Source of the DNA: Acidobacteriota bacterium
GTDB taxonomy: Bacteria; Acidobacteriota; Vicinamibacteria; Vicinamibacterales; UBA2999
DNA length: 40,732 bases
Direction of reading: 5' to 3'
NCBI GenBank assembly: GCA_022842985.1
Contig: JALHON010000006.1
Span: forward strand, 1 to 40,732
Both the position numbers and the translations under genes were made by a program. Shown one piece after another: positions 1 to 40,732 of the stretch. The stretch's first letter is position 1, and each line of letters opens with the position of its first letter. The notes beneath the pieces were generated by a model that was not told the origin of the DNA, made no database searches, and saw nothing but the letters and a program-made list of their open reading frames with translations.

Positions 1-7
1 CCGGCTC

Positions 8-1462
8 GTGCGTCAGCTGCTGAGCGAAGGGCTGGTGCTCGCCGCGGCGGGCGGCGTGGCCGGCGTGCTGCTCGCGGCCTGGGCCGGACAGCTCATCGGC
101 GCCTTCGCGACGAGCGTGCTGCCCATTCCGACCACCTTCGACTTCACGCTCGACCGCACGGTGCTGCTCTTTGCCGGCGTCGTGTCTGTCGTGACCGCGC
201 TGGTCTTCGGGCTGGCGCCAGCGTGGTCGGCGTCGCGGCCGGAACTCGTGCCCGCGCTCAAGGACTCGCTCGAATCGAGCGGCGGCACCGGCCGGCGCCG
301 CGTGACACTGCGCGACGCGCTGGTCGTGGGCCAGCTCGCGCTCTCGCTCGTGCTGCTCGTGTCGGGCGCGCTGCTCGCGCGTGGCCTTGTGGTGGCGCGG
401 GGTCTCGACCTCGGCTTCGATCCGTCGCGGGTTGCGTATCTCGTCTTCAGCCCGCAGATGAACGGCTACGACACCGACCGCGCGATGGCGCTCCGGGCGC
501 GGGCGCTCGACGCGGTGAAGGCCGTGCCGGGTGTGACGGCAGCGTCGCTCTCGACGCGCCTGCCGCTCGGGCCCGACATCAACATGAACAGCTACGCCGT
601 GCCCGGCCGTCACGATGCGGACGATGACGGCACGTCGGTGGATACGACGTACGTGGGTGCCGACTACTTCACCGTGATGGGCGTTCCGCTCGTGGACGGC
701 CGCGGCTTCACCGACGACGAAGCTACGAACGACCGCAGGGTGCTCGTGGTCAACGAGACCTTCGCGAAGACCTATTGCCCCGGCGAAAGTGCGGTGGGGC
801 GCGTGGTGCATCCGGGCGGCCTCGACCAGCCGGCGTTCACGATCGTCGGCGTGTCGCGCGATCACAAGGTGCGCTCGGCGGGTGAAGCGCCGATGCCCTA
901 TGCGCATCTGCCCATCGGCCGCGGACGGTCGATCGAACTCGTGGTGCGCACGGCCGGTCCGGCATCGGCGGCGATGCCGGCGCTGAAGCAGGCCGTGTGG
1001 GCGCTCGAACCGGATGCGGTCTTCACGGCGGAAGGCGCCGCCAGCGAGGCCGTGGAGGCCACGCTCGCGCCGACGCGTATCGGCGCGGCGATCATCGGTG
1101 CGGTGGGCGTGCTCGCGCTGCTGCTCGCGGCCGTGGGGCTCTACGGCGTCATCGCCTACTCGGTGAGCCTGCGCACGCGTGAGGTGGGCATCCGCCTGGC
1201 GCTCGGTGCCGAACGCGGTCAGGTGCTGCGCATGGTGCTCGGCCAGGGCGCGCGGCTCGCGCTCGTGGGCATCGGCCTTGGCGCCGCCCTCGCCGCCGCG
1301 GCGGCGAGTGTGCTGCAGTCGATGCTCTACGGCGTGAGCGCGGTCGATCCGCTGGCCTACGGCGCGGCGGCGCTATTGCTGCTGGTGGTGGCGCTCGCGG
1401 CCAATCTCGCGCCGGCGATCACGGCGTCGCGTGTGGCCCCGGCCACGGCCATCCGCGGGTAG
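8..1462 (+). CDS. ABC transporter permease, MacB/FtsX-like (ADOP family), 5' end probably outside window
   Basis: C-terminal FtsX-like permease motif (LRTREVGIRLALGAERGQVLRMVLGQGARLALVGIGLG) and MacB-like periplasmic core; begins at the window edge. Confidence 0.85.
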   Translation: MRQLLSEGLVLAAAGGVAGVLLAAWAGQLIGAFATSVLPIPTTFDFTLDRTVLLFAGVVSVVTALVFGLAPAWSASRPELVPALKDSLESSGGTGRRRVTLRDALVVGQLALSLVLLVSGALLARGLVVARGLDLGFDPSRVAYLVFSPQMNGYDTDRAMALRARALDAVKAVPGVTAASLSTRLPLGPDINMNSYAVPGRHDADDDGTSVDTTYVGADYFTVMGVPLVDGRGFTDDEATNDRRVLVVNETFAKTYCPGESAVGRVVHPGGLDQPAFTIVGVSRDHKVRSAGEAPMPYAHLPIGRGRSIELVVRTAGPASAAMPALKQAVWALEPDAVFTAEGAASEAVEATLAPTRIGAAIIGAVGVLALLLAAVGLYGVIAYSVSLRTREVGIRLALGAERGQVLRMVLGQGARLALVGIGLGAALAAAAASVLQSMLYGVSAVDPLAYGAAALLLLVVALAANLAPAITASRVAPATAIRG

Positions 1463-1498
1463 CAGACGGCTCGTGCCCGGGGCGATGCCGCACGCGGC

Positions 1499-2209
1499 TT
1501 ACTTCTCGGCGAAGCAGTAGAACAGCCCCGCGCCACCGGTGGCGACGAGGTTGGGCTGGCTGCAGCCGCGTGTCGCGTGGGCGGAATTCCACGACGAGTT
1601 GCCGCCGCCCGAGCGGTCGTGGTGGCCGATCTGCGCGCGCGGCGCGGCCGGCTGGCCCTGTCCGGCCGAGACGCCTTCGGCGTTGCTCGTCCAGTTGTTG
1701 CACGTGGTCGTGTTCGGATCGCCTGGCAGGGCGCGGCCGTGCGAATCCGACCCCGTCAGGATGTCGTGCTGGTTCGGCGTGTCACCACGGCCATTGATGG
1801 GCGTGCCCTTTTCGGTGAGCGCGAATTCCTTGTTGATGCTGTTGCGATCGCGCTGCACGTCGCCATGCAGGTCCGCCACGTTCTGCGCGATGATCGCGCC
1901 CTTCGCGTTGTACCAGGGGCCGGCGCCGATGCGGTCGCGCGCGTTCACCGCCGGCGTCGAGCCGCTGGCGGTCTGGCTCAGGTAGGCGCGCCAGGTGCGG
2001 TTGCCGGCTCCGGCCGCGGCGGCCAGCGTCTGGCAGTGCTTGTCGGCGCCCGCCAGTCCGCCCAGGTTGGCCCCATTGCCGGTGCCCACGCTGGTGATGA
2101 AGAAGCCCATCGGCTGCTGAGGGGCGGCGGGCTGCGCCGGCGCCTGCGCCGACGCGAGGTACGACCCGCCGAGGATGGCCACGGCGGCCACTGCAATCGC
2201 TTTGTGCAT
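1499..2209 (-). CDS. Secreted lectin-like (C-type-lectin-fold-like) protein
   Basis: Start moved to internal ATG (MHKAIAVAAVAILGGSYLASAQ signal peptide); body GFFITSVGTGNGANLGGLAGADKHCQTLA...NNWTSNAEG...FYCFAEK. Confidence 0.6.
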   Translation of the reverse strand: MHKAIAVAAVAILGGSYLASAQAPAQPAAPQQPMGFFITSVGTGNGANLGGLAGADKHCQTLAAAAGAGNRTWRAYLSQTASGSTPAVNARDRIGAGPWYNAKGAIIAQNVADLHGDVQRDRNSINKEFALTEKGTPINGRGDTPNQHDILTGSDSHGRALPGDPNTTTCNNWTSNAEGVSAGQGQPAAPRAQIGHHDRSGGGNSSWNSAHATRGCSQPNLVATGGAGLFYCFAEK

Positions 2210-2333
2210 CGAAGTCTCCCGTGAATGTCCGGTCTGCCGCGCGCGCGAGCCGCAGGCGGCGGGGGCATTGTAAGCGAAGGCCGCGCGTAACCCGCCCCGC
2301 TCGCGGATATCATCGCGACGAGACCTCCGGACC

Positions 2334-3110
2334 ATGGTGTCAACCCGTATCGCCATTCTCGCGTCGTGCCTCGCGCTGCTTCCCGTCTTCGCGTCAGCAC
2401 AAGTGGACGTGCCGCTGCGTCCCGAGCTCTACAAGTTCGTGATGATTCAGGCGGCGCCGGGTAAGCTCCCCGATCTGCTGGCCGCCTATCGCGACCGCGC
2501 GCCGGTGATGGCCGTGAACGGCGACGAGGCGCCGATTGTCGTGCGCCACTCGCAGGGTGACCGCTGGGATCTGCTCGTCATCTACCCGATTGGCAGCTTC
2601 ACCACGTTCTACAGCGCGGAACGGATGGCGCGGCGCGACGCCGCCGGCAAGGCGTCCGGCGTGACGAACGCCGCCTTCCAGGAGCGGCTCTACCAGTTCA
2701 TCGCCTGGCACGAGGACGTCTTCGTGTGGGGGCCGCCGCTCGCCGAACTCCGTGCCTACGTGCAGGGCAAGAGCGTGGCGCATCTCGAGATGATGCAGGC
2801 CATGGCCGGGCAGCACGACGCGCTGACGCGCCAGCGCCACATGGAGAGTGCCTTCAACGTGAACCGCGGCCGGCCGCGCATGCTCGTGTTCACGCACCAG
2901 GAAGGCGCCGCGTGGGACGTCATCACGCTCGAGGCGTGGAACGACTGGCGCCAGTACGGCGAGGCGCAGATGGTGGCGGCGGACGTGTCAGAGGCGGCGG
3001 CGAAAAAGGCCGGCTTCGCGAACGCGGACGCCGTGGGCGTCGCCATGCGCAGCCTCATCAACACACATCACGGCACACTTGGCACGTTCATCACCTTCGC
3101 GCCGAAGTAG
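2334..3110 (+). CDS. Secreted hypothetical protein
   Basis: 258-aa ORF with signal peptide (MVSTRIAILASCLALLPVFASAQ). Confidence 0.65.
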   Translation: MVSTRIAILASCLALLPVFASAQVDVPLRPELYKFVMIQAAPGKLPDLLAAYRDRAPVMAVNGDEAPIVVRHSQGDRWDLLVIYPIGSFTTFYSAERMARRDAAGKASGVTNAAFQERLYQFIAWHEDVFVWGPPLAELRAYVQGKSVAHLEMMQAMAGQHDALTRQRHMESAFNVNRGRPRMLVFTHQEGAAWDVITLEAWNDWRQYGEAQMVAADVSEAAAKKAGFANADAVGVAMRSLINTHHGTLGTFITFAPK

Positions 3111-3119
3111 CCGCCGCGT

Positions 3120-4679
3120 TCAGCCGCGCGCGAGGATTTCACGGGCCGCGTTCGCGCCCGAGCCGCCGGTGAGCCCGAGGCCCGGATGCGTGCCGGCGCT
3201 GCACAACCACAGCCCCTTCACCGGCGTGCGGTACTGGCTCCAGTTGAGCAGCGGCCGCATCGTGAAGAGCTGATCGAGCGCCAGCTCGCCGTGGTGAATG
3301 TGACCGCCGGCCATGCCCCACTCGCGTTCGAGGTCGGCCGGCGTGAGCACTTCCGCCTCCACGATGAGCGAGCGGACGCCAGGCATGAAGCGGTCGAGGG
3401 TCTCGAGCACGGCGGCGAGGAACGGCGCGCGCGCCGTCTCCCAGGTGCCCTCGCGCAGTGTGTGCGGCGCGTACTGCGCGTAGATCGACATCACATGCGC
3501 CCCGGGTGGCGCGAGCGACGGATCGCCGAGTGACGGGATGAGCGCTTCGAGCCAGGGCGACGGCGAGAACGCGCCGTACTTCACGTGGTCGAAGGCGCGT
3601 TCCATCGCGTCCACATCCGCGGCCATACGGATGCGCGTGGCGAGCTGCTCGCGGTCCGCCCCGGGCACGACGGGCAGCGCCGAGAGCGCCAGGTTCACCT
3701 TCGCAAGCGTGCCGGCGGTGCGGTAGTTGCGGGCGCGCCAGCGGACCTCCGATGGCAGCGTCATCGGATCGCACAGCGCGTAGGTGGTCTTCGGGTCGAT
3801 GCCGGAGACAATGGTCGTGCCGTCCACGGTCGTGCCATCGGCGAGCCGCACGCCACGCGTGCCGGTGTTGTCGCTCAGCACCTCGGCCACACGCGCGCCG
3901 GTGCGGATCGTGACGCCGGCCTGTTCGGCCGCCCGCACGAGCGCCGCCGTGAGCGCGCCCGGCCCGCCGCGCGGCCACACGAGTCGTGGATCGCCGGCGC
4001 ACTGATTCGCCGCGTGCAGCAGGAAGAGCAGGCCGCTGCCGGCCGACCACGGCCCGAGCATCGCGCCGAACACGCCGTCCGCGGCGAGCGCCGCTGCGAC
4101 GCTCGGCGTCTCCACGTGTTCCGCGACCAGATCGGCCACGGGCATCGGCCCCCAGCGCAGCAGGCGATAGCCGTCGGCGGCGCCGAGCGCGCGGAACTGT
4201 CGCGCTGTCTGCAGCAGGCGCCAGAGTTCGCGCGGCGCCGGCGAGTCGATCGAGGGCGGCGTGTGCGGCAGGATCGACGCCACCACGCGCCCGAGCTTCG
4301 CGCGCGCGTCAACGAAGGCTGGCCAGCGATCCGCGTCAGCCTGGCTGAACTGGGCGAGCGACGCACGCGTCTTCGCCACGTCGTGCCACAGCGTCACGGC
4401 ATGGCCGTGGCCGTCGAGCGCCGTCATCCAGGCCTCGCGCGGCACGAACTCCAGACCGTGCGTGTTGAGGTTGAGGTCGCGCGCCACATCCGCCCTGAGC
4501 GGACCCACGTCGTGCGCCGCCGCCGGCACGCGGAAGCCGGTGGTGAGTTCACGCGTGATGGCCGCGCCGCCCACGGCGTCGCGCTGCTCGAGCAGCGTGA
4601 CCCTGCGGCCGGCGCGGGCGAGCAGCGTGGCGCAGACGAGGCCGTTGACGCCGCCGCCGATGACCAGGGTGGCGCTCAT
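3120..4679 (-). CDS. NAD(P)/FAD-dependent oxidoreductase (phytoene desaturase/PYROXD2-like)
   Basis: Dinucleotide-binding GGGVNGLVCATLLARAGRRVTLLEQRDAVGG; C-terminal GTHPGLGLTGGSGANAA; start set at the ATGA overlap with the upstream gene. Confidence 0.85.
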   Translation of the reverse strand: MSATLVIGGGVNGLVCATLLARAGRRVTLLEQRDAVGGAAITRELTTGFRVPAAAHDVGPLRADVARDLNLNTHGLEFVPREAWMTALDGHGHAVTLWHDVAKTRASLAQFSQADADRWPAFVDARAKLGRVVASILPHTPPSIDSPAPRELWRLLQTARQFRALGAADGYRLLRWGPMPVADLVAEHVETPSVAAALAADGVFGAMLGPWSAGSGLLFLLHAANQCAGDPRLVWPRGGPGALTAALVRAAEQAGVTIRTGARVAEVLSDNTGTRGVRLADGTTVDGTTIVSGIDPKTTYALCDPMTLPSEVRWRARNYRTAGTLAKVNLALSALPVVPGADREQLATRIRMAADVDAMERAFDHVKYGAFSPSPWLEALIPSLGDPSLAPPGAHVMSIYAQYAPHTLREGTWETARAPFLAAVLETLDRFMPGVRSLIVEAEVLTPADLEREWGMAGGHIHHGELALDQLFTMRPLLNWSQYRTPVKGLWLCSAGTHPGLGLTGGSGANAAREILARG

Positions 4680-6259
4680 CGCTTCGCGTCCTTCAGGATC
4701 TTCTCGGCCGCGTTCTTGCCGGGCGCGCCCATGATGCCGCCGCCGGGGTGCGTGGCCGATCCGCACATGTAGAGCTTGTCGATGGGCGTCGCATACTGCG
4801 CCCAGCCGGGCACCGGCCGCAGGAAGAACAGCTGCTCGAGCGACAGCTCGCCTTGGAAGATGTTGCCCTCACTCAGGCCGAACGTGCGCTCGATGTCGAG
4901 AGGCGTGAGCACCTGACGGTGCCGGATGATGTTCCGGATGTTTGGCGCGTGCACGGCAATCGCGTCGATGACCGCATCACCAAACGCCTCGCGCCGCGCG
5001 TCGTCCCACATGTCCCCGGGCTTCAGATGGTACGGGGCGTACTGCACGAAACACGACATCACGTGTTTGCCGGGTGGCGCGAGCGACGCGTCGCTGAGCG
5101 TCGGAATCACGATGTCGATGTAGGGACGGCTCGAGAAGGCGCCGTGTTTGGCCTCGTCGTAGGCGCGCTCCATGTAGTCCACGCTCGGCGAGATCGAGAT
5201 GGCGCCGCGCAGATGCTCGCCCGGGCCCGGCAGACACGTGAAGTCCGGCAGCGCGTCGAGCGCGAGGTTCACCTTCCCCGACGAGCCGCGGTATTTGTAG
5301 CGCTTCACGCCCTGCACGAAGTCGTCGGGCAGGTCCTTCGTGTTCATGAAGCGTTCGAACGTGAGACGCGGATCGACGCTGCTCACCACGATGTCGGCCT
5401 GGATCTCGTCGCCGTTCTCGAGGGCCACGCCGGTGGCGCGACCGTTCTTCATGAGAATGTGCGCGACGGGGGCTTCGGTGCGAATCTCGGCGCCGAAGCG
5501 GCGGGCGGCGCCGGCAATGGCGTTCGACACCGCGCCCGTGCCGCCGCGCGACAGTCCCCACGAGCGGAACGCGCCATCGATCTCGCCCATGTAGTGGTGA
5601 AGCAGCACGTAGGCGGTGCCGGGTGAGCGCACGCCGAGGAAGGTGCCGATGATGCCCGACGCGCTCATCGTGGCCTTGAGCGCATCCGTCTCGAACCACT
5701 GATCCAGGAAGTCCACTGCGCTCATCGTGAGCAGCTGCACCTGGTTCACTTTGTCGTGGTAGCGCATGCCGCGGAAGCGTTTGCCCACCGAGAGCAGGTC
5801 GAGCAGCCCACGCGGATCGAGAGACATCGGGTCCGGCGGCGTCATGCTCAGGATGGGTTTCGCGAAGCGGCCCATCTCGACCATCGCCATGCCGTAGTCG
5901 TCGTAGGCGTCGGCGTCCTTCCTGCTGTGACGGGCGATTTCCCGGCGGCTCTTGTTGTGGTCGTTCATGCGCCACAGGTAGTCGCCGTTCAGCATCGGCG
6001 TGAGCGTGCCGTCGAGCGGCAGCAGCTCGAGCCCGTGCGCGGGCAGGTCGAGGTCGCGGATGATCTCGGGCCGGAGCAGCGACACGACGTAGCTGCAGAC
6101 GGAGAACTTGTAGCCGGGAAAGACTTCCTCTGTCACCGCGGCACCGCCCAGCACGTGCCGGCGCTCGAGCACGAGCGTCTTCCGCCCGGCCTTCGCCAGA
6201 TACGCGGCGCAGGTGAGCCCGTTGTGGCCGCCGCCGATGACGATCGCGTCGTAGCGCAT
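4676..6259 (-). CDS. NAD(P)/FAD-dependent oxidoreductase (phytoene desaturase/PYROXD2-like)
   Basis: VIGGGHNGLTCAAYLAKAGRKTLVLERRHVLGG; paralogous to the 3120..4679 protein along its length. Confidence 0.88.
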   Translation of the reverse strand: MRYDAIVIGGGHNGLTCAAYLAKAGRKTLVLERRHVLGGAAVTEEVFPGYKFSVCSYVVSLLRPEIIRDLDLPAHGLELLPLDGTLTPMLNGDYLWRMNDHNKSRREIARHSRKDADAYDDYGMAMVEMGRFAKPILSMTPPDPMSLDPRGLLDLLSVGKRFRGMRYHDKVNQVQLLTMSAVDFLDQWFETDALKATMSASGIIGTFLGVRSPGTAYVLLHHYMGEIDGAFRSWGLSRGGTGAVSNAIAGAARRFGAEIRTEAPVAHILMKNGRATGVALENGDEIQADIVVSSVDPRLTFERFMNTKDLPDDFVQGVKRYKYRGSSGKVNLALDALPDFTCLPGPGEHLRGAISISPSVDYMERAYDEAKHGAFSSRPYIDIVIPTLSDASLAPPGKHVMSCFVQYAPYHLKPGDMWDDARREAFGDAVIDAIAVHAPNIRNIIRHRQVLTPLDIERTFGLSEGNIFQGELSLEQLFFLRPVPGWAQYATPIDKLYMCGSATHPGGGIMGAPGKNAAEKILKDAKR

Positions 6260-6305
6260 CGGCGACAGTATAGGACGCGGCCTGCCCGTCCGGTATCATG
6301 CCGCG

Positions 6306-6758
6306 ATGGCAGGCTCGGAATTGCAGCGGCCGCCCGGGCTGCGGCCGTGGTGGATGAACGCACTCTTCGCGTTCTGCCTCTTCATGTCGTTCGTCTACAT
6401 GCCATTCGACATGTTCTGGAAGAGTGTCGCCCGCGACGAAGAGGTGTGGTTCGGGTTCGTGCTGCACGGCTGGGCGGCGAAGCTGACCGAACCGTTCCAC
6501 TGGGCGATCTACGCCGCCGGTGCCTACGGGTTCTGGAAGATGCGGCCGTGGATGTGGCCCTGGGCCGCCGTGTATGCCGCCCAGGTCAGTCTTGGCATGC
6601 TGGTGTGGAACCTGCGCGACGCGCGCGGCCGCGGCATCGTGGGCGGTGTCGTCGCGGCCCTCGTGTTTCTCGTGCCGACCGTGGCGTTGTGGAGGGCGCG
6701 CGCCAGGTTCCAGAACGTCGACGGCGAGACACGCACCGCGCCGCCTACGGCACCGTAA
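6306..6758 (+). CDS. Small multi-TM membrane protein, function unknown
   Basis: 150 aa with several hydrophobic segments; TATCAT box 6 nt upstream of ATG. Confidence 0.6.
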   Translation: MAGSELQRPPGLRPWWMNALFAFCLFMSFVYMPFDMFWKSVARDEEVWFGFVLHGWAAKLTEPFHWAIYAAGAYGFWKMRPWMWPWAAVYAAQVSLGMLVWNLRDARGRGIVGGVVAALVFLVPTVALWRARARFQNVDGETRTAPPTAP

Positions 6759-7512
6759 GGCCACCGTCCACGGGGAGCGCCAGGCCGGTCGTGGCCGAGG
6801 CGTCGCTCGAGCTGAGCCACAGCACCGCGGCCGCGACCTCCTCGGATGTCACCAGGCGGCCGATCGGGTGGCGGGCGGTCATCGCCGCGGCGAGTTGTGC
6901 GTCGTGGAAGAACGCGCGCTCGGTCATCTCCGTGCGCACGACGCCCGGGCACACGGCGTTCACGCGGATGCCCTGGGCCGCGTACTCCATCGCCGCTGCC
7001 TTGGTGGCGCCGATGACGCCATGTTTGGTCGCCCCGTAGCCGATGCCGATGCGCGTGCCGATGAGTCCGGCCACCGACGACATGTTCACGATGGCGCCGC
7101 CGCCCTGCACGAGCATCTGGCGGATTTCGTACTTCATGCTGAGGAACACGCCCGTCAGGTTGATGGCGACGACCTCGTCCCAGATGTCCTCGTCGTAGTC
7201 GGCCGTCGGGACGAACGCCTTGCCGCCTTCGATGCCGGCGTTGTTGAACGCGCAGTGCAGCGCGCCGAACGTGTTGACGGCGGCATCGACCATGCGCCGC
7301 ACGTCAACGGCCTGCGACACATCGCCCACCACCGCCACGCCCTCGGCGCCCGCGGCCTGAATCTGCGCCAACGTGTCGTCGAGCTGTTCGCGGCGCCGTC
7401 CGGTGACCACGAGCCGCGCACCTTCGCGGGCGAACGCCACGGCGGTCGTGCGGCCGATGCCGCTGCTGGCGCCGGTGATGAGGACGACCTGCCCATCGAA
7501 TCGTTTCGTCAT
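6745..7512 (-). CDS. SDR family NAD(P)-dependent oxidoreductase
   Basis: GxxxGIG cofactor motif ITGASSGIGRTTA, NNAG, Y-x3-K (YGATKHG). Confidence 0.93.
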   Translation of the reverse strand: MTKRFDGQVVLITGASSGIGRTTAVAFAREGARLVVTGRRREQLDDTLAQIQAAGAEGVAVVGDVSQAVDVRRMVDAAVNTFGALHCAFNNAGIEGGKAFVPTADYDEDIWDEVVAINLTGVFLSMKYEIRQMLVQGGGAIVNMSSVAGLIGTRIGIGYGATKHGVIGATKAAAMEYAAQGIRVNAVCPGVVRTEMTERAFFHDAQLAAAMTARHPIGRLVTSEEVAAAVLWLSSSDASATTGLALPVDGGLTVP

Positions 7513-7526
7513 GCGCAGACGTTATC

Positions 7527-8297
7527 TCAGCGGATGGGCAGCGTCGAGTCGCGCGTCGCGTCTGCCGCGCGGATCGTGAACGGCGCCCGATACAGCCAGA
7601 CGGGGCGGCCGTCCGGGCAGCGCAGCACGTGCTGCGGCTCCAGTGTCGTGGCTTCGAACTCGAGGCTCGCCATCCACGCGCCGGCGCCGAGTTCGCGCGT
7701 GGCCTTCGCCACCGCGCGCGGCATGCTCTCGGGACGCTGGAAGAGATAGACCATCCCGTAGCCCGACCAGTCGGCCGTCCAGATGTCGGCGCGGCGCACA
7801 CGGGCGAACCGGCAGCGCCAGGCGCAGACGAGCGTGAGCGGCCAGCTCCACTCGAGGCCATCGATGCGCGCGGCCGGATACTCGCGATGCAACTCGCGCA
7901 AGCCGTCGCCCACGCCGCAGCCGGCGTCCACGATCGACGCGCGGTCCACCGGCAGCGGCGCGAGGGCGGCGAGTCCGTTGAGCGCGCCGGCGGGCGTGGG
8001 GAAGAGCGGCGCATCGCGCCACGAGCTCATCGGATAGAGCAACACGAGCAGCGCCAGCGGCAGCAGCCACGCCCACGCCGGCAGACTGCCGGCGATGCCA
8101 CTGGCGAGCAGTGACATCGGAAAGCCGGCGGCGATGAACACGCGGCGCCAGGGTGTGGCGCCCCAGACGGTGAGTGCCGCGCCCAGCGCCGTCGCCGCGG
8201 CCAGCGCGATCCAGGCCGGCACGTTCAGGGCGCCGAGGGAGAGGTACGTGGCCCACGCCAGGCCCCAGGCAGCCAGCGCGGGCAGCGGCCACATCAT
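7527..8297 (-). CDS. Membrane-anchored class I SAM-dependent methyltransferase
   Basis: N-terminal TM helices followed by motif I VDAGCGVGDGLRELHREYP. Confidence 0.75.
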   Translation of the reverse strand: MMWPLPALAAWGLAWATYLSLGALNVPAWIALAAATALGAALTVWGATPWRRVFIAAGFPMSLLASGIAGSLPAWAWLLPLALLVLLYPMSSWRDAPLFPTPAGALNGLAALAPLPVDRASIVDAGCGVGDGLRELHREYPAARIDGLEWSWPLTLVCAWRCRFARVRRADIWTADWSGYGMVYLFQRPESMPRAVAKATRELGAGAWMASLEFEATTLEPQHVLRCPDGRPVWLYRAPFTIRAADATRDSTLPIR

Positions 8298-8357
8298 GCG
8301 CGCCTATTCTGCCCGCAATCCGCGCCGGCAGAGACGCGGGAGTTCTATACTGCCGTC

Positions 8358-9560
8358 GTGCCGATCGGGTCCGCCTTCCACGCACGCACGCTGCCGCTTG
8401 CCGGAAGCCTCAGCTTCCGCGATTGGGCGGGGTACTACGCCGTGAGCGCTTTCGAGGCGCATCACGAGCACGAGTACAACGCGATTCGCAATGGCTGCGG
8501 TCTCATCGACATCTCGCCGCTCTTCAAGTACCACCTGCACGGGCCCGATGCGCAGATGCTCGTGGACCGCGTCATCACGCGCGATGCCTCGAAGATGGCC
8601 GTGGGGCAGGTCTACTACACGCCGTGGTGCGACGACGACGGCAAGGTGATCGACGACGGCACGGTGGCGCGCCTTGGTGCGGACCGCTTCCGCATGACGG
8701 CGGCGGACCCGAACCTCCGCTGGCTGCTCGAACACGCGCGCGGCCTGAACGTGGCCGTCGAAGACGTGACTGAGCAGGTGGCGGCACTCGCCCTGCAGGG
8801 GCCAAGTTCCGCGCGCCTGCTCGCCGCGGTGAGCGATGTGCCGATGCGCGAGCTGAAGTACTTCCGCGCTGCCGCTGGCGCCATCGCCGGCGTGCCCGTC
8901 GAGGTGACACGCACGGGCTACACGGGTGACCTCGGCTACGAAGTGTGGATGCCGTGGGATCAGGCGCTCAGCGTGTGGGACGCGCTCGTGGATGCGGGAC
9001 GTGCGCACGTGCTGCGGCCGGCCGGCATGCTGGCGCTCGACGTGGCGCGGGTGGAGGCGGGGCTGCTCCTGACCGACGTGGACTTCCACAGCAGCCGCAA
9101 GGCGAGCATCGAGTCGCAGTCGTACTCGCCGTACGAACTGGGCCTCGGCCGGCTGGTGAGCCTCGACAAGGCGTCGCCGTTCGCGGGTCGCGCGGCGCTG
9201 GCGCGCGAACACGCCGCCGGGCACCGCCGCGAGATCGTCGGCCTCGAAGTGCGCTGGCCCGAAGTGGAGGCGATCTATCAGAAGGTGGGGTTGCCGCCGG
9301 CCGTGCCGGCCGCGGCGTCGCGCGTGGCGGTGCCGGTCTATCGCGACAAGACGCAGGTGGGGAAGGCGACGTCCACGGCGTGGTCGCCCACGCTCAAGAA
9401 GCTCATCGCGCTCGCCACGATCGACCGTCCGCACTTCGTCATCGGCAGTCAGTTGCAGATGGAGATCACGGTGGAGGCGACGCGCTACACGGCCACGGCC
9501 ACCGTCGTGCCCACGCCGTTCCTGAAGCTCGACCGCCGCACCGCTGTCCCGCTCGTCTAG
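8358..9560 (+). CDS. Aminomethyltransferase family protein (GcvT-like folate-binding), standalone
   Basis: EYNAIRNGCGLIDISPLFKYHLHGPDA, ALQGPSSARLL, TGYTGDLGYEVWMP; GTG start after TATACT box. Confidence 0.88.
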   Translation: MPIGSAFHARTLPLAGSLSFRDWAGYYAVSAFEAHHEHEYNAIRNGCGLIDISPLFKYHLHGPDAQMLVDRVITRDASKMAVGQVYYTPWCDDDGKVIDDGTVARLGADRFRMTAADPNLRWLLEHARGLNVAVEDVTEQVAALALQGPSSARLLAAVSDVPMRELKYFRAAAGAIAGVPVEVTRTGYTGDLGYEVWMPWDQALSVWDALVDAGRAHVLRPAGMLALDVARVEAGLLLTDVDFHSSRKASIESQSYSPYELGLGRLVSLDKASPFAGRAALAREHAAGHRREIVGLEVRWPEVEAIYQKVGLPPAVPAAASRVAVPVYRDKTQVGKATSTAWSPTLKKLIALATIDRPHFVIGSQLQMEITVEATRYTATATVVPTPFLKLDRRTAVPLV

Positions 9561-9602
9561 CGGGGTCAGACCCCTTACAGATTGGTAAGGGGTCTGACCC
9601 CG
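9561..9602. repeat. Perfect 18-bp inverted repeat (REP-like hairpin), 6-nt loop
   Basis: CGGGGTCAGACCCCTTAC-AGATTG-GTAAGGGGTCTGACCCCG between convergent genes; each arm contains a nested GGGGTC/GACCCC palindrome. Confidence 0.92.
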
Positions 9603-9616
9603 AAATGCCGAGGCGA

Positions 9617-9979
9617 TCAGCCGCGGGCGCGGCGGGCGTCGCGGAACGACTTGATGCCCTTGCCGAGGTACCAGGCGAGCAGCACCACGGTGGCGACCTG
9701 CGCCCAGACGGCCGGACGTCCGAAGTCGATCGTGCCGGCGGCGATGCCCGGGATGAGGCGCGCTGCCGTGCCGCCGATACCCACGAGCGCCACGACCATC
9801 GCGGCGTGCATCGCGTGGCGGCGCATCGACTCGTTCCTGCCAAGCCACGCCAAGCCTACGAGCGCGATTCCCAGGAAGGCCGGAATCAGCGCGGTTAGGC
9901 TCGTTCGTCCGGTTGCCACGTAGCTCACGATGCCCAGCAGCGCCAGGCCGATTCCCACCATCCGCGTCGTCTGCGTCAT
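9617..9979 (-). CDS. Hypothetical membrane protein
   Basis: MTQTTRMVGIGLALLGIVSYVATGRTSLTALIPAFLGIALVGLAWLG; several TM segments. Confidence 0.65.
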   Translation of the reverse strand: MTQTTRMVGIGLALLGIVSYVATGRTSLTALIPAFLGIALVGLAWLGRNESMRRHAMHAAMVVALVGIGGTAARLIPGIAAGTIDFGRPAVWAQVATVVLLAWYLGKGIKSFRDARRARG

Positions 9980-10077
9980 CTCGTCGGTATCTCCACCGTC
10001 ATTGTATCCGTCACGCCCGCCGCGCCGGCCCGGCTCGCTGGCGCGGGCCGCCAAGGGCAGGTGCTAGACTCCTGCTC

Positions 10078-10902
10078 ATGAAAATCGCCGTCGTGCAGCA
10101 GCACGCCACGCCTGACAAGGCCGCGAACATCGCACGCGGTCTCGCGGCCGTGGACCGCGCCGCCGCCTCGGGCGCGAAGATCATCGGTTTCGCGGAGCTG
10201 GCCTTCGAGATGTTCCATCCGCAGCATCCGGCCAACTCCACCATCCGCAGCCTGTCGGAAACGCTCGACGGCCCGCTCGTGAAGGCCTTCCAGGCGAAGG
10301 CCGAGCAGCACGGCGTGGTGCTCGTGCTCAACTTCTTCGAGCGCGACGGCCTCGAAACGTACGACTGCTCGCCGGTCATCGACGCCAACGGCGTCGTGCT
10401 CGGGATGACGCGCATGGTGCACATCACCGAGTACGCGTGTTTCCACGAGCAGGGCTACTACACGCCGGGCGACACCGGCGCCCCGGTATACGACACACGC
10501 TACGGGAAGATCGGCGTGGCCATCTGCTACGACCGCCACTTCCCCGAGTACATGCGCGCGCTCGCACTCTCGGGGGCAGACCTCGTGATGGTGCCGCAGG
10601 CGGGCGTGGTGGGCGAATGGAACGACGGCCTCTACGAAGCCGAGATGCGCGTGGCGGCGCTGCAGAACGGCTATCACGTGGCGCTCTGCAACCGCGTCGG
10701 ACGCGAGGACCAGCTCGACTTCGCCGGTGAGTCGTTCGTGTGCGGCCCCTTCGGCGAGATGATCGCGCAGGCGCCGCGCGGCAATGACTGCGTGCTGCTT
10801 GCCGACATCGATCTTGCGGCGAACAACGCCGCGCCGGCGCGCAAGCTGTTCCTGCGCCATCGCCGGCCCGAGCTCTACGCCGACTGGGTGGCGCGCGCGT
10901 GA
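10078..10902 (+). CDS. Carbon-nitrogen hydrolase (nitrilase superfamily, carbamoylputrescine amidase/ureidopropionase-like)
   Basis: Catalytic Glu (GFAELAFEMF), Lys region (HITEYACFHEQGYYTPGDTG), Cys (VAICYDRHFPEYMRALAL). Confidence 0.92.
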   Translation: MKIAVVQQHATPDKAANIARGLAAVDRAAASGAKIIGFAELAFEMFHPQHPANSTIRSLSETLDGPLVKAFQAKAEQHGVVLVLNFFERDGLETYDCSPVIDANGVVLGMTRMVHITEYACFHEQGYYTPGDTGAPVYDTRYGKIGVAICYDRHFPEYMRALALSGADLVMVPQAGVVGEWNDGLYEAEMRVAALQNGYHVALCNRVGREDQLDFAGESFVCGPFGEMIAQAPRGNDCVLLADIDLAANNAAPARKLFLRHRRPELYADWVARA

Positions 10903-12212
10903 GTGCGGCCGCTCCGGCCCCGGCGCTGCGCCGGGCGCTCGGCCGATGGGACCTGACGGCCATCGGCGTCAATCAGGTGATCGGCGCCGCCATCTTCATC
11001 CTGCCGGCGCAGGTGGCGCAGCTCGTGGGCTCGTGGGCGCCGCTCATGTTCCTGGGCGTCGGTCTGGCCTCGCTCTTCGTCGCGCTCTGCTTCGCGGAAG
11101 TGGGCAGCCGCTTCGACAGCACCGGCGGACCGATCGGCCCGGCGCGGGCCGCCTTCGGACGCTTCGTGGGCTTCGAAGTGGGCTGGATGTTGTGGTTCAG
11201 CCGCGTCTCGAGCGGCGCGTCGGTCATCAACGGACTGGCGCTGGCGCTCGGCTACTACTGGCCGGTCGTCTCCACCGGCGTGCCGCGCGCGCTCGTCATC
11301 CTTGCGGTGCTCGGCGGCCTCACGTGGGCCAACCTGCGCGGGATCAAGCAGACGTCGTGGCTCGTCAACTTCTTCACGATCGGGAAGCTGCTGCCGCTCA
11401 TCGTGTTCGCGCTCGTGGGCGTGTGGTTCGCCGACTGGTCGCGCGTCGTGCCCACGGGGCCGGCGCCGCTCACCCAGCTCGGACAGGCGGCGCTGCTCCT
11501 CATCTTCGCGTATGGCGGCTACGAGGTCACCGGCATCCCGGCCGGTGAAGCGTCGAATCCGAAGAAGGACGTGCCGTTCGCCTTCGTGGCGGTGATCCTG
11601 ATCGTGTCGGCGGTGATGACGCTCACCGCGGCGGTCGCGACCGGCCTGCTGCCGGACGTGGGCGCCACCACCACGCCGATTGCCGATGCCTCGGCGCTCA
11701 TCATGGGCGCGTTCGGCGGACTGCTCGTGAGCCTCGGCTCGGTCATCTCGACCACCGGCAACAACATGGGGCAGTTGCTCTCGGGCTCGCGCACCGTCTA
11801 TGCGCTGGCCGAAAACGGCGATCTGCCGCCGGTGTTCGCGAGGGTGCACCCGGAGTTCCGCACGCCCTACGTGGCGATCTGGTTCACGTCGATCGTGCTC
11901 GTGGTGCTCGCCCTCACCGGCTCGTTCGTCTTCCTGGCCGCGGTGAGCGCGGTGGCGCGCCTCGTGGTGTATCTCTCGGCCTGCGGCGCCACGCTGCGCC
12001 TGCGCCAGGCGGACGGCCGCGACGCGCGCGTGGCCCCGGCGCAGTTCACGGCGCCTCTCGGCCCGGTGATTCCGCTGCTCGCCATCGCGATCACGAGCAG
12101 CATCCTTGCTGGCGCCACCTCGCAGCAGCTGCTCTCGGGCGTGGTCGCCCTCGCCGTGGGCGCGGTGCTCTTCGCGATTGCGACGCGCGGCGTGCAGCCG
12201 GCCCGGGCCTGA
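10899..12212 (+). CDS. APC family amino acid permease
   Basis: DLTAIGVNQVIGAAIFILPAQVA and about 12 TMs; GTGA overlap with the upstream hydrolase. Confidence 0.9.
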   Translation: MSAAAPAPALRRALGRWDLTAIGVNQVIGAAIFILPAQVAQLVGSWAPLMFLGVGLASLFVALCFAEVGSRFDSTGGPIGPARAAFGRFVGFEVGWMLWFSRVSSGASVINGLALALGYYWPVVSTGVPRALVILAVLGGLTWANLRGIKQTSWLVNFFTIGKLLPLIVFALVGVWFADWSRVVPTGPAPLTQLGQAALLLIFAYGGYEVTGIPAGEASNPKKDVPFAFVAVILIVSAVMTLTAAVATGLLPDVGATTTPIADASALIMGAFGGLLVSLGSVISTTGNNMGQLLSGSRTVYALAENGDLPPVFARVHPEFRTPYVAIWFTSIVLVVLALTGSFVFLAAVSAVARLVVYLSACGATLRLRQADGRDARVAPAQFTAPLGPVIPLLAIAITSSILAGATSQQLLSGVVALAVGAVLFAIATRGVQPARA

Positions 12213-12213
12213 C

Positions 12214-12229
12214 GCGCAGCCGGCTGCGC
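12214..12229. terminator. Palindromic hairpin between convergent genes
   Basis: GCGCAGCCGGCTGCGC perfect 16-bp palindrome just after the permease stop; no clear U-tract. Confidence 0.45.
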
Positions 12230-12235
12230 CGACGC

Positions 12236-12811
12236 CTACTTCTCGAGCACCGCCACCTTCAACGCATCGAGCAGCAGCTCGTCACGCACGTCGGCGCGGT
12301 TGCGCGGTGAGCTGCCCCACGTCTCGTCGAGCGTGGTCATCCGCTTCACCACGCAGTTCACGTCGCACAGCCCGCCGCCATTGAGTCGCATGGCGCCGGT
12401 GGACCGCGCTTCGAGTTCGATGAGCCACCGGTCGAAGAGCTGCGCCAGGTCGTTGCGGCCGCCCGCGCTGATGTTCCAGTCGAGCAGCTCGTTCATCGCC
12501 CTGACCACGCGCTGGTCCACCGGCACCGATCGCTTGCTCAGCGTGAAGGCGAACAGCGTGGTCTGCGTGCCGGCGAGCGGCGACTTCGGCACGGTGCCTG
12601 GCTTCATCGTGGCGCCGGGCTGCGCGTGCGTCCGCACGTCCTTCAGCAGCGGGATGAGCGCGCGCGCTGCCTCCTGCCGCTGCGCCACGGTGGCGCCGAT
12701 GGCGATCTGCGGCGGCGGTGTCTGCGGTCGGCCGATCGACGGCGCGGCGGCCACGGCCACGGCGGCCAGGGCGCACCGGGCGAGACGTCGGGCGGCAAGT
12801 GGCGGGAGCAT
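12236..12811 (-). CDS. Secreted hypothetical protein
   Basis: Internal ATG gives signal peptide MLPPLAARRLARCALAAVAVAAAPS. Confidence 0.6.
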   Translation of the reverse strand: MLPPLAARRLARCALAAVAVAAAPSIGRPQTPPPQIAIGATVAQRQEAARALIPLLKDVRTHAQPGATMKPGTVPKSPLAGTQTTLFAFTLSKRSVPVDQRVVRAMNELLDWNISAGGRNDLAQLFDRWLIELEARSTGAMRLNGGGLCDVNCVVKRMTTLDETWGSSPRNRADVRDELLLDALKVAVLEK

Positions 12812-12874
12812 GGGCCCCTCCTGTTCTGTCTCCACTACACCACCGACGTCGCCGCGCCGCAAGCGCGACCGTGT

Positions 12875-13624
12875 TCAGGTGTCGTCGCGCCGGCCGCGGG
12901 CAGGCCGTTCCGCCACGAGCGGGTCACGGTCCATCGCGCGCCGCATCTCGACGATCGGCTCGTTGAGGAAACTCACGAACGGCGCCATCGCCGTGAAGGT
13001 GGCGAGGAGCTGCGTATAGAAGTCGGGACGCGCGGCAAACGCCGGCGCCTCTTCGCGCGCCGCCAGGAACTGCTTGTGGCGCAGCAGGTCCGCCGCCGGA
13101 TGCGCGGCATCGAAGCCGCGCGGCATGCGCGTCGAGGTCGTGCCCTGCACGGCGCCGAGCAGCGCCTTGAACTTCGGCGCGGCGACCAGCTTCGCGAACT
13201 CGCGGTGGTGGCCGGCGATGTGCTGGCGCACCGCGTACAGCATCGCGGCGTCGGGCGCGTAGAGGCCGCCGCCAATCCAGACCGATTCGGTCGAGACCTC
13301 GAAATAGAGCCCGGCGCCCTGCATCCGCCCCAGGGCGCGGTGCGGGAACACGGCCGCCACGTTGGTCTTGAGCGGCGCCTTGTTGCTGCTGAAGCGTGTG
13401 TCGCGCCACGGCCGGAACATGGAGATCTTCGGACTGGCGACGAAGTCGGGCGCCACCTTCGCGAAGTCGAGGGCGAGCTGCTCGACCACCGCCACCATCG
13501 GCGCGTGGACGTGCTGGTCGTAGTCGGCCCGGCGTTCGTGGAACCACTCGCGGCGGTTGTTGCGCTTGAGCGCGCGCAGGAATGTCAGGGTCTTCGGCGT
13601 GAATCCAGGCGCAACGGGCGGCAT
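12875..13624 (-). CDS. DUF2461 domain-containing protein
   Basis: FTPKTLTFLRALKRNNRREWFHERRADYD...FRPWRDTRFSSNKAPLKTNVAA...GAGLYFEV; family recalled from sequence pattern. Confidence 0.85.
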   Translation of the reverse strand: MPPVAPGFTPKTLTFLRALKRNNRREWFHERRADYDQHVHAPMVAVVEQLALDFAKVAPDFVASPKISMFRPWRDTRFSSNKAPLKTNVAAVFPHRALGRMQGAGLYFEVSTESVWIGGGLYAPDAAMLYAVRQHIAGHHREFAKLVAAPKFKALLGAVQGTTSTRMPRGFDAAHPAADLLRHKQFLAAREEAPAFAARPDFYTQLLATFTAMAPFVSFLNEPIVEMRRAMDRDPLVAERPARGRRDDT

Positions 13625-13718
13625 ACTCAGGCATCGTAACAGTCCGGCCGCCCGGCCCGGCGCTATCGCGTCCTCCCCGGGCTGCCGATACGACCAGAGC
13701 CAGGTCCGCTGAGCGCAC

Positions 13719-16700
13719 ATGTCCAAGACCTATCGCCTGTTCCTCCTGCCCTGCCTCACCGCCCTTGTCGCGGCCTGTTCAACCGGGGACACCGGCGAGA
13801 CCGGGCGGCGCACGCTGCAGCGCCTCGCGCCGGTGGCCGTCGAGCGTCCGGCCGTGCCCGGGGTGGACGGCCCGGTGGGCATGACGCAGGTGAACGCACC
13901 GGCGGCCGTGTGGGTGGGGGCCGCGGCGACGGCGCGCCCGACCGCTGAGGTGATGGCCGAGCAGGCCAGCCGTGGCGCGGTGGCGATGGACTGGCGCACG
14001 CGGCCGCGCGCGACGAAACTGAAGCCGGCCCGCACCCTGCTTTCGCAGAGTCCGCTGACGCTGGCGCCGGCGGCCGCCGACGCGCCGGCAGTCGTCGATC
14101 GCGCCACTGCACCCGCCGTGGCGCAGACGGCGGCGTCGCCGAATGTGGACGTCGCGACCCTCGCCGACACCGGCGCGCTGCCGCCCGATACGATGGGTGA
14201 CATCGGCCCCACGCAGTATCTGGTGGGCCTGAACGGACGCATCCGCACGATCGCGAAGAGTACGGGCGCGGCCGACGGCGCGCTCGATGCCGACACCGAC
14301 GTGTTCTTCCCGCCCGCGGTCCGCGGCGCCGGTGTCACGACCGATCCGCGCGTGCGCTTCGACCGCCGCGCCAATCGCTGGTTCGTGCTGATGATTACCG
14401 TGGCCGTGCCGAACCGCTTCGTCATGGCGGTCAGCGATGGTCCGACGATTACGGCGGGCACCGTGTGGGCGCAATACCAGTGGGCCAACACCCGCACCGC
14501 AGCCGGCAGCGGCGCGTTCGGGTGCCTGGCCGACTATCCCTCGCTCGGCATCGACGAAGACGCGCTCTACATCGGCGTCAACCAGTTCTGCGGCTCGAGC
14601 GTCAGCAGCCTCGGCTTCGATTCGGTGTCGGTCTACGTGCTGAACAAGGCCGCGCTCGTCGGCGGCACGCTCTCGGTGGCGCAGTTCGATGGCGTGCTGC
14701 CCACCTTCAACAGCAACGGCATCTACTCGCCGCAGGGTGTCGACAACATCGACAGCAACACCAACGCCGGCTACGTCATCGGCGTCGACAACGCGTTCTT
14801 CGGCAGCCTGGTGATGCACCGCATCAGCAGTCCGGGCGCCACGCCGTCGATTTCCGGCCCCATCGCCATCGGCGTGGCACCCACGGCGCTGCCGGTGGAT
14901 GTGCCGCATCCCGGCGGCACGCTGCCGCTCGACGGGCTCGACGACCGGCTCCTGCAGGCGGTCATTCGCAACGGCCGGTTGTGGACATCGCACCAGATCG
15001 AAGTGGACACCACGGGGCAGGCGGCCGCGACCGGCGGCCGCAACGCCGTGCGCTGGTACGAACTCGGCGGGCTCGATGCGACGCCCGCGGTCGTGCAGTC
15101 GGGTACCGTGTTCGACAACGCCCCGTCGAATCCCGTGCACTACTGGATGGGCGCCCTCATGCCCAACGGCCAGGGGCACGTGGCGCTAGGCATGTCGAGG
15201 GGCGGCGCCACGACGCGCGTGAACACGGCCTTCACCGGCCGCCTGGCCACCGACGCCGCCGGCGCCATGGATGCGCCGCTGGTCTACAGCAACAACACCG
15301 CGTTCGCCTACAACCAGCAGTCGCCGCCCGCCACCGCGCAGCGCTGGGGCGACTATTCCTACACGAGCGTCGATCCCGACGACGACATGACGTTCTGGAC
15401 GCTGCAGCAGTACGTCAACGCCACGAACTCGTATGCCGTGCGGCTGGTGCGTCTGCTGGCGCCGCCGCCACCCGCGATTGCAGGCATCTCGCCGACGGTG
15501 ATCGATGCCGGCGTGGGCACGCTGCTCGTGCAGGTCACGGGCACGGCCAGCGGCGGCCGCGGCTTCTTCGACCCCGGCCCCGGCTTCGCCCGCCGGCTCA
15601 GGGCCACGGTGAGCGGCACCGGCGTGGCCGTGACGAACGTCGTCGTCAACAGCCCGACCTCGCTCACGCTCGTGCTCAACACGACGGGGGCTGCCGCCGG
15701 TGTGCGCACGCTCACGATCACCAATCCTGACGGCCAGACGTCGTCGCTGGCCGGTGTGCTCACCGTGGGTGTGTCGACACCCGCGCCGCCGGCCTTCGCC
15801 GGGGCTCCCGGCGACCGCACGATCTTCGATGCCGGCGCCGGCGCCTCAACCGGCGTGCTGCGCTTCGTCGTGGCCGACCCGCAGGGCACGCCGGTGACAC
15901 TCACCGCCACGTCCTCGAACCCGGCCGTGATTCCGCAGAGCCGCGTGCAGCTCGTGGCCCCCGACAGCCTCGGGAACGCGAGCGTGACCGTGTCGAGCAT
16001 CGGGCAGTACGGCACATCCACCATCACGCTCACCGCGAGTGACGGCACGCTCACGAGCACTGCCTCGTTCGTCGTCACCGTCAGCCCGTCTTCGCTGCCC
16101 GGGCCGCCCGAGGGCCTCGGCGCCGTCGTGACGCGCAACCGCGTCACCTTCACATGGCAGGCGCCGGCCTCCACCGCGTCGGAACCGGTGACCGGCTACC
16201 GCCTCGAAGCCGGCACCGCGCCTGGGCAGACGATCGCCGTCATCCTCACCGGCGACGTGCTCAGCTACACCGTCTTCAACGCGCCGAATGGTGTCTTCTT
16301 CGTGCGCCTGCGCGCGCAGACCGCCGCCGGCGCCAGCCTGCCGTCGAACGAAATCCAGTTCGCCACCGGACAGGCCGGGCCGCCGCTTGCGCCACTCGCG
16401 CTCCTTGCCACCGTGCAGGGCACGGCGGTGTCCACGCAGTGGACCGAAAACCCGCAGGGGCCGATCATCACCGGCTACCAGGTGCGGGCGGGCAGCGCAC
16501 CGGGCCTGACCGATATCGGCGTGCTGCCGCTGCCGGCCACCGCCCGCACGTTCACGGCGAACGCGCCGCCAGGCACTTACTATCTGCGCGTCGTGGCGGT
16601 GAATGCCGCCGGCGCCAGCGTGGCCTCGAACGAAGCGGTGCTCGTGGCGCAGCCCGGCACGTGCACGATTCCGGCCGTGCCGACCGGTGTCGTGGCCTCC

Positions 16701-16943
16701 GCGCAACCGGGCCGTCTGACGCTGCGCTGGAGCGCGCCGGCGAGCGGCGCCATTCCGACGACCTACGTCGTGCAGGCGGGCACCACGAGCGGCGGCACCG
16801 ATCGTTTCGCGGCGGGCCTGCCCGGCACGCTCACGAGCGCCTCGGGCATCGTGGCCCGCGGGCCGTACTTCATCCGCATGTTCGCCACCAACGCGTGCGG
16901 CGCGTCCGGGCCGTCGATCGAGACGTCCACGACGATTCCGTAA
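13719..16943 (+). CDS. Large surface lipoprotein with IPT/Ig-like and three C-terminal FN3-like modules
   Basis: Lipobox LVAAC; repeated AG(T/S)xPG...(F/Y)(F/Y)(V/L)R(L/V) modules near residues 790-1074. Confidence 0.8.
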   Translation: MSKTYRLFLLPCLTALVAACSTGDTGETGRRTLQRLAPVAVERPAVPGVDGPVGMTQVNAPAAVWVGAAATARPTAEVMAEQASRGAVAMDWRTRPRATKLKPARTLLSQSPLTLAPAAADAPAVVDRATAPAVAQTAASPNVDVATLADTGALPPDTMGDIGPTQYLVGLNGRIRTIAKSTGAADGALDADTDVFFPPAVRGAGVTTDPRVRFDRRANRWFVLMITVAVPNRFVMAVSDGPTITAGTVWAQYQWANTRTAAGSGAFGCLADYPSLGIDEDALYIGVNQFCGSSVSSLGFDSVSVYVLNKAALVGGTLSVAQFDGVLPTFNSNGIYSPQGVDNIDSNTNAGYVIGVDNAFFGSLVMHRISSPGATPSISGPIAIGVAPTALPVDVPHPGGTLPLDGLDDRLLQAVIRNGRLWTSHQIEVDTTGQAAATGGRNAVRWYELGGLDATPAVVQSGTVFDNAPSNPVHYWMGALMPNGQGHVALGMSRGGATTRVNTAFTGRLATDAAGAMDAPLVYSNNTAFAYNQQSPPATAQRWGDYSYTSVDPDDDMTFWTLQQYVNATNSYAVRLVRLLAPPPPAIAGISPTVIDAGVGTLLVQVTGTASGGRGFFDPGPGFARRLRATVSGTGVAVTNVVVNSPTSLTLVLNTTGAAAGVRTLTITNPDGQTSSLAGVLTVGVSTPAPPAFAGAPGDRTIFDAGAGASTGVLRFVVADPQGTPVTLTATSSNPAVIPQSRVQLVAPDSLGNASVTVSSIGQYGTSTITLTASDGTLTSTASFVVTVSPSSLPGPPEGLGAVVTRNRVTFTWQAPASTASEPVTGYRLEAGTAPGQTIAVILTGDVLSYTVFNAPNGVFFVRLRAQTAAGASLPSNEIQFATGQAGPPLAPLALLATVQGTAVSTQWTENPQGPIITGYQVRAGSAPGLTDIGVLPLPATARTFTANAPPGTYYLRVVAVNAAGASVASNEAVLVAQPGTCTIPAVPTGVVASAQPGRLTLRWSAPASGAIPTTYVVQAGTTSGGTDRFAAGLPGTLTSASGIVARGPYFIRMFATNACGASGPSIETSTTIP

Positions 16944-16952
16944 GAGGAACCG

Positions 16953-17465
16953 ATGAGTGACGACGAGTGGGTGCTGGCCCGCGTGGCGCACTACGCCTAT
17001 CAGGCGGACGCCATGCGTGCCCGGCTCGCCGACTCGGGCATCGAGGTCCACCTCCCGGAGGAGGAGGCAGTGCGCAGAAGCGGCGGCCTCACCGCCCCCG
17101 GCGGCATGCGCCTGATGGTGCGGCCGGCGGACCGCGAGCGTGCGGTCAACATCCTCGATAGCATGACCACCGAGCCGCCGTCGTCGCAGGCGCCGCATCC
17201 CGGGGCGCTGCGGGTGTATCAGGAATGGGCTGAGCACCGCCTAAACCCTGGGCACTACCTTGGCGGCAACATCCACCCGGAGCTGAACATTGGTGAGCTT
17301 GGTCCTCGCGCCCGGCGCCGCTCGGCGCTGCTCATCTTGATCTCGGTCGTGTCGGGCGCGGTCGGACTGGCGCTGATGCCGTGGGAGTTCGACTGGCAGA
17401 TGGTGCCGACGCTAGCGATGTACGCCCTGATGGCCGCGGCTGCCGTTCGTCTGGCCTCGCGCTGA
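16953..17465 (+). CDS. DUF2007-like signal-transducing protein with C-terminal TM region
   Basis: LARVAHYAYQADAMRARLADSGIEVHLPEEEA...GGMRLMVRPADRERAVNIL; SD-like AGAGGAA upstream. Confidence 0.7.
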   Translation: MSDDEWVLARVAHYAYQADAMRARLADSGIEVHLPEEEAVRRSGGLTAPGGMRLMVRPADRERAVNILDSMTTEPPSSQAPHPGALRVYQEWAEHRLNPGHYLGGNIHPELNIGELGPRARRRSALLILISVVSGAVGLALMPWEFDWQMVPTLAMYALMAAAAVRLASR

Positions 17466-17486
17466 GCCAGGTCAGAGGACACTGCG

Positions 17487-17711
17487 ATGAGCGGCGACGA
17501 CTGGGTGGAAGCGGGCCTGGCCTATTCCGTGCACCAGGCAGCCCTCTGGCGCTCCGTGCTCGGCGGCCACGGAATCGAGGCCTACGTGCCCGATGAGCAC
17601 GCGTTCACGATGCGTCCGGGCCTGGCCTTCTCGCAGGGGGTGCGGGTCATGGTCCATCGGTCGGACCTCGCAGGCGCAAAACCGCTGATCGAGGAGCTGG
17701 AACGTTCCTGA
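17487..17711 (+). CDS. DUF2007-like protein (tandem paralogue)
   Basis: AGLAYSVHQAALWRSVLGGHGIEAYVPDEHA...GVRVMVHRSDLAGAKPLIEEL. Confidence 0.68.
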   Translation: MSGDDWVEAGLAYSVHQAALWRSVLGGHGIEAYVPDEHAFTMRPGLAFSQGVRVMVHRSDLAGAKPLIEELERS

Positions 17712-17735
17712 CACTCAGGTCGCGTGGGCCTGGAC

Positions 17736-18176
17736 TCACCGAATCGGGCACTCGTCTCCGAGATACGTCACCGACGAGACGTCCATCACCGGCACCGGCG
17801 CGGGGGTAGGCAGGTTCGACCGCGAGGGGTCGCGGCCCGGCTGACCCACGATCACGCGCGTGCCGCCCACGCGTGTGCCCAGCATCGCCGCCGAGAGATC
17901 CGACTTGCGCACGATGCCCACAATCGCCACCCAGTGCCCGTTGTGTTTCTTCACGTCGTTCATCACCGCCTTCGGCGCGGCGATGCGGAAGCTGCGGCCG
18001 CCCACGTCCGGGCCCACCTGCACGCCTTCTTCTTCGGTGCGCGCCGCGGCGGCAAACACGCGGCCCTTGAGGCAGCCGCGGGCGTTGATCTGCACGGAAT
18101 CGTCGGGCACCTTCTTCGTGCCGGGGTCCTGCGCGGCGAACGTGGTCGTGACGAGCAGCAATACGAGAGGGAACAT
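17736..18176 (-). CDS. Secreted hypothetical protein
   Basis: Start at MFPLVLLLVTTTFAAQ likely; KGRVFAAAARTEEEGVQVGPDVGGRSFRI. Confidence 0.6.
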   Translation of the reverse strand: MFPLVLLLVTTTFAAQDPGTKKVPDDSVQINARGCLKGRVFAAAARTEEEGVQVGPDVGGRSFRIAAPKAVMNDVKKHNGHWVAIVGIVRKSDLSAAMLGTRVGGTRVIVGQPGRDPSRSNLPTPAPVPVMDVSSVTYLGDECPIR

Positions 18177-18220
18177 CGGTGCACTCCAGGCTGGCAAGCG
18201 TCGGGCGGGCATCGCGGTGG

Positions 18221-19066
18221 TCAGTGGCTCATCGCGTAGAGCACCACGTTGATGCCGAACGCGTAGCCGTCGATCGAGAAGGTCTGGAAGTAGTCGGGGT
18301 CGTCGCCCTCGCGCTCCCAGGAGTCGCCGTAGTCGGTGTTGTGGGTCGCGAGCATCACGACGCGGCCCTGCTTGTCGATGAAAGCGCGGGCGCGCGGCTC
18401 GCGGCTGTCGTTACCCCACTCGGAGGTATCGCCGCCGGTGCCCGCCCAGAAGTTGATCGACGGGATCTGCTTCACTTCCTGCACGGGGAACTGCGTGCGG
18501 AAGAGCGGATGGTCGCGGTCGAGATCCCGCAGCTCGAAGTCTGCCGCCGGCAGCACCTTGCGGATCTCCTGCTCGAAGTTCTGCCAGGCGATCTCGCCCC
18601 AGAAGTCGTCGGCCCAGAGGAAGCCGCCTTTGAGCAGGTACTCGCGCAGGCGCGCGACTTCGGCGTCGTCGAGCGTGAGGCCACCGGGTTCGGTCATCAT
18701 CACGAACGGGCAGCGGAAGAGCGACGGGTCGGTGAGCGGCAGCACGAAATGCCGCGGCTCGCGCTCGCCGTCGCGGCTGATACGCACCTTGGTCAGTTCC
18801 GAAAGCCGGATCGAGAGGTTCACGTCGGCGCGCGGGTAGTCGACCACCCAGTTGCCGCCGCGGCGGAAGCGTCCGGTCTGGAAGGCGACGCGGCAGAAGT
18901 TGAAGCTGCCGTCGAAACTCGCCTCCGTGGGAATGGGGTAGCGGTTCGACACGCCCATGCGCCGCTGCCGGGCGAGCGCCTCGTGGCCGGCCAGCGCCAC
19001 GAGGCCCACGACGACAAGCGCCGTCGCCACGCGCACGAACCGCCGGGGAGAGGTGAGATGCGCCAC
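18221..19066 (-). CDS. DUF4159 domain-containing protein
   Basis: NFCRVAFQT...YPRADVNLSIRLSELT...PFVMMTEPGGLTLDDAEVARLREYLLKGGFLWADDFWG; GTG start with TAGAGT 8 nt upstream. Confidence 0.85.
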   Translation of the reverse strand: MAHLTSPRRFVRVATALVVVGLVALAGHEALARQRRMGVSNRYPIPTEASFDGSFNFCRVAFQTGRFRRGGNWVVDYPRADVNLSIRLSELTKVRISRDGEREPRHFVLPLTDPSLFRCPFVMMTEPGGLTLDDAEVARLREYLLKGGFLWADDFWGEIAWQNFEQEIRKVLPAADFELRDLDRDHPLFRTQFPVQEVKQIPSINFWAGTGGDTSEWGNDSREPRARAFIDKQGRVVMLATHNTDYGDSWEREGDDPDYFQTFSIDGYAFGINVVLYAMSH

Positions 19067-19121
19067 CGCCTTTCACTCTACGACGAAGTGGGCGGCATAT
19101 ACTGGCCGTCTTCACGCCACC

Positions 19122-20516
19122 ATGCCGCTCGCGCCCGATACCGCCGCCGCCCTCGTCTCAGACCTTCGCGCCCTGCTGGGCGACCGTGTGTCCACGGCCG
19201 CCGCCGTGCGCGACCACCACAGCCATGGCGAGTCGTGGCATGCCGCGGCTGAGCCGGATGCCGTGGTGTATCCCGAGACCACCGAAGAGGTCAGCGCCAT
19301 CGTGAAGGTCTGCGTGCGGCACGGCGCGCCGATCATCCCCTTCGGCATCGGCAGCTCGCTCGAAGGGCACGTGAACGCCATCCGCGGCGGCGTGTCGATC
19401 GACCTGACGCGCATGACGAAGGTGCTGCGCCTCAGCCCCGACGACATGGACATCACGGTCGAGGCCGGCCTCACGCACAGGAAGCTCAACGCGCACCTGA
19501 AGAACACCGGCCTGATGTTCATGGTGGACCCGGGCGCGGATGCCACGATTGGCGGCATGACGGCCACCCGCGCCTCGGGCACCGCGGCCGTGCGTTACGG
19601 CACCATGCGCGAGACCGTGCTGGGTCTCACCGTGGTGCTCGCCGACGGCCGCATCGTGACCACCGGCGGCCGGGCGCGCAAGTCGTCGTCGGGCTACGAC
19701 CTCACGCGCCTCTTCGTGGGGTCGGAAGGCACGCTCGGGGTCATCACCGAAGTGACGCTGCGCCTCTACGGACGTCCCGAGGCGATCTCCACCGCGGTCT
19801 GCGGCTTCCAGACGATGGAAGGCGCGGCGACCACCGTCATCCAGACGATCCAGCTCGGCGTGCCGGTGGCGCGCATCGAGATCATCGACGAAGTGCAGCT
19901 CGCGATCGTGAACCGCTTCTCGAAGACGTCGCTGCCGGAAGTGCCCACGCTGCTCTTCGAGTTCCACGGCCCGAGCCCGGCCGTGGTCGAGGAACACGCG
20001 CGGCTCGTGCGTGAGGTGGCCGACGAACACGGCGTCACCTCGTTCCAGTGGACGGCCTCGGCGGAAGAACGCGCGAAGCTGTGGGAGGCGCGGCACAACG
20101 TGCTGTACGCCACCATCGCCTCGCGGCCAGGCTGCAAGGCGTGGACGAGTGATGTCTGCGTGCCGATTGCGCACCTGGCCGAGTGCATCGTCGAGACGCA
20201 GAAGGATCTGGCGGCCTCGAATCTGGTCGCGCCGCTCGTGGGGCACGCCGGCGACGGCAACTTCCACCTGATCTTCATGCTCGACCCGGACGATCCCGAG
20301 GAGCTCGCGCGGGTCGCCGCCGCGAATCACCGGCTGGTCGAACGTGCGCTGTCGTTCGGTGGCACGTGCTCCGGCGAACACGGCGTCGGGATGGGGAAGC
20401 TCAAGTACCTCGAGCGCGAACACGGCGAAGACGCGCTGGAGCTGATGCGCACGATCAAGCGCGCCGTCGACCCGGGGAGCCTCATGAACCCCGGCAAGCT
20501 CGTGCCCGGTCTCTAG
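19122..20516 (+). CDS. FAD-binding oxidase (GlcD / D-lactate dehydrogenase-like)
   Basis: PETTEEVSAIVKVCVRHGAPIIPFGIGSSLEGH, ATIGGMTATRASGTAAVRYGTMRE, GHAGDGNFH, GTCSGEHGVGMGK. Confidence 0.93.
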   Translation: MPLAPDTAAALVSDLRALLGDRVSTAAAVRDHHSHGESWHAAAEPDAVVYPETTEEVSAIVKVCVRHGAPIIPFGIGSSLEGHVNAIRGGVSIDLTRMTKVLRLSPDDMDITVEAGLTHRKLNAHLKNTGLMFMVDPGADATIGGMTATRASGTAAVRYGTMRETVLGLTVVLADGRIVTTGGRARKSSSGYDLTRLFVGSEGTLGVITEVTLRLYGRPEAISTAVCGFQTMEGAATTVIQTIQLGVPVARIEIIDEVQLAIVNRFSKTSLPEVPTLLFEFHGPSPAVVEEHARLVREVADEHGVTSFQWTASAEERAKLWEARHNVLYATIASRPGCKAWTSDVCVPIAHLAECIVETQKDLAASNLVAPLVGHAGDGNFHLIFMLDPDDPEELARVAAANHRLVERALSFGGTCSGEHGVGMGKLKYLEREHGEDALELMRTIKRAVDPGSLMNPGKLVPGL

Positions 20517-20523
20517 CCGCGCC

Positions 20524-21360
20524 TCAGCGCTTCGGCGGCGTGAGGCCGGCGAAGTAGGCGCGCAGGGCCGACGGCGTGGATCGCGCCACGTTCGTCTCGT
20601 GCACGGCGCCCGGCGTCACCTCGGCCTTCCACCGCAGCCCGGCCGCTGCCGCGTGTGTGCGCAGCACGGTGTGGAGCTTCGCGTAGCCGTCGCCGAGGCC
20701 GCCGTTTTCCTTCTCGCCGACGCTCAGGTAGAAGAAGCTGCCGAGCCCGCGGGCGGATGCCAGGCTGCGCGCGAGGTCCGCCGCGATCGCGTCTTCGTCG
20801 CGCCAGATCGCCGGACTGTGAGCGAAGCGGGCGTCGAAGAAGGCCGGCGCCGCGCCCACCGAGTAGCTCACGAAGATGGCGCCGAGGCTGTGGCCTAAGA
20901 GCAGCCGCGGACGTGTCGTGCGGTAGTCGCGTTCGATGCGCGGCACGAGTTCCTCGCGCAGGAAACGCAGGAACCGGTCGGCGCCGCCGTTGAAGGGCGA
21001 GCCGTCGCGCCGCGCGAACTTCAGGAACGGCGGCAGGAAGTCGCGGGCGCGGCCGCTGCGCTGCATGTTGGGTATGCCCACCACGATGAGGCCCGGCGCC
21101 TGGCCGGCGGCGGCGAGTGGTCTCGCGCCCTGCGCCGTGTGGTCGTCGAGCGGCGGGCCATCGAGCACGTAGACCACGGGATACCGCCGCTGCGGCTCGC
21201 GCGCGTAGCCGTCGGGAAGGCGCACCGTGTAGGCGCGCACCTCGCCGAGCACGGTGGATGTCAGGTTGGCCGTGAGCGCCGCCTGAGCGCCGCACTCAGC
21301 GGCGGCGGCCAGCACGACGGCGACGGCAAGGAGCCCGCGGGCGATCACTCGGCCTATCAT
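20524..21360 (-). CDS. Alpha/beta hydrolase (enterochelin esterase-like)
   Basis: Signal peptide; YPVVYVLDGPPLDD; LLLGHSLGAIF nucleophile elbow; HETN. Confidence 0.85.
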   Translation of the reverse strand: MIGRVIARGLLAVAVVLAAAAECGAQAALTANLTSTVLGEVRAYTVRLPDGYAREPQRRYPVVYVLDGPPLDDHTAQGARPLAAAGQAPGLIVVGIPNMQRSGRARDFLPPFLKFARRDGSPFNGGADRFLRFLREELVPRIERDYRTTRPRLLLGHSLGAIFVSYSVGAAPAFFDARFAHSPAIWRDEDAIAADLARSLASARGLGSFFYLSVGEKENGGLGDGYAKLHTVLRTHAAAAGLRWKAEVTPGAVHETNVARSTPSALRAYFAGLTPPKR

Positions 21361-21367
21361 CTACCGG

Positions 21368-21841
21368 ATGTCCGCCGTGGAACGCTACCTCGAAGAACTC
21401 GGCATCGTCTGCGAACGCCACGACCATCCGCCCGTGGCCACCGTGGCCGAGGCCGAGCAGTACTGGGGCGGGATCGACGCCCTGCATGCGAAGAACCTGT
21501 TCCTGCGCAACCAGAAGGGCAGCCGTCACTTTCTGGTGGTGCTGGCGTTCACGCGCCGCGGCGATCTGGCGGCCCTCGGCGAACACTTCGGCGAGAAGAA
21601 GCTCGGCTTCGCCTCGCCCGAGCGCCTGCTGGCGCACCTTGGCCTCACGCCGGGGTCGGTCTCGCCCTTCGGCCTCATCAACGATCCCGGGCACAAAGTC
21701 GAAGTGGCAATCGACGTGGCCATCCGCGACGCCGCGCGCGTGGCGTTCCATCCGAATGTCAACACCGCCACGCTGGTGCTCTCGGGCGCGGACTTCCAGC
21801 GTTATCTCGCGGCCGTCGGCCACGAGGTGCATTGGATCTGA
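21368..21841 (+). CDS. Prolyl-tRNA synthetase-associated (YbaK/ProX-type) trans-editing domain protein
   Basis: CERHDHPPVATVAEAEQYW, AKNLFLRNQKGSRHFLVVL, GLINDPGHKVEVAID, FHPNVNTATLVLS. Confidence 0.88.
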   Translation: MSAVERYLEELGIVCERHDHPPVATVAEAEQYWGGIDALHAKNLFLRNQKGSRHFLVVLAFTRRGDLAALGEHFGEKKLGFASPERLLAHLGLTPGSVSPFGLINDPGHKVEVAIDVAIRDAARVAFHPNVNTATLVLSGADFQRYLAAVGHEVHWI

Positions 21842-21884
21842 CCGCAAGCCGAACCGCCCGGTGCGCGCGAGGCTGGTCAGAGGC

Positions 21885-21903
21885 ACTGGTATACTGAACC
21901 AGT
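21885..21903 (+). promoter_or_regulatory. Candidate vapBC autoregulatory operator overlapping -10 box
   Basis: ACTGGT-N7-ACCAGT inverted repeat ending immediately before the antitoxin ATG; TATACT at 21890-21895. Confidence 0.6.
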
Positions 21904-22107
21904 ATGGCAGCCACCCAGAAGATCACGATCGAGGTGCCGAAAGCCGAGTTGAGTCGCGCCCGCGCCGCGACCGGGCAGGGCATCACGGCGACGGTGCGCG
22001 AAGGCCTGCAGCTGGTGTCGGCGAGACACGCGCAGCGCGAGCTCCTGAAGCTCGGCGGAAAGGTCAAGTTCTCGAAGACCTGGAAGCAATTGAAGGACGA
22101 TCGGTGA
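21904..22107 (+). CDS. vapB: Type II antitoxin, VapB-like
   Basis: 67-aa DNA-binding-like N-terminus plus basic C-terminus ([10 protein letters not shown]); GTGA overlap with PIN toxin. Confidence 0.75.
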   Translation: MAATQKITIEVPKAELSRARAATGQGITATVREGLQLVSARHAQRELLKLGGKVKFSKTWKQLKDDR

Positions 22108-22481
22108 TCGCGGCTGACACCAGCTCGATGATTGCCTTCCTCGAGGGCGACCGAGGCGCCGATGTCGAGCAGGTTCGTGGCGCCCTCGGTGCCGACCAGC
22201 TCGTCCTCCCGCCGCCAGTGTTCACCGAACTCCTGAGTGATCCTTCGATCGGAGATGAGGTGGTCGAGCAGCTGCGCGCAATCCGGCGGCGTCCACTCGG
22301 GCCCGGATACTGGGAGCGCGCAGGCCGCCTGCGGGCCGCCGTCCTCCGGCGAAAGCGCCGCGCCAGGCTCGGCGATGCTCTCATCGCTCAGTTCTGTCTC
22401 GACAACGATCTGCCGCTCATCACGCGTGACGGCGACTTTCGCCATTTCGCCGCGGTGAGCGACCTGCTAGTGATTCCCTGA
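22104..22481 (+). CDS. vapC: PIN-domain ribonuclease toxin, VapC-like
   Basis: [50 protein letters not shown] acidic PIN residues; GTG start overlapping the vapB stop. Confidence 0.88.
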
Positions 22482-24919
22482 TGGCCAAGCGCAAACCTGA
22501 ACCGTCCCTCTTCGACAGCCCCGACGACTCCGGAAGCACGCCTCCACCGCCCGGCGGTAGCTCCGGCCCGCCTGCGGGCGGTTCCGGCGATGGCGCCGTG
22601 GCCCTGCACGACGCGGCGCAGAGCCGGTATCTGAACTACGCGCTTTCGGTCATCACGTCTCGCGCGCTGCCTGATGTGCGCGACGGTCTCAAGCCGGTGC
22701 AGCGCCGCATCCTCTTCACGATGTGGCAGCAGAACCTCACGGCCGACGCCAAACACCGCAAGTGCGCCAAGGTCGTGGGCGACGTGATGGGCAACTACCA
22801 TCCGCACGGCGACTCGGCGCTCTACGAGACGCTCGTGCGCATGGCGCAGTCGTTCTCGCTGCGGTATCCGCTCATCGACGGCTCGGGCAACTTCGGCTCG
22901 CTCGACGGCGACGGCGCGGCGGCGATGCGCTACACGGAATGCCGCCTGGCCCGGCTCTCGGACGAAGTGCTGGAAGAGATCGACCAGGAGACGGTGCCGT
23001 TCCGGCCGAACTACGACGGCACGCGCACCGAACCGGTCGTGCTGCCCTCGCGCATCCCGAACCTGCTCGTGAACGGCGCCACCGGCATCGCCGTGGGCAT
23101 GGCCACGAACATCCCGCCGCACAACCTCACCGAGGTGTGCCAGGCGCTCATCAAGCTGCTCGACAATCCCGACCTCACCGTGCCGCAGCTGTGCCGCTGG
23201 GTGAAGGGGCCGGATTTCCCGACCGGCGGCCAGATCCTGAACTCGCCCGACGAGCTCAAGGAGATCTACCGCACCGGCAGCGGCAGCATCCGTCTGCGCG
23301 CCACGTGGGAGGCCGGCCCGGTGGGCCGCGCCGAGAAGACGATCTACATCACGTCGGTGCCCTACATGGTCGACAAGTCGGTGCTCGTCGAGCGCATCGG
23401 CGACGTGGTGCTGGCGCGCAAGCTGCCGCAGCTCGTGGACGTGAAGGATCTCTCGACCGACGACGTGCGCATCGCGCTCGAGATCAAGAAGGACGCCGAC
23501 GAGAAGATGGTCATGGCGTACCTCTTCAAGCACACGCCGCTGCAGACCAACTTCGCCGTCAATCTCACGTGCCTCGTGCCCACGGAGAACGCCGACGCGG
23601 GCCGCCCGGAGCGTCTCGATCTCAAGCAGATGCTCTGGCACTTCCTGCACTTCCGGCTCGACGTCGTCACGAGCCGGCTCGAACACGAGCTCGGGCAGCT
23701 CGGCAAGCGCATCCACATTCTCGAAGGCTTCGAGAAGGTCTTCGACGCGCTGGACGAGATCATCGCCATCATCCGGAAGTCCGACGGCAAGGCCGATTCG
23801 GCCGAGAAGATCATGGCCCGCTTCGCGCTCGACGCGATGCAGACCGACGCAATTCTCGAGCTGAAGCTTTATCGCCTGGCCCGCCTCGAGATCCTGGTCA
23901 TCCAGAACGAGCTGAACGACAAGCGCTCGCGCACGCGTGAGATCACCGCCCTGCTGGCCGACGATGCGGCGCGCTGGAAGCTCGTGCGCAACGAACTCGA
24001 GCAGGTGCAGGAGAAGTACGGCGACAAGCGCCGCACCACGCTCGAGCAGGCCGACGAAACCGAATACGCGCCGGATGCCTTCATCGTGGACGAAGACAAC
24101 GTCGTCATCGTCTCGCGCGACGGCTGGGTGAAGCGGCAGAAGGACGTGAAGGATCTGGCGTCCACCCGCCTGCGCGAAGGGGATGCCGTGCTTGCGGCGA
24201 TGGCCGGCAGCACGCGCGCCACGGTGGTGTTCTTCACGAACTTCGGCGCCGCCTACACGGCGCGTGTCATCGACGTGCCGGCGTCCACCGGCTACGGCGA
24301 ACCGGTGCAGCGGCTCTTCAAGTTCAAGGACAACGAACGGGTGATTGCGGCGTTCAGTCTCGACCCGCGCGCCATCGGCGACATCGGGCGGGCGAGTGGC
24401 AGCGACGACGAACAGGCCACCATCGCCGATGCGGACGTGCCGGTGCCGCCGGTGCACGCGCTGGCGGTGTCCACCGACGGCTACAGCCTGCGCTTCTCGC
24501 TGGCCGGCTTTGCCGAGCCCAGCACCCGCGCCGGCCGCCGCTACGCGCGTCCGGGCGACGGCGCCGAGATCGTCGGGGTCAGCGTGGTGACGGGCGACGA
24601 AACCGTCATCGCCGTGACCCGCGAGGCGCGGGCGATGTTGTGCCCGGTGAGCGAGGTGAACTTCCTGGCCGGTCCGGGCAAGGGCGTCATCCTGCTCAAG
24701 GTGAGCGACGAGGATCGCGTGCTCGGCTTCGTGGCGTCGAAGGGCGATCGCGACCTGATGACCGTCGAGACGTCGCGCGGCGCCGAACAGACCGTGAGCA
24801 CCGCGAAGTACGAAGTGACCGGCCGCGGCGGCAAGGGCCGCGAGCTCATGCAGCGCGGCCAGTTCACGCGCGTCATCCCCGCGGCGGCCGTGGTACAAGG
24901 GTGGAGTGAGGAAGCGTAA
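22481..24919 (+). CDS. parC: DNA topoisomerase IV / type IIA topoisomerase subunit A
   Basis: [65 protein letters not shown]. Confidence 0.93.
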
Positions 24920-27869
24920 CGGGCAGAGACGCGCCGGCGCTGCCGCGGTGCTCGCGGCCGCCGCCTGCGCGTTCGTCGCGGCCCGGCTGGGCGCCGACGT
25001 CTCGCCCACGCCCGACTGGACACTCTCGAACGGGATCACGCGGGCGGAGATCCGCGGTGACACGGTCTACGTCGGCGGCACCTTCACGCAGCTCTTCTCG
25101 CCGTCCGTCACCGAGGACCAGTTCTACGACTTCGTGACCGGGCAGGTGCGTCCGGATTGCGCTCGTTCCACGAGCGCGCAGCGGCCGCTCAGCGGGTTTC
25201 TCGACAACCGGGGCGGCCTGCTCGTGCCGGTGCTCCCGGGGGACACCTTCGCCGACGTCAACGGCGCCTTCACGCTGCCCGCCGGCACGACGCTCGCGCG
25301 TATCGCCGACACCTGCCTGTGGGATCGGCAGTTCGCCGCGCCGGCCATCGACCCGCAGGTGCCGACGGACCTCTCGATTGGTGTGCCGGCCCGCGCCGGC
25401 AACATCGTGGTGACGACCAACGCCGTGCTCGGCCCCGACCTCATCAACCTGCGCGCGCAGGCGGCGGCGTTCGATGCCACGACGGGCGCGCGGCTGGCCT
25501 ATCAGTTCTATCAGGGCCGGTCGGAAGTGGGTGTGCTCGGCGCCACCGCCACCCGGATCATCGTGCGTGTGCGCAGCTCCAACTTCGGCGGCTACACACT
25601 CGGCGCGATCGACCCGTCCACCCTCGTACTCACCGACGGGACGGCCACGCTGGCCGACGAAACGATCGGCGCCCGGTCGTGGGTGCGCGGCGACGTGCTC
25701 TACCGCCTGCGGCCGCCGCCGTCGAACACGCTCGAAGCGTTCGACCTCACGACGCTGCGGCCGAGAGCCGGCTGGACGGCGCCGGTCGTGCCGGCGCTCA
25801 CGGACCTCGAGGTCGTCGGCAATCGCGTGTTCCTGGCCGCCCGCGTCGTCGGCGGCGTGGCGGTGCCGCCGCCGGCCGCTCTCAATGCGGCAACCGGTGC
25901 GCTCGATACCGCGTGGACACCGCCGGCGCTCACGCGCCGCGTACCCGATCCGGGCGGCGTGCCGTACCAGCCCGCGCTCACCTCGCTTGCCACCGACGGC
26001 CAGCGGCTCTATTTCGCGGGCGACTTCGAACGGGTGGGTGGCGCCGACCGCGACGGCGTGGCGGCCGTCACGGTGGCCTCGGGCGCGCTCGACGCGTGGG
26101 ACGCCGCGCCGTTCCTCGTGAGTCCGCTCGAGGCGACGACCACGGCGCTGCTGGCGACGCGGCCCACCGGCGCCAACCGCGTCACGCGGCGGTTTCTCGC
26201 CGCCATCGACCGCGCCACCGGCGTCGCGCGCGCGTGGAATCCCAACGACCCCGGCCGGGTGCTGCTGCACCAGCCCACGCCGGTTGCCGCGCTCACCGTG
26301 GATGCCGCCTGGGTCTACTTCTCGAGTGCCACCACCGGCGAAGTGCTGCGCGCCGCCATCGCGACCGGCGATGTCGATCCGACATGGCGCGTCGTGGTCA
26401 CCCGCGGCGACAACTCGATCGGTGCCGTCACCGCGATGGTCAACACCGGCGGCTTCGTCTACCTCGGCGGCGACTTCGAGCGCGTGTCCGGCACGGCGAT
26501 TCCGCTCACGACGCGCCGCGCCGTGGCGGCGGTGGCCGTGGACGGCTCGCTCGCGCCGTGGGCGCCGCAGCTCGAGGGGCTGAACGGCGTGACGCTGCGC
26601 GCGCTGCTCGCGCAGGGGCCCACCATCTACATCGGCGGCGACTTCACGTCGGTGAACGGCCAGTTCCGTCTGGGCTTTGCCGCGGTCGATGCGGTGTCGG
26701 GTGTGCCGTCACAGCCAGAGATGGTCGTGCTCGGCGAGACCAGCATCTACGGGCTCGCCACCGACGGCGCCCGCACGTTCGTGACCGGCACGTCCTTCGG
26801 CGCGCCGATCGTCGGCAGCGTGAATCCGGCGGACTCCGTCCTCACGACCTTCGGGCCCACACCGAACGCCGTGCCGACGAGCGCGGCGTTCGTGGCCGGC
26901 CGCCTCTATGCCGGCCTCGAGTACGACCCCGATGCCGGCACGGCCACGACGCGCGCCACCCGCTGGGGCCGCGTGACGGCCGACGACCAGGGACTCGTGA
27001 ACCTCCTCGACGACGGCACGCTCGAGTACTACGCAGCGATTCCCGGGAATCCACCCGAGGCGCCCACGCTCGTGGCGACCTCGAACGACAACACGGTCGT
27101 CGCGTCGTGGACGCCGGCGCCCACGGGCGCGGCCGCCACGAGCTATACGCTCTTTGCCGGCTCGGCGCCGGGCCTCGCCAATCTGGCGGCCATCCCCATG
27201 CAGCGCGCCACGTCGTTCACCGCCACCGCGCCCACGGGCCTCTACTACCTGACGGTCGTGGCGCGAAACGGCTACGGCGCGAGCCCGGCGTCGAATGAAG
27301 TGCCGGTGCAGGTCGGCTGCCTCGCCCCGCCGCCCGCGCCGGGCACGCTCACCGTCCTCACGGCCGGATCGACCGTGGCGCTCAGGTGGGGCAGTGCGCT
27401 CTCGGCCTCGTCGTACGCGATCGAAGCGGGGCAGGCGCCAGGGTCGGCGAATCTCGGGGCGATTCCCGTCGGCAACCGCACGACGTTCGCCACGCCGGCG
27501 CCGCTCGGCACCTACTACGTGCGCGTGCGCGCGGTGAACCGCTGCGGCGTGAGCGGGCCCTCGAACGAAGTGGCGATCGTGCTCGATGGCACGACCAGCC
27601 TCCCTGTCACGCCCACCGGCTTCGTGGGTGGCGTGAATGGCCGCACGGTGACGTTCCAGTGGACGCCGGCCACGACCGGCGGACTCGCGACCGGTTACCA
27701 GATCGAAGCGGGCACCACCCCGGGCGGCGTCATCGCCGTGCTGCCCAGCACGGCCACGCAACTCGTCGTGCCGAACGCCCCGAGCGGCACGTTCTACGTG
27801 CGCGTGCGCGCCGTGAATGCCGCGGGCGCGAGCGCGCCAACGGCTGACATCACCGTCACCGTGCCGTAA
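24906..27869 (+). CDS. Secreted beta-propeller-like protein (GGDF(T/E)xVxG repeats) with C-terminal FN3-like modules
   Basis: GTG start, signal peptide; repeated [10 protein letters not shown] / [12 protein letters not shown] / [12 protein letters not shown] / [12 protein letters not shown]; three FN3-like modules at C-terminus. Confidence 0.8.
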
Positions 27870-27883
27870 GGTTCGCCGTACAT

Positions 27884-27922
27884 GACAACGCGGCCGCCGG
27901 AGTGCCCGGTCGGCCGCGTGTC
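27884..27922. terminator. Bidirectional hairpin terminator candidate
   Basis: GAC(A)ACGCGGCCG CCGG AGTGC CCGG (T)CGGCCGCGTGTC between convergent genes. Confidence 0.65.
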
Positions 27923-27936
27923 GAACGTCGTTGCGA

Positions 27937-28482
27937 CTAGCGCTTCGGGATGCTGAGCTCGCCGAGCTTCGCGGCCACGTCGGGCCCCGCCGTCGAGACC
28001 TTCACCGACTTCTCGATGTGGAGGATCTTGCCGTCGATGCCGACGTAGAACGTCCAGCGGTTGGCCACACCGAACGAACCGAGCACGCCGTAGGCGGTCG
28101 CGGTGGCTTTGGTGGGATCGCCGAGGATGGGGTAGTCCGCCTCGACGTGCTGCGCGAACTTCGTGTTCTCTTCCGTGGTGTCTACGCTGGCGGCGAAGTA
28201 CGCCACCTGATACGCCCGAATCGCGTCGCCGCTCTCACGGAGCGACTTGCATTCGATCGTTCAACCACCGGTGAACGCTTTGGGGAACCACGCCAGGACC
28301 ACCGCGCTCTTGCCCTTGTACTCGGCGAGCGTGTGGGTCTTGCCGTCGGATCCGCGAAGCGAGAAGTTGGGGGCCTGATCGCCGACTTTGAGTTCCACGG
28401 TGTTCTGTGCGCGACCCAGGGCCGCGGCCGTCAGACTGAATGCCACGGTGAGCCCGAATTTCAGCCACTTGCCTACGCGCAT
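27937..28482 (-). CDS. Exported peroxiredoxin/redoxin selenoprotein, Sec encoded by in-frame TGA at 28261-28263 (codon 74)
   Basis: Two ORF-track pieces (28261..28554 and 27937..28206) share one frame; combined VGDQAPNFSLRGSDGKTHTLAEYKGKSAVVLAWFPKAFTGG-U-TIECKSLRESG...VAYFAASVDTTEENTKFAQHVEADYPILGD...; SD GGAGGAAAC before ATG. Confidence 0.85.
28228..28246 (-). promoter_or_regulatory. Candidate bacterial SECIS element
   Basis: mRNA GUCGCUC-CGUGA-GAGCGGC: 7-bp stem with one G-U pair, loop with G at position 2, loop begins 21 nt after the UGA. Confidence 0.7.
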
Positions 28483-28565
28483 GTTTCCTCCACGGCCCAT
28501 GGTAGCAGCACACGCCCCGGCTGGCGCCATGCCGTATTGCCGCGCCGAGCCCATATGATGGGACG

Positions 28566-31500
28566 GTGAGGCTGAAAGTCCCAGGCCGGCTCGCCTGGGC
28601 GGCCGCGGCGCTGGCCGCGCTCGTCGGGGCGGCGATCGTGCTCGTCCACACCCCGCCGGCGGCGCGCTGGGGCCGCGACTGGCTGGTGCGTCAGGTGGCG
28701 GCCCAGTTCCAGCTCGAACTGGCCACCAGCCGCCTCGCCGTGAACCTCTTCACGCGCCGCGTCACGCTCGACGACGTGCGCCGCGCCGCCGCCGGGCACG
28801 CCGGCGAACCCTTCTTCACGGCCCGCCGCCTCGAGGCCCGCCTGCCCTGGGCGGTCTTCCGCGGCACCGTGCGCGTGTCGATGCTCGAGGTGGACGACGC
28901 GCGCGTGTGGCTCGTGCGCGAAGGCGGCGCCATCGTGAACCTGCCGCCGCCGTCCGGCCAGCCGCCGCCGGCCGCGGCGCGCCGCTTCGATCTGCGCGGC
29001 CTGCGTGCCCGCAACCTCGCCGTGGACTACGAAGACCGCACCGGCGATGTCGACGTCTCGGTCTCGGCGCTGACGCTCTCGCTCGACGAACGCGACATCC
29101 GCATCTTCGCCGGCGCGAGCGGGACGATCGCCGCCGAACGGCTCCGCGTGCGGATGGGCGCGCACGAGACGACGAGCGCGCCGCTCAGCGGCCGCCTCGC
29201 CTTCGACGGCTCGAACGTGTCGCTGCAGGCGCTGACGGTGCCGCTGCCCGAAGGGCGCATCGTCGTCGACGGACGTGTCAACCGCGCGCTCGATGACCTC
29301 CGCTTCGCGCTCACGCTCGCCGGCTCGCTCGACTACGAGGCGCTCGCCGCGTGGACGCCGCCGCCGGTGCCGGTGAGCGGTGCCGGCGCGTTCGAGGGCA
29401 CGTTCGAGGGACCGCTCGGCGGCTACGAGCTGCGCGCGAACTTCACGGCGCCGGGGCTGCACATCGGCCGGGCGAGCGGCTTGCCGCTCGCCGGCACGAT
29501 CGCCATCACACCGCCACGCGCGCACGTCGAGACCTTTACGCTCACGGCGCCGCGCACCGCGGCCTCGCCCCGCGACGGCGTCGTCACCGGGCAGTTCACC
29601 TATGAATTCGGCCGCGGCGCGAGCGAACTCGTGGCCCGCTTCCGCGATCTCGATCTGGATGTGGCGCTTGCCGCCAACGACCAGGCGCCGACGACGTTCG
29701 CCGCCTGGCAGCGCGGCGACGTCACGCTGCGCCGCGCCTCGCCACAGGCGCCGATGCACCTCACCGCCTCGGGAACGAGCACCTTCCTGACCCGCGCCGA
29801 TCGCGTGGCCGTCGACGGCACGTGGCAGGCGACGCTGGCCGACGAACGCTGGTTCGTGCGCCACGATCACCGGCTGCTCGATACCGCGAGGGCCTACGGC
29901 ACGATGGCGTGGCCGGCGGCCGACGATCCGGCGCGAAGCGTGCTCTCCGGTCCGCTCACACTCCAGGTCACGGATGTCGGTCCGATGATCCGCGCGGCGC
30001 GCCGCTCGGGCATCAACCTCTCGACATCGCTCGATGGCGTGACCGGCCCGGCGCATGGCGACCTCGTGATGGACGGCAGCATGGCGCGGATGGTGATTCG
30101 CGGCCGTGTAGCCTCGGACGCGCTCGCGCTGTCCACCGGCGCGCCCGCCACGGCACTCGCCGATATCGTCTACGACGGCGACACGCTCGACGCGACGCAC
30201 TTCGAACTCACGACGCCGGGCGCGCGCATTGCCGGCAACGTGGCCATGGGCATGGTATCGGGCGCGCTCGCCGGCGCCTTCACCGCCGATGCCGATGATC
30301 TGCCGAGGCTCGCGGCGCCGTGGGCGTCGCTCACGGGCCTCACCGGCACGGCGCGCATGGCCGGCACGATCGGCGGCACGACGGCGGTGCCCGATGTGCC
30401 GTTCACCGCGCAGTCGACGCCGCTCGATCTCGACGGGCAGCACATCGGCACCGTGGATGTGGCGGCGCGGTTGCGCGGCACCGTCGTCGAGATCACGCGT
30501 GGCGCCGTCCAGCAGACGCCGGGCGTGCTGACGGCGACCGGCACGGTGGACTATCTGACCGGCGCCTACGATCTCGCCATCGACGGCACGTCGCTGCACT
30601 GGAAGAACCCGGTGGAAGGCGCGCCCATCAGTGCCGTGACGATGGACGTTGCCTTCGCGGGCGCCGGCACGTTCGAGGCGCCTGGTGGCAGCGGCACGCT
30701 CACCGCGACGCCCGTGGGCGGCTCGATCGGCGACTTCATCGGCGCCGCCGACGTGCGCTGGCAGTTCGCCGGCGGCGTGCTCAACACCACGGCCTTCCTG
30801 CCCTCGCTGCGCTCGTGGGCACAGGCCACCATCGAGCCGCGGGCGCCGTACGCCGTGCGCGGCGTGGCGGCGGTGAATGCGCTCGACGTGCAGCCCTTCG
30901 CGCTCGCGGCCGGCGCGTTGACGCAGGCCGTCACCGGCACCGTGGGCCTGAGCGCCGCCTTCGATGGCACGCTCGAGGATCCGGCGACGCTGCAGGCGTT
31001 CATCAACCTGCAGCAGGTCGCGCTGCTCGTCGGTGGCCTGCCAGTGACGCTCGATCGTCCGGCGCGCATCACGGCGCGCGTCGACGACTTCAGCGTGGAC
31101 GACCTGGCGCTCACCGTAGGCACGAGCGCACTCACGGCGTCCGGGCGCTTCCACGACACCAGTGACCGGCCGCTGCGCGCCGCATACGCTGGCAGCCTCT
31201 CGGACGTCGTCGCGCTCGGCCGCGCCGTGGGTGTCGCACCCGAGATCACGGCGACCGGCGGCCTCAACGCCACGTGGGAGAGCCGCGGCAGCCTCGCCAA
31301 CGCGCGCTCCACGGTCGAGGTCACCACGGCGTGGATCACGATGCCGGGCTATCCGCCGCTCCAGGCGCTCGATGCCTCGGCCACCTACGACGGCACGCTG
31401 CTGTCGCTCGACCGCCTGTCTGCCACGTGGCAGGGGGGCGCCATCGCGGCCACCGCGCGACTGCCGCGGCCACTGCTCGAAGCGGCGATGAACGGCAGCG

Positions 31501-34500
31501 CGGCGCCGGCCGGCGCGACCGGCCGTGTCGATGTCACCGTGAAGGGCCTCACGCACCAGGCGCTGCAGCCGTGGCTGCCGCCCGAGTCGCTGGCGCAGAT
31601 GGATGCCCGCGTGTCGGCCACGCTCGGGCTCGACGTGACGGCGCTCGCCCTCGACGGCGTGCGCGGCACGCTCGTGCTCGATGACGCGGCGCTCACCGCG
31701 GCCGGCGTCCCCATCACGCAGGTGCGGCCGGCGCGCATGTCGATTGCCGCCGGCACGCTGCGGTTCGATGACGTGGCCTTCAGCGCCGGCACGCCCGTGG
31801 TCATCGGCGGCACGGTGTCGTTCCGCGACGAGACCGTGCTCGATGTGACGCTCACCGGCACGCCGGGCCTGCGGCCGTTCTCGGTGCTGTCGCCCTCGAT
31901 GGCCGTGGATGGCGCCGCCACGCTCGACCTGCGCGTCACCGGCACGCCGCAGGCGCCGCTCGTCAATGGGCGCATCGATCTCGACGATGCCGAGATCGTG
32001 ATGCGCGATCCGCGCGTCATCGCCTCCGATATCTCCGGGCCGATCCTCTTTGCCGGCGATCGCGTGACGCTCGGCAATCTCAAGGGTTTCCTGAACGGCG
32101 GCGACTTCGAGGCGAGCGGCACGGCGCGCGTGCTCGGCGTGGATGTCGCCACCGGCGAGTTCACGCTGCAGGCGCGCGGCGTCGCCGTCGAGTATCCGAA
32201 GAACGTCGACAGCGAGATCGACGCGCTGCTCCAGTTCGCGCCCGGCGCCACGCCCACGCTCAAGGGCGACGTGCGCATCCTGCGCGGCGCCTACCGCGCC
32301 ACCATCAGCCTGCCGGCGCTCGTGGCGTTCAACGCCACCCGCACGGTGCCGCGTGTCGCGCCCGGCTATCTCGATCGACTGCAGCTCGATCTGTCGGTCT
32401 CGACCGAGGACGACATCATCATCGACAACAACTACGGCCGCTTCGAGGCCGGCGCCAACGTGCGCCTGCAGGGCACCGGCGCCAGGCCCGCGGTGACCGG
32501 CCGCGCCGAGCTGCGCGAGGGCGGCGAAGTATTCATGCTCGGCGGCCTCTACCGCCTCAACGAAAGCACCATCGCCTTCAGCAACCCCAACGCCATCGAG
32601 CCCGACATGAACATCTCGATGGTGACGCGCTCGAACGGCGCCGACCAGACGCTCACGCTGAGTGGCACGCTCGACAAGCTGCAGACGAGCGTCGTGTCGA
32701 GCGACCCGAACGCCAGCCCCAGCCTGGCCGCGCTCTTCGTGGGCGGCGACACCACGCTCGATCGCGGCGATGCGCTGCGGCTGCTGTCCGGAGAGCTGCT
32801 CGGTGTCACCGGCCGCGCCATCGGCCTCGACAGCCTGCGCCTCGAACGCGGCTTCAGCGGCGACGACGTGCGGCAGGACCCCGGCCTCGTCGCCGATCTC
32901 GGCCAGGACCCGGCGACACGGCTCACGCTGTCGAAGCAGCTGTCGTCGGACGTGGAAGTGGTGCTGTCGCAGGGGATCGGGCAGGGCGCGCTCTCGGGCT
33001 ACGTGACCTGGCGGCCGCTGCGCGGCGTGGAACTGCGCGGCACCTCGCTCGACAACACCGACCGCCTGCTCTCGGTGCGGCACGACATCTCGTTCGGCGG
33101 CGCGAAACTGCAGGCGGCGCCGCGGCGGGTGCTGGGGAAGGTCGCGGACGTGCGGTTCGCCGGCGCGCCGGCAGAAGACGAAGCGGCGCTGCGCGGCCGC
33201 CTGCGGCTCACCGCCGGCGAGACCTTCGACTTCATCCGCTGGCGCGATGACGTCGAACGTCTGCAGGCGTGGTACCGCGAGGGTGGCTTTCTCGAGGCGC
33301 GTGTGCGGGCCTCGCGCGCCGACCAGCCGGATGGACGGATCGCGCTCATCTACACGGTGGAGCGCGGGCCGGCCACCGAGCTCCGCGTGGAGGGGATGGA
33401 AGTGCCGGGCCGTCTGCGGCGGCAGCTCGAGAGCACGTGGTCGGACGCGGTGTTCGATCGGTTCCTGCTCGACGAGATCCAGTCGGCGCTGCAGTTCGAA
33501 CTCATCCGCCGCAACGTCGTCAACGCGCAGGTCGAGGCCGTCGTCAGCGCGAGCGACCCCGTGAAGGTGATTACCGCCACGGTGCGCAACGGCCAGGCCG
33601 CGACACGCCGGCGGATTCTGTACGACGGCGCCGTCACGCTGTCGCCGGCGCAGCTCGACGCCGAGGTCGGGGTGTGGGGGCTGCACGATTGGGGCTGGCT
33701 CTACCCGCCGTCCATCGCCAACGCGATCACGAACCGTTACGACGCCGAGGGGCGGCGGGCCGCGCGTGTGACGGCCGGTGAGCCGGTGGTGGTGGACGGA
33801 CAGGCGCTGCTCACGATGACCATCGACGAGGGCCCGCTCACGACGGTCGCGAGCGCCACGGTCACCGGCGCCGAGGGCGCCCTGGCCGACGGCGCGCAGG
33901 CGATCGTCGACGGCCTCATGGGACGCCCGTTCCGCTACGGCGAGGTGGACGCCGCCGCGCGTCAGGTCGAGGCCCGTTTCCGGACCGCCGGCTACAACAA
34001 CGTGCAGGTCGTGCCGCTCGTGACCGCGCCGCCCGACAGTGTCACGGCCGAAGTGCGCCTCGACATCACGCCGGGCCGGCAGCAGCGGCTCGCGCAGGTG
34101 CTCGTGAGCGGCGCCGACCGCACGCATCCGGGCGCGGTCGAGAGCGCCCTTGGCCTCGACAGCGGCGATCCGGTGAACTTCACGCAGTGGGCGCAGGCCC
34201 GTAAGCGCGTGTTCGACACCAACGTGTTCCGGCAGGTGGACGTGCGGCCGGAAGTGCTGCCCGAGCCGAACGCCGACGGCACGGAAGCCGTCAACGCACG
34301 CGTCACGGTGGCCGAGTGGCCGACGTGGCGGCTCCGCTACGGTCTGCAGCTCGACGATCGCAGTCAGCTGGAGCAGGGCGACGACACGTCGCTGGCCCGC
34401 CGCCGCGACCTCGGCGTGGTCGGTAACCTGCAGAACCGCAACGTCTTCGGGCGGGCCTTCACCTTCGGCGTCTTCGGCCAGGTGGCGCGCAGTCTGCGGT

Positions 34501-35333
34501 CGGGCAACACCTACCTGACGTTCCCGACGCTGTTCGGCCGGGCGGTGCAGACGAACGTCTTCGCCGGGGCGTCGCGCCAGGACGTGCCGCTCGACGACAC
34601 CGAGGAGTTCTTTCTCCGGCGCGAGCGCATGCAGCTGTCGCTCGAGCAGCGGATTCGCCGCGGCCGCGCGCTCGAGATCGCCTACGGGTATCGTCTCAAG
34701 CGTGAGGTGCTCGACGCCCTGGACCCCGACGATCCGTTCTATCTCGCGCCGCTCACCGGCCGCTTCACGGGCACCGCGTTCGTCGACCGGCGTGACGATC
34801 CGTTCAACGCCTCGCGCGGCTGGTTCGGGTCGTTCAACGCCGAACGGGTCACCGAGTTCGAGTCGAACGAAGACGCCATCAAGGTGCAGGGCACGTATCA
34901 CCGCTATCAGGCCGTGGGGCCGGTGGTGCTGGCGTCGGCAGCGCGTGTGGGCGGGTCGTTTCTGAGCCCGCTCTCATTCGGCGAGCGGTTCTTCCTCGGC
35001 GGCGCGGATACGGTGCGCGGCTACGGCGAGAGCCTGATCGGCCCGAAGACGTTCACCGGGTCGGCGCGCGGCGGCAACGCGCTGCTCATCCTGAACCAGG
35101 AAGTGCGCGTGCCGCTCTATCGCTGGATTCGCGGTGTGGCGTTCGTGGATGCCGGGAACGTCTTCGAGGCGAATTCGGCGCTCAGCGTCACCGATCTCGA
35201 GGTGGGCTACGGCGTAGGCCTGCGGCTGCACACGCCGTTCTCGATCTTCCGCGTGGACCTCGGCATTCCGGCCAATGGCGCGGCCGGCCAGCGCGCGAAG
35301 CGCTGGTATTTCGGCCTGGGACACATCTTCTAG
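28566..35333 (+). CDS. TamB-TamA/BamA fusion: AsmA/TamB (DUF490) region + POTRA domains + Omp85 beta-barrel
   Basis: N-terminal TM anchor (LAWAAAALAALVGAAIVLVHT); TamB C-terminal block (EDDIIIDNNYGRFEAGANVRLQGT...GGEVFMLGGLYRLNESTIAFSNP); POTRA-like segments from about nt 33130; barrel ending in aromatic ...KRWYFGLGHIF. Confidence 0.88.
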   Translation: MRLKVPGRLAWAAAALAALVGAAIVLVHTPPAARWGRDWLVRQVAAQFQLELATSRLAVNLFTRRVTLDDVRRAAAGHAGEPFFTARRLEARLPWAVFRGTVRVSMLEVDDARVWLVREGGAIVNLPPPSGQPPPAAARRFDLRGLRARNLAVDYEDRTGDVDVSVSALTLSLDERDIRIFAGASGTIAAERLRVRMGAHETTSAPLSGRLAFDGSNVSLQALTVPLPEGRIVVDGRVNRALDDLRFALTLAGSLDYEALAAWTPPPVPVSGAGAFEGTFEGPLGGYELRANFTAPGLHIGRASGLPLAGTIAITPPRAHVETFTLTAPRTAASPRDGVVTGQFTYEFGRGASELVARFRDLDLDVALAANDQAPTTFAAWQRGDVTLRRASPQAPMHLTASGTSTFLTRADRVAVDGTWQATLADERWFVRHDHRLLDTARAYGTMAWPAADDPARSVLSGPLTLQVTDVGPMIRAARRSGINLSTSLDGVTGPAHGDLVMDGSMARMVIRGRVASDALALSTGAPATALADIVYDGDTLDATHFELTTPGARIAGNVAMGMVSGALAGAFTADADDLPRLAAPWASLTGLTGTARMAGTIGGTTAVPDVPFTAQSTPLDLDGQHIGTVDVAARLRGTVVEITRGAVQQTPGVLTATGTVDYLTGAYDLAIDGTSLHWKNPVEGAPISAVTMDVAFAGAGTFEAPGGSGTLTATPVGGSIGDFIGAADVRWQFAGGVLNTTAFLPSLRSWAQATIEPRAPYAVRGVAAVNALDVQPFALAAGALTQAVTGTVGLSAAFDGTLEDPATLQAFINLQQVALLVGGLPVTLDRPARITARVDDFSVDDLALTVGTSALTASGRFHDTSDRPLRAAYAGSLSDVVALGRAVGVAPEITATGGLNATWESRGSLANARSTVEVTTAWITMPGYPPLQALDASATYDGTLLSLDRLSATWQGGAIAATARLPRPLLEAAMNGSAAPAGATGRVDVTVKGLTHQALQPWLPPESLAQMDARVSATLGLDVTALALDGVRGTLVLDDAALTAAGVPITQVRPARMSIAAGTLRFDDVAFSAGTPVVIGGTVSFRDETVLDVTLTGTPGLRPFSVLSPSMAVDGAATLDLRVTGTPQAPLVNGRIDLDDAEIVMRDPRVIASDISGPILFAGDRVTLGNLKGFLNGGDFEASGTARVLGVDVATGEFTLQARGVAVEYPKNVDSEIDALLQFAPGATPTLKGDVRILRGAYRATISLPALVAFNATRTVPRVAPGYLDRLQLDLSVSTEDDIIIDNNYGRFEAGANVRLQGTGARPAVTGRAELREGGEVFMLGGLYRLNESTIAFSNPNAIEPDMNISMVTRSNGADQTLTLSGTLDKLQTSVVSSDPNASPSLAALFVGGDTTLDRGDALRLLSGELLGVTGRAIGLDSLRLERGFSGDDVRQDPGLVADLGQDPATRLTLSKQLSSDVEVVLSQGIGQGALSGYVTWRPLRGVELRGTSLDNTDRLLSVRHDISFGGAKLQAAPRRVLGKVADVRFAGAPAEDEAALRGRLRLTAGETFDFIRWRDDVERLQAWYREGGFLEARVRASRADQPDGRIALIYTVERGPATELRVEGMEVPGRLRRQLESTWSDAVFDRFLLDEIQSALQFELIRRNVVNAQVEAVVSASDPVKVITATVRNGQAATRRRILYDGAVTLSPAQLDAEVGVWGLHDWGWLYPPSIANAITNRYDAEGRRAARVTAGEPVVVDGQALLTMTIDEGPLTTVASATVTGAEGALADGAQAIVDGLMGRPFRYGEVDAAARQVEARFRTAGYNNVQVVPLVTAPPDSVTAEVRLDITPGRQQRLAQVLVSGADRTHPGAVESALGLDSGDPVNFTQWAQARKRVFDTNVFRQVDVRPEVLPEPNADGTEAVNARVTVAEWPTWRLRYGLQLDDRSQLEQGDDTSLARRRDLGVVGNLQNRNVFGRAFTFGVFGQVARSLRSGNTYLTFPTLFGRAVQTNVFAGASRQDVPLDDTEEFFLRRERMQLSLEQRIRRGRALEIAYGYRLKREVLDALDPDDPFYLAPLTGRFTGTAFVDRRDDPFNASRGWFGSFNAERVTEFESNEDAIKVQGTYHRYQAVGPVVLASAARVGGSFLSPLSFGERFFLGGADTVRGYGESLIGPKTFTGSARGGNALLILNQEVRVPLYRWIRGVAFVDAGNVFEANSALSVTDLEVGYGVGLRLHTPFSIFRVDLGIPANGAAGQRAKRWYFGLGHIF

Positions 35334-35339
35334 GCGGGG

Positions 35340-35367
35340 CTCGGGGCCCGGGACTCGGGGCCCGGAA
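35340..35367. repeat. Tandem 14-bp direct repeat, two copies
   Basis: CTCGGGGCCCGGGA / CTCGGGGCCCGGAA. Confidence 0.7.
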
Positions 35368-35379
35368 AAGGGTGCAGAG

Positions 35380-35426
35380 ACGCCGCCGGGGCGACGCGGG
35401 CATATACCCCCGCGGGCCGGCGGCGT
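35380..35426. terminator. Long imperfect hairpin between convergent genes
   Basis: ACGCCGCCGG-(5)-CGCGGG-(8)-CCCGCG-(2)-CCGGCGGCGT. Confidence 0.65.
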
Positions 35427-35477
35427 TCTGCCACGGTGCACGGCGGGGGAGTCCCCGGCGCCACCGCATGTCGGGCG

Positions 35478-36086
35478 CTACCCTCGCAGGGAGTTCAGCG
35501 CCAGTTGCACCTGACGCTTCTCGGGCGCGTCGGGGGCGAGCTGCAGGAACACCTGGAAGTGTTCCGCCATCTTGTTGAACCGCTTCGCCCGCTGATGCGC
35601 CAGGCCCGCGTTGTAGTGGGCGTAGGCGAATTCGGGCATCAGGTCGGACGCGCGGTCGAGCACCTGCGAGGCTTCGTCGAACTCGCCGCGCTTGATGAGC
35701 ACGAGACCCAGCTGGTAGAACGCGAACCCCGACTCGCCGCTCATGTCGCGGGCCTTGCGCCCCTCGTTCGCGGCTTCATCGAGGTTGTTGTCGAGCAGGC
35801 CGATGGCCGACTGGCCGATGGCGTGCCATGTCTGGTCGTTGCCGTTCGCCAGCCGCGCGAATTCCGCCCGGGCGTCGTTGTGCCGGTCGAGCTTGAGCAG
35901 CGCCTGACCGGCGAGATAGGCCGCGACGGGATCGTCGTTGCCGGCGGCGCGCTCGGTGTTCACGCGCTGCACGGCCTCGTCGTAGGCGCCGCGTTCGTAG
36001 AGCTTCTGCGCGCTCGACTGTTCAGCCGCGAGCGGCGCGGCGAGCAGGGCGGCAAGGGCCGAGGTGGCGGCGAGGTGCTTCAGCAT
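35478..36086 (-). CDS. Secreted tetratricopeptide repeat protein
   Basis: MLKHLAATSALAALLAAPLAAEQ signal; TPR-like AYLAGQALLKLDRHNDARAEFARL, FAYAHYNAGLAHQRAKRFNKMAEHF. Confidence 0.82.
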   Translation of the reverse strand: MLKHLAATSALAALLAAPLAAEQSSAQKLYERGAYDEAVQRVNTERAAGNDDPVAAYLAGQALLKLDRHNDARAEFARLANGNDQTWHAIGQSAIGLLDNNLDEAANEGRKARDMSGESGFAFYQLGLVLIKRGEFDEASQVLDRASDLMPEFAYAHYNAGLAHQRAKRFNKMAEHFQVFLQLAPDAPEKRQVQLALNSLRG

Positions 36087-36223
36087 GACCTTGAGCTTTG
36101 CAAGCGAGGTGCCATTCGTGGCGCTCGAATCCGCCCCCGGAAACGCCGCCTCGCCTGATCTTGAGACGGGCGATCGTGTCCTTTGGTCCCCCGGGGTGTA
36201 CAAAATGACCCTCGGAGGCGGCG

Positions 36224-36718
36224 ATGAGGAACGCGGAACAACTGGCCGATCTGGTCGAGCGGGTCGTGGAAGGAGACCCCTGGCATGGGTCGAACGTGGT
36301 GGCGCTGCTCGAGGGCGTGTCGGCCGCTGACGCCGCCCGCCGCGTCGTGCCCGGGGCCCATTCGATCTGGGAGCTCGTGCTGCACATGACCGGCTGGACG
36401 CGCGAGGTGCAGGCGCGGCTCGCCGGGGCGGCTGCCGGTGAACCGGCCGCGGGCGACTGGCCCGAGGTGCGCGAGGCGTCACCCGCCGCCTGGGCCGCCG
36501 CCGTGACGGCGCTCGTCGACAGTCACCGCGACCTTGCCGCCGCCCTGCGCGCCACCGACGACGCGCAACTGGCGAGGCCCGTGGTCGATCGCCGCGATCC
36601 GGCGGCCGGGACCGGCCTGTCGCACTATCTGACGCTGCACGGACTCGTGCACCACACGACGTATCACGCGGGCCAGATCGCGCTGCTCAGGCGCGCGATC
36701 GAGGCCCGCGTGCCGTAG
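36224..36718 (+). CDS. DinB family protein
   Basis: HSIWELVLHMTGWTREV, HGLVHHTTYHAGQIALLRRAI metal-ligand His pattern; GGAGG SD. Confidence 0.85.
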   Translation: MRNAEQLADLVERVVEGDPWHGSNVVALLEGVSAADAARRVVPGAHSIWELVLHMTGWTREVQARLAGAAAGEPAAGDWPEVREASPAAWAAAVTALVDSHRDLAAALRATDDAQLARPVVDRRDPAAGTGLSHYLTLHGLVHHTTYHAGQIALLRRAIEARVP

Positions 36719-36722
36719 CGAA

Positions 36723-37046
36723 CTACCAGCGGCCGCGCCGCCGGTCGGGGCTCGTGCCCGGGCCGCCGCGTGGTCCCGGCGGGTTCTCCCAGTTCGTGCC
36801 CCGGCCGCCCACGGGCCCCGGCGGGTTGTGATCGCGGTCGCGGAACCGGCGCATCCGGTAGGGGCTGGCGCCCGGGCCGCCGCGCGGCCCCGGCGGGTTC
36901 TGCCAGTTCGTGCCCGGGCCGCCGCGCAGGCCGGGCGGGTTGTGGCGGCGGTGCGGGTGGGCGTCGGCCGTGGCAGCGCCGACGAGCAGCACGGCGAGCG
37001 CCGCAAGGGTCAGCGAGCGGAGCCTGGGAAGGGACGTCGGGGTCAT
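36723..37046 (-). CDS. Small secreted Pro/Gly-rich repeat protein (NPPGxxGGxG repeats)
   Basis: Signal LRSLTLAALAVLLVGAATADAHP followed by four NPPG(L/P)(R/V)GG(P/R)G units. Confidence 0.6.
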   Translation of the reverse strand: MTPTSLPRLRSLTLAALAVLLVGAATADAHPHRRHNPPGLRGGPGTNWQNPPGPRGGPGASPYRMRRFRDRDHNPPGPVGGRGTNWENPPGPRGGPGTSPDRRRGRW

Positions 37047-37355
37047 GCGATCCTCCGTGGAACGCGGCTGGAACGTGGCATCTACCGGCTTAGACCGCCC
37101 CCGGGGCGCGGGGTTGAATCCCGGCGAATGGCGTCGCCACCGGAGCGCCCGGGCTGCTATACTCGCCGGGAGCATTACGCACAGGGGCAGTCCGGGGCGG
37201 AAGCAAGGCGCCGGATGTTCACCAGCAGCCGCCCACCGGGTGGCTCGCGTCCAGCTCGCGCGGACCTTCGGTCGTCACCGCGCACTGGCCGTGCGGAAAT
37301 GCTGGCGCCACGCACGGGACCGCGTGCACGGCGCACTCAATCGATTCCAGTTCGA

Positions 37356-38438
37356 GTGTCGTCACATTCTCCGGCCGTAGCTCGCGGTGAGTCCGCGCGT
37401 TCCCGACACGCGACGTGGGCGCTCGCCCTCGTGGTGGCGGCGGCGTTCGTCGCGCCGCTCTCGCTGCGCGCGCTCAATCGTGTGGTGGTCGGCGTGCCGC
37501 CCGGCCCCGGCTACCTGCCGTCGCTCGAGTTGAGCCGCCCGCATCGCCCGTTCGACCGCGGCCCGATCGAGAATCTGCGCTACGGGAATCCGGCCTGGGT
37601 GTTCATCGGCGACTCGATGATGGGCACGCGCATCGACCCCATCCAGCTCGGTGAGATCTCCAGCACGCACGACGAGCTCGTGCTGTTCCTCAATCACCCG
37701 GCGACCGGGCCGGCCTGGTGGTATCTGGCGTTCAAGAATCACCTCGTGGCGTCGGGCGTGAAGCCGCGGGCCGTGTTCGTGTTCTTTCGCGACACCAATC
37801 TGACCGATACGTTGTTCCGGCTCGAGAGTCTCTATGGCAACGCGCTCGACGACGTGGCGCTGCCGCAGGAACCCGAACTCGACGCTCTCGTCGAAGCGCG
37901 GCGCGGCGGGTGGCGCGCGCGGCTGCACACGGCGGCAGTGCGTGTCTACGAGTCAGACGTCACGACCGGCTGGCTCGAACCCGGCGTGCGCCGCTGGTTC
38001 GTCAACTGGCGCTTTCCTGATGCCTCCGCGCGTGAGCGGTTCGACCGCTCGCTCAACGAACGTTTCGATCTCGCGAACCTGCGTGCCGATGTCGCCGCTG
38101 ACTTCGCGGACGCGAACGATGCGGCTGATTTCGCCCGCGACCTGCCCACGTCGGTGCTGCCGCTCATGATCGACCTCGCGAAGCAGCACGGCATCCAGTT
38201 GTGCTTCGTGCGTGTGCAGCGCCGTCCGAACGGCACGGTGCCGCCGCCGCAGTCGCCGAACCTGCAGCGCTACGTCAGCGACCTCAAGGCATGGCTCACG
38301 GCCAACGGCGCCCTCTTCCATGACGACTGGGGCGATCCGGAACAGCCCGAGTCGATCTACGCCGACGGTGATCACGTCCGCGACCGCCGCCACTACACGG
38401 CGCTCTTCCGCCGCCGGCTGGACCCGCTGTTCCGATGA
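37356..38438 (+). CDS. Membrane-anchored SGNH-like protein partnered with MBOAT (start uncertain; GTG 37356 or ATG 37299)
   Basis: TM segment ALALVVAAAFVAPLSLRAL then NPAWVFIGDSMMGTRIDP (GDS), DGDHVRDRRHYTALFRRRL; ATGA overlap with MBOAT. Confidence 0.78.
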   Translation: MSSHSPAVARGESARSRHATWALALVVAAAFVAPLSLRALNRVVVGVPPGPGYLPSLELSRPHRPFDRGPIENLRYGNPAWVFIGDSMMGTRIDPIQLGEISSTHDELVLFLNHPATGPAWWYLAFKNHLVASGVKPRAVFVFFRDTNLTDTLFRLESLYGNALDDVALPQEPELDALVEARRGGWRARLHTAAVRVYESDVTTGWLEPGVRRWFVNWRFPDASARERFDRSLNERFDLANLRADVAADFADANDAADFARDLPTSVLPLMIDLAKQHGIQLCFVRVQRRPNGTVPPPQSPNLQRYVSDLKAWLTANGALFHDDWGDPEQPESIYADGDHVRDRRHYTALFRRRLDPLFR

Positions 38439-39868
38439 TCTTCCACAGCCTCGACTTCGCCGCGTTCTTCCTGATCGTGGTCACGATCTACTGGCGGCTG
38501 TCGCATCGCGCCCAGAACGTGCTGCTGCTCGGCGCGAGTTACGTGTTCTACGGCTGGATCCATCCGTGGTTCGTGCTCATCATGCTGGCCTCGACCACGG
38601 TCGACTACTGGGCGGGCCAGCGCATGGAGGACGATCCCGCCAACCGTCGCGGGTACCTGGCCGCCAGCCTGGTCGTGAACCTCGGCATGCTCGGCGTGTT
38701 CAAGTACTTCAACTTCTTCATCGAGAACGTGCGCGACGTCTTCGCCGCCATGGGGCTCTCCGTGGCGCCGCCGCTGCTCGAGATTGCGCTCCCGGCCGGC
38801 ATCTCGTTCTACACCTTCCAGGCGCTCAGCTACACGGTGGACGTCTACAAGGGCGAGATGCACGCCCGCCGCAATCCCATCGACTTCGCGCTCTTCGTCG
38901 CCTTCTTCCCGCATCTCGTCGCCGGGCCGATCATGCGGGCGAAGAACCTGCTCGTGCAGGTGGAGCACGACCGCGTGTGGGATGCGACGAAGGCCCGCCA
39001 CGGCGTCGTGCTCGTCGCCTGGGGCCTCTTCAAGAAGCTGGTCATCGCCGACAACGTCGGCGTCATCGCCAACCGCGTGTTCTCGCAGAACGATCCGGCC
39101 TTCGAAGTGCTGTGGGCGGGCGTCTTCGCGTTCGGCATGCAGATCTACGCCGACTTCTCCGCCTACTCGGACATCGCCCGCGGCGTGGCGCGCTGGTTCG
39201 GCTTCGAGCTGGTGGTCAACTTCAACCACCCCTACATCGCGCACAGCCCCACCGACTTCTGGCGACGCTGGCACATTTCGCTCTCGACGTGGTTCCGCGA
39301 CTACGTCTACATTCCGCTCGGCGGCAATCGCGGCCCGGCGGTGGTGGCGGCCTGCACGCTCATCACGACCTTCCTCGTCTCGGGCTTCTGGCACGGGGCG
39401 AGCTGGAACTACGTGATCTGGGGCTTCTACCACGGCGTGCTCGTGTGGGGCACCCGCGCGGCCGGCCGGCTGCTGAAGCTGCCGGAGTACTGGCCGGGGC
39501 CGCTGGCGCTCGTGCAGATCGCGCTCACCTGGGTGGCCATGATGGCCGGCTGGCTCTTCTTCCGCGAGACCAACGCCGACTTCCTCGGCCACTTCCTGCG
39601 GCTCACGCCGCTCACGACGATGGAAGGCGAGGCCGCCATCGGCCTGCACTTCTTCATGCTGGCGGCGACGTGGTCGCTGCCGCTCTTCATCCACGACCTC
39701 TGGGCCCTGGCTCGCGAGCGCCAGGTGGCGCCGGTGGTGTGGACGGAATCCCGGCTCACCGGTCTGCGCCTGGCCGGCGTGCAGGCGGCCGGTGTCGGTC
39801 TGCTCGCGTCCCTGACGCTCGTGCTGCGCAGCACGACGTCCCTCGACTTCATCTACTTCGCTTTCTGA
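38435..39868 (+). CDS. MBOAT family O-acyltransferase (AlgI/DltB-like)
   Basis: FFPHLVAGPIMRAKNLLVQ, FADFSAYSDIARGVARWFGFEL, NHPYIAHSPTDFWRRWHISLSTWFRDYVYIPLGGNR, WHGASWNYVIWG. Confidence 0.95.
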   Translation: MIFHSLDFAAFFLIVVTIYWRLSHRAQNVLLLGASYVFYGWIHPWFVLIMLASTTVDYWAGQRMEDDPANRRGYLAASLVVNLGMLGVFKYFNFFIENVRDVFAAMGLSVAPPLLEIALPAGISFYTFQALSYTVDVYKGEMHARRNPIDFALFVAFFPHLVAGPIMRAKNLLVQVEHDRVWDATKARHGVVLVAWGLFKKLVIADNVGVIANRVFSQNDPAFEVLWAGVFAFGMQIYADFSAYSDIARGVARWFGFELVVNFNHPYIAHSPTDFWRRWHISLSTWFRDYVYIPLGGNRGPAVVAACTLITTFLVSGFWHGASWNYVIWGFYHGVLVWGTRAAGRLLKLPEYWPGPLALVQIALTWVAMMAGWLFFRETNADFLGHFLRLTPLTTMEGEAAIGLHFFMLAATWSLPLFIHDLWALARERQVAPVVWTESRLTGLRLAGVQAAGVGLLASLTLVLRSTTSLDFIYFAF

Positions 39869-39894
39869 GGAAACCGAAACCAAAGGATCGATTC

Positions 39895-40732
39895 ATGTCA
39901 GACGAACGACTCAAGATTGCCGTATTCATCGACTTCGACAACATCGAGATCGGCGTGAAGAACACGCTCGGACTCAGCTTCGACATCGGAGCCGTGCTCG
40001 AAGCGATCAAGGAACGCGGCGAGATCATCACCAAGGTCGCCTACAGCGACTGGAAGCGCGGCGACTACGGCCGCGCCATGGCCAACCACGCCGTGCGCCT
40101 CGTGCAGCGCGTGATGACCCCCGGCGGCGACAAGAACGGCGCCGACATCAACCTGGCGCTCGATGCCCTCGAGATGGCCTTCACCCACGATCACATCAAC
40201 GCCTTCGTGATCGTCGGCGGCGACAGCGACTTCATCACCCTGGTCGAGAAGCTGAAGCAGTACGACAAGAAGGTCTTCGTCGTCGGCGGCCGCCAGTTCA
40301 CCAGCCAGGTGATGCAGAAGAACTGCACCGAGTTCATTGCCTACGAGAACATCGCCCGCAGCGCGCCGCGCGCCGCCTCCGACCGGTCGCGCGCCGTGCC
40401 CGCCTCGGTGGGCCAGGCGATGCCGATCGACCAGGTCGTGCCGCTCGTGCGCCGCGCCCTCAAGGTGCTGGCCGACCGCGAGGTCACACCCCAGCTCGGC
40501 CTGCTCAAGAGCACGTTGCTGCAGCTCGACTCGTCGTTCTCGGAACGCGACTACGGCGTGAGCAGCTTCCGCGACTTCGCGGAGAAGCTGGCCGAGAAGG
40601 GCATCGTGCTGCTCAAGCACACCGGCCGCAGCACGCTCGTCGAACTGAGCGAGGCCGGCGCCGCGATGGCCGATGCCGCGCTCCCGGTCGCCGACGCGGC
40701 GCTGCCGGTGGCGCCCGTGATGCTCGCCGACG
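39895..40732 (+). CDS. NYN-domain (LabA/DUF88) protein with C-terminal OST-HTH/LOTUS-like domain, truncated by window end
   Basis: KIAVFIDFDNIEIGVKN, GADINLALDALEMAF, FVIVGGDSDFITLVEKLKQYDKKVFVVG; then QVVPLVRRALKVLADREVTPQLGLLKSTLLQLDSSFSERDYGVSSFRDFAEKL. Open ORF, absent from supplied track. Confidence 0.9.
   Translation, partial: MSDERLKIAVFIDFDNIEIGVKNTLGLSFDIGAVLEAIKERGEIITKVAYSDWKRGDYGRAMANHAVRLVQRVMTPGGDKNGADINLALDALEMAFTHDHINAFVIVGGDSDFITLVEKLKQYDKKVFVVGGRQFTSQVMQKNCTEFIAYENIARSAPRAASDRSRAVPASVGQAMPIDQVVPLVRRALKVLADREVTPQLGLLKSTLLQLDSSFSERDYGVSSFRDFAEKLAEKGIVLLKHTGRSTLVELSEAGAAMADAALPVADAALPVAPVMLAD

Follow-up and report, generated by a model that had tools for sequence, protein, structure and literature searches.

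Our analysis of a 40,732-nucleotide window, the whole stretch of DNA under study, revealed a gene that joins TamB and an Omp85 outer-membrane protein in a single chain of 2255 residues. Many uncultured Acidobacteriota carry TamB and its outer-membrane partner in this way, as one very long protein. We consider it likely that the protein is a single-chain translocation and assembly module (TAM) of natural origin; being one chain, it probably reaches from the inner membrane to the outer one, and its most likely function would be lipid transfer and/or insertion of outer-membrane proteins (OMPs). Two questions are open in the field: how TamB passes lipids or proteins on to the outer membrane, and whether its last strand has to insert into the partner barrel. 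Since a fused chain fixes the contact geometry naturally, it argues strongly that TamB and this Omp85 work as a single machine, and it offers one polypeptide that could be purified intact. The TAM of Acidobacteriota, moreover, differs from the proteobacterial model.

The gene occupies positions 28566-35333 of the forward strand as one open reading frame of 2255 codons with a GTG start and, as the original prediction held, zero internal stops. Its GC content at codon positions 1, 2 and 3 (0.72, 0.53 and 0.91) is that expected for coding sequence and marks it as a real gene; an opposite-strand frame of 2142 aa was rejected as its high-GC shadow. AlphaFold models were built from 26 related sequences, with the N-terminal and C-terminal pieces modelled separately. 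In the N-terminal piece (mean pLDDT 87), two helices at residues 8-27 and 30-48 are followed by an unbroken succession of strands to its end; pLDDT is low over the first 9 residues. The first helix (28587-28646), which is also a hydrophobic stretch, is the putative membrane anchor and, in the model, appears suited to inner-membrane retention. The AsmA/TamB-like continuous beta-sheet, or beta-taco, extends over about 1,330 residues (approximately 50-1378; 28713-32699), and hydrophobic and polar residues alternate in the strands along the whole TamB half (z 4.1-8.2 against shuffles). Pfam TamB (DUF490; PF04357) matches residues 1176-1473 (32091-32984) at 68.3 bits, against a curated cut-off of 22.4 (E 9.4e-19). 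Together with conservation, these data bear out the predicted sequence of an N-terminal anchor, an AsmA/TamB-like beta-rich half and a DUF490-type block. Further Pfam matches in the N-terminal region lie below threshold, namely DUF748 (41.3 bits versus a cut-off of 50) and AsmA (15.4 bits versus 29.8). A Foldseek search found no solved full-length TamB N-terminal half, its best match being ApoB100 with a low TM-score; by sequence, the TamB part matches the TamB chains in the solved TamA-TamB entries 9xdc and 23sp of the PDB.

The C-terminal piece (mean pLDDT 75) comprises the end of the beta-sheet, the TamB C-terminal strands, the POTRA domains and exactly 16 barrel strands. The TamB C-terminal strands, or 'pseudosubstrate' part (residues 1452 to about 1511; 32919-33098), were delimited from the model and from conservation and end in a last strand with the conserved form RHxxxFG(G). 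In the model, a linker of 13 residues (33099-33137) connects this strand to five beta-alpha-alpha-beta-beta units, all POTRAs, within residues 1525-1917. POTRA 1 (residues 1525-1599; 33138-33362) is also recognized by Pfam POTRA (PF07244, residues 1525-1601; 69.3 bits versus a cut-off of 21.3), POTRA 2 (1603-1674; 33372-33587) by a match to TIGR03303, and POTRA 4 (1760-1835; 33843-34070) by a weak POTRA_2 match, with POTRA 3 (1681-1754; 33606-33827) and POTRA 5 (1840-1917; 34083-34316) taken from the model. The first modelled POTRA strand, at residue 1525 (nt 33138), falls close to the onset anticipated at about nt 33130. The 16-strand Omp85 barrel that had been predicted for the C-terminus (residues 1921-2255; 34326-35330) ends in a terminal F, contains the VRGY motif of the Omp85 family at residues 2150-2153 (35013-35024), matches Pfam Omp85 (PF01103, residues 1959-2255; 123.5 bits versus 24) and aligns with BamA and TamA in Foldseek. 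All three domain assignments, TamB, POTRA and Omp85, thus exceed the curated Pfam cut-offs. As to a beta-taco continuing into the POTRAs, the sheet runs through the N-terminal piece, but much of the region of about residues 1372-1461, between TamB and the POTRAs, lies at pLDDT below 50, and the models therefore leave the relative placing of the two halves unfixed.

What kind of TamB and what kind of Omp85 protein does the chain contain? It belongs both to Pfam TamB and to the Omp85 superfamily. The anchor and long beta-rich groove typical of TamB are present in the models and in the strand alternation, the membrane location being predicted. DUF490 does not occupy the extreme C-terminus, as 744 residues (linker, POTRAs and barrel) follow residue 1511, and the score against the NCBIfam equivalog model for proteobacterial TamB (NF047952) is 19.2 bits versus a cut-off of 825. 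The other half has the features of the Omp85 superfamily, a 16-strand barrel, the VRGY motif and at least one POTRA. Within that superfamily, an identification as TamA was rejected, since five POTRAs are modelled instead of the three of TamA and the TamA equivalog model (NF047950) yields 68.3 bits, far under its cut-off of 625. We also rejected a BamA orthologue: five POTRAs agree with BamA, but the score against the BamA model TIGR03303 (157.4 bits) is under the cut-off of 297 and the sequence groups outside the BamA clade in our tree. In the PDB, the C-terminal half has BamA and TamA as its sequence relatives, and BamA is the closest solved relative of the Omp85 half by both fold (Foldseek) and sequence. 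The original description as a TamB-TamA fusion stands with respect to the union of TamB and Omp85 in one chain, but given the POTRA number, the low equivalog scores and the grouping with acidobacterial Omp85 partners of TamB, the label 'TamA' is too specific.

The fusion is widespread in the phylum. A junction profile spanning TamB through POTRA1, run on 396 genomes of the phylum Acidobacteriota, a sampling that does not imply restriction of the fusion to this phylum, gave a fused match in at least 76 genomes from 30 families, so that DUF490 and Omp85 do co-occur in one protein well beyond the source genome. All 20 matched loci that were examined (20/20) contain a fused frame, and nearly all align to the family profile from end to end. 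Full-length identity is 90, 73 and 58% to relatives of the same genus and 27-41% farther out, through family and order; the relatives are in one open frame in every case apart from those truncated by a contig end. A degenerate-pattern search of contigs returned 28 records, all but two of them titled as Acidobacteria or as lineages within that phylum; the two exceptions bear other bin names, and the named relatives are uncultured Acidobacteriota, mostly Vicinamibacterales. Some genomes (G001, G004, G028, G038 and G075) carry two fused copies. Neither a TamB-Omp85 fusion nor an experiment on any member of the family turned up in the literature searched, mostly open-access papers represented by keyword passages; papers on TAM evolution and Omp85 architecture (PMC4494059, PMC4104836, PMC11014939) describe acidobacterial two-gene operons and, in the passages found, no such fusion.

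The source genome also encodes a separate tamB-Omp85 (tamB-tamA) pair (contig C219), found in answer to the question of whether such genes exist beside the fusion, as well as a separate BamA (contig C136). With the separate pair present, the fusion in this genome is an extra copy. The separate operon, the 'second BamA' in the description by Heinz et al. 2015 (PMC4494059), shares phylum, gene order and Omp85 clade with the fusion, but consists of two genes, and in the pairs checked its Omp85 begins with a signal-peptide-like stretch of its own. TamB stop and Omp85 start overlap as TGATG in six of the seven separate pairs checked, including the pair of the source genome. The separate acidobacterial TamB has RVRHAF, RKRVAF or a similar strand at its end, in the position equivalent to the RHxxxFG(G) of the fused protein. 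In the fused relatives, the linker from there to POTRA1 has 11-24 residues of variable sequence and low conservation, and no signal peptide was found at the linker or at the start of the POTRA part. The tamB-first order, emphasized in the original prediction, does differ from that of E. coli; it is not, however, peculiar to the fusion, as separate operons of the source genome and its relatives share it.

Phylogenetic analyses, which used quick trees with SH-aLRT support and no bootstrap, place the fused Omp85 halves and the Omp85 partners of separate TamB proteins in one clade (98.7% SH-aLRT). This clade is distinct from that of acidobacterial BamA as well as from BamA and TamA of E. coli, the exact placing of the E. 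coli sequences being unsure on account of their long branches. Inside it, the separate partners sit beside one fused subgroup, and a constraint keeping all fused Omp85 halves together was not rejected (p-AU 0.309). In the tree of the TamB half, a weakly supported branch (61%) separates the fused sequences from the rest. Both half-trees recover the identical two fused subgroups, as would be expected if the halves are inherited together as one unit, and this appears to be the case. A tamB-omp85 tandem is the probable origin of the fusion; a single fusion that later split in the separate pair and two independent fusions are equally possible.

In 15 genomes from seven families, Pfam detects no TamB other than the fused gene, an argument that the fusion stands in for TamB; the closed genome G147 contains the fusion together with one BamA-like protein and, at greater distance, some further Omp85 matches. 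Judging from gene content, the fused protein probably supplies TamB function where it is the sole TamB. We propose the following model for its action. The chain would be exported by Sec with an uncleaved N-terminal anchor, and its C-terminal barrel would be inserted by the separate BamA, producing a permanent bridge from the inner to the outer membrane. Phospholipids would leave the inner membrane and be guided along the TamB groove to the outer one; the barrel may also aid insertion of some OMPs. Covalent joining would fix a 1:1 stoichiometry and make a docking step unneeded. In the source genome, the fusion would work beside the separate tamB-tamA pair.

Several known systems resemble parts of this arrangement. 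In E. coli, the TamB beta-taco likewise meets the POTRAs of an Omp85 protein, and the cryo-EM work describes a 1:1 complex with lipid-like density inside the TamB groove (PMC12800296); unlike the fusion, TamA and TamB are two proteins with the gene order tamA-tamB, and TamA has three POTRAs. Borrelia has been reported to form a BamA-TamB hybrid complex, in which a five-POTRA BamA is the partner of TamB (PMC13382580, PMC11361582), but the proteins are separate, contacts are reported at POTRA2-3 and completion of the barrel by TamB strands is modelled. The long MlaD of Veillonella parvula has also been proposed to connect, within one polypeptide, the inner membrane with a barrel in the outer membrane and to serve phospholipid traffic; it differs in having an MCE domain, an unrelated barrel and a proposed retrograde direction of transport (PMC10665443). 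In WD40-Omp85 and PlpD, too, an additional N-terminal module is fused to an Omp85 barrel (PMC4104836), and in the passages of that paper none of the ten Omp85 subfamilies is described with a TamB half.

What does the fusion imply for the hybrid barrel? As described for E. coli (PMC12800296), TamB contacts all three POTRAs of TamA and its free C-terminus inserts into the TamA barrel; roughly half of the particles show the last TamB strand paired with TamA strand 1 and a further three strands inside the barrel. The C-terminus of the fused TamB is instead tied to POTRA1, its last strand lying 11-24 residues from the far end of a five-POTRA arm, and a linker of 13 residues would reach at most about 45 angstrom (at roughly 3.5 angstrom per residue). 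This short tie should restrict a hybrid barrel of the E. coli TamA-TamB type, and the TamB strand would probably pair with the barrel of its own chain only if the POTRA arm curled back; the ring-like POTRA arm modelled for Borrelia (PMC13382580) leaves room for such a movement. Tentatively, and with somewhat less than even confidence, we suggest a one-piece TAM without a hybrid barrel, in which the retained terminal TamB strand would not reach the lateral gate of its own barrel and either insertion is unneeded for lipid or OMP delivery or the strand pairs with the barrel of another molecule in trans. If so, an arrangement without a hybrid barrel would suffice for growth, since the fusion is the sole TamB in genomes of several families.

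A different division of labor, which we regard as improbable but worth weighing, would make the protein mainly an OMP-assembly device, the TamB part serving as a tether, or as a chaperone surface from which substrates are fed or pushed into the barrel, with lipid flow minor or absent. The Omp85 half retains the full POTRA and 16-strand plan and the VRGY motif, its closest solved relatives are BamA structures, and the TAM of E. coli is reported to assemble OMPs in vitro (PMC11341756). However, the source genome has its separate BamA, the hydrophobic groove signature continues throughout the TamB half, and the literature linking TamB to lipid transport is strong (PMC8912898, PMC12800296). Less probable again is a polyprotein that is cut at the linker after translocation and then functions as an ordinary two-protein TAM, so that the fusion merely secures equal amounts of its parts. 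A short, variable and poorly conserved linker would suit such processing, and cleavage would free the TamB C-terminus for a hybrid barrel as in E. coli, but no conserved cleavage motif is visible, and the POTRA part, having no signal peptide, would be exportable only within the fusion. Finally, although the source assembly is a fragmented draft of 469 contigs, the joining of two genes by sequencing error or in a chimeric contig is ruled out for practical purposes, because both domains occur in an identical stop-free join, with no frameshift separating them, in independent assemblies numbering in the dozens, with identities of 27-91%, as well as in a closed chromosome of 5.985 Mb (locus L112 of genome G147).

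Neither neighbor of the gene shares an operon with the fusion, and these conserved neighbors, a peroxiredoxin and a TPR protein, give no pointer to lipid or OMP work. Downstream lies the convergent gene for the TPR protein, which is secreted. Upstream, the divergent peroxiredoxin gene carries an in-frame TGA at the catalytic position, which, from the sequence, probably encodes selenocysteine.

The upstream, divergent neighbour of the fused TamB–Omp85 gene is an AhpC/TSA peroxiredoxin gene (window 27937-28482, minus strand) with an in-frame TGA at 28261-28263, which occupies the position of the peroxidatic cysteine in the motif KAFTGG-U-TIEC. The position of this TGA is identical in all relatives where the motif was found. 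The codon probably encodes selenocysteine. SelA is present in the window's genome; a search of this draft assembly for tRNA-Sec found none, since the best match proved to be tRNA-Ser(UGA).

On the downstream side, the fused gene is met convergently by a gene for a secreted TPR protein (35478 to about 36089, minus strand), an arrangement found in four genomes of the Vicinamibacterales, this one included; the loci in the other three are L140:2723-3328, L141:15730-16365 and L046:11189-11821. The N-terminus of the TPR protein resembles a signal peptide, with no obvious lipobox. Almost the entire fused gene is covered by an antisense ORF of 2142 aa (28473-34901, minus strand), which is best explained as a consequence of high GC.

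Some of the sampled genomes have two fused TamB–Omp85 genes, the second of them a divergent copy (genome and contig: G001:C4, G004:C14, G028:C22, G038:C163 and G075:C98). Omp85 family matches are numerous in some relatives, with 12 in G075 and 11 in G030; these include proteins of ~650 aa, which mostly form a clade of their own in the tree.
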